A stretch of 64,000 nucleotides of DNA from Phenylobacterium sp. (GTDB lineage: Bacteria; Pseudomonadota; Alphaproteobacteria; Caulobacterales; Caulobacteraceae). The position numbers and the translations under genes are program-made. The notes beneath the pieces are model-generated. The model was given only the letters and a program-made list of their open reading frames with translations, was not told the DNA's origin and made no database searches. This document shows, in pieces, positions 1 to 64,000 of the stretch; the first letter of the stretch is position 1, and every line of letters begins with the position of its first letter. The DNA lies in NCBI RefSeq assembly GCF_013911965.1, contig NZ_JACESE010000015.1, forward strand, positions 1-64,000. The letters are read 5' to 3'.

Positions 1-20
1 CTCAGGTCGTAGCGCGCCAT
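1..20 (-). CDS. 5' end of a gene running off the window (unknown product)
   Basis: Only the first codons are present, reading M-A-R-Y-D-L on the minus strand. The start is supported by a strong Shine-Dalgarno AAAGGAG about six bases before the ATG. It lies 67 bases downstream of the DUF4387 gene on the same strand, so it is probably the third gene of the AtuA-like operon. Six residues are too few to name a product. Confidence 0.5.
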
Positions 21-87
21 CTCAAGCTCCTTTCGGAAGCCTTGAATCAGCGTCGCCCTCAACCAGCAAGCTTTATGGGTTCAGAAC

Positions 88-396
88 CTAGTCGAGCTCG
101 ACGTCGAGCAGCCGGACGTACTGCTGGCCCCGGTGCATGTCGCGCTCCACCATGCCGCCCTGGGGTTCGGTCCGGGCGTAGGAGATCTTGACCATGTTCA
201 GGCTCTCCACCGGATAGCGCTGCACGAAGGCCGGATCGGCCCCGAACAGGCGCTCGAACAGCGGCGGCCCCAGGGCCGGGCTCTCGGCGTACTTCCGGAA
301 GTTCTCCGCCCCGTCGAAGAAGAGATCGAAGGTCACCCAGAAGGGGCCGGCGTTCTTGGACCGCACGTGGCGGCAGACGTCCTTAACCTTGGGCAT
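88..396 (-). CDS. DUF4387 family protein, AtuA-like partner
   Basis: This 102-residue protein has the features of the DUF4387 family: an N-terminal VCRHVRSKNAGPFWVT segment and a conserved NMVKISY stretch near residues 66-72. DUF4387 occurs as a separate small protein, or as the C-terminal domain, of AtuA-like (DUF1446) proteins. Here it is a separate gene whose start overlaps the end of the AtuA-like gene by 14 bases, so the two are almost certainly co-translated and act together. The biochemical role is not established. No signal peptide or membrane segment is visible. Confidence 0.85.
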   Translation of the reverse strand: MPKVKDVCRHVRSKNAGPFWVTFDLFFDGAENFRKYAESPALGPPLFERLFGADPAFVQRYPVESLNMVKISYARTEPQGGMVERDMHRGQQYVRLLDVELD

Positions 397-1780
397 GGGC
401 GCCCCCTTTCTCGGCCAGGTCGATCCAGACCGTGCGGACGAGCTCGAGCGGATCGTCCACCTCGACCACGTGGTTCAGCTTGAATTCGTAGACGGGGCCG
501 CGCGGGACCTCCGCCGGCGTGAAGGCGAAGCCGTAGCTCGGCAGCTCCTTGTCCCGCACCAGCGGGAAATGGAAGAAGTAGGCGTTGCAGGCGTTGGCGA
601 TCTGGGTCGCCAGTTCCTGGGTGTCGGCGGTGGCGATGAACAACACGCCCACCTCCCGCGGCGGCGGCGTGTCGGGCGCAGGCCGGTCGCCCGACACCGC
701 GTTCCAGCCATAGAGGCGCAGCGAGATGTGGAAGTCGCCGGCCGCCTCGCCCAGCGCGCGGCGGGCGCGCTGATAGAGGGCGTGCAGCATCTTGTCGTGG
801 AACTCGTCCAGGCGGGAGAGGATCTCCGGGTCCTGGACGCCGATCAGCATGATGGTCTGAAAGCGGCCGGCGGCGGCGCCCTCCAGCTTCATCGTGTAGG
901 GCTGCGGCTCCCATCGTGAACCTGTCACCCGCACCGTCCGCTCGTCGACGGGATCGTAGCGGGCCTCGGTGACGTCCAGAACGCCGCCCGGTTCGGTCAG
1001 CCGGAAGGGATTGCTGTTCTCGTAGAGCATGTGGGCCGAGACGCTGTGCGGGCTGCAGCGGTTGGACGGGCTGAGCGGCTCCACCTCGAATCCGTCGGCC
1101 CCGACAGAGATCAGCACCCCGGCGCCCTCGCCGGTGTTCACCGTGCACTGGGCGCCGCATTCGGCGACCTTGGCCGCGTGCCAGGAGGCGCCCACATGGG
1201 CGCCGCGCATCAGGGCGAAGGCGCCGATGACCGCGGTGTCGGTGGTGCGGCCGCCCAGGATCAGGTCGGCGCCAGCCTTCAGCGCCGCGACATAGGGCTC
1301 GGCGCCCATGGCCGCGACGATGTGGTCGCAGGCCTCGATCGTCGCGTCGTCGAGGGGACCGAGCGGGGGCAGGGGACGGATCCTGCCGGCGGCGTTTCTG
1401 GCCTTCAGCACCGCCTTGTCCTGCTCGGAATAGAGCAGGGCGATCTTCGGCTTCAGCCCCAGTTCTTCGGCGATTTCCAGGGCGATGTCGCGGGTCCAGT
1501 CGAGGTTCAGGTCGCCGCCGGCCTGGCCGCAGGTGCCGACGATGACCGGGATGCCCGCCTCGGCGCCCGCCTTCATCAGGAGCTTCAGATCGCGCTTCAC
1601 CGACCCACGGTCGTTCTTCGACTTTCCGAGCGCCAGATAGGCCGCCCCGCTGTCGGTGGAGCCGGCGTCGGTGGCGATCGCCTGCGCCCCTCTTTCGAGC
1701 CCGTAGCGGAGCTCCTCTTCCCGCACGCCAGCCCCCAGCGAGCCGACGGGCACCAGTATTCTGATTGGTCCGTCTTCCAT
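383..1780 (-). CDS. AtuA-like protein (DUF1446, acyclic terpene utilization family)
   Basis: Predicted 465-residue cytoplasmic protein with the glycine-rich motifs of the AtuA/DUF1446 family: TDAGSTDSG at residues 37-45, GTCGQAGGD at 82-90 and GGRTTDTA further on. The family is named after Pseudomonas AtuA of the citronellol pathway, but most members are linked to other acyl or carboxylate catabolic genes. Here the neighbours are a CitMHS symporter and a class II aldolase, so terpene use should not be assumed. The ATG at 1780 (MEDGPIRIL) is chosen because the family homology begins there. An in-frame start at 1924 would run through the dyad symmetry and the divergent promoter region. It probably heads an operon with the DUF4387 gene. 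Confidence 0.85.
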   Translation of the reverse strand: MEDGPIRILVPVGSLGAGVREEELRYGLERGAQAIATDAGSTDSGAAYLALGKSKNDRGSVKRDLKLLMKAGAEAGIPVIVGTCGQAGGDLNLDWTRDIALEIAEELGLKPKIALLYSEQDKAVLKARNAAGRIRPLPPLGPLDDATIEACDHIVAAMGAEPYVAALKAGADLILGGRTTDTAVIGAFALMRGAHVGASWHAAKVAECGAQCTVNTGEGAGVLISVGADGFEVEPLSPSNRCSPHSVSAHMLYENSNPFRLTEPGGVLDVTEARYDPVDERTVRVTGSRWEPQPYTMKLEGAAAGRFQTIMLIGVQDPEILSRLDEFHDKMLHALYQRARRALGEAAGDFHISLRLYGWNAVSGDRPAPDTPPPREVGVLFIATADTQELATQIANACNAYFFHFPLVRDKELPSYGFAFTPAEVPRGPVYEFKLNHVVEVDDPLELVRTVWIDLAEKGGAHAQG

Positions 1781-1834
1781 CCCTAACCCGATCGATCCGT
1801 TTTCATGCGCGCCGAGCCTTAGCGGTATCGAATT

Positions 1835-1874
1835 CACCACGTCAACAAAATGGATCCAAAATGTTGACGTGATG
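1835..1874. promoter_or_regulatory. Dyad operator between the AtuA-like gene and a TonB receptor
   Basis: A perfect 10-base inverted repeat, CACGTCAACA (1838-1847) and TGTTGACGTG (1862-1871), is separated by 14 bases. The spacer contains TGGATCCA on the same symmetry axis. The arms extend to 13 bases with one mismatch. It sits between divergent genes, 58 bases from the AtuA-like ATG and 65 from the receptor ATG. This is the expected place for a dimeric repressor or activator that controls both. No regulator gene is adjacent, so the binding protein is unknown. Confidence 0.7.
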
Positions 1875-1938
1875 CGTCCAAGGCCAGTAAGCACCCTCTC
1901 AAGGCTGCGAGCCAGACAGAACAAGAGGGGAGTGGAAC

Positions 1939-4095
1939 ATGCGGGATCATCGGACCTTGTGGGTTTGCGGGGCGGCGGCGACCGCCCTGCTGAGCGCGCA
2001 GCCGGCGGCGGCGCAGGAGGCTCAGGGGAGCCAGGCGAGCGTGCTCGAGGAGGTGGTGGTCACCGCCCAGCGGCGCAGCGAAAGCCTGCAGGACGTGCCC
2101 GTGACGGTGACCGCCTTCGGCGCCGAGCAGGTCGAGGAGGCGCGCATCCGCCAGGTGGCCGATGTGGCGGGGCTGACGCCGGGCCTGCAGTTCGACGCCT
2201 TCCCATCCTCGCAGCCCCGGGTGGCCATCCGCGGCATCGGCTCGTCCGACCGGGGCGCGGCCGGCGACCCCAGCGCCGCGGTCTTCCTCGACGAGATCTA
2301 TATCGGCCGGCCCGCAGCCGTGGCCTTCGACGCGTTCGACGTGGAGCGGATCGAGGTCCTGAAAGGACCGCAGGGCACGCTGTTCGGCCGCAACGTGGTC
2401 GGCGGGGCGATCAACATCGTCACCGCGCGCCCGCAGCTCGGGGCCTTCGACGCCGGCGCCGAGGTCACCGTCGGCAACTATGAACGGCTGGAAGGCGCGG
2501 CCATGGTCAACGCCCCCTTCGCGCAAGGCAACGCCGCCGTGCGGTTCAGCGGCGCCTGGCGCACCCACGACGGCTATGTCCGCAACACCTTCACCGGCGA
2601 CCGGATGGAGGACCAGGACACCCGCAGCGGCCGCATCTCCCTGCGGGCGGAGCCGGAGACGGACCTGCGAATCCTGGCCACCATCGACGCGACCCGCAGC
2701 CGCGAGACGGGGCCGGCCCAGCACGTGCTCGACCTGGACGAGGGCGATCCGCTGAGCGCCTTCTGGACCGTCGACCGGGACCGGGACGAGACGGCCGGCG
2801 CGTACAACGGCTATCAGGACCGCGACACCTGGGGCATGCGCCTGCAGATCGAGCGGGACCTGGCCTTCGCGACGCTGAGCTACATCGGCTCCTATCGCGA
2901 CCTGGACTATGCGGCGGCCTACGACTTCGACGGCGGCAACCCGTCCGCCAACCTGATCGACATCTCAGGCGGCAATGACGAGCAGACGTCCTTCTCCAGC
3001 CACGAACTGCGCCTGAGCGCCCTGCCGGAGAGCGAGGTCCAGTGGGTCGCCGGCGCCTATCTCTTCCAGAGCGACACCGACCGGCGCGACATCCTCGACC
3101 TGGACATCGCCGGCGATGCGGGGCGGGAGGTGTATACCCAGGCCGCCGAACTCTTAAGCTACGCCGTCTTCGCCGACGTCACCGCCCCGGTGACGGACCA
3201 GCTCTCCGCCGTGGCCGGCGTCCGCTACACCCGCGACGACAAGGACTACCGCATCGACAATCTGGAAGGCTCGGCCATCTTCCGCGCCGGCGAGCGCTTC
3301 GACGTGACGGTCGGCGACACCTATGAGGCGGTGACCTGGCGCGCGGGCCTGACCTGGCAGCCGCTCGACGACCACATGCTCTACGGCATGATCTCGCGCG
3401 GCTTTAAAAGCGGCGGCTTTCAGGACACCCCGTCCACGGCCGCGGACGCCGCCGACGGCTATGAGCCGGAATTCGCCACCCAGTACGAGCTGGGCCAGAA
3501 GAGCGTGTTCCTCGGCGGGTCGCTCATCTGGAACAACACCCTCTTCATCATGAAGTACGAGGACCTGCAGACGCGCCGGACCCTGCCCAACCTGTCGGTC
3601 GTCACCGACAACGCCGGCGAGGCGACCATCAAGGGCTACGAGACCTACCTTCGTTGGCGGCCGTTCACCGGCGCCAGCCTGGTGACCAGCTACGCCTATA
3701 CCGACGCCGCCTTCGACCAGTTCGAGCCGGAGCCGGGGCTCGACTACGCCGGCAACCGCATCTCGCGGACCCCGGAGCACAAGCTCGTGGTCTCGCCCGC
3801 CTATACGCTGGGCCTGGCCAGCGGCGCGGACCTGCGCTTCGCCGTCGACTACGCCTATGAGAGCCGGATCTTCGACGACAACTCGAACGAGCCGCCCGAA
3901 ATCCGCGACCCGACCCACTTCGTCGATGCGCGGGTGGTCTTCACCGATCCGTCCCGCCGCTGGACGCTGTCCCTGTGGGGCAAGAACCTGACGGACGAGC
4001 TCACGCGGACGCACCAGACGCTGTTCCTCGGGGCGAACTTCGGCGCCTACAACCCGCCGCGCACCTACGGCCTCAGCCTCAACTGGACCTACTGA
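1939..4095 (+). CDS. TonB-dependent receptor
   Basis: Outer-membrane active transporter of 718 residues. A signal peptide covers about residues 1-25, followed by a TonB-box-like VLEEVVVTAQRR (35-46), a plug domain with RIEVLKGPQGTLFGRN, and a beta-barrel ending in an aromatic residue (LNWTY). This is the common sphingomonad/Caulobacter type without an STN signalling domain. A Shine-Dalgarno GAGGGGAG precedes the ATG. The gene is divergent from the AtuA-like operon across a dyad operator and is followed by a CitMHS symporter and a class II aldolase. A linked role in taking up the substrate of that pathway is inferred; the ligand is unknown. Confidence 0.95.
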   Translation: MRDHRTLWVCGAAATALLSAQPAAAQEAQGSQASVLEEVVVTAQRRSESLQDVPVTVTAFGAEQVEEARIRQVADVAGLTPGLQFDAFPSSQPRVAIRGIGSSDRGAAGDPSAAVFLDEIYIGRPAAVAFDAFDVERIEVLKGPQGTLFGRNVVGGAINIVTARPQLGAFDAGAEVTVGNYERLEGAAMVNAPFAQGNAAVRFSGAWRTHDGYVRNTFTGDRMEDQDTRSGRISLRAEPETDLRILATIDATRSRETGPAQHVLDLDEGDPLSAFWTVDRDRDETAGAYNGYQDRDTWGMRLQIERDLAFATLSYIGSYRDLDYAAAYDFDGGNPSANLIDISGGNDEQTSFSSHELRLSALPESEVQWVAGAYLFQSDTDRRDILDLDIAGDAGREVYTQAAELLSYAVFADVTAPVTDQLSAVAGVRYTRDDKDYRIDNLEGSAIFRAGERFDVTVGDTYEAVTWRAGLTWQPLDDHMLYGMISRGFKSGGFQDTPSTAADAADGYEPEFATQYELGQKSVFLGGSLIWNNTLFIMKYEDLQTRRTLPNLSVVTDNAGEATIKGYETYLRWRPFTGASLVTSYAYTDAAFDQFEPEPGLDYAGNRISRTPEHKLVVSPAYTLGLASGADLRFAVDYAYESRIFDDNSNEPPEIRDPTHFVDARVVFTDPSRRWTLSLWGKNLTDELTRTHQTLFLGANFGAYNPPRTYGLSLNWTY

Positions 4096-4100
4096 TCCTG

Positions 4101-4131
4101 GCGCGCGGCGTCCTCGGCGGACGCCGCGCGC
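4101..4131 (+). terminator. Hairpin between TonB receptor and symporter
   Basis: A perfect 13-base stem, GCGCGCGGCGTCC (4101-4113) and GGACGCCGCGCGC (4119-4131), has a five-base loop. It begins six bases after the receptor stop. There is no T-tract, so it may act as an attenuator or 3'-end stabiliser within the operon and not as a full terminator. Confidence 0.6.
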
Positions 4132-4152
4132 GGTCGCGCTCGGGGGCGCCTG

Positions 4153-5451
4153 ATGAACCTTTCCCTGCTCGGGTTTTCCGCGCTCGCCGTCTTCATGGCG
4201 CTCGTGCTTACGCGGCGGCTGTCGGCGGTGGCCGCCCTGATCCTGGTGCCCATCGTCTTCGGGCTGATCGCGGGCTTCGGCTCAGGCCTGGGCGACATGA
4301 TGCTCGAGGGCGTGGTCGAGGTGGCGCCCACCGCGCTCATGCTGATCTTCGCGCTGCTCTACTTCGCCGTGATGATCGAGGCCGGGCTCTTCGAGCCGCT
4401 GGTGCGCAAGATCCTGCAGGTGACGGGCGACGATCCGGTGCGCGTGGTGGTCGGCAGCGCGGTCCTGGCCATGCTCGTCTCCCTCGACGGAGACGGGGCG
4501 ACCAGCGCCATCGTCACCATCTCGGCCATGTATCCGGTCTATCGCCGGCTGGGCCTCAACCCGCTGATCCTCGCCGTGCTCCTGGGGCTCAGCAACACGC
4601 TGATGAACTGGCTGCCCTGGGGCGGGCCGGCGGCGCGCGCCGCCCTCGCCCTGCGGGTCGACATCATGGACATCGTCGGCCCCCTCCTGCCGGCGCTCGG
4701 CCTGTCGCTGGCGGCGGTGCTGGGACTGGCCTTCTTCCTGGGACGCCTGGAGCGCCGGCGTCTGGCGCGGGACGGCGGGCCGGCGCCGGCGGAGGCCGAA
4801 GCCGCCGCGACGGTGACCGTGGCGCCGAAGGAGACCCGCAACCTCTGGCTCAACCTGCTGCTCACCCTGGGCCTGATCGGCGGGATGCTGAGCGGGATCG
4901 CGCCCCTGCCGGCCGTGGTCATGGGCGGCTTCGCCATCGCCGTGACCCTGAACTTCCCCAGGCTCTCGGAGCAGAAGGCCGCGCTCGCCGCCCACGGCGA
5001 GACGATCCTGATGATGGTCTCGCTCATTTTCGGCGCCGGCGCCTTCACCGGCATCCTCAGCGGGACCGGCATGATCGACGCCATGGCTCAGAGCCTGGTC
5101 TCCACCATCCCCGAGCCGCTGGGCCCCTACATGGGACCGATCACGGCCCTGCTGAGCATGCCGCTCCTGATGTTCATGTCCAACGACGCCTTCTACTTCG
5201 GCGTCGTGCCGGTGCTGGGCGCCACGGGTGCGGCCTATGGCGTGCCGCCGGAGGTCATCGGCCGCGCGGCGCTCATGGGCATGCCGCTGCACGCGCTCAG
5301 CCCCTTCATCGCGCCCATCTATCTGGTGGCCAGCCTGATCCGCGCCGATGTCGGCCAGTTGCAGCGCTTCGGCCTGCCCTGGGCGATCCTGCTTTCTCTC
5401 TTCGCCACCCTGGCCGCCATGGCCACCGGGGCGATCCTCATCCCGTCGTGA
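4153..5451 (+). CDS. CitMHS-family carboxylate:H+ symporter
   Basis: A 432-residue polytopic inner-membrane protein of the CitMHS (citrate-Mg2+:H+/citrate-Ca2+:H+ symporter) type, with about 11-12 hydrophobic segments in two halves. A charged, alanine-rich cytoplasmic loop lies around residues 196-225. Family-like segments include SLDGDGATSAIVT near 115-127, NTLMNWLPWGG, and MFMSNDAFYFG near 345. These proteins import metal-complexed di- or tricarboxylates. The gene lies between a TonB receptor and an aldolase and is the probable inner-membrane step for the substrate handled by this cluster. Citrate itself is not proven. Confidence 0.85.
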   Translation: MNLSLLGFSALAVFMALVLTRRLSAVAALILVPIVFGLIAGFGSGLGDMMLEGVVEVAPTALMLIFALLYFAVMIEAGLFEPLVRKILQVTGDDPVRVVVGSAVLAMLVSLDGDGATSAIVTISAMYPVYRRLGLNPLILAVLLGLSNTLMNWLPWGGPAARAALALRVDIMDIVGPLLPALGLSLAAVLGLAFFLGRLERRRLARDGGPAPAEAEAAATVTVAPKETRNLWLNLLLTLGLIGGMLSGIAPLPAVVMGGFAIAVTLNFPRLSEQKAALAAHGETILMMVSLIFGAGAFTGILSGTGMIDAMAQSLVSTIPEPLGPYMGPITALLSMPLLMFMSNDAFYFGVVPVLGATGAAYGVPPEVIGRAALMGMPLHALSPFIAPIYLVASLIRADVGQLQRFGLPWAILLSLFATLAAMATGAILIPS

Positions 5452-5488
5452 CCCCTCGACGGTCTTCCCGCGAAACAGGAGGTTCGAA

Positions 5489-6259
5489 ATGCCTGACGAT
5501 TCAGCCGCGAAGTTGACGTCCCTGAAGGGCAAGGTGAGCGCCGAGGAGTGGCAGGCGCGGGTGGATCTGGCGGCGCTTTACCGTCTGGTGGCGCTGCACG
5601 GGTGGGACGATCTGATCTACACCCACATCTCGGCGCGCATTCCGGGGCCTGAGCACCACTTCCTGATCAACCCGTACGGCATGCTGTTCGAGGAGATCAC
5701 GGCCTCGTCGCTGGTGAAGATCGACCTTGAGGGGAACATCCTCCAGGAGACGCCCTACTTCATCAATCCGGCGGGCTTCACCATCCACTCGGCGATCCAC
5801 GACGCGCGCGAGGACGCCAGGTTCGTGATGCACCTGCATTCGGACCAGGGGGTCGCGGTCGCCGCCCAGAAGGAGGGGCTGCTGCCGCTTTCGCAGCACG
5901 CCCTGATCGTGCTGCCGCGTCTGGCCTATCACGACTATGAGGGCATCGCCCTGAACCTGGACGAGCGCGAGCGGCTGGTGGCCGACATCGGCGACAAGAC
6001 GCTGATGCTGCTGCGCAATCACGGGACCCTGTCGGTGGGCGAGACCGCGGCCGACTGCTGGGTCGGCATGTTCTATCTGGAGCGGGCCTGCAAGCAGCAG
6101 GTGATGGCGCTCTCGGCCGGCCGCGACAACGTCCTCTTCGCGCCGGAAGCCTCGCAGAACGAGGTCAAGGCCCAGGTCGCCCGCGGCATCGGGGGCAAGC
6201 TCGCCTGGCCCGGATGCCTGCGACGCCTCGACCGCCAGATGCCGGGGTACGACGGGTAG
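5489..6259 (+). CDS. Class II aldolase/adducin family protein
   Basis: A 256-residue cytoplasmic protein of the class II aldolase/adducin family, which cleaves or epimerises phosphorylated or free hydroxy-sugars and hydroxy-acids using a divalent metal. The metal-binding histidines are visible as HLH (H115, H117) and RNHG (H178). The start at 5489 is fixed by AGGAGG seven bases upstream. An earlier in-frame start would overlap the symporter. It is probably co-transcribed with the CitMHS gene. Many enzymes in this group act on sugar acids or serve as decarboxylases; the exact substrate cannot be read from sequence. Confidence 0.88.
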   Translation: MPDDSAAKLTSLKGKVSAEEWQARVDLAALYRLVALHGWDDLIYTHISARIPGPEHHFLINPYGMLFEEITASSLVKIDLEGNILQETPYFINPAGFTIHSAIHDAREDARFVMHLHSDQGVAVAAQKEGLLPLSQHALIVLPRLAYHDYEGIALNLDERERLVADIGDKTLMLLRNHGTLSVGETAADCWVGMFYLERACKQQVMALSAGRDNVLFAPEASQNEVKAQVARGIGGKLAWPGCLRRLDRQMPGYDG

Positions 6260-6283
6260 GCTCGGGGCTCCAGCGCCGCGGCG

Positions 6284-7093
6284 TCAGTGTGACTGCAGAA
6301 TGGTCCAGGTTCTCGAGAAGTCGCCGGCGCGGGCGTCCACCTCGCGGACCCAGAAGTAGAGCTGGCCGACATCGCACCACATCATGCCGGCGTCGTCGTC
6401 GGAATCGACCTGCAGCAGCAGGCGCCACTCGTCGACGCCCGCGCCGGGGCGGCGGCCCTCGCGCGGCGCGACCCTTTCGCAGGTCCGCTCCATGTCGTCC
6501 CACTGAACGGGGGTGGGATACCCGCCGATCTGATGGGCTGGCGACGCTGGCGCCATCGCCTCCAACTCAGCCTCCAGCCGCCGGCACTCGGTCGAGCTCA
6601 TGTCCTTCAGGTTCAGGCCGAGCCGTTCGGGATCGTCCGGCATAGAGACGTCGAGGTCGAAACGCAGGGGCCGCTGATCGAAACGGGCGTCTTCGGGCAA
6701 ATCGTCGGGTGGGGGCGCGACCTCCGCACGTCTCGGCTCATAGATGACCACCGAACTGCCTGCCTCCTCGGCTTCCATGCCCCAGCCGCCGGTCTCGAGA
6801 TCATAGAAGAAGAGCAACTGCCCCTCAGACGGCAGCCAGTTCGGCCCGCCCGCCGCGCGCGCCTGTGCAAGATCGATCTGGGCGACCAGCGAGAGGGGGC
6901 GGCCCTGAAATCTCGGCCAGGGCGAGGCCATCTGCGGACGGCCTCCCAGCCAGGATCGCCCGCCGTCGCCCGCGCGCAAGCGAAGACAGGGGAGAGCGGC
7001 GCCCTTGAGTTTGGTCAGCACCTCCGTCGCCGAGAGCGATGCGACTTGAGGCGCGGCCCTACGCTTCCCGAACAGCCAACCGAACAGGGACAT
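6284..7093 (-). CDS. DUF1963 (YwqG-like) protein
   Basis: A 269-residue soluble protein resembling YwqG/DUF1963 proteins, with the characteristic HQIGGYPTPVQWDDME segment near residues 196-211 and a final region rich in Asp/Trp (QVDSDDDAGMMWCDVGQLYF). YwqG-like proteins have no settled function and are often linked to SMI1/KNR4-type or stress gene sets. The gene is convergent with the aldolase (24-base gap) and divergent from the next TonB receptor. It appears to stand alone. Confidence 0.8.
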   Translation of the reverse strand: MSLFGWLFGKRRAAPQVASLSATEVLTKLKGAALPCLRLRAGDGGRSWLGGRPQMASPWPRFQGRPLSLVAQIDLAQARAAGGPNWLPSEGQLLFFYDLETGGWGMEAEEAGSSVVIYEPRRAEVAPPPDDLPEDARFDQRPLRFDLDVSMPDDPERLGLNLKDMSSTECRRLEAELEAMAPASPAHQIGGYPTPVQWDDMERTCERVAPREGRRPGAGVDEWRLLLQVDSDDDAGMMWCDVGQLYFWVREVDARAGDFSRTWTILQSH

Positions 7094-7306
7094 CGGAATT
7101 CTCCTCCACGGCCAAGGTTCGCATTTTGTTCGGGCTGGTCAACTCTCCGCCACGGCCGAACGTGACGACGTCGTGAAGATTGAATGAAAACCGCCGTCAC
7201 ATTTTGAGGGCCTGTCCGGCCGCGTCGTTGAGGGCGATGGGGGCAAGGGCCGGGCGTCAGAATCCGGTCTCCCGCCGTCGCAACATCGACCCGCGGAGAA
7301 TTCGAA

Positions 7307-10078
7307 GTGTTCGGACAGAACCAAAACGGCGGCGCCGGCCGCGCGCGCCAGTCGGCCTGGCTGATGACCAGCTGCGCCGCCGTCGCCCTGATAGGGGCCA
7401 CGGCCGCCCAGGCGCAGGACCAGGCCACCGAGGTGGACGAGATCGTCGTCACCGGCAGCTATGAGCGCAGCCTGCAGCAGGCCGTCGAACTGAAGCGCGA
7501 GAACGTCGGCTTCTCCGACTCCATCGTCGCCACCGACGTGGCCAACTTCCCCGAACAGAACCTGGCCGAGGCGCTGCAGCGCATGCCCGGCGTGACCATC
7601 GAGCGGAACAAGGGCCTGGGCACCCGCGTCATGGTCCGCGGCCTGCCGAGCGAGTTCACCTTCGTCACCATCAACGACCTGGCCACCGCCTCGGGCAGCG
7701 GCGGCCGCGACGTCGAGTTCGACATCTTCGCCTCGGAGATCATCCAGCAGGTCACCGTCCAGAAGTCGCCGACGGCCGCCGACGAGGAAGGCGGCATCGC
7801 CGGCTCGATCAACATCCGCACGGCCCGGCCGTTCGACTATTCCGGCGCGCGCCTGGTGGGCACGGTCGAGGGCGCCTACAACTCGATCTCCGAGGAGATC
7901 GACCCCAAGCTCTCCTTCCTGGCCAGCAACACCTGGGGCGACTTCGGCGCGCTCTTCTCCGTCTCGACCGCCAAGCGGACGAACCGCACCGACTCCAACT
8001 CCGGCATCAACTTCCGCCCCGCCTTCCGTTTCCTGGAAGCCTCGGGCACGCGCGGAACCCAGGCTGCGGCCGTCCTGGCCCGCGACGCCGGCGTGGTCGT
8101 GCAGGACCGCCGCGACCGCGACGAGACCGGCCGCATCATCTTTCAGGACAAGGTCGGCGACCGCGTCTATCTGAACGAACAGGATCAGTGGGGCGCCACG
8201 CTCGCCCTGCAGTACCGCCCGTCCTCGAACCTCAGCCTGTCCTTCGACGCGATGGTCGGCGGCTATGACGCCACCGAGGACGAGTATGATGCGGCGGCCT
8301 ATTCGGCTTCCAGCCGCTCGACCTTCGAGACGATCCACGAGTACGACGACACCACGCTCGCCGACTACGGCATGGTGATCCTGCGCGACGTCTCCTACAC
8401 GGCCACGCAGCACGAGTTCCTGAGCAAGGAGCGCATCAACAAGACCGACTACATGCAGTTCGGCGGCGAGCTGAACTGGAGCGGCGACAGCTGGGAATTC
8501 AACGCCCTGGCCGGCTATTCGGGCGCCGAGAAGACGCTGGACCACGCCAACCTCAAGCACGTGGCCTATGCGCCCTCGCGCACCCGCTGGACGGCCGACG
8601 GCGGCGAAACCATCCCGAGCGCCAACCCGGCCACCATCGACATGTACAATGCGCCCTCGAAGTACCTCTTCGAGGCCTATGAGACGAACTACGAGGCCAT
8701 CAGCGACGACAAGTACGCCGCCCAGGCGGACTTCACGAAGCACTTCGACCTCGGCTTCTTCCCCGCGCTCTCCAGCATCCAGGTGGGCGCCCGCTACACC
8801 GACAAGTCCAAGGAGCGGCAGTACGGCTCGCTGAACATCCAGGGCCCCGGCCCGGGCGACTCCTCCTGGGCCAACACCCGCACGCTCGCCGATAGCCCGC
8901 TGACCCCGATCAGCGACCTCGTGCCCGGCGGCGACTACAGCGCCCGCGACATCACCTGGAGCCAGGTTTCGAACGCCTATGCGCGGGACTTCTTCCGCTA
9001 TGACGGCTTCTACACGCCGTTCGACGACGGCCAGTACTACGAGGTGTCGGAGGAGACCTACAGCCTCTACGCCATGGCCGATTTCGACTTCGAGATCGCC
9101 CGCGTGCCGGTCTTCGTGAACGCCGGCGCCCGCTATGTCGACACCACCACCACCTCGTCCGGCTTCCACCAGATCCAGAACCCGGACGGCTCCACCGGCT
9201 ATACGCCGGCGCCGGTCACCAGCGAGGGCGGTTACGACAAGGTCCTGCCGAGCCTGAACTTCAACGCCGAGCTGACCGACAGCATCATCCTGCGCGGCGC
9301 GGCCTCGAAGACCCTGATCCGGCCGGCGCTCACCGACCTCGCCTACAAGCGTACGGCCAGCTGGAACTCGTTCCGCTTCACCGACGGCAACCCGAACCTC
9401 GCCCCCACCTACGCCAAGCAGTGGGAGCTGGGCCTCGAGAAGTATCTCGACCAGGGCGGCCTGCTGGCGGTCTCCTACTTCTGGAAGGAGATCGAGGGCG
9501 TCGTGCGCAGCGAGCTCACCGGCACGGTGCCGAACGTGACCAAGTACAACGCCAACGGCACGATCGACGGCGTCTACGACTTCGACGTCTACCAGCCGGT
9601 CAACGCCGACGGCTCCTATGAGGTCAGCGGCGTGGAGCTGGTGGCCCTGGTGCCGCTCGGCCTGATCTACGCCCCGCTGCAGGGCTTCGGGATCAACGCC
9701 AACTACACCCTGCTCGACAGCTCGCTGACGGGCGAGTCCGACCTCGGCATCCCGACCCCGCCGGTGGGGCTGGCCGACAAGACCTACAACGTCACGCTCT
9801 ACTACGAGCGGGATCGCTTCCAGGCGCGTGCGTCCTACAACTACAAGGACAAGTACGTGGAAGGCATCGGCTACGAAATGTACCCGATCTATCGTGACGC
9901 CTATGGCCAGACCGACGTCTCGGTCAGCTATGACCTGACCGACCGCTTCCAGCTCAGCCTGGAAGGGATCAACATCACCGACGAAGAGACCAAGGGCTAC
10001 ACGATGCACCCGTCCTTCCCGACCATGTACGAGCTGTCGGGACGCCGCTTCACGCTCGGCCTGCGCATGGAGTGGTGA
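7307..10078 (+). CDS. TonB-dependent receptor (TonB-Xanth-Caul type)
   Basis: Outer-membrane transporter of 923 residues. It has an N-terminal export signal (hydrophobic core ending AAQAQ near residue 36), a TonB-box-like VDEIVVTGSY, and a plug with FPEQNLAEALQRMPGV followed by RGLPSEF. The long barrel ends LGLRMEW. The plug sequence matches the Xanthomonas/Caulobacter subfamily, whose characterised members import oligosaccharides or other plant-derived nutrients. The start appears to be GTG at 7307, preceded by GGAG. There is no STN domain, so it is not itself the sensor for the sigma factor downstream. A strong hairpin follows the gene. Confidence 0.93.
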   Translation: MFGQNQNGGAGRARQSAWLMTSCAAVALIGATAAQAQDQATEVDEIVVTGSYERSLQQAVELKRENVGFSDSIVATDVANFPEQNLAEALQRMPGVTIERNKGLGTRVMVRGLPSEFTFVTINDLATASGSGGRDVEFDIFASEIIQQVTVQKSPTAADEEGGIAGSINIRTARPFDYSGARLVGTVEGAYNSISEEIDPKLSFLASNTWGDFGALFSVSTAKRTNRTDSNSGINFRPAFRFLEASGTRGTQAAAVLARDAGVVVQDRRDRDETGRIIFQDKVGDRVYLNEQDQWGATLALQYRPSSNLSLSFDAMVGGYDATEDEYDAAAYSASSRSTFETIHEYDDTTLADYGMVILRDVSYTATQHEFLSKERINKTDYMQFGGELNWSGDSWEFNALAGYSGAEKTLDHANLKHVAYAPSRTRWTADGGETIPSANPATIDMYNAPSKYLFEAYETNYEAISDDKYAAQADFTKHFDLGFFPALSSIQVGARYTDKSKERQYGSLNIQGPGPGDSSWANTRTLADSPLTPISDLVPGGDYSARDITWSQVSNAYARDFFRYDGFYTPFDDGQYYEVSEETYSLYAMADFDFEIARVPVFVNAGARYVDTTTTSSGFHQIQNPDGSTGYTPAPVTSEGGYDKVLPSLNFNAELTDSIILRGAASKTLIRPALTDLAYKRTASWNSFRFTDGNPNLAPTYAKQWELGLEKYLDQGGLLAVSYFWKEIEGVVRSELTGTVPNVTKYNANGTIDGVYDFDVYQPVNADGSYEVSGVELVALVPLGLIYAPLQGFGINANYTLLDSSLTGESDLGIPTPPVGLADKTYNVTLYYERDRFQARASYNYKDKYVEGIGYEMYPIYRDAYGQTDVSVSYDLTDRFQLSLEGINITDEETKGYTMHPSFPTMYELSGRRFTLGLRMEW

Positions 10079-10151
10079 CCGCCAAAGGTGGACGCGACTT
10101 GGACCGAGCCTGTCGGTCGGGCGGATGATCCCCTCGCGCCCGACCGCATGC

Positions 10152-10180
10152 GACGCCCCCTCCCTCGGAGGGGGCGTCTT
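10152..10180 (+). terminator. Stem-loop after TonB receptor
   Basis: An 11-base perfect stem, GACGCCCCCTC (10152-10162) and GAGGGGGCGTC (10168-10178), with a CCTCG loop and a short TT follows the receptor stop by 74 bases. It separates the receptor from the sigma-factor gene. The T-tract is weak, as is common in very GC-rich genomes. Confidence 0.7.
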
Positions 10181-10211
10181 CGCGCGCCCGGCCGGCGCGC
10201 GGGGCGGCCCC

Positions 10212-10718
10212 ATGTCCGCTGAGGGCGACCTCAACCGCCTGCGGCGCGATCTCGTCGCCTATCTCCAGCGCAAGGGGCGGGGCGGCGACGAGGCCGAGGA
10301 CCTGGCCCAGGAGGCCTTTGTGCGCTTCCATCGCGCCGGCCACGACCTAGCCGCCCCCGACGCCCGGCCGCTTCTGTTCGTGATCGCGCGCAACCTGCAG
10401 CTCGACCGCTGGAAGTCTGCGGCGCGCGAGGCGGCGCGGCGCAGCCCCGACGACATCCACGACCTGGACGCGGGCCCGCGGGCGCTGGCCAGCGAGGCGC
10501 CTTCGGCCGACCAGCGCCTGATCGGCCGCCAGGACCTGATCGCGGCGGCCGACGCCATCCGCGCCCTGCCGCCCAAGACGCGGGACGCCTTCCTGCTGCA
10601 TCGCTTCGAGGCTCTCACCTACCGGCAGATCGCCGCCCGCCTGGGAATCTCGGTCAGCATGGTCGAAAAGCACATCGCCGAGGCGCTGCGGCAGTTGAAG
10701 TCGGCCCGGGGCGGTTGA
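10212..10718 (+). CDS. ECF sigma factor, FecI-like
   Basis: A 168-residue extracytoplasmic-function RNA polymerase sigma factor. Region 2 is seen as EAEDLAQEAFVRFHRAG and RNLQLDRWKS; region 4 is LTYRQIAARLGISVSM followed by VEKHIAEALRQLK. It is followed by a FecR-like anti-sigma factor and an STN-containing TonB receptor, the standard cell-surface-signalling trio. Receptor occupancy would be relayed through FecR to release this sigma factor. The ATG at 10212 is preferred because region 2 starts soon after. The earlier in-frame ATG at 10125 would run through the hairpin. Confidence 0.9.
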   Translation: MSAEGDLNRLRRDLVAYLQRKGRGGDEAEDLAQEAFVRFHRAGHDLAAPDARPLLFVIARNLQLDRWKSAAREAARRSPDDIHDLDAGPRALASEAPSADQRLIGRQDLIAAADAIRALPPKTRDAFLLHRFEALTYRQIAARLGISVSMVEKHIAEALRQLKSARGG

Positions 10719-10799
10719 GGTGTTCGCCGTGTGGATCGTTGTGATTTGTGACGCGGTCGGCGACGGTCGCCGCTCTCCCCTCAGGGACTCACCGCGCTG

Positions 10800-11795
10800 A
10801 TGCTGCAACGCCTATCCGCCCTGCTCGCCGACCGGCCCCAGACGGCCGAGGCCTGGCTCGCCCGCATGGGGCGCCCGGACGTGCGCGCGGCCGACCGGAC
10901 GGCCTTCCAGGCCTGGCTGGAATCCGATCCCGACCACCTGCGCCAGTACGAGGACGCCAAGGCCTTTCAGGCCGAGCTTGCGAGCCTGCGGGGCGAGTTC
11001 GCGCTCGACCTCGCCCGCCTGCGCCGCCGCGAGCCGCGGCCGGCGCGCGCCTCGCGGCGTCTGATCCTGGCCGGCGGCCTGGCGGCGGCCGGGCTCGCCG
11101 CGGTGGTGGCCCTGCCGCCCATGCTCGCGCCCGCGCCCGAGGCTCGACTCTATGAGAGCGCCCCGGGCCAGATCCTGGACGTGACGCTGGAGGACGGCAC
11201 CAGGGTTACGCTTGACGCAGGCTCGGCCGTCTCGGCGGCGATCGGCGGCGACGTCCGCCGGGTGAGGCTGGAGCGCGGCGGCGCCTATTTCGACGTCGCC
11301 CACGATGCGGATCATCCGTTTCAGGTGAGCGTCGCCGACCGCCAGGTGATCGTCACCGGCACCCGTTTCGTCACCGCCCTGACCGGCGACGCCGCCGAGA
11401 TCTCGGTCCTGCAGGGCCGTGTGGCCGTGGGGCGGCGCGACGCCGCCGAGCCCCGCGCCCTCGACGGCGCCCTGCCGGTGGCCCCCGGGGAGCGGGCCGT
11501 CTTCCGTGCGGGCGAGCCGGTGATCCGCAAGGCCCAGGCCGATGTCGAGACCGCCACGGCCTGGCGCCGGCGGCGGCTGGTGTTCCAGGACGCGCCGCTG
11601 TCGCAGGTGATCGTCGCGGCCGCCCGCTATTCCGATCACCCGCTGGTTCCGGCCGACCCCGCCCTCGACCAGGTTCGCGTCACCGTGGTCCTGCCGCTGG
11701 AAGGGGAAGGGGCGCTGGCGGATCGCATGGCCGCGCTCCTGCCCATCGAGACGGCGCGGGCGCCGGACGGCCGCATCCTGGTGCGCGCGCAGTAG
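10800..11795 (+). CDS. FecR-family anti-sigma factor/signal transducer
   Basis: A 331-residue inner-membrane protein. The cytoplasmic N-terminal domain (residues 15-50, AEAWLARM...FQAWLESDP) is of the DUF4880/FecR N type. A single membrane segment lies at about residues 88-112. The periplasmic FecR domain starts near 120 and includes VTLEDGTRVTLDAGS. It is expected to hold the upstream sigma factor inactive and to contact the STN domain of the downstream receptor. The 81-base gap from the sigma gene has no terminator, so co-transcription is likely. Confidence 0.9.
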   Translation: MLQRLSALLADRPQTAEAWLARMGRPDVRAADRTAFQAWLESDPDHLRQYEDAKAFQAELASLRGEFALDLARLRRREPRPARASRRLILAGGLAAAGLAAVVALPPMLAPAPEARLYESAPGQILDVTLEDGTRVTLDAGSAVSAAIGGDVRRVRLERGGAYFDVAHDADHPFQVSVADRQVIVTGTRFVTALTGDAAEISVLQGRVAVGRRDAAEPRALDGALPVAPGERAVFRAGEPVIRKAQADVETATAWRRRRLVFQDAPLSQVIVAAARYSDHPLVPADPALDQVRVTVVLPLEGEGALADRMAALLPIETARAPDGRILVRAQ

Positions 11796-11883
11796 TCGCC
11801 ATCGCAGAGCTGTCATGAGCCTGCGTTAGGCCCCCATCCATGGTCTCGGGGGGCCCTGGGCGTTGAACCTGATCGCGGCATGC

Positions 11884-14829
11884 ATGACGGCCGGAGCGCG
11901 CCGCGCCCTGGCCGCCCTCGTGGCTGCGCTCACAACGGCCGCCGCCGCCGGCTCGGCCGGGGCGGCCGAGCGCGTCCACACCTTCGACATCCCGGCCCAG
12001 GCGGCGTCCTCGGCCCTCGTGCAGCTTTGCCTTCAGGCCGACTGCGAACTGGCCTTCACCGCCCCGTCCGGCCAGGCGGTCCGCACCCGCGCCGTCCGCG
12101 GGCGCATGGGCTGGCGCACGGCCGTTTCACGCATGCTGGACGGCACGGGGCTCGGCTATCGCTTCGTCGGCGAACGCGGCGTCCGCATCTGGTCGGAACC
12201 GCGGGCTGTCAGCCGCCCGCCGCCCGCCGCCGTTGCGGAGGTGGGGGAACTGATCGTCATCGGCCGCCTCTCCGACCAGATCGACGAGGCCCTGGCCGAG
12301 AAGCGCGCCGCCGATGTGATCTCCGACGGCCTCTCGGCCGAACGGATCGGCGACCTGCCCGCCGCGAACCTGGCCGAGGCGCTACAGCGCGTGCCCGGGG
12401 TGGCGATCGAGCGGGAGGTGGGGGAGGGGCAGTTCGTCAGCGTCCGGGGCCTGGGCCCGCTCTTCCAGTCGGTGACGCTGAACGGCGCGCCCGTGGCCTT
12501 CAACGAGAACATCCGCAACTCCACCCAGAGCGGGCGGCAGTTCCGCTTCCGGGCCCTGTCGGTGGACCTGCTCTCCGGAGCGCGCCTGACCAAGACGTCG
12601 ACGCCCGACCTCGTGGACGGGGGCATCGGCTCCAATATCGACATCAGGACCGCCGGCGGACTGGACGGCGATCCGTTCGTCTCCCTCCGCCTCGGCGGAG
12701 AGACGGAGCCGCGCACCGGCGAGCTCAGCGGGGATCTGGCCCTGGCCGGCCGGCTCGTCTCCCACGACGGCGACCTCGGCCTGATCGCAGGCCTGTCCCA
12801 GGAGTCGCGGTCGGTCCGCTACGATCGCTTCCAGATCATGCGCTACGGCGAGACGGTCATCGACGGGCGGAGGGTCGCCACCCCGAACGACGTGCGCACC
12901 ACCGTCGAGCAGGAGGCCCGCCGCCGCCGCAGCCTGTTCCTCGGGGCCGACTGGCGGGTCTCGCCCGACCTCGCCCTCGATTTCGACGGCCTCGTCTCCA
13001 CCTTCGACAACGCCATACGCGAGGACCGACTGGTCTTCGGACTGGGCGAGCGGCTGGCCGCCCCCGGCGCGATCCTGCGCATCGAGAACGGCGTGGTGAC
13101 GGCCGCGCAGATCGCCGACGGCCAGATCGACAACAACACCGAGTTCTCGGACCAGTCGCATGTGAACCTGGTGGCCTCCCTGGGCGCGGACCTGCGCCTG
13201 GGCGCCTGGCGGCTGACCCCGCGGCTGAGCGCCTCCAGCGCCCATTCGGTGCTGGATGTTCCGCTGGAGCGCTTCTCGACCCAGTCGCCGGAGGGCGTCG
13301 CCTATGTCTTCGACCTGGGGGATGCGGGCGACACGCGGCGGTCGGCGCGCCTGACCACGGACTTCGATCTCACGGACCCGACCCGGCTCACCCTGGCGCA
13401 GCTCGGCATCCGGGCGGTGGAGTCGCAGGACGAGGACGTGACGGCCGTCCTGGACGCGCAGCGCAGGCTCGACTTCGGGGGCGAGCGCGCGCGGCTCTCG
13501 AGCCTCCGCCTGGGGCTGCAGGTGAGCGATCGCAGCCGCGACTATCAGAGGCGGGACCGGCGCGCCGCCCTGGCCGCGCCGGAGGCGGGTGTCGCCGGCC
13601 TCTATGCGGGGGTGGCCCCGGTCGACGTCTTCGCCGATCTGGTCGCCGCGCGCACCGGCCCCTGGACCACTGCCGACTTCGACCGTCTGAGGGAGGCCTT
13701 CCTGTTGCCGGGCGAGCGGACGGACGTGGTCTTCCAGCCCGGCGATCTGGTCCCGACCGGCGCCGACCAGCAGAACGGCTATGCGGTGCAGGAGCGCGTG
13801 GCCGCCGCCTATGTCCGGCTGGACTTCGACGGCGCGGCGGCCGGAAGGCCCCTGTCCGGCAATCTGGGGCTGCGGCTCGTGGCCACGCGCACGCAGGTCG
13901 AGGGCGCACGCCTGGAAAGCCACGAGGGGCTCGCCGAGGTGCGGGCGGTGAGCTTCGAGGGCGAACACCAGGTCCTCCTCCCCAGCCTGAACCTCGCCCT
14001 GGACCTGGACGAGGCCTCCGTCCTGCGTTTTGCGGCCTCGCGCTCGATCACACGTCCGTCGCTCGCCGACCTGAGGGCCGCCACGGTGCCGGCCAGCGTC
14101 CTGGTGGCCAGCATCTATGAGCGAGGCGCCGCCGCGGTCGCCGATCCGTCGCCCGGCGTCATCTTCAAGGGGGTCGGCGGCAATCCGGACCTGACCCCCT
14201 ACCTCTCCACCAATCTCGACCTCTCCTACGAGGTGACGCGGCGGCGGACGAGCTTCAGCGTCGCCTACTTCCACAAGTCGATCGAGGACTTCATCCAGAC
14301 GGCCGAGGCGCCCGAGGTGCTGACCTTCGAGACCCAGGCGGGCCCGCTGGTCCAGGCCGAGGTCCTGATGGCCCGGCCGCAGAATGTGGGGCGCGCGATC
14401 GTCGATGGCGTCGAACTCGGCCTGCATCACCGCCTGGGCGGCGGCCTTGGCGTCTGGGCGAGCGCCACTTGGACCGACAGCCGCCTGGACGGCGGAGGTC
14501 GGCTGACGGGCGTCTCCGACTGGGCCTGGTCGGTCAGCCCTTATCTGGAGCGCGGGCCCTTCGCGCTCAATCTGTCCTGGTCCTGGCGCTCGTCGTTCCG
14601 CTCGGAGGCGGACCTGCAGGGCGGCGGGGTCGCGGACTTCATCGTCGCCGAGGCCGGCTATCTGGACGCCCAGGCCAGCCTGGCGCTGTCGCAGCAGGCC
14701 GAACTGGTGGTCACCGGCTCCAACCTCACCGCCACGCGCGAGCTTGCCTATGACGGGTCGGAAGACCGACTGCTGCAGCTGGGATCGGTGGGCCGGCAGT
14801 TTTCGCTCGGCCTGCGCCTCATCTGGTGA
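11884..14829 (+). CDS. TonB-dependent receptor with STN signalling domain
   Basis: Outer-membrane transducer of about 980 residues. After a signal peptide ending near AGAAE, an STN (secretin/TonB short N-terminal) domain spans roughly residues 32-90 (VHTFDIPAQAASSALVQL). A plug with LAEALQRVPGVAIER and RGLGPLF and a barrel ending LGLRLIW follow. The STN domain plus the upstream FecI/FecR pair indicate that ligand binding induces the locus. I chose the ATG at 11884, which gives a typical Arg-containing signal peptide; a TTG at 11863 is possible. The ligand is unknown. The aminopeptidase 95 bases downstream makes a peptide-like ligand worth considering. Confidence 0.92.
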   Translation: MTAGARRALAALVAALTTAAAAGSAGAAERVHTFDIPAQAASSALVQLCLQADCELAFTAPSGQAVRTRAVRGRMGWRTAVSRMLDGTGLGYRFVGERGVRIWSEPRAVSRPPPAAVAEVGELIVIGRLSDQIDEALAEKRAADVISDGLSAERIGDLPAANLAEALQRVPGVAIEREVGEGQFVSVRGLGPLFQSVTLNGAPVAFNENIRNSTQSGRQFRFRALSVDLLSGARLTKTSTPDLVDGGIGSNIDIRTAGGLDGDPFVSLRLGGETEPRTGELSGDLALAGRLVSHDGDLGLIAGLSQESRSVRYDRFQIMRYGETVIDGRRVATPNDVRTTVEQEARRRRSLFLGADWRVSPDLALDFDGLVSTFDNAIREDRLVFGLGERLAAPGAILRIENGVVTAAQIADGQIDNNTEFSDQSHVNLVASLGADLRLGAWRLTPRLSASSAHSVLDVPLERFSTQSPEGVAYVFDLGDAGDTRRSARLTTDFDLTDPTRLTLAQLGIRAVESQDEDVTAVLDAQRRLDFGGERARLSSLRLGLQVSDRSRDYQRRDRRAALAAPEAGVAGLYAGVAPVDVFADLVAARTGPWTTADFDRLREAFLLPGERTDVVFQPGDLVPTGADQQNGYAVQERVAAAYVRLDFDGAAAGRPLSGNLGLRLVATRTQVEGARLESHEGLAEVRAVSFEGEHQVLLPSLNLALDLDEASVLRFAASRSITRPSLADLRAATVPASVLVASIYERGAAAVADPSPGVIFKGVGGNPDLTPYLSTNLDLSYEVTRRRTSFSVAYFHKSIEDFIQTAEAPEVLTFETQAGPLVQAEVLMARPQNVGRAIVDGVELGLHHRLGGGLGVWASATWTDSRLDGGGRLTGVSDWAWSVSPYLERGPFALNLSWSWRSSFRSEADLQGGGVADFIVAEAGYLDAQASLALSQQAELVVTGSNLTATRELAYDGSEDRLLQLGSVGRQFSLGLRLIW

Positions 14830-14924
14830 GGCGCGCGCCTTCGGTCTTGCCCTCGCGCGGCGAGGCGCCTTCAGTGGGCGAAAAGCGTGGCCTCGGCTGG
14901 CCATGCGACACTGGAGACCTGTCG

Positions 14925-16523
14925 ATGCCGCTTTCCCTCCGCACCGGCGCCGCGCTCGGCGCCCTGGCGCTCAGCCTCTGCCTGCCCGTCACGGGCCAGG
15001 CCCAGACCGCCGCCGCGCGGCCCGGCGTCGCCGTCCCGGCCCAATGGCGGGCGGCGACCTTCGCCGAGACCGTTCCCGCCTCGGGCGGGGGCGTTCTCGT
15101 GCTTCCGCTGGCTTCGGCCGACGAGGCCCGACTCGCCAGGCTCGACCCCGCCCTTCGCGAGGCGGTGGGGCGCGCGCTGGCCAGCGCCGACTTCAAGTTC
15201 GACAGCCGCAAGACGCTGGTCCTGCGGGGCCTCGGCGCCTGGGACGCGGTGGTCGTCGCCGGGCTGGGAGAGACGGCCACGCCGCTCGCCTGGCAGGACG
15301 CCGGCCGGGCCGCCGCGCGCGCCGCAGCCGACGAGACGGGCCCCGTCGTGCTGCTCGCCAGCGGCGCGGCGCCGGCCCTGGCCGCGGAGCTCGTCACCGG
15401 CTTCGGCCTGGGCGAATACCGGTCGGACTTCCACAAGGCCAAGGCGCGCGAGCGGGCGGCGCCGCAGGGCCTGACCCTGGTGACCGACGCCCCGGCCGCG
15501 GCGGAGGCCGCCTACCGTCCGCGCGGCGAGGCCCTGGTCGCCGCCATGGCCTGGGCCCGCGACGTCTCGAACGAGCCGGCCAACATCGTCTATCCGGAGA
15601 GCTTCGTCGCCCGCGCCCAGGCCGCCTTCGCCGGCTTGCCGGGCGTGTCGATCCAGGTGCTGGACGCACCCGCCATGGAGCGGCTGGGCATGGGCGCCAT
15701 CCTCGGCGTCGGCCGCGGGTCGGAGCGCCCGCCGCGGATGCTGATCGTGCGCTATCGCGGCGCCGGCGCGCCGGAGGCGCCGGTCGTCCTGGCCGGCAAG
15801 GGCATCACCTTCGATTCCGGGGGCATCTCCATCAAGCCCAGCACGAACATGGGCAATATGAAGATGGACATGTCCGGGGCGGCCAGCGTCACCGGCGCAG
15901 TCCTGGCGCTCGCCAAGGCGCGGGCGCCGGTCAATGTGGTCGCCGTGGCGGCCCTGGCCGAGAACATGCCCGACGGCGGGGCCATCCGGCCGGCCGACGT
16001 GCTGACCGCCATGAACGGCAAGACCATCGAGATCGTCTCCACCGACGCGGAAGGCCGGCTGGTGCTCGCCGACGCGCTTTCCTGGATCGACGCCAATCTG
16101 GAGCCGGCTGCGGTGGTCGACGTGGCGACGCTCACCGGCTCGGTGCGCACCGCGCTCGGCGACGACTATGCCGGCCTGTTCACCCGCCATGACGGCCTAG
16201 CCGACCAGCTCGTCGCCGCCGGCGAGGCGGCGGGCGAGCCCCTGTGGCGCCTGCCCCTGCATCCCAGCTACGGCGAGGACATCGCCTCGACCATCGCCGA
16301 CATCCGCAACGGCGGCGGGGAGGGCGCCGGCGCCGGCACGGGCGCCCACTTCATCGGCGAGTTCATCGACGACGACATCCCCTGGGCCCACCTCGACATC
16401 GCGGGCATGGCCTATGGCGGGGCCGATGCGGTGAAGCCCGCCGGCTCGGCCGGATTCACCGTCCGGCTGCTGGAGCGGTTCGTGCGGGACTTCCAGCCGG
16501 TCGGCGGGGCGGCCGAGGACTGA
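14925..16523 (+). CDS. Exported M17 leucyl aminopeptidase
   Basis: A 532-residue M17-family aminopeptidase with a clear signal peptide (residues 1-26, ending TGQAQ), so it acts in the periplasm, unlike cytosolic PepA. Two-metal and catalytic motifs are present: GKGITFDSGG, NMKMDMSGA and STDAEGRLVLADAL, where PepA has NTDAEGRL. The start is set by GGAGAC upstream of ATG 14925 and by the signal peptide. It follows the STN receptor on the same strand without an obvious terminator. It may digest imported peptides or activate a peptide ligand. M17 enzymes release N-terminal residues using Zn/Mn. Confidence 0.92.
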   Translation: MPLSLRTGAALGALALSLCLPVTGQAQTAAARPGVAVPAQWRAATFAETVPASGGGVLVLPLASADEARLARLDPALREAVGRALASADFKFDSRKTLVLRGLGAWDAVVVAGLGETATPLAWQDAGRAAARAAADETGPVVLLASGAAPALAAELVTGFGLGEYRSDFHKAKARERAAPQGLTLVTDAPAAAEAAYRPRGEALVAAMAWARDVSNEPANIVYPESFVARAQAAFAGLPGVSIQVLDAPAMERLGMGAILGVGRGSERPPRMLIVRYRGAGAPEAPVVLAGKGITFDSGGISIKPSTNMGNMKMDMSGAASVTGAVLALAKARAPVNVVAVAALAENMPDGGAIRPADVLTAMNGKTIEIVSTDAEGRLVLADALSWIDANLEPAAVVDVATLTGSVRTALGDDYAGLFTRHDGLADQLVAAGEAAGEPLWRLPLHPSYGEDIASTIADIRNGGGEGAGAGTGAHFIGEFIDDDIPWAHLDIAGMAYGGADAVKPAGSAGFTVRLLERFVRDFQPVGGAAED

Positions 16524-16568
16524 CGCCGGCGTTCTCAAGGCGGGCGGGACTGTGTATGTCCCGCCCCC

Positions 16569-17411
16569 ATGATCCTGACGCTCTCCTGCGCCGACCGGCC
16601 CGGCATCGTGCGCGCCGTGGCCAACCTCCTCTTCGATCGCGGCGCCAACATCATCGACGCCCAGCAGTTCGGCGACGACGAGACCGGCCGCTTCTTCATG
16701 CGCGTGGTCTTCGATGCGGGGGAGGCCGGCGCCGACGATCTGCGGGCGGCCTTGGAGCCGATCGCGTCCGCCTTCGCCATGACCTGGACGCTGCGCGACC
16801 CCAAGGTGCGCCGCAAGGTGATGATCCTGGCGTCCCAGACCGATCACTGCCTGTCGGACCTGGTCTGGCGCTGGCGGCGCGGCGAGCTGCCCATGGATAT
16901 CTGCGCCGTCGTCTCCAACCATCCGGCGGAGACCTATTCCAGCGTCGATCTCTCGGGCCTGCCCTTCCACCACCTGCCGGTGGATCGGGAGACCAAGCTC
17001 GAGCAGGAGGCGGCCCTCTGGGCCCTGATCCAGCAGACCGGCGCCGAGCTCGTGGTGCTCGCCCGCTACATGCAGATCCTGTCGGACGGCCTGGCCGCCA
17101 AGCTGGAGGGGCGCTGCATCAACATCCACCATTCCTTCCTGCCCGGCTTCAAGGGCGCGCGGCCCTACCATCAGGCGCACGCCCGAGGGGTGAAGGTGAT
17201 CGGGGCCACGGCCCACTATGTCACCGCCGACCTCGACGAGGGCCCGATCATCGAGCAGGACGTGGAGCGCATCAGCCACCGCGACACGCCCTCGGCCCTG
17301 ATCCGCAAGGGCCGCGACATCGAGCGCCGGGTGCTGGCCCGCGCCGTGCGCTGGCACCTGGAAGACCGCGTCCTGCTGAACGGCAAGAAGACGGTCGTCT
17401 TCACCGACTAG
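16569..17411 (+). CDS. purU: Formyltetrahydrofolate deformylase
   Basis: A 280-residue PurU: an N-terminal ACT domain (residues 1-80, [16 protein letters not shown]) and a C-terminal formyltransferase-fold hydrolase domain with [17 protein letters not shown] and the [12 protein letters not shown] aspartate motif. It hydrolyses 10-formyl-THF to formate and THF, balancing one-carbon pools, usually controlled by Met/Gly through the ACT domain. The length matches the family. Its stop codon overlaps the stop of the convergent downstream gene inside a shared CTAG. Confidence 0.95.
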
Positions 17412-18184
17412 GGCCGAAGGACCCCATAGAAGTCGTAGAAGACGGCGAGCGGCGCCTTGGTCATCAGGGCCTGCAGCGGAAAGGCGCGCCAGGGGGCGTC
17501 GGGGTCCAGGGGGCCCTCCAGCAGGCGCTCTCGCATGCCGGGCCGAACCTCCCCGCGATGGTCGACGGCCTGGCCCCAGGTGGAGGAGCCGCTCAGCCGA
17601 TGCGGCTCGGGGCAGGGCGTGCGGGAGTCCGCATAGGCCGGCGGGAAGAGCCGGCGGTAGGCTTCGAGATTGTAGAGCCAGGAGGCGCCGGCCAGGCGCC
17701 GCGCCTCCGGCTGGGTCGCTGCGATGTGGGCGAACATTGCGGTCAGCTCCGCGCGACGGGCCGGCGCGCGGCTGTGGGCCAGCGGGCCCTCCGGGCCTTC
17801 CGCATCGCCCAGATTGTGGAAATGGATGCGGATCTGCCCGTTCTCGTCGGCGCGTTCGCAGGCGAAGACGCCGAAGGCCGTCTGGTCCGGCGGCAGGGGC
17901 TCGGGCGGGGCCGCGTCGTAGGCCGCCAGGGTCCAGGCCAGCCGGTCCTCGGGGGCGGGCCTGGCGCTCAGGCCCGCGACGAAGTCCCGCCATTTCGGGT
18001 CCGGCGCGGCCGGATCGTGCCGCCCGAAGCCGAAGCGCCGGTGCAGATTGGTGGTTTCGCCGAGCAGCTCGGCGAAGGGGCGGCCGCTGGCCCGGGCCAC
18101 GCGGTCGGCGAAGCGGAGCTGGAGGTCGAAATAGTCGGCCACGTCCGCCGCCGGACGCTTCATCGCCGCACCCGCCATGGCCAT
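17408..18184 (-). CDS. Conserved hypothetical protein
   Basis: A 258-residue soluble protein I do not recognise. It is acidic and aromatic-rich, with [18 protein letters not shown] near residues 118-135 and [18 protein letters not shown] near 164-181; it has no signal peptide or membrane segment. The second segment suggests an enzyme or binding fold but is not diagnostic. The start could also be the ATG at 18163 ([12 protein letters not shown]). Convergent with purU, sharing the bases CTAG at the two stops; it lies 52 bases beyond the 3' end of the hybrid kinase gene on the same strand. Confidence 0.75.
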
Positions 18185-18236
18185 GCCCTCCGAAGCTCCG
18201 CCGTCGGCGCAGGTTCGGCCCTGGCCGGCGCCCAGG

Positions 18237-20009
18237 TCAAGCCACGGCGGCGGCCGAGAGGGGCTGGCCCGGGCCTTGGCAGGCGGCCAGGACGGCCGCC
18301 AGGGCCTGGGGCGAAAGCGGCTTGGCCAGGTGCTCGTCGAAGCCCAGCCTGAGGAACCGTTCCCGGTCGCCCGCCATGGCGTCGGCGGTGAGCGCCACGA
18401 CCGGAACCTCCGGCTGGCCGCCGCGGCCGGCCCGGATCGCCTGGAGCGCGTCTTCGCCGCTCATGCCGGGCATGTGGATGTCCATCAGGACGAGGTCGAA
18501 GGCCTGGCCTTCCATGCGTTCCAGGGCCTCGACCGCACTCTCGGCCAGGACTGCCTCGGCGCCCAGCGCCTTGAGCAGGGCGCCCAGGACGGCGCGGTTG
18601 GTGGCGTTGTCGTCGACGCCCAGGACCTGGATCGCCCGGCCCGCGGCCGGCGGCTCCGCGGCCTCTTCGCAGGTCTCCGGAGTCGCCTCAGGGGCGGCGG
18701 CCAGGCTCTTCGCCTCGATCAGCGGAAGATCGACATAGAAGGTCGAGCCCTGGCCCACCTGGCTGCGGAGGCCGACCGAGCCGCCCATCAGTCCCGCCAG
18801 CCGCTTGGTGATGGCCAGGCCGAGACCCGTGCCGCCATAGGTGTGGCTGATGCCGGCGTCGGCCTGGGTGAAGGCTTCGAAGAGACGGGCCTGAACCTCC
18901 TCCAGGATGCCGGGTCCGGTGTCGGTCACCGACAGGATCATCCGCCCGCCGGACCGCTCCAGCCGTACGGTGACGCCGCCCTCGCTGGTGAACTTCAGCG
19001 CGTTCGAGACGAGGTTGTGCAGCATCTGGCGCAGGCGCGTGGCGTCCACCTCGATGGCCGCCGGCACGGCCTCGTCCACCGACCAGGCGAGGGTCACGCC
19101 CTTTTCCGCCGCCGCGTCGAGCCAGACGCGGCAGCCTTGCTCGATCAGCTCGCGCGGATCGACCGGGGCGCTGAGCAGCTCCAGCCGGCCGGCCTCGATC
19201 TTGGACAGGTCGAGCACGTCGTTGAGGACGGTCATCAGTCCGGCGCCGCTTTCCAGGATCAGGTCGACCTGACCCCGCTGGGCCGCGCTGAGCCGTGACC
19301 CGCGCAGGGCGTGGGCCATGCCGAGCACGCCGTTCATCGGCGTGCGGAGCTCGTGGCTCATCATGGCCAGGAAGGCCGACTTGGCGGCGTTGGCGGCCTC
19401 GGCCGCGGCGCGCTCCTGCTCAATCTTGGCGGTGGCCTGCCGCAGCTGGTCGGCCCGGTTGATGACGTCGGCCAGGCCGAGAAGGGCGTTGATCAGGGCC
19501 AGCACCACGACGAGCTGGGCCGTCCAGGAGGTGACGCCCACGTGCGGGGAGAAACCGACGCTCAGCACCAGGGCGATGGACACGATCGGCGCGACCATCA
19601 GGAGGGTGTAGCCCCGCGACCGGCCCACATAGAGCTGGGCGTAGAACAGGTTCGCCATCCACTGGACGGCCGCCGCGGTCTGCAGGGCCGGATCGCCGCT
19701 CAGCCACATCATGGCCACGGGCGCCATCCAGAGGGCGCCGATCACCAGCACGGAAAGGCTGTGGCGCAGGCGCTGTTGGTGGCTGGCGACCTCCGGATAG
19801 GGGCGCCGGCGGTTCAGCCACCAGCTCAAGCCCTCGACCGCCAGCACGACGCCCAGCCAGATCGCCGTCGGCCGCCAGCCGAGGCCCAGCCCGAAGATCG
19901 CCCCCAGGACCACGGCCAGCGCCAGCCGGATCGGCTTGCGCTGAAAGGATTCTCGGGCCGAGGCGTCGAACCCGGCGTCGAACAGGCGTGCAATCATGGG
20001 CGGCCTCAC
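18237..20009 (-). CDS. Hybrid sensor histidine kinase/response regulator
   Basis: A 590-residue inner-membrane hybrid kinase. About five to six hydrophobic segments lie between residues 28 and 180, with no large periplasmic domain. A short coiled coil (190-212) follows, then HisKA with phosphoacceptor H219 in MMSHELRTPMNG. The HATPase_c domain has NALKFTSEGG and GGTGLGLAITKRL, and the C-terminal receiver carries its phospho-Asp in DLVLMDIHMPGMSG. The sensor region recalls membrane-embedded MASE-like modules, so the signal may be sensed in the membrane. There is no partner regulator next to it. The output is unknown. Confidence 0.92.
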   Translation of the reverse strand: MRPPMIARLFDAGFDASARESFQRKPIRLALAVVLGAIFGLGLGWRPTAIWLGVVLAVEGLSWWLNRRRPYPEVASHQQRLRHSLSVLVIGALWMAPVAMMWLSGDPALQTAAAVQWMANLFYAQLYVGRSRGYTLLMVAPIVSIALVLSVGFSPHVGVTSWTAQLVVVLALINALLGLADVINRADQLRQATAKIEQERAAAEAANAAKSAFLAMMSHELRTPMNGVLGMAHALRGSRLSAAQRGQVDLILESGAGLMTVLNDVLDLSKIEAGRLELLSAPVDPRELIEQGCRVWLDAAAEKGVTLAWSVDEAVPAAIEVDATRLRQMLHNLVSNALKFTSEGGVTVRLERSGGRMILSVTDTGPGILEEVQARLFEAFTQADAGISHTYGGTGLGLAITKRLAGLMGGSVGLRSQVGQGSTFYVDLPLIEAKSLAAAPEATPETCEEAAEPPAAGRAIQVLGVDDNATNRAVLGALLKALGAEAVLAESAVEALERMEGQAFDLVLMDIHMPGMSGEDALQAIRAGRGGQPEVPVVALTADAMAGDRERFLRLGFDEHLAKPLSPQALAAVLAACQGPGQPLSAAAVA

Positions 20010-20076
20010 TTGCGGCCAATGTACCGACCCGAGTTACTCCAATACGTTAAGCGACGCCGGACGAACGGTCGCAGGC

Positions 20077-20265
20077 CTAGCGCGCGCGCCGCGCGCGGGC
20101 CCAGATCACCGCCGCCAGCGGGACCGTCAGGGCGATCCAGGACACCCAGTCGGCGACGCCGTCGCCTGTGAGCGCGGCCACCAGGCCGACGGCGCTCGCC
20201 ACGCCGATCACCAGGGGCGCGGCGAAGATTCGCATCAGGGGCGAGCGTCTGCGCACCGGCGTCAC
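20077..20265 (-). CDS. Small membrane protein coupled to PepSY protein
   Basis: A 62-residue protein starting V/MTPVRRRSPLMRIF with two hydrophobic segments (about residues 13-32 and 38-54) and a basic C-terminus (WARARRAR). The GTG start at 20265 overlaps the TGA of the upstream PepSY gene as GTGA, so translation is very probably coupled; an internal ATG at 20235 lacks a ribosome-binding site. Comparable small two-helix proteins follow PepSY-TM genes in related bacteria. Function unknown, perhaps a subunit of the PepSY membrane complex. Confidence 0.75.
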   Translation of the reverse strand: MTPVRRRSPLMRIFAAPLVIGVASAVGLVAALTGDGVADWVSWIALTVPLAAVIWARARRAR

Positions 20266-21410
20266 TCCGCCGGCGCCAGGACGGGGCGAGGCTCCAGTTC
20301 GGCGACGACCGGATCGGTGGCGGGCGCGCGGCGGCGGCTGAGCCAGAGATAGACGCCGCTGCCCAGCACCACGATGGTGACGATGTCGAGCAGGGCCCAC
20401 AGGATCTTGAGCGGCAGGCCGCCATAGTCGCCGAAATGCAGGGGGCCCGAGAGCAGCAGGGCCTGGGCGTACCATGGCATGGAGCGGATCGCCGTCAGCT
20501 CGCCCGTCCGCGCGTCGATCAGCGCCGGGGTGAGCAGGTGCTTGGTCAGCGGCGTGCCGCCCTGCATGAAGACGGCGTAGTGGTGCTCGGTCGAATACGA
20601 TCCGCCCGGAAAGGCCACGAACTGCACCCAGGCGCCGGGCCGCGCCGCCTTGGCCGCGTCCACGGCCGCCTGGATCGAGGCCTCGGCCCGCGCCGGCGGC
20701 AGGCCGCGATAGGGGGCCGTCATCTGCGCCAGCTGGTCGGCCTGCCAATAGGCGATGATGGGGGTCGACAAGGTGTTGATCACGCCTGTCAGTCCCACCA
20801 CCGACAGCCAGGCCACGGTCACCACGCCCAGCAGGTTGTGGTAGTCGAGCCACTTGACCCGGCGGGACCGGGACAGCCGCAAAGCGCCGAAATCGAGCTT
20901 CTTCATGAACGGGGCGTAGAGCACCACGCCCGACACGACGGCGGCGAACAGCAGCAGGCCCATCAGGCCGAGGAAAAGCATTCCGGGCAGGCCCAGGAAC
21001 ATGTCGGTGTGCAGCTTCAGCAGCACGTCCATCACCCCGCCCTCGGGATGCGGGGGCAGGGGCGCCGCGCTCGTCCAGTCGTAGGAGGCGAAGTGCATCT
21101 GGCCTTCGGCGGCGGCTGCGCTCGGTCCTGTGGTGACATTCACCACCGGGCGGTCCTCGTCGAAGGACATGAAGATCGGAACCTCCCCAGGGCGCTCGGC
21201 CAGGGCGCTGGCCAGGACCGCATCGAGGCTGGTCAGAGGGGCGCCTTCCGGCGGCGGCGTCCATGCGCCATGCGCGCCCAGCAGGTCGTCGATCTCGTGA
21301 TGGAAGATGAGCGGGAGGCCGGTGAGGCAGAGCATCAGCACGAAGGCCGTCGAGACGAGGCTCGTCCACTTGTGGGCGAAGGACCAGGCGCGGACGGTCT
21401 TGCGGTTCAT
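20262..21410 (-). CDS. PepSY-associated TM helix domain protein
   Basis: A 382-residue inner-membrane protein of the PepSY-TM (COG3182-like) family. An N-terminal helix (residues 12-35, with HKWTSLVSTAFVLML) is followed by periplasmic PepSY-like segments and further helices near 145-170, 190-215 and 330-355. Such proteins sit beside TonB receptors or siderophore genes, where some act as ferric-siderophore reductases; here the divergent neighbour is a porin. The start at 21410 (MNRKTVRAWSF) is chosen because upstream sequence lacks homology. It is coupled by GTGA to a small downstream membrane-protein gene. Confidence 0.88.
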   Translation of the reverse strand: MNRKTVRAWSFAHKWTSLVSTAFVLMLCLTGLPLIFHHEIDDLLGAHGAWTPPPEGAPLTSLDAVLASALAERPGEVPIFMSFDEDRPVVNVTTGPSAAAAEGQMHFASYDWTSAAPLPPHPEGGVMDVLLKLHTDMFLGLPGMLFLGLMGLLLFAAVVSGVVLYAPFMKKLDFGALRLSRSRRVKWLDYHNLLGVVTVAWLSVVGLTGVINTLSTPIIAYWQADQLAQMTAPYRGLPPARAEASIQAAVDAAKAARPGAWVQFVAFPGGSYSTEHHYAVFMQGGTPLTKHLLTPALIDARTGELTAIRSMPWYAQALLLSGPLHFGDYGGLPLKILWALLDIVTIVVLGSGVYLWLSRRRAPATDPVVAELEPRPVLAPAE

Positions 21411-21549
21411 GCGGAATGGGGGCGGCTGAATTTGAGAACCGGTTTCAACTAGGCCCTTTGACCGGCGGGCGCAACCGGCGCCCGGCGCCCGCGCCCGGTT
21501 CTTTCCCGCCGAGTGTGGCGCCGGCGTCAGGTGATCAGTATAGGGAGGA

Positions 21550-22911
21550 ATGGCCCACCGTCTCACCCGCGCACAGACCCTGCTGCTGACCGGCGCGGCG
21601 AGCCTCGCCTTCGCCGCGCCGGCCGCCGCCCAGACCGACCTTCCGCCCGAGGTCGCCGCGCGCCTGGAGGCGCAGGAGGCCCGCATCCGGGAACTGGAGG
21701 CGCGGCTGCTCCGGCTGGAGGCCGCTCGCGCGCCGTCGACCGCGGGCCGCGAGACGGCGCGCCCGGCGGCTCCCGCCGCGCCCCCCGTCGCCCTGGCGGC
21801 GTCGTCGCCGGCGCCCGCGCCGGCCGCGCCGGCGAAGACGCAGGTCCGGGCCGCCGCGGAGCCGCCGAGGATCCGCGGCCGGGCTCAGTTCGACGCCCTC
21901 GTCTACAATGACGACGACGGTTCGCGCGCCACCGGAACGGAGGTGCGGCGCTTCTACCTCGGCGCGCAGGGGAAGCTCGGGAACGGCTTCGCCTACGTGG
22001 CCGAGGCCGACTTCAGCGGGGCCGAGGTGGGCCTGCAGGATGTGGCCCTCAGTTATCAGGCGACGCCGGATCTCGAGCTTGTCGTCGGGCACTTCAAGCC
22101 GCCGATCACCGCCGACGAGCTGACCTCGGACGCCTACACCGTCTTCCTGGAGCGCTCGGCCTATGCCGGGACCTTCGCGCCCGGACGCCGCCTGGGGCTC
22201 GCCTTCAACTATGCGGGCGAGGACTGGGGCCTGCGCGGCGGCGCGTTCGGCGAACAGGAGGACGCCGCCCTCGACGGCGAGCGGGACGAGGCCTGGCTGG
22301 TCGCCCTGCGGGGACACCGCGACCTCCTGCCGGGCGAGCCGGCCCTGCACGTGGCGCTTTCCAGCTACTTCCTGCGGCCCTCGGACGCCAACGGCGACGT
22401 GCGCCTGTCGCAGAGACCGGAGACGGGCCGCGCGCCGCGCATCATCGACACCGGCGGCTTCCTGGCCGACGAAGCGCTCTTCCTGGGCGGCGAACTCGGC
22501 TACGGCGCCGGTCCCCTGACCCTGCAGCTGGAGGGGGGATCGATCGCCTATGAGGGGCCGTTCGCCTCGCCCCGTTTCGCCGGCTGGTCGGCCCAGGCGG
22601 CCTGGCGCTGGACCGGCGAGGCGCGGCCCTACGACGCCGCCGACGGCGTGTTCGGCCGAATCCGCCCGGACCGGCCCCTGGGGGACGGGGGCTTCGGCGC
22701 GCTGGAGACCGGGCTGCGGGTGACGCAGGTCGACCTCTCCGACGACGCCGTCACGGGCGGCGAACTCACCACCTTCGGCGCCGTGGTGAACTGGCTGCCG
22801 ATCACGCGGGTGCGCATCTCGGCCAATCTCATCCGCGCAAGCACCGAGCGGGAAGGCCGGCCCGACGTCGACGAGACCCTGGTCACGCTGCGCACGGGCG
22901 TCGACTGGTAG
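21550..22911 (+). CDS. Porin of the phosphate-selective O/P family
   Basis: A 453-residue outer-membrane porin. The signal peptide ends AAAQ near residue 28. A coiled-coil-like segment (residues 32-58, EVAARLEAQEARIRELEARL) and a Pro/Ala linker lead to a beta-barrel starting IRGRAQFDALVYNDD and ending RTGVDW with a C-terminal Trp. This matches the OprP/OprO superfamily layout. The start has AGGGAGG immediately upstream. Substrate specificity, phosphate or another anion, cannot be read directly. Divergent from the PepSY gene with a 139-base gap. Confidence 0.88.
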   Translation: MAHRLTRAQTLLLTGAASLAFAAPAAAQTDLPPEVAARLEAQEARIRELEARLLRLEAARAPSTAGRETARPAAPAAPPVALAASSPAPAPAAPAKTQVRAAAEPPRIRGRAQFDALVYNDDDGSRATGTEVRRFYLGAQGKLGNGFAYVAEADFSGAEVGLQDVALSYQATPDLELVVGHFKPPITADELTSDAYTVFLERSAYAGTFAPGRRLGLAFNYAGEDWGLRGGAFGEQEDAALDGERDEAWLVALRGHRDLLPGEPALHVALSSYFLRPSDANGDVRLSQRPETGRAPRIIDTGGFLADEALFLGGELGYGAGPLTLQLEGGSIAYEGPFASPRFAGWSAQAAWRWTGEARPYDAADGVFGRIRPDRPLGDGGFGALETGLRVTQVDLSDDAVTGGELTTFGAVVNWLPITRVRISANLIRASTEREGRPDVDETLVTLRTGVDW

Positions 22912-22965
22912 GCTTCAGGCCGGGGCGCGCGCCGACGGTCGGCCTCGAAGCTCTGGCCGATCCTC

Positions 22966-24150
22966 TCAGCCGCGCGCCAGGGCCTCGCGGCCCGCGGCGA
23001 CCAGGGCGCCCAGCCCCAGGATCCAGGCCAGCAGCCAGGCGAAGCCGCCGACGATGGGAATGGCGCCCACCAGGCAGATCAGCGCGGTCGCGGCCAGCGA
23101 CCAGCCGAGTTTCCCCCAGAGGCCGGGGGGCTCGGCCCCGACGCCCCGGGCGGCCAGCCGCCGGACCATCATGGCCAGGCCATAGGCGAAGGCGGCCAGA
23201 CCCGCAGGCCAGGCGACGAGGTAGAGGCCGATCACCAGCAGGCCGAGCGGGATGCCGATCACCGACACGAACAGCACGGCGATCAGCGGGACGGCGATCA
23301 GGGCCAGGAGGAAGCCCAGCCCCAGGGTCGGCAGCGGCCGCTCGGCGATCCGGCCCGCCGCGGCGGTCATGAATCCCGGGAAGAGCATGGCCAGGGCGAA
23401 GGTGAGAAGGCCGCCGCCGACCACGCCCACCGCCAGGCTCCAGAACACGCCGCCAAGGACGGCGGCCCAGGGGGAGGGCGCCGCCTGCCGCTTCGGCTCA
23501 CGCGGTTCCTGCACGACCGTGCGGCCGCTGATCACCGCCTCTGGGGAGATCTCGACCTCGCTGACCTCATAGGTGAGGTCGCCGCCGATGCGTGCGCCGG
23601 GGCCGATCTCGAGCCTCTGGGCGTAGACGACCACGTCTCCGCTGACCGATCCCTCGATGCGGACGGTTTCGCCCGCCGTGCGGAGTTCGCCGGCGATAGG
23701 TCCTTCGGTGGTCACCGTCTGTCCGGCCAGGAAGGCCGTGCCCCCCACCTCGAAGCCGGGGCCGACGCGGACATTGCGGCCGGCGGCGTAGACGTCGTCG
23801 GCCACCACGCCGTCCTCGAAGTCGATGTCGCGGCCGAGCAGCAGGGCGTCGCGCGCCTGACCCTCCTGGAACCGGACCTGGCCGGCGGCGAGGAACAGGT
23901 TGAGGGCCCGGCCCCCGTCGAACGCGATCGTCTCGGCGGCGGCGAAGACGTCGTCCTCGCTCTGCGGCGCGAGCCGAATCCGATCGCCCGAAACGAAGAG
24001 CACGTCCTCGAAGGGACCAGTGATCTCGACCTGTCGGCCGGTGCGGAACTCCACCGCTTGGGCCGCGAGCGGCGCGGCGGAGACGGCGAGGACGGCGGTG
24101 AGCAGGGCGAGAACCTGACGCATCCGCGCGGCAGGAGAAAGCAGGGACAT
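22966..24150 (-). CDS. Polymer-forming (bactofilin-like) membrane protein
   Basis: A 394-residue protein. Its signal peptide ends near AAQA at residue 32. A repetitive beta-helical region covers residues 35-210, with short repeats such as GPGFEVGGTAFLAGQTV and GPIAGELRTAGETVRIEG, resembling the polymer-forming/bactofilin fold. The C-terminal part contains about four hydrophobic helices (residues 225-385). The repeats would lie outside the inner membrane, unlike cytoplasmic bactofilins. The family's function is poorly defined; envelope organisation is a guess. Divergent from the PQQ dehydrogenase. Confidence 0.75.
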   Translation of the reverse strand: MSLLSPAARMRQVLALLTAVLAVSAAPLAAQAVEFRTGRQVEITGPFEDVLFVSGDRIRLAPQSEDDVFAAAETIAFDGGRALNLFLAAGQVRFQEGQARDALLLGRDIDFEDGVVADDVYAAGRNVRVGPGFEVGGTAFLAGQTVTTEGPIAGELRTAGETVRIEGSVSGDVVVYAQRLEIGPGARIGGDLTYEVSEVEISPEAVISGRTVVQEPREPKRQAAPSPWAAVLGGVFWSLAVGVVGGGLLTFALAMLFPGFMTAAAGRIAERPLPTLGLGFLLALIAVPLIAVLFVSVIGIPLGLLVIGLYLVAWPAGLAAFAYGLAMMVRRLAARGVGAEPPGLWGKLGWSLAATALICLVGAIPIVGGFAWLLAWILGLGALVAAGREALARG

Positions 24151-24254
24151 GGAGGAGGCCTCCGTTCGCTGGCGCGCCGAAGCTCGACCCTATCCGAAAG
24201 GTCCGCCTTGATCTTGCGCAATCGGTGACAGGGGAACGGCGCCGTCGCCGGCCG

Positions 24255-24279
24255 GGAACAACTCGGCGTCCGCGCCGTT
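24255..24279 (+). promoter_or_regulatory. EcfG/SigT-type promoter upstream of PQQ dehydrogenase
   Basis: An exact GGAAC (24255-24259), 16-base spacer and CGTT (24276-24279) match the promoter consensus of the alphaproteobacterial general-stress sigma factor EcfG (SigT in Caulobacter). The predicted transcript would start near 24286, about 44 bases before the dehydrogenase ATG. Confidence 0.6.
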
Positions 24280-24329
24280 GGCCGACCGGGTGGGCGGACG
24301 CGTCCGCCGTCGGACAGGAGTGGGGATGA

Positions 24330-26753
24330 ATGCCAGGGCAAGATCACAGCAACCCCGTCGCCCGTTGGGCGGTCATCCTTCTGGGCGCCTTGATCGCGCT
24401 CGTCGGGGCCGTCCTGACCTTCGGCGGCGGCTGGCTTCTGGGCTTGGGCGGCTCGCCCTACTACCTGCTGGCCGGGATCGGCCTGATCGCCTCGGGCGTC
24501 TTCCTGATCCTGCGCAGCGTTCTGGGCTTCTGGATCTATCTGGGGGTCTATGTCGCGACCCTGCTCTGGGCGCTCTGGGAAGTGGGTCTGAACGGCTGGG
24601 CGCTCGTGCCGCGGGTGATCGCCCCGACCGTCCTTCTGATGCTCGTGGTGCTGGCCCTGCCGGTCCTGACCGGGCGCCGCAGAGCATGGATCTGGACGCC
24701 CGTGGCGCTGGGCGCCGCCGCCCTCGCCGCCGTGGCCTGGGTCGGGCTCGTCCAGTCCCAGACCGCCCCGGCCTATCCGGACGGCGAGCCGCCGGAACTG
24801 CGCGCCGCCGCGCCGCAGCCGCCGCCGTCGCCGGGCGGGCTCCAGGTCGGCGCCGACTGGCCCGCCTATGGCGGCGCCTATACCGCCCAGCGCTATTCGC
24901 CCTTAAGCGAGTTCACGCCGGAGAACGTCGGCGACCTGAAGAAGGTCTGGACCTACCGCACCGGCGACCTGCCGAGCGAGCAGGCCAAGGGCAAGTACGC
25001 CGCCGAGACGACGCCGCTGAAGGTGGGCGACAGCCTGTATCTCTGCTCGGCCAAGAACATCCTGATCTCCGTCGATCCGGCCACCGGCCGCGAACGCTGG
25101 CGCTTCGATCCCAAGGTGCCCGACGACGCCATTCCCTACAGCGCCTCCTGCCGCGGCGTGGCCTATTACGAGGCGCCCGATCTGCCCGACGACGCGGCCT
25201 GCAAGACGCGTATCGTGGAAGGCACCCTCGATGGCCGCATCATCGCCGTCGACGCCAAGCTCGGCCAGCCGTGCGCCGACTTCGGCCAGGGCGGCGAGGT
25301 GGACCTGCTGGAAGGCATCGGCCGCACGACGCCCGGCTTCTTCGCCGTCACCGCGCCGCCGACCATCGTCCGAGGCGTGATCGTCATGGGCCATCAGGTG
25401 CTGGACGGCCAGCGCCGCGACGCCCCCTCCGGCGTGATCCGCGGCTACGACGCCGTGACCGGCGAGCTGGAATGGGCATGGGACCTGGCCAATCCCGCCA
25501 TCACCGGCCTGCCGCCCGAGGGCCAGACCTACACGCGCGGCACGCCCAACATGTGGACCACCACCTCCGGCGACGACGAGCTGGGTCTCGTCTACCTGCC
25601 CATGGGCAATGCGGCGGTGGACTATTACGGCGCGGACCGGCGGCCGGAGTCGAACCTCTATTCCACGGCCCTCGTCGCGCTCGACGTGACGACGGGGCGT
25701 CCCGCCTGGCGCTTCCAGACCGTCCACTACGACGTCTGGGACTACGACCTCGGCGCCCAGGGCACGCTGGTGGACTTCCCCACCGCCGGCGGCGACGTGC
25801 CGGCCATCGTGCTGTCGAGCAAGCAGGGCGACATCTATGTCCTGGACCGGCGGACCGGCCGGCCGCTGACTCCGGTCGAGGAGCGGCCCGTCCCCATCGC
25901 CGGGGTGGAGCCGCAGAACCTGTCGCGCACCCAGCCGCATTCGGGCTTCCACAACCTGCGCTTCCCGGACCTCACCGAGAAGGACATGTGGGGCATGTCG
26001 CCCATCGACCAGCTGTGGTGCCGGATCCAGTTCCGCCAGGCCTTCTATGAGGGCTTCTACACCCCTCCGACCCTGCACAAGCGGTTCATCCAGTATCCCG
26101 GCTACAACGGCGGCTCCGACTGGGGCGGCATCGCCATCGATCCCACGCGCGGCGTGATCGTGGCCAACTACAACAACATGCCCAACTTCAATAAGCTGAT
26201 CACGCGCGAGGAGGCGAAGGCGCGCGGCTGGGTCCCGATCGACTCGCCGGAAGCCTCGGGCGGCGATCCCAGCGCCGGCGTGCCGCAGGAGGGCACCCCC
26301 TACGCCATCGACATCAATCCTGGCTGGCGCGTGCCCTTCACCAAGATGATGTGCAAGGAGCCGCCCTATGGGGGTATCCGGGCCATCGACCTGGCCACGG
26401 GCCGCACCCTCTGGGACCGTCCCCTGGGCGAGGCGCGGAAGAACGGTCCGTTCGGCGTGCCCTCCATGCTGCCCCTGACCATCGGCACGCCCAACAACGG
26501 CGGGACGGTGGTGACCGCGGGCGGCCTGGCCTTCGTGGCCGCGGCCACCGACGACCTGATCCGCGCCATCGATCTGCGCACCGGCGAGACGGTCTGGAAG
26601 GACGCCCTGCCGGCCGGCGGCCAGGCCACGCCCATGACCTACGAGGTCGAGGGCCGGCAGTTCCTGGTCATGATGGCCGGCGGGCACCACTTCATGGAGA
26701 CGCCCATCGGCGACTATGTCGTGGCCTACGCCCTGCCGCCGGAAGGCGACTAG
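24330..26753 (+). CDS. Membrane-bound PQQ-dependent dehydrogenase (glucose/quinate/shikimate family)
   Basis: An 807-residue quinoprotein. Five hydrophobic helices occupy about residues 12-150 and a periplasmic eight-bladed PQQ propeller follows (from DWPAYGGAYTAQRYSPL, about 177, to VVAYALPPEGD). Family signatures include DVWDYDLGAQGTLVDFP and the final segment MTYEVEGRQFLVMMAGG. It oxidises a periplasmic sugar or cyclitol and passes electrons to ubiquinone. I cannot separate glucose from quinate/shikimate specificity by eye. No PQQ biosynthesis genes are in the window. A stress-type promoter lies upstream. The stop is shared as CTAG with the convergent gene. Confidence 0.92.
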   Translation: MPGQDHSNPVARWAVILLGALIALVGAVLTFGGGWLLGLGGSPYYLLAGIGLIASGVFLILRSVLGFWIYLGVYVATLLWALWEVGLNGWALVPRVIAPTVLLMLVVLALPVLTGRRRAWIWTPVALGAAALAAVAWVGLVQSQTAPAYPDGEPPELRAAAPQPPPSPGGLQVGADWPAYGGAYTAQRYSPLSEFTPENVGDLKKVWTYRTGDLPSEQAKGKYAAETTPLKVGDSLYLCSAKNILISVDPATGRERWRFDPKVPDDAIPYSASCRGVAYYEAPDLPDDAACKTRIVEGTLDGRIIAVDAKLGQPCADFGQGGEVDLLEGIGRTTPGFFAVTAPPTIVRGVIVMGHQVLDGQRRDAPSGVIRGYDAVTGELEWAWDLANPAITGLPPEGQTYTRGTPNMWTTTSGDDELGLVYLPMGNAAVDYYGADRRPESNLYSTALVALDVTTGRPAWRFQTVHYDVWDYDLGAQGTLVDFPTAGGDVPAIVLSSKQGDIYVLDRRTGRPLTPVEERPVPIAGVEPQNLSRTQPHSGFHNLRFPDLTEKDMWGMSPIDQLWCRIQFRQAFYEGFYTPPTLHKRFIQYPGYNGGSDWGGIAIDPTRGVIVANYNNMPNFNKLITREEAKARGWVPIDSPEASGGDPSAGVPQEGTPYAIDINPGWRVPFTKMMCKEPPYGGIRAIDLATGRTLWDRPLGEARKNGPFGVPSMLPLTIGTPNNGGTVVTAGGLAFVAAATDDLIRAIDLRTGETVWKDALPAGGQATPMTYEVEGRQFLVMMAGGHHFMETPIGDYVVAYALPPEGD

Positions 26754-27151
26754 CGGCAGCGTCCGTAGCGGTCGGGGGAGGCGCCGGGGCCGCCGCGCCA
26801 GCCGGGCGGGTTCTCCCAGTTGGTGGCGGGTCCGCCCCGTGGGCCGGGCGGGTTGCCGTCCAGATCGGCCCAGCAGCGCAGGGCCTGGTTCCACCAGCCA
26901 TAGGCGGGGTGCCAGTAGCCATAGCGGGGGTGGAAATAGTACCCGCCCGGCTTGGCGACGAAGACATAGACCTGGCCGTCGATGACGAAGCGGCGGTCGG
27001 GCGAGGTCCCGGGCCCGCCGCGCCAGCCGGGCGGGTTCTCCCAGTTCGTGCCGGGCCCGCCCCGAGGTCCCGGCGGGTTGCCGTCCTGGGCGAGGGCCGG
27101 GCTGGCGGCCAGGGCGCAAGCCGCGGCGGCCAGAAGCATCAGGCGTGACAT
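26750..27151 (-). CDS. Small secreted Gly/Pro-rich protein with internal duplication
   Basis: A 133-residue exported protein (signal peptide about 1-22, ending ALAQ). Residues 23-53 and 98-128 are near-identical 31-residue copies (29 of 31 match) built on NPPGPRGGP and NWENPPGWRGGPG. They flank an aromatic centre with YYFHPRYGYWHPAYGWW. Cys residues occur at 93 and 132. I know no function; the centre resembles short Tyr/Trp/His-rich periplasmic or surface proteins. It ends in a CTAG shared with the PQQ dehydrogenase stop. Confidence 0.7.
   Translation of the reverse strand: MSRLMLLAAAACALAASPALAQDGNPPGPRGGPGTNWENPPGWRGGPGTSPDRRFVIDGQVYVFVAKPGGYYFHPRYGYWHPAYGWWNQALRCWADLDGNPPGPRGGPATNWENPPGWRGGPGASPDRYGRCR
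26768..26860 (-). repeat. Direct repeat copy 2 within a small secreted protein gene
   Basis: This 93-base unit encodes residues 98-128 and closely matches the 93-base unit at 26993-27085 at both DNA and protein level. The two protein copies differ at two of 31 positions. Confidence 0.85.
26993..27085 (-). repeat. Direct repeat copy 1 within a small secreted protein gene
   Basis: This 93-base unit encodes residues 23-53, directly after the signal peptide, and is duplicated at 26768-26860. The close DNA match points to a recent in-gene duplication or to gene conversion. Confidence 0.85.
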
Positions 27152-27173
27152 CGACTTCTCCTCCGAGGCCGGT

Positions 27174-27596
27174 TCAGCGGGCCGCGCGCATCTGCTCGGT
27201 CTTGGCCCGCGCGGCGGCGGCCTCGGCCGCCGTGACCCGTCCGTCGCGATCGACGTCGGCGGCGGTGAAGGCGACGGCGGGGGACTTCAGGAGCTCATTG
27301 CGGGTCAGAGCGCCGTCCTGATTGGCGTCGGCCATGCCGATCATCCGCTGCAACTGCTGGCCGCGGGGCGAACCGTGGATGAAGGACGGGAAGTCCGACA
27401 TCCGCACGACGCCGTCCCGGTTGCGGTCGAGCTTGTCGAACCGCGCCCCCCGCGCCTCCTGGAACTCGGCCAGGGTGATGACGCCGTCCCGGTTGAGGTC
27501 GGCGTCGGCGAACAGGTCGGGGCCCTGGCGGGCGGACGCGCAGCCCGGCGCGGCGATGGCGGCGGCGGCTGCGGCGGCGAGGATGAGGCGTTGCAT
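27174..27596 (-). CDS. EF-hand calcium-binding secreted protein or lipoprotein
   Basis: A 140-residue exported protein with four EF-hand-type loops: DADLNRDGVITLAEF (31-45), DRNRDGVVRMSDF, DANQDGALTRNEL and DVDRDGRVTAAEA. The N-terminal hydrophobic segment ends APGC, giving a possible lipobox Cys at residue 19. The second loop's final Asp replaces the usual Glu. It probably binds Ca2+ in the periplasm or at the outer membrane. The start at 27596 is set by the signal sequence. It lies 22 bases upstream of the repeat-containing secreted protein gene on the same strand. Confidence 0.85.
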   Translation of the reverse strand: MQRLILAAAAAAAIAAPGCASARQGPDLFADADLNRDGVITLAEFQEARGARFDKLDRNRDGVVRMSDFPSFIHGSPRGQQLQRMIGMADANQDGALTRNELLKSPAVAFTAADVDRDGRVTAAEAAAARAKTEQMRAAR

Positions 27597-27694
27597 CGGT
27601 GATCCTTGCGAAAGAAGGGGCCGCGCGGCGGGGGCTGGCCGCGCGGCCCGAAGAACGGGCCGGGAGGGCCGCGTCGCTGGGGAAGAGTTGCGGC

Positions 27695-28105
27695 TCAGCG
27701 GGCGCGATCGATCGTGCCGGAAGCGGTCGTGGTTTGGCCGTTGAAGCCGGTCCGCGAGTAGTCGTAGCTGGCCGTCCCGTCGCCATTGTCCACGACGGTG
27801 GTGCTGCGGCCCGCATAGGCGCCGCTGTTGTAGCTGTGGCTGGCGCCGCCCTGATAGACGCCGCCGCCCCAGGTCGCGCCCCGGGCATGGGCCGAGCCAT
27901 AGCCGTAGTTCGTCTGGGTGCTGCGGCTGGCGCTCACGGCGCCGGCCTGCCGGCTGACGTTCTGGGACTGCACATAGCCCCGGCCGTTGGGGCCCTGGAC
28001 GTTGACGGTGCGGCCCCAGGCGCCGGCCTCGGCGGGCAGGGCGACGATCAGGGTGGAGAGTGCGGCCCAGGCGCCGGCGGCCAGGGCGAGATTGCGGGCG
28101 GTCAT
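27695..28105 (-). CDS. Small secreted Gly/Ser/Tyr-rich protein
   Basis: A 136-residue exported protein with a signal peptide of about residues 1-27 (ending PAEA). The mature part is low-complexity and rich in Gly, Ser, Thr, Tyr and Asn (TVNVQGPNGRGYVQSQN, YGYGSAHARGATWGGG, SGTIDRAR), resembling small beta-rich surface proteins. No Cys occurs in the mature part. The start at 28105 gives the signal peptide; longer readings run into the regulator promoter region. Function unknown. Divergent from the OmpR-type regulator. Confidence 0.7.
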   Translation of the reverse strand: MTARNLALAAGAWAALSTLIVALPAEAGAWGRTVNVQGPNGRGYVQSQNVSRQAGAVSASRSTQTNYGYGSAHARGATWGGGVYQGGASHSYNSGAYAGRSTTVVDNGDGTASYDYSRTGFNGQTTTASGTIDRAR

Positions 28106-28271
28106 ATCGTGTCCTCCGGTGGGTCGGCGGCGCGCCGTCGATGGCCCGCATTGGACGCCGGCTTCGAAAAGGGCCCATGTCGGCGGCGTTGCGGTCTGTA
28201 ACGAAGTGTATCGCCCGCCACGGCGAGGCTTCCCGGCGGCCGCCCGCTGCGGCAGCTTCGGGCGACACGCC

Positions 28272-29000
28272 ATGACCGTCGACAACACCTTCATCGCCGT
28301 CGTCGAGGACGACCCCGAGATCCGCGACCTGACCGTCGGCCTCCTCTCGCGGGAGGGCTACGAGGTCGCGCCATGCGAAAACGTGGCCGTCTTCGAGCGC
28401 CTGGTCGCACGCCGCCGCGTGGACCTCGTCCTTCTCGACATCATGCTGCCGGGCGAGGACGGCCTGTCGCTCTGCCGGCGGCTGCGGGCCACCGGCGACA
28501 CGGCCGTCCTGATGGTCACCGCCAAGGGCGACGACATCGACCGCGTGGTGGGCCTGGAGGTGGGGGCCGACGACTATCTCGCGAAGCCCTACAATCCCCG
28601 CGAACTGGTGGCCCGCGTCCGGGCCATCCTGCGCCGCACGCGCGGCGCGCCGCCGGCGGCGGCCCGGACGCCGCGCGAGGTGATGAGCTTCCAGGGGTGG
28701 CGTCTCGACCTGGGCAGCCGCGATCTGACGGCGCCGGACGGGCGCAACGTCTCGCTCAGCGGCGGCGAGTTCGACCTGCTGGTCTGCTTCCTGCGCCATC
28801 CGCAGAGGGTGCTCAGCCGCGACCAGCTGCTGGATTGGACCCGCGGCCGCAACGCCGCCCCCTATGACCGCACGATCGACGTGCAGCTCAGCCGGCTGCG
28901 GCGCAAGCTGGACGACCCGGCCGACGGTTCGGGCCTGATCCGCACGGTGCGCGGCGGGGGCTATCTGTTCAGCGCCCAGGTCGAGCCGGACATGGCCTGA
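28272..29000 (+). CDS. OmpR/PhoB-type response regulator
   Basis: A 242-residue two-component regulator. The receiver domain has acidic VEDD (11-14), phosphoacceptor D56 (LLDIMLPGEDG) and K105 (YLAKPYNP). The C-terminal winged-helix DNA-binding domain has LSGGEFDLLVCFL, DRTIDVQLSRLRRKL and TVRGGGYLF. Its TGA overlaps the ATG of the kinase gene by one base (TGATG), so the pair is translationally coupled and is a cognate system. Targets are unknown; the divergent secreted protein and the EF-hand genes are candidates. Confidence 0.95.
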   Translation: MTVDNTFIAVVEDDPEIRDLTVGLLSREGYEVAPCENVAVFERLVARRRVDLVLLDIMLPGEDGLSLCRRLRATGDTAVLMVTAKGDDIDRVVGLEVGADDYLAKPYNPRELVARVRAILRRTRGAPPAAARTPREVMSFQGWRLDLGSRDLTAPDGRNVSLSGGEFDLLVCFLRHPQRVLSRDQLLDWTRGRNAAPYDRTIDVQLSRLRRKLDDPADGSGLIRTVRGGGYLFSAQVEPDMA

Positions 29001-30331
29001 TGCTGATCGCCGACAGCCTCTCGAGCCGCATCACCCGCATCCTCCTGGGCGGCTCGGCCGCGGTGCTGCTGGTGGTCGCCATCGCGCTCGCCTGGCCGGC
29101 GCCCGGCGGCGGGGTCCGGTTCTTCCAATTGCCGCTTCCGCAGGAGGCCGCCGCCATCGTCGAAGCCGTCGAGGCGAGCGATCCGCGGGCGCGTCCCAGG
29201 GTGGTGCGGGCGCTCAACACCTCGGTCATCGCCATGCGGCTGTCGCAGACCTTTCCCCAGGGTCTGCCCGGGACGCGCTTCGTCGTCCGCGAGGACGACC
29301 GCTACCGGCGCTACGCCGCGGCCCTCGGCGAGCGCGCGTTCCAGATCGACGAGCGCCTGGCGGACTGGCGCCCCGAAGCGCCCCGCCGCCGCCCGGCTGT
29401 CCGGCTGTCGGTGCAGCTGGACGACGGCTCGATCCTGGTCATGCAGCGCCGGCCGGCGGAGGCGGCGCGGGGGCTGCTCGCCCGGGGCGCCCTGGCCATG
29501 GCGATGGTGGCGCTGCTCATGCTGGTCACGCTTATGCTGGCCGTCCGCCAGACGACGCGCCCGGTGGCCGATCTCGCCGCCGCCGTGCGCCGGTTCGGCG
29601 ACGAGATGGAGGCCGAGGACATTCCCCTGCGCGGGCCCCGCGAACTGCGGGAGCTGGCGCTCGCCTTCAACGCCATGAAGGGGCGCATCCGCGGGCTTGT
29701 GGACGACCGCACGCGGCTCCTGGCCGCCATCGCGCATGACCTGCGGACCTATCTGACGCGGCTGCGCCTGCGGGCCGAATTCATCGGAGACGACGCACAG
29801 CGGGAGAAGGCCGTCCGCGACCTGGACGAGATGAGCGCGCTCATCGACGACACCCTGCTGTTCGCCCAGCTGAGGCGCGCGGGCGGTCCGGCGGCGACCC
29901 TCGATCTGCGGGCGGAGCTGGAGACCCTCGTCGAGGTCCGGCGCGAGCTGGGCGACGCCGTCGTCCTGACGCCCGGCGAGGGCGTCCGCGCGCTGGTCCC
30001 GGCGCTGGCCTTCCGCCGGATGGCGAACAATCTGATCGACAATGCGGTGCGCTACGGGGGCTCGGCGGAGCTGGGCCTGCGGACGGAGCGGGGCCGGGCG
30101 GTGCTGAGCGTGTGCGACGAGGGGCCCGGCGTGCCCGGCGACCAGCTGTCGCGCCTCGGCGCGCCCTTCGAGCGGCTGGAGGCGTCGCGAAACCGCGCCA
30201 CCGGCGGCGCCGGTCTCGGTCTCGCCATCGTGCGGGGCCTGGCCGAGGCTCAGGGCGGGGACCTGATCCTGTTCAACCGGCACGAAGGCGGGCTGTGCGC
30301 CGAGGTGCGGCTGCCGCTCGCATCGCCCTGA
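29000..30331 (+). CDS. Sensor histidine kinase
   Basis: A 443-residue inner-membrane kinase. One helix lies at residues 13-32, a periplasmic segment follows to about 158, and a second helix spans 162-182. HAMP (183-236), HisKA with H246 and HATPase_c (NNLIDNAVRYGG, DEGPGVPGDQL, GGAGLGLAIVRGL) come next. The H-box reads AHDLRTYLTRLRLR: Tyr251 replaces the normally invariant Pro of HDLRTPL. The kinase of the coupled regulator upstream; the signal is unknown. Confidence 0.94.
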   Translation: MLIADSLSSRITRILLGGSAAVLLVVAIALAWPAPGGGVRFFQLPLPQEAAAIVEAVEASDPRARPRVVRALNTSVIAMRLSQTFPQGLPGTRFVVREDDRYRRYAAALGERAFQIDERLADWRPEAPRRRPAVRLSVQLDDGSILVMQRRPAEAARGLLARGALAMAMVALLMLVTLMLAVRQTTRPVADLAAAVRRFGDEMEAEDIPLRGPRELRELALAFNAMKGRIRGLVDDRTRLLAAIAHDLRTYLTRLRLRAEFIGDDAQREKAVRDLDEMSALIDDTLLFAQLRRAGGPAATLDLRAELETLVEVRRELGDAVVLTPGEGVRALVPALAFRRMANNLIDNAVRYGGSAELGLRTERGRAVLSVCDEGPGVPGDQLSRLGAPFERLEASRNRATGGAGLGLAIVRGLAEAQGGDLILFNRHEGGLCAEVRLPLASP

Positions 30332-30346
30332 GCCGGGCCCTTCGTC

Positions 30347-30371
30347 GGAACTTGGCCCCCCACCAACCGTT
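30347..30371 (+). promoter_or_regulatory. EcfG/SigT-type promoter for a small membrane protein
   Basis: GGAAC (30347-30351), 16 bases, CGTT (30368-30371): an exact alphaproteobacterial stress-sigma promoter. The transcript would start near 30378, just before the AGGAGG ribosome-binding site of the 67-residue gene. The CGTT lies within ACCAAC-C-GTTGGT (30362-30374), a short inverted repeat. Confidence 0.65.
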
Positions 30372-30391
30372 GGTTGGGCAAGGAGGCCGAC

Positions 30392-30595
30392 ATGTCCTAT
30401 TTCAGTTGGGAAGTCCTGTTCGTCGTGGGGGCCGCGCTTCTGGGCCTGGCCATCGCGTACGGCGCCTTCCGCTACTACACGCGCAACCGCCGCAACGACG
30501 CCCTCACCGAGCAGGCCACGCGGGAGGAGTATCGCCACCCCGACCGCTACGACCGCACGGAAGAGGAATTCCGCAAGCAGGTGCGCCCGTCCTGA
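30392..30595 (+). CDS. Small membrane protein, probably stress-induced
   Basis: A 67-residue protein with one N-terminal membrane helix (residues 6-26, VLFVVGAALLGLAIAYGAF) and a charged cytoplasmic tail (RNRRNDALTEQATREEY, RYDRTEEEFRKQVRPS). The ATG at 30392 has AGGAGG six bases upstream. The gene sits immediately behind an exact GGAAC-N16-CGTT promoter, so induction by the general stress response is predicted. Function unknown. Confidence 0.8.
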   Translation: MSYFSWEVLFVVGAALLGLAIAYGAFRYYTRNRRNDALTEQATREEYRHPDRYDRTEEEFRKQVRPS

Positions 30596-30670
30596 CCGGG
30601 GGCGTTAACCTAGACCATAAACCGCATTTCAAGCCCTTCCCGCGCAGCATGACCCGCACGGGAAGGGGCC

Positions 30671-31597
30671 ATGACCAAACGACAGCTACCCAGCGCCGAG
30701 GTTGCCGGCGAGGCCCTGGCCTCGTTGAAGGTGCTCGTCGTCGACGACCACGCGAACACGGTCCGTCTGATGAGCGACGTGCTGCGCGCCGCCGGCGTCG
30801 GCCAGGTGTTCTCGGCCCCCGAGGGGCTGTCCGCCCGCGAGCAGCTTGCCCGCCGGGCGCCCGACATCGTCTTCACCGACTGGCGGATGCCGCTGATGGA
30901 CGGGCTGGAACTGACGCGCCTCATCCGGATGGCCGCCGTCCGCCCCGACCCGACGGTGCCGAACCCCGAAGTCCCGGTCATCATGGTGACCGGCCACCGC
31001 AGCGCCCGCGAGGTTGAGGAGGCGCGCGAGGCCGGGGTCAACGAGTTCGTCATCAAGCCCTTCACGCCGGCCGCCCTGCTGTCGCGCATCCAGCTGGTCC
31101 TGAGCCAGCCGCGGCCGTTCATCGTGTCCAACGCCTATATCGGCCCCGATCGCCGCCGGCGGACCGAGCTCAGCTACAGCGGCCCGCTGCGCCGGACCAA
31201 CGACCCCGAGGAAGTGGTCGACATCGTCGAACGCCGGGCGGCGCGGGAAACCATCAGCGTCGAGCTGGAGGCCATGCGCCGGCTCATCGCCACGCGCGGC
31301 GGCGTGGACCGCGCGACCCTGCAGATGACCTATCGGGTGATGCAGCACACGCGCTTCCGCGCCCGCCAGGTGCGCGACCGCATGCTGGAGCGCGCCTCCG
31401 ACGCCCTGCTTCGCTACGCCGAGGAGGTGGGCGGCATGGAGCATTGCGACGCCGAAGTGGTGGGCGAACACTTCAACGTGCTGAGCCGCATCCTGGAGGC
31501 CGACGAGCATGACGCCGCCGGCGCCGCCCGCCTCGTCCGCGGGCTGGAGTCCCTCATCCGGCGCAAGCGGGCCGCCCGCGCCGCCGTCGCGGCGTGA
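30671..31597 (+). CDS. Orphan response regulator with helical C-terminal domain
   Basis: A 308-residue protein. The receiver occupies residues 18-145, with DD25-26, phosphoacceptor D70 (FTDWRMPLMDG) and the conserved Lys in FVIKPFTP. The rest has no recognised DNA-binding or enzymatic motif: a PDRRRR segment near 160 and long charged helices (residues 190-300). The Tyr/Asp-Arg-rich IGPDRRRR linker is often seen in alphaproteobacterial CheY-like proteins of unknown output. No kinase is adjacent beyond the pair upstream. It may act through protein contacts. Confidence 0.85.
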   Translation: MTKRQLPSAEVAGEALASLKVLVVDDHANTVRLMSDVLRAAGVGQVFSAPEGLSAREQLARRAPDIVFTDWRMPLMDGLELTRLIRMAAVRPDPTVPNPEVPVIMVTGHRSAREVEEAREAGVNEFVIKPFTPAALLSRIQLVLSQPRPFIVSNAYIGPDRRRRTELSYSGPLRRTNDPEEVVDIVERRAARETISVELEAMRRLIATRGGVDRATLQMTYRVMQHTRFRARQVRDRMLERASDALLRYAEEVGGMEHCDAEVVGEHFNVLSRILEADEHDAAGAARLVRGLESLIRRKRAARAAVAA

Positions 31598-31636
31598 CCT
31601 CTCGCGCGCCGGCTGCGCCTGGGCTAGAGACCGCCC

Positions 31637-32146
31637 ATGGCCGAAGCGTTCAACGACCTCATCCTTCCTGAAGAAAAGACCGCCCGCTACGAGGCGCTCG
31701 CCCAGGAGATCGCCGCCGTCCTGTACGGCGAGCGCAATCTCACCGCTCGCATGGCCACCGTGGCCTCGATGCTGGCGGCGAGTTTCGAGCACTTCTTCTG
31801 GACGGGCTTCTACGTCGTCGATCCGGAAAAGCCGGACGAACTGGTGGTCGGCCCCTACCAGGGCTCGCTCGGTTGCCTGCGCATCGCCTTCGGGCGCGGG
31901 GTGTGCGGGACGGCGGCGGCGACCGGACAGGTCCAGGTGGTGGAGGACGTCCACGCCTTCCCCGGCCACATCGCCTGCGACGCCCGTTCGGCCAGCGAGA
32001 TCGTGGTTCCGGTGTTCGACGCCGCGGGCCGGCTGATGGCCGTGCTCGACGTCGATTCCGACCAGAAGGCGGCCTTCGATGAGACGGACGCGCACTGGTT
32101 GCAAACCCTTATGCGGCAGAGCTTTTCGGCGTCTGAGGCGGCCTGA
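31637..32146 (+). CDS. msrC: Free methionine-R-sulfoxide reductase (GAF family)
   Basis: A 169-residue GAF-domain enzyme. The three family cysteines are present: C80 (LGCLRI), C90 (GVCGTAAATG) and C114 (HIACDARSASEIV). The family reduces free methionine-R-sulfoxide using thioredoxin, as part of oxidative-damage repair. Length and motif spacing match the family closely. It stands 40 bases after the orphan response regulator and may be co-transcribed. Confidence 0.92.
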   Translation: MAEAFNDLILPEEKTARYEALAQEIAAVLYGERNLTARMATVASMLAASFEHFFWTGFYVVDPEKPDELVVGPYQGSLGCLRIAFGRGVCGTAAATGQVQVVEDVHAFPGHIACDARSASEIVVPVFDAAGRLMAVLDVDSDQKAAFDETDAHWLQTLMRQSFSASEAA

Positions 32147-32205
32147 GGCTTGCAGGGCGGACGGGCGCCGGTCCCTTCGTGGGACGGCCCGGATTTGGAC
32201 GCCCC

Positions 32206-33342
32206 ATGCTGTCGACGCAGATCATTCACCCGGCCGAGCTCTCGCCTGAGGACGAGGCCCGATGGCGGCGGTTCGCCTCCCGTCATGAGGCCTTCGGCTC
32301 GCCGCTGCTTGGCCCCGATTTCGCGCGCGCGGTCGGCGCGGTGCGGGGCGATGCGCGGGTGGCGATCTGGCGCCGCGACGGCCAGGCCGTCGGCTTCCTC
32401 GCCCATCATCGTCGGCCAGGTGCGGCGGCGCGGCCCATCGGGGCGCCGCTGTCGGACTATCACGGCCTGGTCGGCGACGGTTCGCTGAGGCCCTCCGAAG
32501 CCCTGGCGGCCGCGGGGCTGCCCGCGTTCCGCTTCAGCGGCCTGGTCGATCCCCAGGGCCTGTTCCAGCGCCACGTCACGGCCGGGCAGGAGGCGTTCGT
32601 CATCCGCCTCGACAGCAGCGCGGAGGACTATCTCGAGGCCCTGCGCGCCGACAGCCCCAAGCGCTTCAAGAACTACCGCCGGCTGGAGCACAAGATCGAG
32701 CGCGAGGTCGGCCCCCTGAGCCTCACGGCGCCGGACGGGGACGCTGCGGCCTTCGACCAGCTGCTCGCCTGGAAGCGCGAGCAGCTTGTCCGCACCGGCG
32801 CCCACGACTTCCTGTCGCCCGCCTGGACGCAGGCCCTGCTGCGCAACCTCTTCGAAGCGCGCGAGGGCGACTTCCAGGGGCTGATGATCACGCTGCGGGT
32901 CGGCGGGCGTCTGATCGCCGGCCAGTTCGGCGTCAGGCTCGGGGCGGTGTTCCACCCCTGGATCGCCTCGACCGATCCGGAGATGGCCGCCTGGTCGCCG
33001 GGTCAGCTCTTCTTCCTGCGCGCCATCGCCGCCATGCCGGGCCTGAAGCTGACCACCTACGACCTCGGGCCCGGGCACGCCCACTACAAGGCGCCCTTCG
33101 CCCTTTCGCGGCGCGAGATCGCCGAGGGCACGGCGTCCGCCGCGGGCTTCGCGGGCCTGGGCGCCCGCATGGGCGACGGCGCCTGGAAGCTGGCCGCTGC
33201 GGGCGGCGGTCCGATCGTCGGCCGCGTCAGGCGCCGTTTCGAAACCATCTCGGCCCTAGAACAGACCCTGCAAGGCCGCGTGCGCGGCATGGCCGCGGCG
33301 GTCGCGGCCAAGGCCCGCAGCGGAGCTCAACGGGAGGGGTAG
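32206..33342 (+). CDS. GNAT/FemAB-like acyltransferase (CelD/BcsL type)
   Basis: A 378-residue soluble protein with the Acetyltransf_6 (CelD/BcsL-like) layout: SPKRFKNYRRLEHKIER near residues 152-168, GGRLIAGQFGVRLG near 238-251, and a conserved YDLGPGHAHYKAPFA near 287-301. Such enzymes modify exopolysaccharide; Caulobacter HfsK of the holdfast pathway belongs to this broad class. The next gene is a glycosyltransferase only eight bases downstream, supporting a polysaccharide role. I would not call it HfsK without alignment. The ATG at 32206 is preferred over one nine codons earlier. Confidence 0.85.
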   Translation: MLSTQIIHPAELSPEDEARWRRFASRHEAFGSPLLGPDFARAVGAVRGDARVAIWRRDGQAVGFLAHHRRPGAAARPIGAPLSDYHGLVGDGSLRPSEALAAAGLPAFRFSGLVDPQGLFQRHVTAGQEAFVIRLDSSAEDYLEALRADSPKRFKNYRRLEHKIEREVGPLSLTAPDGDAAAFDQLLAWKREQLVRTGAHDFLSPAWTQALLRNLFEAREGDFQGLMITLRVGGRLIAGQFGVRLGAVFHPWIASTDPEMAAWSPGQLFFLRAIAAMPGLKLTTYDLGPGHAHYKAPFALSRREIAEGTASAAGFAGLGARMGDGAWKLAAAGGGPIVGRVRRRFETISALEQTLQGRVRGMAAAVAAKARSGAQREG

Positions 33343-33349
33343 CCGAGCC

Positions 33350-34270
33350 ATGAGGATCAGCGTCGTCATTCCGACCCAACGGCGGACCGCCGGCCTGGAG
33401 ACGGCGGCGCGGTCCATCCTGGGGCAAACGGGCGCGCCGTTCGCCGACCTCGAACTGGTGATCGTCGACAACGACAAGACGCCGTCCGCGCAACCGATGG
33501 CGGCGGCCCTGGCCGCCGAGGCGCCGTTTCCGGTGGTCTATGTGCACGAGCCGGAGCCCGGCGTCGCCAACGCCCGCAACGCCGCGCTCGAACAGGCGAG
33601 GGGCGAGTTCATCGCCTTCCTGGACGACGACGAAGAGGCCCCGGCCGGCTGGCTCGCGGCCCTGCTGGCGGCCCAGGCGCGCTTCGACGCCGACGTGGTC
33701 TTCGGCCCCGTCCGCGGCCGCGCCCCGGCGGGGGTGACGCGCCATCGCGACTATCTGGAGACCTTCTTCTCCCGCCAGGGACCGCCCGAGGCGGGGCTGA
33801 TCGACCACTATTACGGCTGCGGCGACAGCCTGCTGCGGCGCGCGGCGCTGCCCGATCCGAAGCGGCCCTTCTCGGCCGTCCGCAACCACATCGGCGGCGA
33901 GGACGACCTGCTGTTCGGCCAGATGAAGGCGAACGGCGCGCGCTTCGCCTGGGCGCCGGAGGCCTGGGTCTGGGAGGATCCCGTGCCGGCGCGGCTCAGC
34001 CTCGGCTACACGATCCGCCGCGCCTTCGCCTATGGCCAGGGGCCGTCGGCCGCCTGCGCCGCGGCCGACCCGCCCGACAGGCTCGGCCTCGCCTTCTGGA
34101 TGGGGCAGGGCCTCGTCCAGGCCGGCGTCTTCGGCCTGCTGGCGGGGCTCAAGTGGCTGATCCGCGCCCCCGACTTCGCCTTCACCCTCGACCGGGCCGC
34201 CCGCGGCCTCGGCAAGACCCTGTGGTGGGGGCCCTTCAAGATCGAATTCTACGGCCGAAGCGCCGCCTGA
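33350..34270 (+). CDS. Family 2 glycosyltransferase
   Basis: A 306-residue GT-A-fold glycosyltransferase. An N-terminal ISVVIPTQRR nucleotide-binding strand, GVANARNAALEQARGE and FIAFLDDDEEAP (residues 85-96, metal/sugar-nucleotide site) are clear, with GGEDDLLFGQM as a likely catalytic ED region. A C-terminal hydrophobic stretch (residues 240-268) suggests membrane contact. It transfers a sugar onto a glycan or lipid acceptor that cannot be specified. It follows an acyltransferase and precedes a JmjC-like protein within 20 bases on each side, a probable three-gene unit. Confidence 0.9.
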   Translation: MRISVVIPTQRRTAGLETAARSILGQTGAPFADLELVIVDNDKTPSAQPMAAALAAEAPFPVVYVHEPEPGVANARNAALEQARGEFIAFLDDDEEAPAGWLAALLAAQARFDADVVFGPVRGRAPAGVTRHRDYLETFFSRQGPPEAGLIDHYYGCGDSLLRRAALPDPKRPFSAVRNHIGGEDDLLFGQMKANGARFAWAPEAWVWEDPVPARLSLGYTIRRAFAYGQGPSAACAAADPPDRLGLAFWMGQGLVQAGVFGLLAGLKWLIRAPDFAFTLDRAARGLGKTLWWGPFKIEFYGRSAA

Positions 34271-34288
34271 CGGGACGAAGAAGACCCC

Positions 34289-35200
34289 ATGATCCTCAAG
34301 GACTGGACCGACGAGAAGGCCAAGGCCTTCGGCAGGGAGACCCTCTCCTTCGCGCACGACCTGCACGAACGTCCGCTGTTCACTGACGAAGGGCTGGCCG
34401 CGGCGCTGGAGGCCTATCCCCGCGCCCGCCTGGGCGTCTTCACCATGGGCGAGGATCCGACCGACTGGACGACCTGGCGCAAGGGCTCGGCCGACGGGCT
34501 GTCGGGCGAACAGCTCCTCGAGGCCGCCAAGACCGGCCGCATCTGGCTGAACCTCCGCGAGGCCAATCTCTATCTGAAGCCCTATGCGGACCTGGCCGAC
34601 GAGGTCTTCGCCGAGAAGGAGGCGATGACGCCGGGCCTGAAGACCTTCAAGCGCGACGTCGGCCTGCTGATCTCCTCGGCCAACGCCCAGGTCTTCTACC
34701 ATCTGGATGTGCCGCTCGTGTCGCTCTGGCAGATCCGCGGCGTGAAGCAGGTCTATGTCTATCCGCCCAAGGCGCCGTTCGTCGGCGAGGAGGCGCTGGA
34801 GAAGATCGTCCTGCGCGAGACGGCCGAGCAGTTCGCCTTCGATCCGGCCTGGGACGCCGGCGCCCAGGCGGTGGAGCTGGTTCCCGGCCGCATGGTCACC
34901 TGGGCCCAGAACGCGCCGCACCGGATCACCAACGGGCCGATGCTGAACGTCTCGTTGTCCATGGAATTCATGACGCCCCAGGCGCTGATGCGGGCCAACG
35001 TCATCTACGCCAACGGCGTGCTGCGTCGCCGCGCAGGCCTCCGGCCGCGGCTGGCGCCCGGCTTCGGCCCCGGCAACATCGGCAAGCTGGCCGTCGCCCG
35101 CGGGGCCAAGGCGCTGAAGCTGCAGAAGCCGAACGAGCGCGTCCTGCCGGCCACCTTCAGGCTCGACGCCGCCCAGCCGGGCGTGGTCCTTCCGGTCTAG
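34289..35200 (+). CDS. JmjC/cupin-like protein, probable Fe(II) oxygenase fold
   Basis: A 303-residue soluble protein. A cupin/JmjC-like metal triad is suggested by FYHLD (H138, D140) and NAPHRITNG (H211), separated by a strand region with VPLVSLWQIRGVKQVYVYPP and a LVPGRMVTWAQ strand. JmjC-type proteins are 2-oxoglutarate/Fe(II) oxygenases; the cosubstrate residues are not certain here. It closes the acyltransferase-glycosyltransferase cluster and may modify a protein or glycan made by it. Alternatively it may be a degenerate cupin without catalysis. Confidence 0.75.
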   Translation: MILKDWTDEKAKAFGRETLSFAHDLHERPLFTDEGLAAALEAYPRARLGVFTMGEDPTDWTTWRKGSADGLSGEQLLEAAKTGRIWLNLREANLYLKPYADLADEVFAEKEAMTPGLKTFKRDVGLLISSANAQVFYHLDVPLVSLWQIRGVKQVYVYPPKAPFVGEEALEKIVLRETAEQFAFDPAWDAGAQAVELVPGRMVTWAQNAPHRITNGPMLNVSLSMEFMTPQALMRANVIYANGVLRRRAGLRPRLAPGFGPGNIGKLAVARGAKALKLQKPNERVLPATFRLDAAQPGVVLPV

Positions 35201-35363
35201 CTTCGTCCCGATCTGGTTTCTTGGTCAGCGCGCGTTCGGTCCGACGCCCGGTTCGCGCCTGGCCGAACAAGCCTTCGCGAGGCCGTTGGCTTCCCTCGCG
35301 GCGCCTCCCTAGAGTGCCCGGCGACGCGCCTGTGGCGGGCGCGCTTCGCAAGGGAGCGGAACA

Positions 35364-36536
<1,173 letters not shown>

Positions 36537-36549
36537 TAGGTTCGGCTCC

Positions 36550-37245
36550 ATGAGCCGAGTCGTCGCCGTCACCGGCGCCTTCGGGGTCCTGGGAGAGGTG
36601 GTCGCCACGGCCGCCGCCGCCCAGGGCGCCCGACTGGCGCTGATCGAACACGCCCCGCGCCCCCCCGAGGGGCTCGTGGAGGCCTGCGGCGCGCAGACCC
36701 TGGTGGTGGCCGGGGTCGACCTGGCCGATCCGGCCGCGGCCCAGTCGGCGATGGATCAGGTGGCCGACCGCTTCGGCGGCCTCGACGCCCTGATCAACAT
36801 CGCCGGTGGCTTCCGCTGGCAGACGGTGGAGGCGGGCGATCCCGCTCAGTGGGACCGCCTCTTCGCGATGAACCTGAGGACGGCGCTGAACGCCAGCCGC
36901 GCGGCCCTGCCGCTGCTGAAGGCCAGCCCCGCCGGACGGATCGTCAATGTGGGCGCCGCGGGGGCCCTGAAGGCTGCCGCCGGCATGGGGGCCTATGCCG
37001 CCTCGAAGGCCGCCGTCCACAAGCTGACCGAAAGCCTGGCCGAAGAACTCAAGGCGGACGGGATCACCGTCAACGCCGTCCTGCCCTCGATCATCGACAC
37101 GCCGGCCAACCGCGCCGACATGCCCGATGCGGATTTCGCGGCCTGGGTCGCCCCGGCGGACCTGGCGGCCGTGATCCTGTTCCTGGCCTCCGAATCCGCC
37201 CGCGCCGTCACCGGCGCCCTGGTGCCGGTGACCGGCCGCGTCTGA
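36550..37245 (+). CDS. SDR-family oxidoreductase lacking the catalytic Ser
   Basis: A 231-residue Rossmann-fold protein. The cofactor motif TGAFGVLG (8-15), NIAGG (83-87), N108 and YAASK (Y149, K153) are present. At the position of the catalytic Ser, 13 residues before Tyr149, the sequence has Ala136 (IVNVGAAGALKA). That loss may change the chemistry or leave a nucleotide-binding non-enzyme. It lies 13 bases behind the thiolase gene. A role in acyl metabolism is suggested only by context. Confidence 0.88.
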   Translation: MSRVVAVTGAFGVLGEVVATAAAAQGARLALIEHAPRPPEGLVEACGAQTLVVAGVDLADPAAAQSAMDQVADRFGGLDALINIAGGFRWQTVEAGDPAQWDRLFAMNLRTALNASRAALPLLKASPAGRIVNVGAAGALKAAAGMGAYAASKAAVHKLTESLAEELKADGITVNAVLPSIIDTPANRADMPDADFAAWVAPADLAAVILFLASESARAVTGALVPVTGRV

Positions 37246-37274
37246 CGGCCGGCGGAAATTCACCAAAGCTTCGC

Positions 37275-37299
37275 GGAACGCATGAGCGTTCCAGCCGTT
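37275..37299 (+). promoter_or_regulatory. EcfG/SigT-type promoter for a two-gene unit
   Basis: GGAAC (37275-37279), 16 bases, CGTT (37296-37299): another exact stress-sigma promoter. The predicted start near 37306 leaves about 140 bases of leader before the first small gene at 37445. Confidence 0.6.
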
Positions 37300-37444
37300 C
37301 CTGATTCAGGCGCCCATTTCCAGGCGCGGCGACTTGGCCGCGCATCCGCCCGGCGCCGGGCGCGGCCAGAACGGCCGTGCGCGCCAGAGTCCGAGGACGC
37401 GGGCCCCGATCGGTGCGCGCCCTTCCCCGAGCGGGGATCGAGCC

Positions 37445-37696
37445 ATGAGTCTGAACGAGTATTCGCAACGTCGTGTGATCTGGGCGCTTCAGCCCAGCCT
37501 GCTGGCGCGGGCGAAAAGGATGTCGGACGACCTCAACGAGGCCTACGGCCTGGTGCACAGCGCCGTGCTGGAGGCGGCTCTGCGCTCGCCGCCCGACGGC
37601 GTGCCGCAGGAGGAATGGGTGGTCCAGCTTCTCGACAAGGCGCGCCCCGGCCTCGAACGCCGCAGTTTCAACGACCCGGAGACCAAGACCTCATGA
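37445..37696 (+). CDS. Small hypothetical protein, first of a coupled pair
   Basis: An 83-residue soluble protein, mostly helical and basic at its N-terminus (SLNEYSQRRVIWALQPSLLARAKRM), with an acidic middle and VPQEEWVVQLLDKARPG near residues 59-75. I do not recognise a family. The ATG at 37445 follows GAGCGGGGATCGAGCC. The stop overlaps the next start as ATGA. A general-stress-type promoter lies about 145 bases upstream, so it may belong to that regulon. Confidence 0.7.
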   Translation: MSLNEYSQRRVIWALQPSLLARAKRMSDDLNEAYGLVHSAVLEAALRSPPDGVPQEEWVVQLLDKARPGLERRSFNDPETKTS

Positions 37697-37950
37697 AGCT
37701 TTCCCGCACCAGCGTCGACGACGGACTGCTCATCTATCCCGGTGTGATCGAGAAGGTGGGATACGACTTCCGCAGCGACGAGAAGATGCGCGTGGGCAAG
37801 GGTGAGGTGACCGGACCGGCCGAACTGCTGCGCGACGCCTTCCGCCAGGGACGGCTCACCTTGAAGCTGGCCGAGGGTTCGGACATCCGCATCATCGTCG
37901 TCGCCCACACCGAGGGCGGCGAGCGGGCCTACTTCGAAATCGAGTCGTGA
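37693..37950 (+). CDS. Small hypothetical protein, second of a coupled pair
   Basis: An 85-residue soluble protein, predicted beta-rich (DDGLLIYPGVIEKVGYDF, LKLAEGSDIRIIVVAHT, RAYFEIES), with no signal peptide or Cys. The start overlaps the previous stop as ATGA, implying coupled translation and perhaps a complex. No known family recognised. A toxin-antitoxin reading is not supported by any motif. Confidence 0.7.
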   Translation: MKLSRTSVDDGLLIYPGVIEKVGYDFRSDEKMRVGKGEVTGPAELLRDAFRQGRLTLKLAEGSDIRIIVVAHTEGGERAYFEIES

Positions 37951-38164
37951 GGGCGCTCTTCGCATAGCGCCGGTTTCGGAGGCGCGCGGCGGGCGCCCGG
38001 CAAAGCGGCGCAACTGCGCCTCGCCGGCCACAACCCCTGAATTTGTAACGGTTCGCCGCCCTGGCGGCGGGCAGCTTCATCGTCCTGTCGCGTAACCGGG
38101 GCAGGCGCGGAGGCTGGGCGCGATCCTCCCATCGCGGCCCGTGCAAAGACACTGGGGATAGACA

Positions 38165-40717
38165 ATGACCAATCGCGCTGCGCGGCTCCTCGCCGCTGCG
38201 AGCGTCCTCGCCATGGCCGCCGCCGGCGTCGCCCATGCGCAGGACTCCACCGTTCTCGAAGAGATCGTCGTCACCGCTCAGAAGCGTGAGCAGCAGTCGC
38301 TGGACGTGCCGCTGTCCCTGACCGCCTATGGCGACGAGCGCCTGAACGAGCTGGGCGTGCAGGACTTCGCCGACCTGTCCGACTTCACGCCCGGCTTCCT
38401 GGTGCAGGACCAGTCCCCGAACAATCCCGGCTTCGTGATGCGCGGCATCACCTCGGACTCCACCGATCCCTTCTCCGAGGCGCGCGTCTCGGTGTTCCAG
38501 GACGGCGTGTCGATCTCCAAGGCCCAGGGCTCCTATGTGGAGCTGTTCGACCTGGAGCGGGTGGAGGTGGCCAAGGGCCCGCAATCGACCCTGTTCGGCC
38601 GCGGCGCCCTGATCGGCGGCGTCAACATCATCCAGAAGAAGGCCAATCCGGCCGCCGTCGACGGCTATGTCACGGTGGAGGGCGGCGACTACGGCTACCG
38701 CATGGGCGAGGCCGCCCTGAACCTGCCGATCACCGATGCGGCCGCCATCCGCTTCTCCGGCCGCGTCCGCCAGCGCGACGGCTATGTGGAGAACGCCCTG
38801 GGCGGCGAGGACTTCCAGTCGGTGGACACGATCGCCGGCCGGATCGCCTTCAACCTGAACCCGACCGACGCCTTCAACTTCGACTTCATCGTCAACTATC
38901 AGGAAGACCACCCGGCGGGCACGGCCTTCAAGTCGGGCGGCTATTCCCCGACCGATCCGGCGACGGCCCAGGTGCTCGCCTCGCGCGATCCGTGGGATCC
39001 GGCGGCCCTGGTCGCCCCGGCCAGCTTCCAGAACGGCATGGATCTCGGTGTCGACCGCAAGGTCTGGAGCGTCACGGGCCTGGCCGCCTTCGAGCTTTCC
39101 GACACGCTGACGCTGAACTCGATCACCGCCGCCCGCCGCTTCGACTCCGAAGAAGTGTATGATCCCGATGGTCTGGGCCTGCCGATCCTGACCGGCCTGA
39201 ACGACGCCATCGGCGAGCAGTTCAGCCAGGAGTTCCGCCTGAACTTCGACAATGGCGGCCGCATGCGCGGCTTCGTCGGCGCCGGCGTCTTCCACGAGGA
39301 CGGCCGCGCTCGCCTGCCGATCCAGTTCGACGAACGCCTGGCGCTCGCCACCGTCACCGGGCAGCTGAACGGGGCGGCGGCCCGCACCGGCCTGCCGGCC
39401 ACGACGCCGGCGCCCATGGCGCTGCTCACCAATCCGGCCTTCACCAGCCAGCTGCTGACGGGCCTGGTGGCTGCGCAGAGCGGCAACCGCCTGATCCTGA
39501 CCCCGACCCAGGCCCTGGCCCTCGCCAACAACCTCCGCGCCGATCACGTGGAGGAGGTGACCAACCTGTCCGAGCTGACCTCCTACGACGTCTTCGGCGA
39601 CGTGACCTTCGACGTCACCGATCGCTTCGAGCTGTCGGCGGGCCTGCGCTACACCCGTGATGAGAAGACCACCGGCTTCGGCTCCCGCGTCGTCGGCGGC
39701 CGCAGCGTGCTCGGCGGCGTCCTGGGCGCCGCCGGCCTGGCCGGCAGCGGCACGGCCCAGGGCATGGCCCAGGCCCAGGCGCTGATCGGCGGCCTCTCCC
39801 TGCCGATCGTCCAGCAGCTGCCCTCCACGGCCCTGCCGCTCTTCGGCCTGACCTTCCAGCCGACCGCCGGCAACGGCGGCGTCGTGGAGCAGGACCTGGA
39901 ATATGACGGCTTCACCTGGCGGGTCGTCGGCCGCTACGCCCTGTCGGACGACGCCAACCTCTACGCCAGCTACGCCCGCGGCCGTCGGCCCGAGGTGCTG
40001 GCCGTGGCGGGCCCCGCCGCCCCGGAAGGCGCCCCGCGCTTCGCCGAGGTGGAGGCCGAGACGGTCGACTCCTACGAAATCGGCGCCAAGACGGCGATCG
40101 GCGGGCGCGTGCGCCTCGACGGCGCGGTCTACTACTACGACTACGACAACTTCCAGACGATCGAGCAGCAGGGCACGCTGTTCGTCACCACCAACGCCGG
40201 CAAGGCCAAGGCCTACGGCTTCGAAGGCCAGGCGGAGATTTCCGCCGCCCCCGGCCTGACCCTGCACGGCACCTACGCCTACAGCCACGCCCGCTTCGAC
40301 GGCGGCGCCTATGACGGCAACAGCTTCCGTCTGTCGCCGGACCACCAGGTCAGCCTCTCGGCCAACTGGGAGTTCGGCCTGGCGGGCGGCGTCTTCGCCT
40401 TCAACCCGTCCTACAGCTGGCAGTCGGAGACCTTCTTCGACGACAGCAACGACCTGCCCGGCTTCCAGCAGCCGCCGCGGGTCTTCGTCGCCGACAACAT
40501 CCAGGACGAGGTGCAGGAGGGCTATGGCCTGCTGAACCTGCGCGCCTCCTGGACGCCGGACGCCTATCCGCTGACGCTGGAGGCCTTCGTCACCAACGTC
40601 ACCGACGAGACCTACATCATCGACGCCGGCAATACGGGCGACTCGCTCGGCCTGCCGACCTTCATCGCCGGCGCGCCGCGCATGTGGGGCCTGGGCGTCA
40701 CCTACCGGTTCCAGTAG
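38165..40717 (+). CDS. TonB-dependent receptor
   Basis: Outer-membrane transporter of 850 residues. The signal peptide ends AHAQ near residue 26, followed by a TonB-box-like VLEEIVVTAQKRE, a plug with DLERVEVAKGPQSTLFGRGALIGGVN, and a barrel ending LGVTYRFQ. An unusual 70-120 residue Ala/Leu-rich insert (residues about 390-460, with TGQLNGAAARTGLPATTPAP) and another near 520-575 lie in predicted external loops. No STN domain. Preceded by 214 bases without a gene and closed by a strong hairpin, so it is probably monocistronic. Ligand unknown. Confidence 0.93.
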   Translation: MTNRAARLLAAASVLAMAAAGVAHAQDSTVLEEIVVTAQKREQQSLDVPLSLTAYGDERLNELGVQDFADLSDFTPGFLVQDQSPNNPGFVMRGITSDSTDPFSEARVSVFQDGVSISKAQGSYVELFDLERVEVAKGPQSTLFGRGALIGGVNIIQKKANPAAVDGYVTVEGGDYGYRMGEAALNLPITDAAAIRFSGRVRQRDGYVENALGGEDFQSVDTIAGRIAFNLNPTDAFNFDFIVNYQEDHPAGTAFKSGGYSPTDPATAQVLASRDPWDPAALVAPASFQNGMDLGVDRKVWSVTGLAAFELSDTLTLNSITAARRFDSEEVYDPDGLGLPILTGLNDAIGEQFSQEFRLNFDNGGRMRGFVGAGVFHEDGRARLPIQFDERLALATVTGQLNGAAARTGLPATTPAPMALLTNPAFTSQLLTGLVAAQSGNRLILTPTQALALANNLRADHVEEVTNLSELTSYDVFGDVTFDVTDRFELSAGLRYTRDEKTTGFGSRVVGGRSVLGGVLGAAGLAGSGTAQGMAQAQALIGGLSLPIVQQLPSTALPLFGLTFQPTAGNGGVVEQDLEYDGFTWRVVGRYALSDDANLYASYARGRRPEVLAVAGPAAPEGAPRFAEVEAETVDSYEIGAKTAIGGRVRLDGAVYYYDYDNFQTIEQQGTLFVTTNAGKAKAYGFEGQAEISAAPGLTLHGTYAYSHARFDGGAYDGNSFRLSPDHQVSLSANWEFGLAGGVFAFNPSYSWQSETFFDDSNDLPGFQQPPRVFVADNIQDEVQEGYGLLNLRASWTPDAYPLTLEAFVTNVTDETYIIDAGNTGDSLGLPTFIAGAPRMWGLGVTYRFQ

Positions 40718-40735
40718 GACCGGGACGACTGCGGC

Positions 40736-40770
40736 GGGCCTCCCGCCTCCTTCGCGGAGGCGGGAGGCCC
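40736..40770 (+). terminator. 15-base stem-loop after TonB receptor
   Basis: A perfect stem of GGGCCTCCCGCCTCC (40736-40750) and GGAGGCGGGAGGCCC (40756-40770) with a TTCGC loop begins 19 bases after the receptor stop. There is no T-tract. It is the strongest hairpin seen in the window. Confidence 0.75.
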
Positions 40771-40821
40771 CCTGCGACAATCCGCCACCATAGCGCGTGG
40801 CCTGCAACCCCACACGGTTAA

Positions 40822-40839
40822 GCCATCTTTAGAGATGGC
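40822..40839. promoter_or_regulatory. Short dyad upstream of globin chemoreceptor
   Basis: GCCATCT (40822-40828), TTAG, AGATGGC (40833-40839) form a perfect 7-base inverted repeat. TTAA at 40818 and TTAG at 40829 are spaced by seven bases, resembling a CtrA box (TTAA-N7-TTAA) with one mismatch. It lies about 85 bases before the chemoreceptor start. Confidence 0.4.
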
Positions 40840-40922
40840 GGGAGCATTTCCCTGGTCGAACGGCCAGCTGCGCGAACTTTCGTCGAACGGTGATAGGCCA
40901 GATGGACAGGGGGGAGCCCGCC

Positions 40923-42425
40923 ATGGCCAATCAATCTTCACAAATGCAGCAGCGTCTGGATTTCATCGGCCTGGACGCCAAGGCGCTCAAGACCCTTCGC
41001 GGACTGGGGGGCTTCGTTTCCGAGGCCATCGGCCCGGCCCTCGACGTCTTCTACGGCAAGGTCCGCCAGACCCCGGAAGTGAAGCGGTTCTTCAAGGACG
41101 ACAGACACATGTCCGGCGCCCAGAGCCGGCAGGCGCGCCACTGGGGCGTGATCTCCGAGGGCCAGTTCGGCGACGAATACGCCCGCGGCGTGCGCGCGAT
41201 CGGCGAGACTCACGCCCGGCTCGGTCTGGAGCCGCGCTGGTACATCGGCGGCTACGCCCTCGTCCTGGAGCAGCTGATCCACGCGGCCGTCCGCAAGCAG
41301 TGGCCGACGCTTACGCGCCGCACCCGTCCCGAGGAGGTGTCCGAGGCGCTCTCGGCCCTGATGAAGGCGACCATGCTCGACATGGACCTCGCCATCTCCA
41401 TCTATCTCGACACGCTCGAGGCCCAGCGGCAGGAAGCCGAGGCGGCCCGCCGTCAGACCGAAGAGCAGCAGACCGCCGCCATGACGGCCCTGGCCGAGGC
41501 GCTCGGCCAGCTCGCCGAGGGCGACCTGACGCGGCCGCTGAGCGCGCCCCTGGCGCCCCAGTTCGAAGGGGTGAAGTCCGACTTCAACACCGCCGTGGAG
41601 CGGCTGCGGACGGCGATGCTGGCGGTGGCGGAATCCACCGGCGGCATCCGCACGGGCGCCGACGAGATCTCCGCCGCCTCCGACGACCTGTCCCGCCGCA
41701 CCGAGCAGCAGGCGGCCAGCCTCGAAGAGACCGCCGCGGCCCTGCACGAACTCACCGAGAGCGTCCGCAAGGCCGCCAGCGGCGCCCGGGACACCGCCTC
41801 CATGGTCGATGCGGCCAAGGGCGAGGCGGTGCGTTCCGGCGAGGTCGTCGACCGCGCCGTGGCCGCCATGGGCGAGATCGACGGCTCGTCCAAGCAGATC
41901 GGCCAGATCATCGGCGTGATCGACGAGATCGCCTTCCAGACCAACCTGCTGGCGCTCAACGCCGGCGTCGAAGCCGCCCGCGCGGGCGAGGCCGGCCGCG
42001 GCTTCGCCGTCGTCGCCTCGGAAGTGCGCGCCCTCGCCCAGCGTTCGTCGGAGGCCGCCAAGGAAATCCGCAACCTGATCACCCAGAGCGCTGGTCAGGT
42101 GCAGTCCGGCGTCGCCCTGGTGGCCGAGACGGGCGACGCCCTGCGCCGCATCGTCGACCGCGTCGTGGAGATCGACCGCAGCGTGGCCGAGATCGCCGCC
42201 TCGGCCGAGGAGCAGTCGCGGGCGCTCAGCGAGGTGAACTCCGCCGTCGGCCAGATGGACGGCGTGACGCAGCGCAACGCCGCCATGGTGGAGCAGGCCA
42301 CGGCCGCCGCCCATTCCCTTCGCAAGGAAACCGACCAGCTCAACGCACTGGTCGCCCGCTTCCGCACCGGCCAGGCGCCGGCGGCCGCCGCGGCGGCCCG
42401 CGGCGGCTACCGCTCCGCGGCCTGA
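40923..42425 (+). CDS. Globin-coupled methyl-accepting chemotaxis protein
   Basis: A 500-residue soluble chemoreceptor. The N-terminal protoglobin domain (residues 10-165) has proximal haem ligand H97 in [19 protein letters not shown], the HemAT-type pattern, so it probably senses O2. A linker helix (175-205) and a HAMP-like stretch lead to the signalling domain with hairpin [20 protein letters not shown] and [19 protein letters not shown]. No transmembrane segment is present. The start at 40923 follows GGGGGGAG. The 3' end overlaps the convergent dehydrogenase gene by 19 bases. Confidence 0.93.
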
Positions 42426-43726
42426 GCCGCCGGGGCGGCGGCGACGCGCCAGACCGCCCCGCCGGCGTCGTCGGTGACCAGCAGGGCGCCGGCCCGGTCC
42501 ACCTGCACGTCGACCGGCCGGCCCATGGCTTCTCCGTCCGCGTTCAGGAAGCCGTCGAGGAAGACCTGCGCCTCGCCGCTGGGCCTGCCGCCGGCGAAGG
42601 GCACGAAGACCACGCGATAGCCGTTCAGCGGCGCCCGGTTCCAGGACCCGTGCTGGCCCACGAAGGCGCCGCCGCGATAGGCCGCCGGGAAGGCCTGCGC
42701 GGTGTAGAAGGTCAGGCCCAGCGACGCGGTGTGGGGACCCAGCGCATAGTCCGGCTTGATGGCGGTCGCGACGAGGTCAGGCCGCTGCGGCTTCACCCGC
42801 TCGTCCACATGGTCGCCGAAATAGCTGTAGGGCCAGCCGTAGAAGCCGCCCTGGCGCACGCTCGTCATGTAGTCGGGGACCAGGTCGTCGCCCAGCATGT
42901 CGCGCTCGTTCACCGCCGTCCAAAGGGCGCCGGTGACGGGTTCGAAGGCCATGCCGTTCGGATTGCGCAGGCCTGAGGCGTAGAGGCTGTAGGTCTTGGC
43001 GGCCGGGTCCACGGCGAGGATGGCGGCGCGGTTCTCCTCGGCCTCCATGCCGTTCTCGGCGATGTTGCTGTTGGAGCCGCTGGTGACGAACAGCCGTGCT
43101 CCGGCGGGGTCGGCGACGACGTTCTTCACCCAGTGGTGGTTGATGGGGCCAGCCGGCAGGTCGACGACCTTTTCCGGCTCGCCCTCCAAGCGCATCTGCC
43201 CGTCGGCATAGGGCGCGCGGACCAGGGCGTCGGTGTTGGCGATGTAGAGCATGCCGTCCATCAGGGCCATGCCCTGGGGCCGGTTCAGCCCCTCGGCGAA
43301 CACCTGGCGGAGTTCGGCCACGCCGTCGCCGTCGGCGTCGCGCAGCAGCACGATCTGATCGGGGCTGGGCTTCAGGGCGCCGGCGCGGGCCTGCACCTTC
43401 TGGGCGAACCAGTCCATGAAGCCTTCCGGCTCTTTGGGTTCTGAACTGGCCTCCGAGACCAGGACGTCGCCGTTGGGCAGGACGAGCAGCCAGCGCGGGT
43501 GGGCGAGGTCGCCGGCGAAGCGGGTGACGGTGAAGCCTTCCGGCGCGACGGGCGCGGCGCCGTCCGGCCAGCCCACCGCCTTGGCCGGGTTCACGCGCGG
43601 CAGCAGGTCCTTCTCCGGCTCGGGCAACTCGGGGTCCTGGCCGAAGCCGACCAGGGGCGAGGAACTGCCGGGCGAACAGGCGGCGAGCGAAAGGGCGGCG
43701 AGGACGGTGAGTGCGGCGGCGCGCAT
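42407..43726 (-). CDS. PQQ-type sugar dehydrogenase lipoprotein (sorbosone dehydrogenase-like)
   Basis: A 439-residue exported lipoprotein (lipobox LAAC, Cys17) with the six-bladed soluble glucose/sorbosone dehydrogenase fold: [25 protein letters not shown] near 69-93, [25 protein letters not shown] and [10 protein letters not shown]. It oxidises an aldose or related compound in the periplasm. It lies only 31 bases behind the DoxX gene on the same strand, so it may be the last gene of the bufferin operon. The 3' end overlaps the chemoreceptor gene by 19 bases. Confidence 0.9.
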
Positions 43727-43757
43727 GTCGGTCTCCCTGGCGCCGGCCCTCTCAGGC

Positions 43758-44204
43758 TCAGCGAACGCCCAGGAGCCGGTCGATCGATATGGGTCCGGCT
43801 CCGAAGCGGAGCAGAACGAGCATCAGTGTGGCCCAGGACAGATGGGTCGGCCAAGCGTCGGGATAGACGAACAGCTGGATCACCAGGGTCATCCCCAGGA
43901 GGGCCAGGGCGGAGATCCGCGTGAACAGGCCCAGGATCAGCAGGACCGGGAAGACGTGTTCCGCCGCGGCCGCCGCCACGGCGGCGATGTCGGCGGGGAC
44001 GAGCGGCAGGCGGTATTCCTCGGCGAAGAGGTAGTAGGTCGTGTCCTTGATGGTGAAGAGGCCGTCAACCTTGGTCCGGCCGGATAGGAAGAAGATCGCC
44101 GCCAGCGACACCCGCGCCGCAAGCGTCAGCAGCGCGAGCGGCGCGAGGCGTTCCAGCGCCCGGGCGAGGCCGGCCGTGAGGCGGTTCAGTCGATTGCGGC
44201 TCAT
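43758..44204 (-). CDS. bufD: DoxX-family membrane protein of a bufferin operon
   Basis: A 148-residue inner-membrane protein with four hydrophobic helices (about residues 22-42, 65-85, 90-112 and 120-135) of the DoxX family, including [16 protein letters not shown]. DoxX proteins commonly end MNIO RiPP operons (buf, gig, hvf type), where a redox or maturation role in the membrane is proposed but unproven. Its ATG overlaps the upstream DUF2063 gene's stop by four bases (ATGA). Confidence 0.85.
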
Positions 44205-44956
44205 GGGCGAGGATCCAGGGGGGTGAAGCCGATGAGGAGCCCCTCGGCGGAGAGGGTCTCGGCCAGGGCGAGGGCGGGGCCGGGCGGTCCGGCGGCGAGC
44301 GCGGCGGCGCGAGCGGCCGCCAGGGATCGGCCGTCGCGGCAGGCGGCCAGGAAGGCATAGGCCTGCGGATCGAGCTTGCGGGCGCGGACTTCGTGCTGCG
44401 GCCGCCAGATGGCGAGCGGCTCGTCGGCGGCGACGAAGGCCAGGTCCCCAGGCGTGTCCGCCGGAAACCGATGAGCCAGCCAGAGGCTTGGCACGCTCGT
44501 GGAGAAGCGAAAGAGGCGCAGCGTCGGGTGAAGCGTTCCGCGATGGGCGGAGAGATCGGCCGGCGGCCGCAGGGCCGCGGGCGGGCTCTGCGGCCCTGCG
44601 GCCAGGTGCGCCTCCAGCCAGGCGCGGTCGAGCCGCGCCACCGGGGCGAGATAGGGCAGGTCCCGCGCCGGCGGGAAGGCGGCGAGCCAGTCGGGGAAGT
44701 CGCCGCCATAGGCGCTCAGGCGGGGGTCTTCTGGCGGCCGCTCGCGCAGGAAGGCGAGGGCGGCGGCGTCGAACCAGTCCTCGCCCACCATCTGGCGCAC
44801 GGTCGGGAAGGCGGCGGCCAGGGCCTCGACGCCGGCGGCGGCGACATTGTTGCGATAGACGGCCAGCGCCGGTCCAAGACCGAGCCCGGCGCCGTCGTCC
44901 TCGGGGTCGAGCAGGGCGCGGGCGAAGCGCGCCTGGAAGCGGGCGAGGTCAGACAT
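44201..44956 (-). CDS. bufC: DUF2063 RiPP-maturation partner (HvfC/BufC type)
   Basis: A 251-residue soluble protein of the HvfC/BufC (DUF2063, putative DNA-binding domain) family. The N-terminal [12 protein letters not shown] and [32 protein letters not shown] segments (about residues 8-62) are diagnostic. In MNIO systems this partner binds the precursor leader and delivers it to the oxygenase; the DNA-binding name is historical. Overlaps the MNIO gene by eight bases and the DoxX gene by four, a fully coupled unit. Confidence 0.88.
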
Positions 44957-45800
44957 GGGCGGCGAGGGGGCGCTTCGCCTGGTCCAGCAGCCGGGCGGCG
45001 CGATCGCGCTCGGCCATCAGCTCTGCGAAGGACGGCGGATTGTTGTCGCGCTCGATCAGGGTCGGCCGAGGTCCCGTGCGATCGAGAAGGGCGGAACAGA
45101 GCGCCCAGACCGCCTCGCAGACCGGAGCGCCATGGTCGTCGATGAGCAGGCCCGAGCGCCCGGCGTCCTCGGCATGGCCGGCCAGGTGGATCTCTCCCAC
45201 CGCATCGAGCGGCAGGGCGTCCAGATAGGCGCGCGCGGAGAAGCCGAGATTGCTGGCGCTAACATGGACGTTGTTCAGGTCGAGCAGCAGGCCGCAGCCG
45301 GTGCGCGCCACAAGCTCGGCGAGGAAGTCGGGTTCGGTGAGCTCGTGGCCCGGGAGCGGCGCGTAGAGGGCCGGGTTCTCGATCAGCACGTTCCGCCCCA
45401 ACGCCTGCTGCAGCCGGTCCACATGAGCGCAGACGATCGCCAGCGCTTCGCGCGTCCGGGGGAAGGGCAGGAGATCGGGCATGTAGGCGCCGCCGGCGCG
45501 CGACCAGGCCAGGTGCTCCGAGACCAGGGCCGGGGCGAAGCGATCGCAAAGCGCGCGCAGCCGTTCGAGGTGCGCGGCGTCCGGCGGTTCTGCGCCGGCG
45601 AGCGACAGACCGACCCCGTGCAGCGAGAGCGGATGACGCTCGGCGATCGCCTCCAGCCAGGCCAGGCGGGGGCCGCCCTCCACCATGTAGTTCTCCGCAT
45701 GGACCTCGAACCACAGGCCCGGCGCCTCGGCCGCCAGGGCCTCGGCGAAGTGCTGCGGCTTCAGGCCGAGGCCTGCGGAGAGCTCGGGGCGGGCGGCCAT
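44949..45800 (-). CDS. bufB: MNIO-family iron oxygenase (DUF692, BufB/HvfB type)
   Basis: A 283-residue TIM-barrel enzyme of the multinuclear non-haem iron oxidative family (DUF692). The ligand pattern is intact: H61 in LHGVGLS, E95-H96, E141-N142, D174/N176/H179 (LDLNNVHVSA), E203/H205/H209 (EIHLAGH), D222-H223 and E250. MNIOs convert Cys residues of RiPP precursors to oxazolone/thioamide or thiooxazole groups; BufB enzymes modify DUF2282 precursors to copper-binding bufferins. It starts four bases after the precursor gene, the immediate substrate. Confidence 0.93.
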   Translation of the reverse strand: MAARPELSAGLGLKPQHFAEALAAEAPGLWFEVHAENYMVEGGPRLAWLEAIAERHPLSLHGVGLSLAGAEPPDAAHLERLRALCDRFAPALVSEHLAWSRAGGAYMPDLLPFPRTREALAIVCAHVDRLQQALGRNVLIENPALYAPLPGHELTEPDFLAELVARTGCGLLLDLNNVHVSASNLGFSARAYLDALPLDAVGEIHLAGHAEDAGRSGLLIDDHGAPVCEAVWALCSALLDRTGPRPTLIERDNNPPSFAELMAERDRAARLLDQAKRPLAAHV

Positions 45801-45804
45801 GGCC

Positions 45805-46098
45805 TCAGGCCGCCTTCGGCGTCAGGGAGCCTTCGCCCTTGGGCGTCTTGATGGAGGTGCAGGTGCCCTTGGGCACCAGCTTCCAGGCGTTCCCCTGATA
45901 GTCGACCTTGGACGTGCCGGCGCAGCTCGTGCCGGGACCGGCGGCGCAGTCGTTCTGGCCCGCCAGGGCGACGCCGTAGCACTTCTCCTTGGCGCCGTCG
46001 GTCTTGGCCATCTTGCCTTCCTCGGCGTGGGCCAGGGCGGCGGCGCCGGAGACGGCGAGCAGGGCGGCGCCGGCGGCCAGGGTCTTGGTGGAGGTCAT
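45805..46098 (-). CDS. bufA: Bufferin-type RiPP precursor (DUF2282)
   Basis: A 97-residue DUF2282 protein. The Sec signal peptide ends AHAE near residue 25; four cysteines follow, C40 ([13 protein letters not shown]), C51, C59 (TSCAGTS) and C80 (PKGTCTSI), the pattern of the bufferin-1 family. In Caulobacter these peptides are modified on Cys by the MNIO enzyme, exported and bind copper. The first gene of a coupled four-gene operon, with AAGGA before the ATG and a perfect GTAACC-N16-CGAA promoter on its strand. The signal peptide acts as the RiPP leader. Confidence 0.92.
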
Positions 46099-46148
46099 GG
46101 GGCGATCCTTCTCTTGAGGCCCGGCCGTGAACGCCGGGTCCTCAACCT

Positions 46149-46174
46149 TTCGCAGCGGCGCGCGGAGCGGTTAC
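46149..46174 (-). promoter_or_regulatory. SigF-type promoter of the bufferin operon
   Basis: On the minus strand, GTAACC (46174-46169), 16 bases, CGAA (46152-46149). This is the motif described for Caulobacter SigF-dependent genes and is identical to the motif in front of the sigma gene. The predicted transcript starts near 46142, about 45 bases before the precursor ATG. Confidence 0.85.
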
Positions 46175-46219
46175 GGCCAAGCCGGCGGATTTTTTCTGCA
46201 CCGCAGGCCGGGCGGCGAT

Positions 46220-46245
46220 GTAACCCTTGCCGCCGCACGCGCGAA
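46220..46245 (+). promoter_or_regulatory. SigF-type autoregulatory promoter
   Basis: GTAACC (46220-46225), 16 bases, CGAA (46242-46245) on the plus strand. The predicted start near 46251 lies 12 bases before the GTG of the sigma gene. This rules out the upstream TTG at 46227 as start for this transcript. Confidence 0.85.
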
Positions 46246-46262
46246 CCCGGGGCGAGAGAGGC

Positions 46263-46802
46263 GTGGACGAGATCGACCAGCAACTGCACCGGTGGATGGC
46301 GCAGGCCCTGGCGGGCGACGCCGGCGCCTATCGCCGTCTGTTGGCCGAGATCTCCCCGCGCCTGAGGCGGTACTTCGCCCGGCGCCTGCACGAGCCGGCC
46401 GAAGCCGAGGATCTGGTGCAGGAGACGCTCATCGCGGTTCATACCAAGCGCGAAACCTACGACGCCCGGCTGGCCTTCGCGCCCTGGCTCTACGCCGTCG
46501 CCCGCTACAAACTGATCGACCATCTGCGCCGCCGCGGCGTGCGCCGGCACGTGCCTCTCGAGGAAGCCGGCGTGCTGTTCGACGAGGCGGACCCCGAGGC
46601 GGGCCTCGCCCGCGGCGATCTCGACCGGCTGCTGGCGCCTCTGCCGGCGCGCCAGAGGGCCCTGCTGGAGGACGTGAAGCTCAAGGGCATGAGCGTGGCC
46701 GAAGCGGCGCAGCGCCATGGCTACAGCGAAGGCGCGGCCAAGGTCGCGCTGCACCGAACGATGAAGTCCCTGACCGCCCGGGTGGCCGCCGATGAAGACT
46801 GA
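46263..46802 (+). CDS. sigF: ECF sigma factor, SigF-like (metal stress)
   Basis: A 179-residue ECF sigma factor. Region 2 (AEDLVQETLIAVHTKRETYD, FAPWLYAVARYKLID) and region 4 (MSVAEAAQRHGYSEG, AAKVALHRTMKSL) are clear. It overlaps the DUF1109 anti-sigma gene by 11 bases. In Caulobacter, SigF with anti-sigma NrsF responds to chromate and cadmium and controls DUF2282 genes; the same gene order and promoter motif occur here. The GTG at 46263 is preferred because the promoter's -10 lies at 46242-46245 and GAGAGAGG precedes the GTG. Confidence 0.9.
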   Translation: MDEIDQQLHRWMAQALAGDAGAYRRLLAEISPRLRRYFARRLHEPAEAEDLVQETLIAVHTKRETYDARLAFAPWLYAVARYKLIDHLRRRGVRRHVPLEEAGVLFDEADPEAGLARGDLDRLLAPLPARQRALLEDVKLKGMSVAEAAQRHGYSEGAAKVALHRTMKSLTARVAADED

Positions 46803-47427
46803 CGACCTGATCGAGGCCCTGGCGCTGGAGCCGGCGGCGCGCGCCGCGCCGGACCGGCGCGTGCTCGCCTTCGCCCTGGCCGGGACGGCGGCCGCCGTCG
46901 CCGCGACGCTCTGGCTGATGGGCCCGCGTCCGGACCTCGCCGAAGCGACGGGCCTCGCCTCCTTCGCAGGAAAGGCGGGCTACACCGTGATGCTCGCCGC
47001 GGTGGGGTTCTGGCTGCTCGACCGGCTGGGTCGGCCCGGGGCGGCAGTCCGCGCCCCGGCGCTCGCCCTGACGCTCCTGGCGCTCGCGGCGGTCGCGGCG
47101 GCGATCCTCGAACTGGCCCCGCTGCCGGCGGAGGCGCGGATGGGAACCCTGATGGGCTCCACCGCCAGCGTCTGTCCCTGGCGCATCGCAGGCCTCGGCC
47201 TGCTGGTGCTGCCCCCGGCCCTGCTGGCCGCGCGCCGCTTCGCCCCCCTCAGCCCCGCCCTGGCCGGCGCGGCGGCGGGCCTGTTCGCCGGCGGCCTGGC
47301 GGCCACCGCCTATGGCCTGCACTGCGGCGAGCAGGCGGTGAGCTTTCTGGTGGTCTGGTACACGGCCGGCGTGCTGCTGACCGCCCTGCTGGGGGCCCTG
47401 GCCGGCGCGCGCCTTCTGCGCTGGTGA
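46792..47427 (+). CDS. nrsF: DUF1109 membrane anti-sigma factor, NrsF-like
   Basis: A 211-residue inner-membrane protein with six hydrophobic helices (about residues 24-43, 61-78, 88-108, 131-148, 155-173 and 184-207) and a short cytoplasmic N-terminus (MKTDDLIEALALEP). Two conserved cysteines, C128 (TASVCPWR) and C178 (GLHCGEQ), match the pair needed for metal sensing in Caulobacter NrsF. It should hold SigF until the cysteines react with metal or oxidant. Overlaps sigF by 11 bases. Confidence 0.9.
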   Translation: MKTDDLIEALALEPAARAAPDRRVLAFALAGTAAAVAATLWLMGPRPDLAEATGLASFAGKAGYTVMLAAVGFWLLDRLGRPGAAVRAPALALTLLALAAVAAAILELAPLPAEARMGTLMGSTASVCPWRIAGLGLLVLPPALLAARRFAPLSPALAGAAAGLFAGGLAATAYGLHCGEQAVSFLVVWYTAGVLLTALLGALAGARLLRW

Positions 47428-47462
47428 CCGCCGCCGCCTCGGCTTGCTAAGCTCGGCGGACC

Positions 47463-48137
47463 ATGGCCGAGGTTCTTTGGCTCACCGTCAGGCTGGCGGG
47501 GCTCACCACCATCGTCCTGCTCGTCCTGGCGACGCCGCTCGCCTGGTGGCTGGCGCGCGACCGCTCGGTGCGGGCCAGCGTGGCCGGGGCCCTGGTCGGC
47601 CTGCCCATCGTGCTGCCGCCCACCGTGCTCGGCTTCTACCTGCTGATCGCCATGGGGCCCGACAGTCCCCTGATGGCGCCGTTGCAGCTCTTCGGCGTGC
47701 GGACGCTGGCCTTCACCTTCGAGGGGCTGGTGATCGGCTCGGTGGTCTATTCGCTGCCGTTCGCCGTGCAGCCCCTGCGCAACGCCTTCATGGGCGTCGG
47801 CGCCGAGCCTCTGGAGGCGGCCCGCACCCTCGGGGCCGGACCGGTCTCTGTGTTCCTTCGCGTCGCCCTGCCGCTCGCCGCCCCGGGCTATGTCACGGCC
47901 GCCATTCTGACCTTCGCCCACACGGTCGGCGAGTTCGGCGTGGTGCTGATGATCGGGGGCGCCATTCCAGGAGAGACGGCGGTGGTCTCCACGGAGATCT
48001 ACCGCCTGGTCGAATCCCTCGAATGGGGCCGGGCCCACGCCCTGGCGGGACTGCTGGTCGCCTTCGGCTTCGCGGTGATTCTCGTCCTGCTGCTGATCGA
48101 GCGCCGCCTTGGCGCGGTCCGCATGGGCGATTCCTGA
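47463..48137 (+). CDS. modB: Molybdate-type ABC permease (orphan ModB-like)
   Basis: A 224-residue inner-membrane permease. The EAA-type cytoplasmic loop is seen as [23 protein letters not shown], and the conserved [11 protein letters not shown] and [11 protein letters not shown] segments match ModB/CysW proteins. About five or six helices. No molybdate-binding protein or ATPase gene is in the window, so it is an orphan here; partners must be elsewhere. It lies 35 bases behind nrsF with no terminator and may be read through from the SigF promoter. Confidence 0.88.
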
Positions 48138-48306
48138 GCAGACGGCGCGGCGGGTCTGCGCAAATCCGCGCCGGGACGCCTCGGGCCGGGGCGCCCGCCG
48201 GACGGCGCCAAGTTGAGGTCAGTCTTTCGGTGTCGTTGCAGTTGAAACCGGTCATGATCGCGAACCGCGTCAGCGGAAGTCGTGAGTCGCGTTCGGGAGG
48301 CGCGTG

Positions 48307-49377
48307 ATGTCCGGGCAAGAGGGGCTCGTACCCGAGCGGATCCTGGAGCTTTCCGAGCGGCTCTCGAAGGTCGCCGGAGCCAGCATCGCCGAGATCTCGC
48401 TGATCAACCGCGAGGCCAAGATGCTGGCGATCAACGCCTTGATCACCGCGGCGCGGGCGGGCGAGGCGGGCAAGGGGTTCGCCCTCGTCGCCGAGGAGTT
48501 CAAGCGCATCTCGACCGAAATCGACGAGGTGGCCCACTCGCTGGAGAGCAAGGTCCAGGCCGACCTGGCCGAACTGGCCGGCGTGGGCGGCGCCATCCTC
48601 TCGCACATGCGCGGACAGAGACTGGCCGACCTGGCCCTCAACGCCATCGAGATCATCGACCGGAATCTCTATGAGCGCACCTGCGACGTGCGCTGGTGGG
48701 CGACGGATTCGGCCGTGGTCGACTGCGTGGCCGATCCTTCGCCGGAGGCCTCCCGCCACGCCAGCGACCGGCTGAAGGTCATCCTCGACGCCTACACCGT
48801 CTATCTCGACCTCTGGATCTGCGACCGGGAGGGACGCGTGGTGGCCAACGGCCGTCCGCAGGCCTACCCGCAGGTGTCCGGTTCGTCCGTGAAGGGCGTC
48901 GACTGGTTCGAGCGCGCGCGCCGGACCGCCTCCGGGGACGAGTTCGTGGCCTGCGACGTGGCGCGCTCACAGTTGCTGGCGAACGCGCCCGTGGCCACCT
49001 ACGCCGCGGCCATCCGCCGGGGCGGCGAGGCGCAGGGCGAGGTGCTGGGCGTCCTCGGCATTCATTTCGACTGGCGGCCCCAGGCGAAGGCCGTGGTCGA
49101 CGGGGTGCGCCTGACGGAGGAGGAACGCGCGCGCTCGCGGGTCCTGCTGCTGGATGCGGCCGGGCGTGTGCTGGCCGCGTCGGATGGCCGTGGAGAACTG
49201 GCGGAGGTCTTCGCCCTGCCGGGCGACGTCGGCGCCATGGGCAGCTACCGGACCGAGGCGGCCACGGTCGGCTACGCCCTCACGCCGGGCTACGAAACCT
49301 ATAAGGGCCTCGGCTGGTACGGCTGCATCGTGCAGAACGAGGCGAGCGCTTCGGCCGCCGCCTCCGCAGCCGCCTGA
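48307..49377 (+). CDS. Soluble chemoreceptor-like protein with inverted domain order
   Basis: A 356-residue protein without transmembrane segments. The chemoreceptor signalling tip is at the extreme N-terminus (residues 30-68: [38 protein letters not shown]), followed by helices to about 110. The C-terminal part (130-345) resembles a Cache/PAS-like sensor with VYLDLWICDREGRVVANG, VKGVDWFERAR and TYAAAIRRGG. Ordinary receptors have the sensor first. ATG 48307 follows GGGAGG by six bases; a GTG three bases earlier is less well spaced. Confidence 0.85.
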   Translation: MSGQEGLVPERILELSERLSKVAGASIAEISLINREAKMLAINALITAARAGEAGKGFALVAEEFKRISTEIDEVAHSLESKVQADLAELAGVGGAILSHMRGQRLADLALNAIEIIDRNLYERTCDVRWWATDSAVVDCVADPSPEASRHASDRLKVILDAYTVYLDLWICDREGRVVANGRPQAYPQVSGSSVKGVDWFERARRTASGDEFVACDVARSQLLANAPVATYAAAIRRGGEAQGEVLGVLGIHFDWRPQAKAVVDGVRLTEEERARSRVLLLDAAGRVLAASDGRGELAEVFALPGDVGAMGSYRTEAATVGYALTPGYETYKGLGWYGCIVQNEASASAAASAAA

Positions 49378-49410
49378 CGGGGACCGCCCCGGCCGGCGCG
49401 AGGCTCGGCC

Positions 49411-49722
49411 CTACCGCGCGACCTCGGCCACCTGCGTCAGGGCGCCGGGCGCGTCGACGGCCCGGTCCTCGGGCGAAGGCTCCACCTGGATGGCGAAACG
49501 GGTGACGAAGGCGCGGCGCGCCTGCTCCATGGCCCGATCCTGGTCGGCCGCCAGGGCCTCGGCGTCGGCCTGGCGCTGCTGTTCGGGGGTCATGCCGCTG
49601 TACTGGATGTAGGCGGTGCTCGGCGCGTAGGAGGCCCCGTCGCAGTCGGCGCAGGCCAGCGCCGCCGTCGGGGCGACCGCGGCCGCCGAAAGGGTGATCA
49701 CCAGAAGTCTGCGCATCGTCAT
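49411..49722 (-). CDS. Small secreted hypothetical protein
   Basis: A 103-residue exported protein (signal peptide about 1-22, ending LACA) with Cys at the junction (ALACADCDGASY), a Gln/Ala/Asp-rich helix (MTPEQQRQADAEALAADQDRA, about residues 43-63) and an acidic end. The start at 49722 has GGAGGAGGA immediately upstream; ATG 49716 is a close alternative. The CADC motif could bind metal or form a disulfide. It is the last gene in the run downstream of the Zur-box ABC operon, 16 bases after the DUF3299 gene. Confidence 0.7.
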   Translation of the reverse strand: MTMRRLLVITLSAAAVAPTAALACADCDGASYAPSTAYIQYSGMTPEQQRQADAEALAADQDRAMEQARRAFVTRFAIQVEPSPEDRAVDAPGALTQVAEVAR

Positions 49723-49738
49723 TCCTCCTCCGGCCGGC

Positions 49739-50236
49739 CTAGAGGGCGCGGCCGTCATAGATCCGGTAGAAGACGCCGCCTTCGTCCTCGCCCGCCAGCT
49801 GCAGGGTGCCTTCGATCGTCTTGACGCCATAGTCGAAAGCGACGGGGCGGCTGGTTTTCACCTCGATGAACTGCATCGGGGCAGGATTGAGGTGAAACGG
49901 GCAGTCGGGTGGATAAGCCAGCAGCACGAAGTGGGTCTGCGCCTTTCCGTTCTGCAGGGGCATCATGTAGCCGGAGACCTTGATCGTCTTGCCGCGGAGA
50001 GCCTGTACGGCCGGCGAGAAGGCGGGCTTCGAATAGATGTAGCCGTCCTTGCCCTTGCGCGTGATCTCCTTCGTCGATTCGAGCGTGGCCCAGGACACGC
50101 CGCCCTTGGGCGTGTCGGCCGGCTTCCAGACGCTCTCGGTCGGCGCGGCCGGCCGGGTCGACTGCGACAGGGCGGCGGCCGGCCCGCCCAGGGCCAGGAG
50201 GGTCAGGCCGGTCAGGAGAAGGGGAAGGAGGCGCAT
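49739..50236 (-). CDS. DUF3299 periplasmic protein of an ABC export/uptake cluster
   Basis: A 165-residue exported protein (signal peptide about residues 1-22) of the DUF3299 family: WATLESTKEI, LRGKTIKVSGYMMPL near 80-94, and HFVLLAYPPDCPFH near 101-114 with a Cys-Pro-x-His end. DUF3299 proteins accompany LolDE/MacB-like ABC transporters in metal-limitation regulons; a periplasmic partner role is inferred. It lies 14 bases downstream of the permease gene. Confidence 0.82.
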   Translation of the reverse strand: MRLLPLLLTGLTLLALGGPAAALSQSTRPAAPTESVWKPADTPKGGVSWATLESTKEITRKGKDGYIYSKPAFSPAVQALRGKTIKVSGYMMPLQNGKAQTHFVLLAYPPDCPFHLNPAPMQFIEVKTSRPVAFDYGVKTIEGTLQLAGEDEGGVFYRIYDGRAL

Positions 50237-50250
50237 CCCGTCTTTGGTCC

Positions 50251-51504
50251 CTAGCTTGCGTGTTGAAGGGTGTCGGCGATGTCGACGCCGAAGACGCGGG
50301 CCGCCGGGATCAGGGCGGCGAGGGCGCCCATGGCGAGGGCGCCGGCGACGATCCAGGCTTCCGCGGGCTCGAAGGCGAAGGCTGACAGGCCGAGGTCGCC
50401 GAGCTGGTCGAAGGCGCCGGCGGCGAGGGCGACCACGCCGTGGCCGACGGCGACCCCGAGCAAGGCGCCGGCGGCGGCCAGCAGGAGACCCTCCAGGAGG
50501 ATCTGGCCGAAGATCGCCACGGGGCGCGCGCCCATGACGCGCAGCAGCGCCATATCGGCCTCGCGCTGGCGAAGCGCGGTGTAGAGGGCCACGAAGATGG
50601 AAAGGCCGCTGGTCAGGATCAGCAGCAGGGCGAAGCCGCGGGCGGCGTCGACGCCGACGCCCACCAGCGAGAGCAGGCGGGCGGTCTCGACCGCCGGAGC
50701 GGCGGCCTGGAGCTCCGTCTGGCGGTTGATGAAGTTGGGCAGGCGCACCGCGGCGAGCGGCGAGCGGTACTTGACCAGCATGGCCGTGACCTCGGCCTCG
50801 CCATGGTCGCCGCGGATGGAGGCGTTGGCCGCCGGCGCCGCATGCTCGTGCTCGTGCGCCTCCTCGTGGCCGCCGGCCTCGGCGTGGGCGATGCCGTGGA
50901 CGTCCCAGACGCTCTCCACCGAGGTCAGGATCAGCCGGTCGAGCACCGTCCCGGTGGGCGCCAGGACGCCGACCACGCGGAAGGGCGTCTCCTGGTGCGC
51001 CTGGCCGTCGCCGGCCATGCCGTGGGAGCCGACGAAGGCCTGACCCAGACCCGCGCCCGTGCGTCGCGCCACCTCCGCGCCCAGCACCGCCTCGGAGGGC
51101 GCCTGCCAGAGGCGGCCCTGCGCCGTCTCGCCGCCGTAGTGCTCGACATAGGCGGGCTCGGTCCCGACGATGCGGAAGCCGCGGAAGCTGTCGCCCTGGG
51201 CGAGCGGTATGACCGCGCCGATGGTCGGATCGGACCGCAGCGTCTCCACGGTCGAGAGCGGGATGTTCCCGGTCGGAACGTCCACCTGGTAGATGCTCGA
51301 CAGGATGAGCTGCAGGGGCGAGCCCTTGGCCCCGACGACGAGGTCGATGCCGCGGGCGTCGCGCTCGAACCGCTCGCCGAGCTGGGCCGAGAACAGCACC
51401 AGGATCACCATGGTGGCGACGCCGAGCGTCAGCAGCAGGACGTTCAGGGCCGTGTTCAGGGCCCGGTCGCGCTGATAGGCGAGGGAGAGGCCGGCGAGCG
51501 TCAT
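50251..51504 (-). CDS. FtsX/MacB-like ABC permease with His-rich loop
   Basis: A 417-residue inner-membrane permease. An N-terminal helix near residues 18-42 precedes a large periplasmic domain (45-290), and three C-terminal helices (about 300-405) make the FtsX fold. The periplasmic domain holds a His/Glu-rich stretch near residues 205-240 (GIAHAEAGGHEEAHEHEH and RGDHGEAE), a likely Zn-binding segment. The ATG at 51504 overlaps the ATPase stop as ATGA. With DUF3299 downstream and the Zur box upstream, a zinc-related transport role is inferred. Confidence 0.88.
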   Translation of the reverse strand: MTLAGLSLAYQRDRALNTALNVLLLTLGVATMVILVLFSAQLGERFERDARGIDLVVGAKGSPLQLILSSIYQVDVPTGNIPLSTVETLRSDPTIGAVIPLAQGDSFRGFRIVGTEPAYVEHYGGETAQGRLWQAPSEAVLGAEVARRTGAGLGQAFVGSHGMAGDGQAHQETPFRVVGVLAPTGTVLDRLILTSVESVWDVHGIAHAEAGGHEEAHEHEHAAPAANASIRGDHGEAEVTAMLVKYRSPLAAVRLPNFINRQTELQAAAPAVETARLLSLVGVGVDAARGFALLLILTSGLSIFVALYTALRQREADMALLRVMGARPVAIFGQILLEGLLLAAAGALLGVAVGHGVVALAAGAFDQLGDLGLSAFAFEPAEAWIVAGALAMGALAALIPAARVFGVDIADTLQHAS

Positions 51505-52154
51505 GCGGCCAGGGCCTTCGGCGGCGTGAGCTCCAGCGTGCGGGGGAAGCGGCCGCGCAGCCGGTTGTCGTGGGTGGCGATCAGCAGGGTCGCGCCATTG
51601 GACTCCGCGCTGGCCAGCAGCAGGTCGGCCATGGCCGCTGCGTTGGCGTCGTCCAGGGCCGAGGTCGGCTCGTCGGCCACGATCAGGGCGGGGCGGGCGC
51701 ACAGGGCGCGGGCGATGGCCGCCCGCTGCGCCTCTCCCTGGCTGAGCTGGCGCGGCCGCGCGTCGGCGCGATGGGCGAGGCCGACGCGGGCGATGAGGCG
51801 CTCCACCTCGGCGGCGTCGTCCCGGCCAAGCGCCAGGTGCTGGGCCAGCGACAGGTTCTGCCGGACGGTCAGGGCCGAGACCAGGCGCAGGGTCTGGAAG
51901 ACCAGGCCGATGGTGCGGCGGCGCAGGTCGTCGCGCTCGGCGGCCGACAGGCGCGACATGGGCCGGCCGTCGATCAGGACCTCTCCGGCGCTGGGCGTGC
52001 GCAGGCCGGTCAGGATGTTGATGAGGGTGGTCTTGCCGCTGCCGGAGGGGCCCAGCAGCAAGGTGTGCTCGCCGCGGTCGATGGCGAAGGCGGGCAGGTC
52101 GAGCACCGTCCGCCCGCCCATCCTGTGGGTCAGGGCCTCAACCTGGATCAACAT
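51501..52154 (-). CDS. ABC transporter ATPase (LolD/MacB-like)
   Basis: A 217-residue nucleotide-binding protein. Walker A GPSGSGKTT (35-43), Q-loop FQTLRLV, signature LSQGEAQR, Walker B ALIVADEPTSALDD and the switch His in ATHDNR are intact. It pairs with the FtsX-type permease through an ATGA overlap. The gene heads an operon of ATPase, permease, DUF3299 and a small secreted protein, divergent from merC with a Zur-box match in between. Confidence 0.92.
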   Translation of the reverse strand: MLIQVEALTHRMGGRTVLDLPAFAIDRGEHTLLLGPSGSGKTTLINILTGLRTPSAGEVLIDGRPMSRLSAAERDDLRRRTIGLVFQTLRLVSALTVRQNLSLAQHLALGRDDAAEVERLIARVGLAHRADARPRQLSQGEAQRAAIARALCARPALIVADEPTSALDDANAAAMADLLLASAESNGATLLIATHDNRLRGRFPRTLELTPPKALAA

Positions 52155-52341
52155 GCGACCGCGCGCTCGACGGAATGGGGGTCAACAGACACGCTGCGAT
52201 CCGTGGCGCGGCCGCCCTTGCGGTCAAGCCTCCGGGCGGGAGTCGGCGGGGCCGCCGGCCGGAGTGCGGATTTCTTCGGCGCCCGGCGGGGCGCAGTGCG
52301 GCGATCGGGCGTCACGCAGCCTCCTGAGTTCTCCGAGGGAG

Positions 52342-52364
52342 AGTTGCTATATTATAACATTACA
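52342..52364. promoter_or_regulatory. Zur-box-like operator between merC and an ABC operon
   Basis: This 23-base AT-rich site in a GC-rich region matches 19 of 23 positions of the palindromic Zur consensus (core GCTATATTATAACATT, centred at 52353). It is 35 bases before the merC ATG and 187 bases upstream of the ABC ATPase ATG. Zinc-loaded Zur would repress either or both. Confidence 0.75.
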
Positions 52365-52399
52365 TGCAAGAGGTCGGGCCCGACTGAAGGACCCGTTGG

Positions 52400-52762
52400 A
52401 TGAAATCGACCGCACGTCTGGCCGACCCGGCCGCCATCACGCTCTCCGGCCTGTGCCTGGTGCATTGCCTGGCCCTGCCGATGCTCTCCGTCGTCCTGCC
52501 CGTCCTCGGCGCCTGGGCCGAGGCCGAATGGGTCCATCTGCTGGTGATCGCCCTGGCCCTGCCGCTGGCGCTCTTCGCCTTGCGCGGCAAGGCGGCCCGG
52601 CCCCTGCTCGGCCTCGCCCTGGCCGGGCTGGCCGCCATGGTCCTGGCCGCCCTGCACTGGCCCTCGCACGAGGCGGAGATCGTGCTCAACACGTCCGGAG
52701 GCCTGGCGCTCGCCGTCGCCCATGGCCTGCACTGGCGCCGGCGTCACGGACCCGTTCGCTAA
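52400..52762 (+). CDS. MerC-domain membrane protein
   Basis: A 120-residue inner-membrane protein of the MerC family with four hydrophobic helices and the metal-site motif SGLCLVHCLALP (C19 and C23), placed within the first helix. MerC proteins carry mercuric or other soft metal ions. There is no merA or merR nearby, and a Zur box overlaps its promoter region, so zinc uptake is more likely than mercury resistance. ATG 52400 begins a unit that may continue into the flavodoxin-like gene. Confidence 0.85.
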   Translation: MKSTARLADPAAITLSGLCLVHCLALPMLSVVLPVLGAWAEAEWVHLLVIALALPLALFALRGKAARPLLGLALAGLAAMVLAALHWPSHEAEIVLNTSGGLALAVAHGLHWRRRHGPVR

Positions 52763-52848
52763 GGGCGGCGAGCGCGACTTGCGCCAAGTCAACGCTGAGC
52801 CGCGCCGGCCGTGCGAGGAGAGGGCCGGCGGCTTTGAGGAGATCGACC

Positions 52849-53334
52849 GTGGCCGATGTGCTGGTGAGCTACTATTCGCGCTCCGGCGCGACGGAACTGC
52901 TGGCCCGCCGCCTGGCGGAGCAGTTGAACGCCGACCTCGAGCCCATCCGGCCGAAGGTGGCCTATAACGGCGGCGGCGGCGCTCTGAAGGCGGTCTGGCA
53001 CGCGCTGCTGAAGCGAACCCCGGCCCTGGAGCCCGGCCGCGATCCTGCCGCCTATCGGCTCCTGGTGGTCGCGGGGCCGGTCTGGGCCGGCCGCCTGTCG
53101 GCCCCGATGCGGGCCTATCTCCGGGGCCCCGGCCAGAGGGCGAAGGCCCTGGCCGCGGTCTGGGTCTCGGGCAGCGGCCAGCCCTATGGCGGGGTGGGCG
53201 GTGAGATCCAATCGCTCTGCGGCCGGCCGCTCGTCGCCAGCGCCTCCTTCGCCGAGGCCGAGGTCCGCAAGGGCGAGGCCGACGCCCGCCTGGCCCCGGT
53301 CGTCGAGGCCGTGGGCGGGCAGGTTCCGGCCTAG
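52849..53334 (+). CDS. Flavodoxin-like protein
   Basis: A 161-residue cytoplasmic protein with the flavodoxin/NAD(P)H-quinone-reductase FMN loop YYSRSGATELLARRL (residues 7-21), a second loop AGPVWAGRLSAPMRAYL near 74-90, and AVWVSGSGQPYGG near 102-114. Probably an FMN redox protein; the partner is unknown. A GTG at 52849 with GAGGAG seven bases upstream is the best start, since no in-frame ATG precedes the first FMN motif. It lies 86 bases after merC on the same strand. Confidence 0.82.
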   Translation: MADVLVSYYSRSGATELLARRLAEQLNADLEPIRPKVAYNGGGGALKAVWHALLKRTPALEPGRDPAAYRLLVVAGPVWAGRLSAPMRAYLRGPGQRAKALAAVWVSGSGQPYGGVGGEIQSLCGRPLVASASFAEAEVRKGEADARLAPVVEAVGGQVPA

Positions 53335-53436
53335 GGGACCGACACGGCGGCCGCGGCCCAGGGGCGCACGCGGTTGCGGTGACCGCCCGCGGAGCATAAG
53401 TGGCGCAACGCCTGCTCCGCCACCGCCCGGGAACCG

Positions 53437-54456
53437 ATGGACGCCGTATCCGACACCGCGCCGCCGCAAGCCTTCACCGGCCGCTTCTCCGTGGCTCCGA
53501 TGATGGACTGGACGGACCGGCATTGCCGCGCCTTCCACCGGACGCTGTCGCGGCGGGCGCTGCTCTATACCGAGATGGTGACGACGGGCGCGGTGCTGCA
53601 CGGAGACCGCGAGCGGCTGCTGGGCTATGACGCCGTGGAGCATCCGGTGGCCCTGCAGCTTGGCGGCTCCGATCCGGCCGAACTCGCCGCCGCCGCGCGC
53701 ATCGGCGAGGATTTAGGCTATGACGAGATCAACCTCAACGTCGGCTGTCCGTCCGACCGTGTGCAGAGCGGACGCTTCGGCGCCTGCCTGATGCGCGAGC
53801 CCGACCTGGTGGCCGAGTGCATGGCCGCCATCGGCGCGGCGGTGAAAGTTCCGGCCACCGTGAAGTGCCGCATCGGCGTCGACGACCAGGATCCGGAGGA
53901 GAGCCTCTTCACCCTGGTCGATCTCTGCGCCAAGGCCGGGGTCGACACCTTCATCGTCCATGCGCGCAAGGCCTGGCTGAAGGGCCTGTCGCCCAAGGAG
54001 AACCGGGACGTCCCGCCGCTGGACTATCCCCTGGTCTACCGTCTGAAGGCGGAGCGGCCGGGCCTGACCATCGCGATCAACGGCGGCGTGCCGGACCTGC
54101 CCGCGGCGATGGAGCACCTGGCGCACGTCGACGGCGTGATGCTCGGGCGGGCCGCCTATCATACGCCCGAGGTGCTCGGCGCCGTGGATCCGCAGGTGTT
54201 CGGCGATGGGGAGGCGGTGGGGCCTTTCGAGGCGGTCGAGAGCTACCGACCCTACCTCTCCCGGCGGCTGGCGGAGGGTGTGCCCCTGGCGGCGATGACA
54301 CGGCACATGCTGGGGCTCTTCCACGGGCGTCCCGGGGCGCGGGCCTGGCGCCGGCTCCTTACCGTCGAGGCCATCCGAAAGGGCGCGGGGCTCGAGGTGA
54401 TCGACCAAGCGCTCGCAGCTCTGGAAATCGCTGCGCGCAGCCGCGAGGCAGCCTGA
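53437..54456 (+). CDS. dusA: tRNA-dihydrouridine(20/20a) synthase
   Basis: A 339-residue FMN enzyme that reduces uridine to dihydrouridine at positions 20/20a in the tRNA D-loop. APMMDWTDRHCR (20-31), catalytic Cys104 in LNVGCPSDRVQSG, VKCRIGVDD and ARKAWLKGLSPKENR are DusA-specific, as is the TRHMLGLFHGRPGARAWRR C-terminus. Length is typical. It stands alone between the flavodoxin-like gene and a TonB receptor. Confidence 0.96.
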   Translation: MDAVSDTAPPQAFTGRFSVAPMMDWTDRHCRAFHRTLSRRALLYTEMVTTGAVLHGDRERLLGYDAVEHPVALQLGGSDPAELAAAARIGEDLGYDEINLNVGCPSDRVQSGRFGACLMREPDLVAECMAAIGAAVKVPATVKCRIGVDDQDPEESLFTLVDLCAKAGVDTFIVHARKAWLKGLSPKENRDVPPLDYPLVYRLKAERPGLTIAINGGVPDLPAAMEHLAHVDGVMLGRAAYHTPEVLGAVDPQVFGDGEAVGPFEAVESYRPYLSRRLAEGVPLAAMTRHMLGLFHGRPGARAWRRLLTVEAIRKGAGLEVIDQALAALEIAARSREAA

Positions 54457-54643
54457 ACTCCCACAACGCCCAGGGACGTGCCGCGGGACGCGCCCTGACC
54501 TGAGGTGTTGCGCGCACGCACGGTCTTGCGAAATTCGAACAGCGTTCAGTTCCAGCCCCCTTGGCCGAGGCGGATAACGACGTTCCTATACCTCCGTTAC
54601 ACGACCGTCCGGCGTACCGATCGGGCGGCAAGGGAGGATGCTA

Positions 54644-57541
54644 ATGACACGTGCCCATCTTTGCGGCGGCTGCGCCATGGCCGTCGTTCTCGCCCTGTCC
54701 GCCGCCCAGGCGAACGCCCAGCAGTCGACGACCGTGGAAGAGGTCGTGGTCACCGGCTCGTTCATCCGCGGCACCCCTGAGGACGCTGCCCTGCCGGTGG
54801 AGGTGGTCTCCAGCGAGGAACTCGCCCGGCGCGGCTCGCCGACCACGGTCGACCTTATCAAGTCCCTGCCGGTCAGCGGACCGGTGCTGGGGGACAGCAA
54901 CCAGTTCTCGACCACGGCGCAAGGTCAGGTGGGCGCGGGCACCGTCAACCTGCGCGGCATCGGTTCGCTGCGCACGCTTGTGCTTCTGAACGGCCGGCGG
55001 ACCACGCCCTCCCCGGGCGCAGGCTCGGGCGGGGTCGACACCAACCTCCTGCCGGTGGCCGCCATCGGTCGGGTGGAGGTGCTGAAGGACGGCGCCGCAG
55101 CGACCTACGGCTCCGACGCCATCGGGGGCGTGGTCAACTTCATCACCCGCCGCAACTTCGACGGGGCCGAAGTGGCGGCCGACTACCGGTTCGTCGACGG
55201 ATCGGACGGCGATTACACGGCCAGTCTGCTTTACGGCTGGACCGGGGACCGGGCCGACATTCTGTTGAGCGCCGGTTACCAGCATCGATCGGAGCTGCGC
55301 ACGACGGAGCGCGACTGGGCCAATCAGGACTACCTGGTCAATCCGTCCGGCTATTCCGTGCTGGGCCAGCCCGGCTCGTTCCTGCCGCGCAACGGCGCGA
55401 CGCCCACGGCGGGCGTGCAACGGGACGCCAACTGCGCCGCGGTCGGCAACTTCCCCGGCTTCGCGGGCGCGACGCCGGCCTGCTACTTCACCTATGTTCC
55501 GTTCGACAACCTGATCGAGGACGAGGATCGCTACCAGCTCTTCGGCCAGGCCAATGTGGAGCTGTCCGACAAGGTCGAGCTGCACGTCGAGGCGCTCTAC
55601 GCCAAGACCGACATCCCCAACATCCGCTTCTCACCCTCCTATCCGCCCACCTCCGGCCCCAACGGCCCGGGCAGCGTCGGCGTGTTCACCGTGCCCATCA
55701 GCAATCCAGGTGCTGTGACGGCGTTGCAGCAGGCGGGCCTGTCGCCTGGACAGATCGCGGCGACCAACAACATCTCGCTGACCTTGTGGCGGGCCCTCGG
55801 GGCGGGTGGCAATCCGGCGACGGACGGGGCGCAGATCGGCAGCCGGTCCTATGAAATCTATCGTGTCTCGGGCGCGCTCACCGGCGAGTTCGAGAACGGT
55901 CTCGGCTGGGAGACGGCGGTCACCTATTCGGAGGCCACGAGCAATCAGAACACGACCGACATTCTGATCGACCGTCTGCAGCGGGCGCTGAACGGACTTG
56001 GCGGACCCAACTGCACGGGCAATACGCCCGGCGCCAACGGCTGCCAGTACCTGAACCCGTTCTCCAACGCCTATCCGGGCAATCCCGCGCTCGGACTGAC
56101 CAACCCGGGCTACGTCTCTGCCAACGCCAACGACCCGGCGCTGGTGGGCTGGCTGTTCGACACGCAGATGTCGGAGAACCGGTCGCGGCTGTTGGTGGTG
56201 GACGCGGTTCTGAACGGCGAACTCGGCTGGACCCTGCCGGGCGGAGACATCGGCTGGGCTGTGGGCGCGCAGTACCGTCGCAACGAGCTGCAGACGACGC
56301 TCTTCAGTCCGTTCCAGGACTCCCGCGTCACGCCTTGCCCGGTTCCGGGCGTCACCACCTGCGCCTTCCCGACAGGCCCCTATATTTTCCTCGGCCAGAG
56401 CACGCCTTCGCAGCTGGACGACTCCATCTACGCCGTCTTCGCCGAGGCGAGCCTGCCGATCACCGACTCGATCAATGCTCAGCTGGCCGTCCGCTACGAG
56501 GACTATGGCGGCCAGACGGGGTCGACCACCAATCCTAAGCTGGCCCTGAAGTGGCAGATCACCGAGGCGCTGGCTCTGCGCGGCTCGGTGGGGACCACCT
56601 TCCGCGGTCCGACCCCGGTCAACCGCTCGACCAACCAGGTGACGGGCCTGTCGGGCATCATCGCGGCGGGCAACAACTTCAAGTCCGTGGACTTCCCCGG
56701 AAATCCGGCCATCGGCCCGGAAAAGGCCACCACCTACAATGTCGGCCTGATCTTCGAGCAGGGCGGCTTCCGCGCCATCCTCGACTACTGGAACTTCAAG
56801 ATCGAGGACCAGATCGTCCAGGTGCCGGCCAACGTCATCGCCACCTCGGTGGCCGGGGTGGGCAACGGGACGCAGACGGTCAACTGCAGCAGCGCTCTGC
56901 GCGACCTGATCACCTTCAACAACAACAACACCTGCACGCAAGGCGTGACGGTCGGCAACGACATCGCCCGCGTGCTGTCGCCGGTGACCAACGGGCCGGA
57001 GTTCCGTGTCTCGGGCATCGACGCCCAGCTCGACTTTCGCACCACGGACGCCTGGGGCGGGCGGGCCGGGGCAGGGGCGTCGGTCAGCTACTACCTCCAG
57101 TACGAGTACGACGACTTCATCTTCAACGGCGTACTGGTCAATGAGGGCTATGACGCCCGCGGCTTCGCCAACTATGACCGTCTGCCGGGCACCATCTCGG
57201 AGTGGCGGGCGACGGCCTATGCCGAGTATGGCCGCGGGCCGCACAACCTGCGTGCCGACTTGACCTTCATCGACGGCGTTGTGGACAACCGCGCGCCGAT
57301 CAGCGTGCAGAACCAGACCGGCGCCCTGCAGCCGATCACCTTCGGTCAGAAGGTGGAGGACTTCTATTCCCTGGACCTGACCTATCGGGTGGATCTGCCA
57401 TGGGACACCATCCTCACGGCGTCGGTGTTCAACGTCTTCGATCGGGATCCCTCGGCGGCGCGGCTGGAGTACAGCTACGATCCCTTCATCGGCAATCCGT
57501 ACGGCCGGACCTATAAGGTCGGCTTCCGCAAGCGGTTCTGA
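54644..57541 (+). CDS. TonB-dependent receptor (large, no STN domain)
   Basis: Outer-membrane transporter of 965 residues. The signal peptide ends ANAQQ near residue 26, then comes a TonB-box-like VEEVVVTGSFIRG, a plug with TVNLRGIGSLRTLVLLNGRR and VEVLKDGAAATYGSDAIGGVVNF, and a barrel ending KVGFRKRF. Several extracellular-loop cysteines (DANCAAVG, PACYF, PNCTGN, NGCQYL, CPVPGVTTCAF, NTCTQG) are unusual and likely form disulfides. The start at 54644 is preferred over 54638 because AGGGAGG abuts the earlier ATG. Ligand unknown. Confidence 0.93.
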   Translation: MTRAHLCGGCAMAVVLALSAAQANAQQSTTVEEVVVTGSFIRGTPEDAALPVEVVSSEELARRGSPTTVDLIKSLPVSGPVLGDSNQFSTTAQGQVGAGTVNLRGIGSLRTLVLLNGRRTTPSPGAGSGGVDTNLLPVAAIGRVEVLKDGAAATYGSDAIGGVVNFITRRNFDGAEVAADYRFVDGSDGDYTASLLYGWTGDRADILLSAGYQHRSELRTTERDWANQDYLVNPSGYSVLGQPGSFLPRNGATPTAGVQRDANCAAVGNFPGFAGATPACYFTYVPFDNLIEDEDRYQLFGQANVELSDKVELHVEALYAKTDIPNIRFSPSYPPTSGPNGPGSVGVFTVPISNPGAVTALQQAGLSPGQIAATNNISLTLWRALGAGGNPATDGAQIGSRSYEIYRVSGALTGEFENGLGWETAVTYSEATSNQNTTDILIDRLQRALNGLGGPNCTGNTPGANGCQYLNPFSNAYPGNPALGLTNPGYVSANANDPALVGWLFDTQMSENRSRLLVVDAVLNGELGWTLPGGDIGWAVGAQYRRNELQTTLFSPFQDSRVTPCPVPGVTTCAFPTGPYIFLGQSTPSQLDDSIYAVFAEASLPITDSINAQLAVRYEDYGGQTGSTTNPKLALKWQITEALALRGSVGTTFRGPTPVNRSTNQVTGLSGIIAAGNNFKSVDFPGNPAIGPEKATTYNVGLIFEQGGFRAILDYWNFKIEDQIVQVPANVIATSVAGVGNGTQTVNCSSALRDLITFNNNNTCTQGVTVGNDIARVLSPVTNGPEFRVSGIDAQLDFRTTDAWGGRAGAGASVSYYLQYEYDDFIFNGVLVNEGYDARGFANYDRLPGTISEWRATAYAEYGRGPHNLRADLTFIDGVVDNRAPISVQNQTGALQPITFGQKVEDFYSLDLTYRVDLPWDTILTASVFNVFDRDPSAARLEYSYDPFIGNPYGRTYKVGFRKRF

Positions 57542-57550
57542 CCGCCCGCC

Positions 57551-58051
57551 TCAGATCGGCGCCTTGGTCATGAAGACGGCCGAGGCGCCGTAGGCGGCCA
57601 CCTTGGCGGCGAGTTCCAGGCTCAGAGCGCTCTGGACTCGCCACCCCTGCTTCTCCCAGAAGGGCGCCGCGCCCTCGACGGCGACCAGTTCCGACGCGCC
57701 GAGCCCCGCGGCTCGGGCCGCCGCCGCGCCGGCCGCGATCAGGGCCTGAGCGAGGCCCGTGCCGCGCGCCTGGGGCCCGACGGAAAGATCATGGACATAC
57801 CAGCACTGCGGCGAGGGCGGCGGCGACAGGACCGTGTCGACCGGCGGCGGCGAGCCCGAGATCCAGGCGTGGCTGACGAGATAGCCGCTCAGACCGGCCT
57901 CGTCCCAGGCGACGAGGTTCATCGCCGGCGCCATGGCCATGCGGCTGAGGAAGGCCGGCGCGGCGTCGTGCAGGGCGGGCGGATAGCCCTGCGTCTGCAG
58001 GGCGAGAACTGCGGGCAGGTCGTCCGCCGTCATGGGCCGCAGGGCCGCCAT
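57551..58051 (-). CDS. GNAT-family N-acetyltransferase
   Basis: A 166-residue GNAT enzyme. LRPMTADDLPAVLALQ at the N-terminus and the acetyl-CoA loop VGPQARGTGLAQALI (residues about 91-105), plus FWEKQGWRVQ near 131-140, define the fold. Substrate unknown; no toxin-antitoxin or resistance partner is adjacent. Its end lies ten bases from the convergent receptor stop. Only two bases separate it from the aspartic-protease gene upstream on the same strand, so the two are probably co-transcribed. Confidence 0.88.
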   Translation of the reverse strand: MAALRPMTADDLPAVLALQTQGYPPALHDAAPAFLSRMAMAPAMNLVAWDEAGLSGYLVSHAWISGSPPPVDTVLSPPPSPQCWYVHDLSVGPQARGTGLAQALIAAGAAAARAAGLGASELVAVEGAAPFWEKQGWRVQSALSLELAAKVAAYGASAVFMTKAPI

Positions 58052-58053
58052 GC

Positions 58054-58563
58054 TCAGGGCTGCAGGACCAGGGAGGTGCGGGTGGCCTCGAAGCCCGACA
58101 GGCGACCGAGATAGCTCATGCCCAGAAGCGAGGTCTCCAGGCCCTTCTCGACGATCATGGCGTCCACGTCGGAGACGCTGGCGCCGGCGATGGAGACGGC
58201 CGGAAGCTTGACCACGGCGGCCCGCGCCTCGCCGGCGGCGGTCAGCACCTTCTGGCCATAGACGAGCGCCTCGGTGTCATAGCCGAGCCGGCGGGCGTCT
58301 TCCTGGGTCAGGGCCACGGTGGTGGCGCCGGTGTCGACCAGGAAGCGGACGGGCCGGCCCTGGATCTCGCCCTCGGCCCAGTAGTGGCCGTCGGCCGATT
58401 TGAGGATGGCCGCCCGGTCCTGGACCTGCGGCGGCGGCGCGCCCTCGCGCCAGACGGCGGCGAGCGCGGTCGCCCCGCGAACCGGGTCGAGCGCCACCAC
58501 GGCCTGGGCCGCGCCGACGGCCGAAACGGCCGCCACAAGGGTCAGCATTGCAAACCTGAACAT
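58054..58563 (-). CDS. Retropepsin-like aspartic protease (clan AA)
   Basis: A 169-residue exported or membrane-anchored protein. A hydrophobic N-terminus (residues 4-24) is followed by a single retropepsin-type domain with the catalytic motif FLVDTGATTVALT (about residues 73-85) and a flap/second loop VDAMIVEKGLETSLLGMSYL. Such single-domain proteins act as dimers in the periplasm; substrates are unknown. The start at 58563 has GAGGCGGG upstream; an ATG at 58584 is less likely. Confidence 0.87.
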   Translation of the reverse strand: MFRFAMLTLVAAVSAVGAAQAVVALDPVRGATALAAVWREGAPPPQVQDRAAILKSADGHYWAEGEIQGRPVRFLVDTGATTVALTQEDARRLGYDTEALVYGQKVLTAAGEARAAVVKLPAVSIAGASVSDVDAMIVEKGLETSLLGMSYLGRLSGFEATRTSLVLQP

Positions 58564-58666
58564 GTCCCGCCTCACCGAAGGCATTGGCCGTATCGGCCTT
58601 GTTATGGGACGAGCCTAGACCCCTGCGGGTTTGCATCCGGTGAATCGCCGGGACGGGCGCCGCCGG

Positions 58667-58876
58667 TCAGACGAAGCCCAACTTCTCCGGCGAAATGCGT
58701 CCGCGGCGGGCGGGCAGTTCGGCCATCAGCGCCTCGCGCCTCTCGGGCGTCAGCTTGGCCCAGCCGGCGACCTCGGGAAGCGTCCGATAGCAGCCGAGAC
58801 ACAGACCGCTCTCGCCGTCGATGGCGCAGACCTTGATGCAGGGCGTCTTGATCGGGGCGGGCGGGGCGCTGGACAT
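58667..58876 (-). CDS. DUF1289 Cys-rich small protein
   Basis: A 69-residue protein of the DUF1289 family with PCIKVCAIDGESGLCLGCYRT (Cys at 13, 17, 26 and 29), a CxxxC plus CxxC arrangement suited to zinc or an iron-sulfur site, and EVAGWAKLTPERREAL after it. Function unknown; widespread in proteobacteria. It stands alone, divergent from the small secreted protein downstream across an AT-rich 200-base gap. Confidence 0.9.
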   Translation of the reverse strand: MSSAPPAPIKTPCIKVCAIDGESGLCLGCYRTLPEVAGWAKLTPERREALMAELPARRGRISPEKLGFV

Positions 58877-58972
58877 GGCGGCAATCTAGGCGGCGGCGGG
58901 CCGCCTCGCCAGAGCACGGCGCGGACGTAACATTACCAAGTATTCATGTCATCGAATTGTGGCGGGATACAC

Positions 58973-59003
58973 ATTACGCATGTTTAATCGGAATCTGCGT
59001 AAT
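58973..59003. promoter_or_regulatory. Inverted repeat in an AT-rich patch
   Basis: ATTACGCA (58973-58980) and TGCGTAAT (58996-59003) form a perfect 8-base inverted repeat around 15 bases. It lies in an unusually AT-rich stretch (about 58925-59030) between divergent genes, 76 bases before the ATG at 59079. It could be an operator or a 5'-UTR hairpin for that gene. Confidence 0.5.
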
Positions 59004-59078
59004 ATTGCCGCAAGTTCATTTGAGTTTAGATGGGCCCGCCGGCACCATCCTCTCACCAACTTCGAGAGGACCGCCCCC

Positions 59079-59447
59079 ATGAAGATCACCGCCATCGTTC
59101 TCGCCGCTTCCGCCTTCGCCGCCGCAGGCGCCGCCGCCAACGCCGCCGATCTGTCGGACATGGACTATCTGCGCGCGACCCGCTGCCACGCGCTGGCCAG
59201 CACCGACCTGGTCGATCTGGACACCGCGGCGATCGACAAGATGCTGCAGGACCAGCGCTACGGCCGCAGCTCCTACGTGCTGGAGCGCGCGAACAGCGAG
59301 CGCAGCCGCGCCGGCCGCCAGGCGCGCAGCGCCGAGGGCGAGGAGCGCAGCCGCCTTCTGGCCGAGGTCAACGGCCCCTGCCAGGCCTGGCTCAGCGGCG
59401 CCGAGAGCCTGAAGACCGCCAAGGCCGGCGGCCCGGCCGCCGACTGA
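59079..59447 (+). CDS. Small secreted hypothetical protein
   Basis: A 122-residue exported protein. The signal peptide ends ANAAD near residue 24; the mature part is helical and charged (YVLERANSERSRAGRQARS near 65-83) with two cysteines, C36 (RATRCHALAS) and C100 (NGPCQAWL), able to form one disulfide. No family recognised. ATG 59079 with GAGAGGA upstream is chosen over an in-frame ATG in the AT-rich leader. It is closed by a strong T-tailed terminator. Confidence 0.78.
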   Translation: MKITAIVLAASAFAAAGAAANAADLSDMDYLRATRCHALASTDLVDLDTAAIDKMLQDQRYGRSSYVLERANSERSRAGRQARSAEGEERSRLLAEVNGPCQAWLSGAESLKTAKAGGPAAD

Positions 59448-59485
59448 GGCTCGCGCCTCGCACCACCTTCTGTCGCCTAGTCCCT

Positions 59486-59523
59486 CGGGCGCGTCTCTCC
59501 CCTGGAGGCGCGCCCGCTTTTTT
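59486..59523 (+). terminator. Rho-independent terminator
   Basis: CGGGCGCG (59486-59493) and CGCGCCCG (59509-59516) form the stem, with an inner CTCC/GGAG stem. It is followed by CTTTTTT. The best intrinsic terminator in the window, ending the small secreted protein gene 39 bases upstream. Confidence 0.9.
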
Positions 59524-59599
59524 GTCGGCGGAAGGAACCCGGGCGGCGCGGCGCGCCTTCTTGCGCAGGTGAGCTTGGCCGTGCAGTAACCGGAGCGCG

Positions 59600-61108
59600 A
59601 TGAGCATCCTGACCCCCGGGGAAACCTGCTGGCGGCGCGAACACGCCCACCGCGCGGCTTTCCTCATCGACAACGAGGCCTACTTCAACGCGCTGGCCGA
59701 GATCCTGCCCAATGCGCGCCGGTCGATCTATCTGCTCGGCTGGGGGTTCGACCCGCGGACCCGCCTGACGCCCGACGGCTTCGACGGCCCCGACGATCCC
59801 GACGAGATCGGCCGCATCCTGGTGGAGCTGTCGCGACGCCGGCCCGACCTGGACATTCGGCTCCTGATCTGGAAGTCGGCCCTGCCGATCAGCGCCAGCC
59901 AGAACTTCTTCCCCCACAGGGCCAAGGCCTGGTTCCACGGCACGACGGTGCAGCTGCGCCTGGACGAATCCGTCCCCTTCGGCGCGTGCCATCACCAGAA
60001 GGCGCTCGTGGTCGACGATGCGGTGGCCATCTGCGGCGGCGGCGACATCTGCGTCGACCGCTGGGACACCCCCGGCCACCTCGACGACGACCGCCGCAGG
60101 ATCATGCCCGACCAGGAGTGCCACGCGCCGCGGCACGAGGTGATGATGATGGTCGATGGCGCGGCCGCCAGCGCCATGGGCGACCTCTTCCGCATGCGCT
60201 GGCGCCGTTCGGCCGACGAGGTGGTTCCGAAGGCCGCGCCCGGGCCGGGCGATCCGTGGCCGAGCCGCGTGCCGGCCCATCTTCTGGACGTGGAAGTGGC
60301 GATCGCCCGCACCGAGCCGGCCTGGCAGCGGGAGAAGACGACCGACGAGATCCGTCGTCTGACGCTCGCCTCGATCGCCGAGGCGCGGGACGTGATCTAT
60401 CTGGAGAACCAGTACTTCACCTCGCCCATCTACGCCGAGGCCCTGGCCGCGCGGCTGGCCGAGCCCGAAGGCCCGGAGGTGGTGCTCATCTCCACGGGCA
60501 AGTGTCCGAGCTGGTTCGATCAGCTGACCATGGACCGGGCCCGCACCAACATGCTCTGGCGCCTGCAGGCGGCCGACGTGTTCGGGCGCTTCTACGCCTA
60601 TTATCCGGTCACGGCCTCGGGCGAGTACGTCATCGTCCACTCGAAGGTGACGGTGATCGACGACCGCATCGTCCGGGTCGGATCGGCCAATCTGAACAAC
60701 CGGTCCGGCGGCTTCGACACCGAGTGCGAGATGGCGCTGGACGCGCAAGGGGAAAGCTCCCGGCGCAATGTGGCGGCGTTCCGCGACCGGCTGGTCGGCC
60801 ACTTCATGGGCTATACCGGCGAGGCCGTCGCCAAGGCTCGGCGCGAGCGGGGCGGACTGGGTGCGGCGATCGAGGCGCTGAACCGCGAAGGCCGGCTGCG
60901 CCGCCTGGGGCCGCAGGACATGACCACGCTCGGCAAGATCATCGCGGCCTTTCACATCGGCGATCCCGCCGACGTGGCCGATTCCTGGCGGGTCTTCCGA
61001 CGGCGCGAGCGGCTCTACGACGCCGCCCGTCGCCTGGCCCTCGCCATCGCCCAGGGCCGGCCCTATGCGGCCGAGGAGAGCTCGAAGTCCATCACCAGCG
61101 GCAGGTGA
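59600..61108 (+). CDS. Phospholipase D/cardiolipin-synthase-like protein
   Basis: A 502-residue protein with two HKD motifs: HHQKALVVDDAV (H132, K134, D139) and HSKVTVIDDRIVRVGSANL in the C-terminal half, giving one PLD-superfamily active site. No membrane helix, unlike ClsA; the layout matches soluble phosphatidyltransferase/phospholipase D proteins. The downstream convergent gene is an EEP-fold phosphodiesterase, a pairing common near cardiolipin synthases. Their 3' ends overlap by 46 bases. Substrate unproven. Confidence 0.9.
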   Translation: MSILTPGETCWRREHAHRAAFLIDNEAYFNALAEILPNARRSIYLLGWGFDPRTRLTPDGFDGPDDPDEIGRILVELSRRRPDLDIRLLIWKSALPISASQNFFPHRAKAWFHGTTVQLRLDESVPFGACHHQKALVVDDAVAICGGGDICVDRWDTPGHLDDDRRRIMPDQECHAPRHEVMMMVDGAAASAMGDLFRMRWRRSADEVVPKAAPGPGDPWPSRVPAHLLDVEVAIARTEPAWQREKTTDEIRRLTLASIAEARDVIYLENQYFTSPIYAEALAARLAEPEGPEVVLISTGKCPSWFDQLTMDRARTNMLWRLQAADVFGRFYAYYPVTASGEYVIVHSKVTVIDDRIVRVGSANLNNRSGGFDTECEMALDAQGESSRRNVAAFRDRLVGHFMGYTGEAVAKARRERGGLGAAIEALNREGRLRRLGPQDMTTLGKIIAAFHIGDPADVADSWRVFRRRERLYDAARRLALAIAQGRPYAAEESSKSITSGR

Positions 61109-61803
61109 TCCGACGCCGCCCGCGTGACCGGATCGTAGGGCGCAAAGACGTCGAGCACGCGCACCTCCGGACTGACGAAGATGTGGTCGATCCGCAGCAC
61201 GGGCAGGACGGAGGGGAAGGAGGCCGAGGCCGACTTCTTCTCGGCGATCTTGCGCGCGGGGGCGAGCTTGGCCGACAGGGTGCGATAGACCAGAGAGGCC
61301 GAGGTGACGTTGAAGTCGCCCAGCAGGATGGTCGGGCCCGTGCGGTCGGGATGGCCGATCCAGCCGGAGCCCGCCAGGGCGGCGGCCTGGTTCTGCTGCT
61401 CGCGCGGGACAAGGCCCAGATGGGTGTTGATGACCTGCAGCGGCCGGCCGTCGAGGTCGACCTCCACCCACAGCGCCCCGCGGGGCTCGAGCTGCGGCAC
61501 GCGCTCGTGGCCGGGCAGGGCGGCGGCCTTGACCTTGCGCTCCGGGTGCCGCGTCAGAATGGCGTCGCCATAGAGTTCTTCCTCCACCTTCATCGCCGGA
61601 TGGAAGTGGAAGGCCATCTCCAGCCGCCGGGCGATCTCGTGGGCCTGGTCGACGCCGTTGGTCCGCATCCGACCGACGTCCAGCTCCTGAAGGGCGACGA
61701 TGTCGGGCTCCAGGGCCGCGATCGCGTCGGCGACCCGGCCGACGTCGAGCCGCCGGTCCGTGCCGACGCAACGGTGGACGTTGTAGGTGAGGATGCGAGG
61801 CAT
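61063..61803 (-). CDS. Endonuclease/exonuclease/phosphatase-fold protein
   Basis: A 246-residue EEP-superfamily enzyme. Motifs in order are LTYNVHRCVG (N8, H10), IVALQELDVG (Glu40), VINTHLGLVPREQ, LLGDFNVTS and a terminal SDHLPLV, the metal-dependent phosphodiesterase core. Some relatives cleave phospholipid head groups or sphingomyelin; others are nucleases. The convergent overlap of 46 bases with the PLD-type gene couples the pair physically. A lipid-modification role is inferred from that partner. Confidence 0.88.
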   Translation of the reverse strand: MPRILTYNVHRCVGTDRRLDVGRVADAIAALEPDIVALQELDVGRMRTNGVDQAHEIARRLEMAFHFHPAMKVEEELYGDAILTRHPERKVKAAALPGHERVPQLEPRGALWVEVDLDGRPLQVINTHLGLVPREQQNQAAALAGSGWIGHPDRTGPTILLGDFNVTSASLVYRTLSAKLAPARKIAEKKSASASFPSVLPVLRIDHIFVSPEVRVLDVFAPYDPVTRAASDHLPLVMDFELSSAA

Positions 61804-61881
61804 GCTTGCGTCCTTCTGCGCGCCGAACAGGGCGGATGCAAGTCGCTCACCCCAGGGTTTCAGAGCGCGATCCGCTTACGT

Positions 61882-61895
61882 TGACGTTAGCGTCA
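61882..61895. promoter_or_regulatory. Palindromic site before acyl-CoA dehydrogenase operon
   Basis: TGACGTTAGCGTCA is a near-perfect 14-base palindrome with one mismatched pair. It lies between divergent genes, 92 bases before the acyl-CoA dehydrogenase ATG. TGACG/CGTCA dyads of this kind are bound by acyl-CoA-catabolism repressors (TetR- or MerR-type) in other proteobacteria. Confidence 0.5.
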
Positions 61896-61987
61896 TCTTT
61901 TCTCGCGCAGGCCTCGCGCCTATTGTCCGCGGCGAGCCGGGCGGCCCAAGGCGCCGTCCGCCGAAGAGGCCATCCAGGGAGTTCGCC

Positions 61988-63190
61988 ATGAACCTTGATT
62001 TCTCCCCCGAGGACGTCGCCTTCCGCGAGGAAGTCCGCGCCTTCATCGCCGAGAACTATCCGAAGGACCTGCGCGCCAAGCAGGAGAGCGGCGAGCCGCT
62101 GGGCCGCGACGACTATCTGGCCTGGCACAAGGTGCTGGCCAAGAAGGGTTGGGTCGCGCCCTCCTGGCCCAAGGAGCATGGCGGCACCGACTGGACGCCG
62201 ACCCAGAAGTATATCTGGTCCGAGGAACAGGCCCGGGCCGACACCATCGCCGTCCTGCCCTTCGGCGTCAGCATGCTGGCCCCGGTGATCTACACCTTCG
62301 GCACCGAGGAGCAGAAGCAGCGCTTCCTGCCCGGCATCTATAATGGCGACGTCTGGTGGTGCCAGGGCTACTCCGAGCCGGGCGCCGGCTCCGACCTCGC
62401 CTCGCTGAAGACCCGCGCCGAGCGGGTGAAGGGCGACGACGGCAAGGAGTACTACATCGTCAACGGTCAGAAGACCTGGACCACGCTCGGCCAGTTCGCC
62501 GACTGGGGCTTCTTCCTCGTCCGCACCGATCCGGACGCCAAGCCGCAGGCCGGCATCTCCTTCCTTCTGATCGACATGAAGAGCCCCGGCATCGAGGTTC
62601 GCCCGATCATCACCCTGGAGGGCGGCCACGAGGTCAACGACGTCTTCCTCGACAATGTGAAGGTGCCGGTGGAGAACCGCATTTTCCACGAGAACCAGGG
62701 CTGGACCTGCGCCAAGGCCCTGCTGGCCCACGAGCGCTCCGGCATCGCCGGCGTCGCGCGCTCCAAGCGCGGCCTGGAGCGGCTGCGCGAGATGGCGACC
62801 ACCGAACAGAGCGATGTCGGCGGCCCCCTGCTGGCCGACCCCTTCTTCAAGCGGAAGGTGGCCGAGCTGGAGATCGACCTGACGGCGCTCGAGTTCACCG
62901 AGCTGCGGACGCTGGCCGGCGAATCCAGCGGCAAGGGCCCGGGTCCGGAATCCTCGATCCTCAAGATCAAGGGCACCGAGATCCAGCAGCGCCTGCAGGA
63001 ACTGGCGCTCGAGGCCGCCGGCCACTACGGCGCGCCCTTCCTGCGCGACCTCGGCCACAACGCCAACATCGGCCCCGACTACGCCGAAGGCCTGGCGGGC
63101 GAGTACTTCAACGGCCGCAAGACCTCGATCTACGGCGGCTCCAACGAGATCCAGCGCAACATCATCGCCAAGATGGTGCTGGGTCTCTGA
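61988..63190 (+). CDS. Acyl-CoA dehydrogenase
   Basis: A 400-residue flavoprotein. An N-terminal helical domain (FSPEDVAFREEVRAFI), the FAD/substrate motif YSEPGAGSDLASLKT near 129-143, GQKTWTTLGQFADWG and the C-terminal YGGSNEIQRNIIAKMVLGL fit the ACAD family. It is closest in style to the large subunit of pimeloyl-CoA-type or long-chain pairs. A second ACAD gene starts 114 bases later, a typical heterodimer arrangement. The start at 61988 matches the family N-terminus; an earlier in-frame ATG crosses the operator. Confidence 0.93.
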   Translation: MNLDFSPEDVAFREEVRAFIAENYPKDLRAKQESGEPLGRDDYLAWHKVLAKKGWVAPSWPKEHGGTDWTPTQKYIWSEEQARADTIAVLPFGVSMLAPVIYTFGTEEQKQRFLPGIYNGDVWWCQGYSEPGAGSDLASLKTRAERVKGDDGKEYYIVNGQKTWTTLGQFADWGFFLVRTDPDAKPQAGISFLLIDMKSPGIEVRPIITLEGGHEVNDVFLDNVKVPVENRIFHENQGWTCAKALLAHERSGIAGVARSKRGLERLREMATTEQSDVGGPLLADPFFKRKVAELEIDLTALEFTELRTLAGESSGKGPGPESSILKIKGTEIQQRLQELALEAAGHYGAPFLRDLGHNANIGPDYAEGLAGEYFNGRKTSIYGGSNEIQRNIIAKMVLGL

Positions 63191-63207
63191 GGTGAACCCG
63201 GAAGACA

Positions 63208-63230
63208 CCCCTCCCTCTTGCGGGGAGGGG
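63208..63230 (+). terminator. Stem-loop between two acyl-CoA dehydrogenase genes
   Basis: CCCCTCCC (63208-63215) and GGGAGGGG (63223-63230) form an 8-base stem with a TCTTGCG loop, 17 bases after the first gene's stop. There is no T-tract. It could tune the ratio of the two subunits and need not end transcription. Confidence 0.6.
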
Positions 63231-63304
63231 CCCTTCGCTCTGCCTGAACCGAATTTCCAAAGCCCTCGCGACGTGCGCTGAAGGGCTCTGAAGGAGACCG
63301 CTCC

Positions 63305-64000
63305 ATGGACTTCAACTTCACCGACGAACAGTCGATGCTGCGCGACACGGTCGCCAGCTACCTCTCCGACAACTACGGCTTCGATGCGCGGCGCGCGGCG
63401 ATCAAGAGCGAGGCCGGCTGGCGGCCGGAGGTCTGGAAGGCCTTCGCCGAAGAGCTCGGCATCCTGGGGGCGCCCTTCTCCGAAGACCATGGCGGCCTGG
63501 GCGGCGGCGCGGTCGAGAACATGATCGTCATGGAGGAGTTCGGCAAAGCCCTGGTGGTCGAGCCTTATATGGGCACGGTCGTCATCGGCGGCGGCTTCAT
63601 GAAGCATTCGGGCCACGCCGGCGCGGCTGACGTGATCGGCAAGATCATCGCCGGCGAAGCCACCATCGCCTTCGCCTATGCCGAGCCCCAGGCCCGCTAC
63701 GCCTGGCAGGACCTGAAGACCACGGCCAAGAAGGACGGTTCCGGCTACGTCCTGAACGGCCAGAAGGCGGTCGTGATCGGCGCCCCCTGGGCCACCCACC
63801 TGATCGTCACCGCCCGCACCGGCGGCGGCCAGCGCGACGCGCAGGGCGTGTCGGTCTTCCTGGTGGAGAAGTCCGCCAAGGGCGTGACCACCCGCGACTA
63901 TCCGACCGTCGATGGGCAGCGCGCCTCGGAAGTCACCTTCGAGAACGTCTCCCTGCCGGCCGAGGCCCTGATCGGGACCGAAGGCCAGGGCCTGCCGCTC
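63305..64000 (+). CDS. Acyl-CoA dehydrogenase, 3' end beyond window
   Basis: The first 232 residues are present. MDFNFTDEQSMLRDTVASYL, GILGAPFSEDHGGLGGGAVE (about 52-71), AYAEPQARYAW in place of the usual TEP-x-GSD signature, and GQKAVVIGAPWATHLIVTART fit the small subunit of paired ACADs (PimD-like). The atypical middle motif suggests the FAD/substrate contacts are shared with the partner subunit encoded upstream. The gene is cut by the window end. Confidence 0.9.
   Translation, partial: MDFNFTDEQSMLRDTVASYLSDNYGFDARRAAIKSEAGWRPEVWKAFAEELGILGAPFSEDHGGLGGGAVENMIVMEEFGKALVVEPYMGTVVIGGGFMKHSGHAGAADVIGKIIAGEATIAFAYAEPQARYAWQDLKTTAKKDGSGYVLNGQKAVVIGAPWATHLIVTARTGGGQRDAQGVSVFLVEKSAKGVTTRDYPTVDGQRASEVTFENVSLPAEALIGTEGQGLPL

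What the first reader, a model, noticed from the sequence alone, without database searches (positions are those of the whole stretch)
43758..47427. Complete bufferin RiPP operon divergent from its sigma/anti-sigma pair
A DUF2282 precursor with four Cys, an MNIO enzyme with all ligand motifs, a DUF2063 partner and DoxX lie in one coupled operon (four-base gap, then 8- and 4-base overlaps). The operon faces a SigF-like ECF sigma factor and a DUF1109 anti-sigma factor carrying two cysteines at 128 and 178. Established knowledge links SigF/NrsF to chromate/cadmium stress and DUF2282 bufferins to copper in Caulobacter. This locus puts both in one regulated unit.
Basis: partly seen in the sequence, partly recalled or inferred. 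Interest (0 to 1): 0.85.

Follow-up and report, generated by a model that had tools for sequence, protein, structure and literature searches.

The report
Known copper-buffering peptide operon with SigF
A bacterium related to Caulobacter carries a four-gene operon for a probable copper-binding modified peptide, facing the sigma factor that probably switches it on; the same locus was described in Caulobacter in 2012, so this is an ordinary, well-preserved example.

Summary
A DUF2282 precursor with four Cys, an MNIO enzyme, a DUF2063 partner and DoxX form a tight minus-strand operon (4-base gap, 8- and 4-base overlaps), divergent from an ECF sigma factor and an NrsF (DUF1109) anti-sigma with Cys128 and Cys178. 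The 164-base divergent gap also holds two exact copies, one per strand, of the published Caulobacter SigF promoter GTAACC-N16-CGAA. The genome holds three exact copies; the third lies 22 bases before a cytochrome b561 / MsrP-like molybdoenzyme pair. The arrangement is not new: C. crescentus CC3252-CC3257 has the same genes in the same order, with SigF dependence, 5'RACE promoters and the NrsF cysteines tested (PMC3511200), and copper induction with a Cu-sensitive sigF mutant (PMC8224329). In 99 sampled genomes of the family, all 29 with DUF2282 have NrsF within 5 kb. In 25 divergent loci the promoter is found on the bufferin side in 25 and on the sigF side in 22. The one modest lead: two same-genus relatives keep sigF-nrsF at this site without the bufferin operon.

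The parts
45805..46098 (-). Buf1-type bufferin precursor (DUF2282), 97 aa, Cys 40/51/59/80, apparent N-terminal Sec signal ending near AHA-EE (by eye, no tool)
   Evidence: four Cys invariant in 38 of 38 rows, window included
44949..45800 (-). MNIO enzyme (DUF692), bufferin maturase BufB
   Evidence: Pfam 1.3e-99; NCBIfam MNIO_BufB above cut-off; the only PF05114 match in the genome at E up to 0.001
44201..44956 (-). DUF2063 partner protein (BufC-type)
   Evidence: Pfam 2e-23; NCBIfam HvfC 6.6e-11, below cut-off
43758..44204 (-). DoxX membrane protein, last core gene of the operon
   Evidence: Pfam 9.1e-19; NCBIfam HvfX family 9.3e-12, below cut-off
46149..46174 (-). SigF-type promoter of the bufferin operon, GTAACC-N16-CGAA, exact; 50 bases lie between it and the precursor start codon
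   Evidence: bufferin-side copy (up to one mismatch, spacer 15 or 16) in 25 of 25 divergent gaps, window included, against about 1.3% of shuffled gaps
46220..46245 (+). SigF-type promoter of sigF-nrsF, GTAACC-N16-CGAA, exact; 17 bases lie between it and GTG 46263
   Evidence: sigF-side copy (up to one mismatch, spacer 15 or 16) in 22 of 25 divergent gaps, window included, against about 0.6% of shuffled gaps
46263..46802 (+). ECF sigma factor SigF, 179 aa from GTG
   Evidence: NCBIfam PRK12539 subfamily above cut-off, 182 vs 171 bits
46792..47427 (+). NrsF (DUF1109) membrane anti-sigma factor, Cys128 and Cys178
   Evidence: Pfam 1.8e-53; both Cys kept in 63 of 64 distinct NrsF rows found by phmmer, the 64th being the window's own copy cut off by a locus end

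Best explanation
This is the counterpart of the Caulobacter crescentus sigF-nrsF / bufferin-1 locus. At rest NrsF, an inner-membrane protein, holds SigF at the membrane. Thiol-reactive metals (Cu; also chromate or cadmium) disturb NrsF through its two conserved cysteines, and SigF is freed. SigF then binds GTAACC-N16-CGAA and transcribes its own operon rightward and the bufferin operon leftward from the shared 164-base gap. The precursor is made with a signal peptide; the MNIO enzyme, with the DUF2063 partner, converts the central cysteines (Cys51, Cys59) to thiooxazoles, while Cys40 and Cys80 form a disulphide. The product is exported and sequesters copper in the periplasm; DoxX is an accessory membrane protein of unsettled role. 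In this genome the same regulon probably also includes a cytochrome b561 / MsrP-like molybdoenzyme pair, perhaps for repair or redox protection of envelope proteins. Shown here: genes, order, promoter sequences, conservation. Inferred from the Caulobacter and bufferin literature: signal, release, modification, copper binding. Inferred only: that the third site works and the role of its operon.
For: Gene families and exact operon geometry. Two exact SigF promoters in the divergent gap matching the SigF-binding sequence given in PMC3511200 (passage). Same gene order and nearly equal lengths in C. crescentus Table 1: SigF 179 aa in both, NrsF 214 vs 211, DUF2282 93 vs 97, DUF692 280 vs 283, DUF2063 254 vs 251, DoxX 150 vs 148; Cys131/181 vs 128/178. 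Cu raises these genes in Caulobacter and a sigF::Tn5 mutant is Cu-sensitive. 29 of 29 DUF2282-bearing genomes, out of 99, have NrsF within 5 kb on the same contig (compared by hand); 27 of the other 70 have NrsF (Fisher p = 9e-10; the genomes are related, so the p-value is too kind). Promoter found in 25/25 and 22/25 divergent gaps. The third exact copy lies 22 bases before the ATG of a cytochrome b561 gene on C13; a YedY/MsrP gene (CC2748) is in the Caulobacter SigF regulon.
Against: No expression or mass-spectrometry data for this organism. The motif alone is weak evidence: three exact sites in the genome against two for the reversed pattern; in the window, counting one mismatch, 3 matches, reached by 4 of 100 shuffles; and exact copies occur in 85 of 99 family genomes, many without NrsF, with control counts of similar size. 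The argument rests on position. NrsF scores below the NCBIfam NrsF equivalog cut-off (135.5 vs 300 bits) and the precursor's only NCBIfam hit (BufA2) is below cut-off; Pfam cut-offs are passed. In C. crescentus the sigF operon is only weakly auto-regulated and has a second unknown regulator.
Confidence: 0.93

Rival explanations
1. The operon makes an MNIO-modified peptide, but its main job is not copper: it answers chromate, cadmium or oxidative/sulfur stress of the envelope, with copper binding a side effect.
For: SigF was tied to Cr and Cd; the third promoter copy precedes a sulfoxide-reductase-like pair; nine of 99 genomes have a homologue of that MsrP-like gene within 5 kb of NrsF (compared by hand).
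Against: In Caulobacter a sigF mutant is not more sensitive to Cr or Cd but is Cu-sensitive; the literature assigns bufferins to copper sequestration in the periplasm; several oxidants did not induce the genes.
Confidence: 0.15
2. Sigma/anti-sigma and bufferin genes are merely neighbours; the operon is driven by another regulator.
For: SigF/NrsF pairs often exist without bufferin: 27 of 56 NrsF-bearing genomes lack DUF2282 (one of the 27, G079, has only a below-cut-off NrsF match), including two same-genus relatives with the same flanking genes.
Against: Exact SigF promoter on the bufferin side, found in 25 of 25 divergent gaps against about 1.3% of shuffled gaps.
Confidence: 0.02

Closest known systems
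Caulobacter crescentus CC3252-CC3257 (sigF-nrsF // DUF2282-DUF692-DUF2063-DoxX)
   Same: Same six genes, order, promoter consensus, NrsF cysteine pair and near-equal protein lengths.
   Different: Only one MNIO and one DUF2282 match in this genome, whereas C. crescentus has a second SigF-dependent operon, CC2907-2905. Here the molybdoenzyme gene is paired with a cytochrome b561; Caulobacter has a pair described as MsrPQ-like (CCNA_02834-02833).
gig / dax operon of Cupriavidus metallidurans
   Same: Homologous cluster, upregulated by Au, Ag and Cu (as told in PMC8224329).
   Different: It is reported not to affect Cu resistance there, in a host with many other Cu systems.
Captophorin/oxazolin (EGKCG) MNIO clusters
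   Same: MNIO plus DUF2063-type partner and thiooxazole chemistry (PMC13097082 passages).
   Different: EGKCG repeat precursors rather than a four-Cys DUF2282 domain.

Membership tests
Buf1 bufferin gene cluster | DUF2282 precursor with four conserved Cys | tested here: met
   Pfam PF10048 94.2 bits vs cut-off 22.4; four Cys in 38 of 38 rows
Buf1 bufferin gene cluster | Sec signal peptide on the precursor | not tested
   judged by eye only; no signal-peptide predictor was available
Buf1 bufferin gene cluster | MNIO maturase of the bufferin type | tested here: met
   NCBIfam NF050167 364 bits vs cut-off 310
Buf1 bufferin gene cluster | DUF2063 partner and DoxX in the same operon | tested here: met
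   (adjacency and overlaps; co-transcription itself not tested)
Buf1 bufferin gene cluster | Central Cys converted to thiooxazoles; copper binding | not testable with these tools
   needs mass spectrometry
SigF/NrsF (Caulobacter type) | ECF sigma followed by a DUF1109/NrsF anti-sigma with two conserved Cys | tested here: met
   but the NCBIfam NrsF equivalog model is matched below its cut-off (135.5 vs 300 bits)
SigF/NrsF (Caulobacter type) | GTAACC-N16-CGAA promoters at sigF and its targets | tested here: met
   consensus from PMC3511200
SigF/NrsF (Caulobacter type) | Release of SigF on metal stress | not testable with these tools
   needs an experiment

The most novel reading that the evidence does not exclude
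SigF/NrsF is a general periplasmic thiol-stress switch whose output module is exchanged in evolution: a bufferin operon in some lineages, a cytochrome b561 / MsrP-like molybdoenzyme pair or other genes (such as DUF1223) in others. The window genome runs both outputs from one switch, while two same-genus relatives have the switch at the same chromosomal site after losing, or before gaining, the bufferin operon.
Probability: 0.45. Interest if true: 0.35.

Novelty: already known. Interest (0 to 1): 0.15.

Why it matters
It confirms that the Caulobacter SigF-bufferin wiring is conserved down to the promoter bases. The species may be a simpler model than C. crescentus, having a single MNIO match, a single DUF2282 match and three exact SigF sites. 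The same-genus genomes with and without the operon offer a natural comparison of what bufferin adds to copper tolerance.

Tried and rejected
Second bufferin operon in this genome: none found; one MNIO and one DUF2282 match at E up to 0.001.

GSDH lipoprotein-like gene (42407-43726, 31 bases after DoxX) as a system part: rejected as a core part. Among the 59 loci searched it was found near sigF-nrsF only in the window and in two same-genus genomes (L090, L091), where it sits directly beside sigF with no bufferin operon and no listed SigF motif of its own. It may still be read through from the operon.

ModB (47463-48137), 35 bases after nrsF, as a linked gene: found only in the window among the same 59 loci.

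SigF control of the cytochrome b561 / MsrP-like pair across the family: only weakly upheld. Of 30 loci, an exact motif (16-base spacer) lies within 150 bases upstream in 3 (L112, which is the window genome, L126, L127); two more (L134, L136) have one with a 15-base spacer or one mismatch. The other 25 have none there, including G026 and G059. Over all 30 loci there were 11 motif matches (spacer 16, up to one mismatch) against 10 for a control with both half-sites reversed, summed over three spacers.

Targets of the other exact SigF sites in G026 and G059: no clear target gene from a rough gene call; not pursued. PDB sequence search with the precursor: two matches at E 0.7 and 0.9, taken as chance.

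Tree of 70 NrsF rows: the window groups with G026 and G059 (100/100), not with the other same-genus bufferin carriers G006 and G074; the bufferin label needs 15 changes (shuffled mean 22.9), so gains, losses or transfers have been frequent and their direction was not settled. Labels rest on matches to window proteins within 4.5 kb.

No structure prediction, fold search or Rfam search was run: the family assignments were already clear by sequence.
Full report
Observation. All six genes are present at the stated coordinates with the stated gap and overlaps, and the named Pfam family of each passes its cut-off by a wide margin. The precursor has exactly four cysteines (40, 51, 59, 80) and NrsF exactly two (128, 178). 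The sigma factor most likely starts at GTG 46263, giving 179 aa; the TTG that opens the frame lies inside the promoter motif.

Regulation. The divergent gap (46099-46262) holds two exact copies of GTAACC-N16-CGAA: 46149-46174 on the minus strand for the bufferin operon and 46220-46245 on the plus strand for sigF. With one mismatch allowed the whole window has three matches; shuffles give 0.99 on average and 4 of 100 reach three. I took the motif from recall of Caulobacter SigF and then confirmed it in PMC3511200, which gives it in this form (passages). Genome-wide there are three exact sites against two for the reversed control, so number alone says little; in the family, 85 of 99 genomes hold an exact copy somewhere, also many without NrsF, and control counts are of similar size. 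Position is the evidence. The third site (C13:10236-10261) lies 22 bases before the ATG of a cytochrome b561 gene (Pfam PF01292, 3.6e-23), whose end overlaps the start of a molybdopterin oxidoreductase gene (PF00174, 3.1e-36) by four bases. That protein matches the MsrP model best, at 1.2e-26, but below its cut-off (93.8 vs 207 bits).

Relatives. In 99 sampled genomes of the same family, 56 have an NrsF match (55 over the cut-off) and 29 have DUF2282; all 29 have NrsF within 5 kb on the same contig (compared by hand; Fisher p = 9e-10 with related genomes). MNIO genes occur in 32 of 99. From 59 loci, 25 distinct gaps of under 600 bases between divergent DUF2282 and sigF matches were found, the window's own included. 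The bufferin-side promoter is present in 25 and the sigF-side promoter in 22 (missing in L070, L083, L085), allowing one mismatch and a spacer of 15 or 16, against 1.3% and 0.6% of shuffled gaps. Loci with other arrangements were not counted there; examples are L023, L068 and L075. NrsF keeps both cysteines in 63 of 64 distinct rows found by phmmer at 1e-5 in L004-L094; the 64th is the window's own copy cut by a locus end. The rows come from loci with and without bufferin and were not split.

The switch without the peptide. 27 of 56 NrsF-bearing genomes lack DUF2282. In two same-genus genomes (G026, G059) sigF-nrsF, the GSDH gene and the protoglobin chemoreceptor gene keep the window's order, but the four bufferin genes are absent between sigF and GSDH; neither genome has a DUF2282 or MNIO match. 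In nine of 99 genomes a homologue of the MsrP-like gene lies within 5 kb of an NrsF gene; eight of these lack DUF2282, and the ninth (G010) has one NrsF copy beside each module (compared by hand). In three others a DUF1223 gene lies divergent from sigF (L142, L144, L151). This suggests an exchangeable output module, but the SigF motif was found close upstream of the molybdoenzyme pair in only 3 of 30 loci exactly and 5 of 30 loosely.

Literature. PMC3511200 (passages) describes the same locus in C. crescentus: SigF dependence of CC3254-3257, promoters by 5'RACE, Cys131/181 of NrsF, chromate and cadmium induction, and no induction above twofold by four oxidants or thiol agents. PMC8224329 (passages) adds Cu induction of the SigF regulon and Cu sensitivity of a sigF mutant. 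PMC12452194 (abstract, passages and the section on bufferin gene clusters) defines Buf1 as DUF2282, reports sigma and NrsF genes in Buf1 clusters, and assigns the central cysteines to modification and the outer two to a disulphide. PMC13097082 (passages) says bufferin 1 of C. vibrioides was assigned thiooxazoles. The S. meliloti RpoE1/RpoE4 sulfite paper (PMC3511301) was seen only in a listing. The original bufferin paper (Leprevost et al.) was not seen; two searches did not list it.

The family is taken to be Caulobacteraceae by inference: the same-family contig G005:C5 (520,202 bases) has the length and gene pattern of NZ_PUIC01000005.1 of Caulobacter sp. CCUG 60055.

Verdict. Real, functional-looking and ordinary: the counterpart of a published locus. 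Interest is low, with one modest lead: exchange of SigF/NrsF outputs between lineages.

Noticed in passing
G000:C13:10236-11890 (L089): The third exact SigF-type promoter in the genome, just upstream of a cytochrome b561 gene overlapping an MsrP-like molybdoenzyme gene.
   Followed up: yes
L090, L091 (genomes G026, G059): Same-genus relatives with sigF-nrsF, GSDH and protoglobin chemoreceptor in the window's order but with the four-gene bufferin operon absent.
   Followed up: yes
window 47463-48137: A molybdate permease gene (modB, above NCBIfam cut-off) starts 35 bases after nrsF on the same strand; the SigF regulon may include a molybdoenzyme. The adjacency was not seen in the other loci examined; modA and modC were not sought.
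   Followed up: partly
L142, L144, L151: DUF1223 genes divergent from sigF in three genomes of the family without bufferin.
   Followed up: partly
window 40890-42425 and 48304-49377: Protoglobin-MCP fusion (probable oxygen-sensing chemoreceptor) convergent with the GSDH gene; 48304-49377 carries a second, partial MCP-signal domain.
   Followed up: no
L061 (G007) 7633-7917: A second DUF2282 gene on the far side of nrsF.
   Followed up: no
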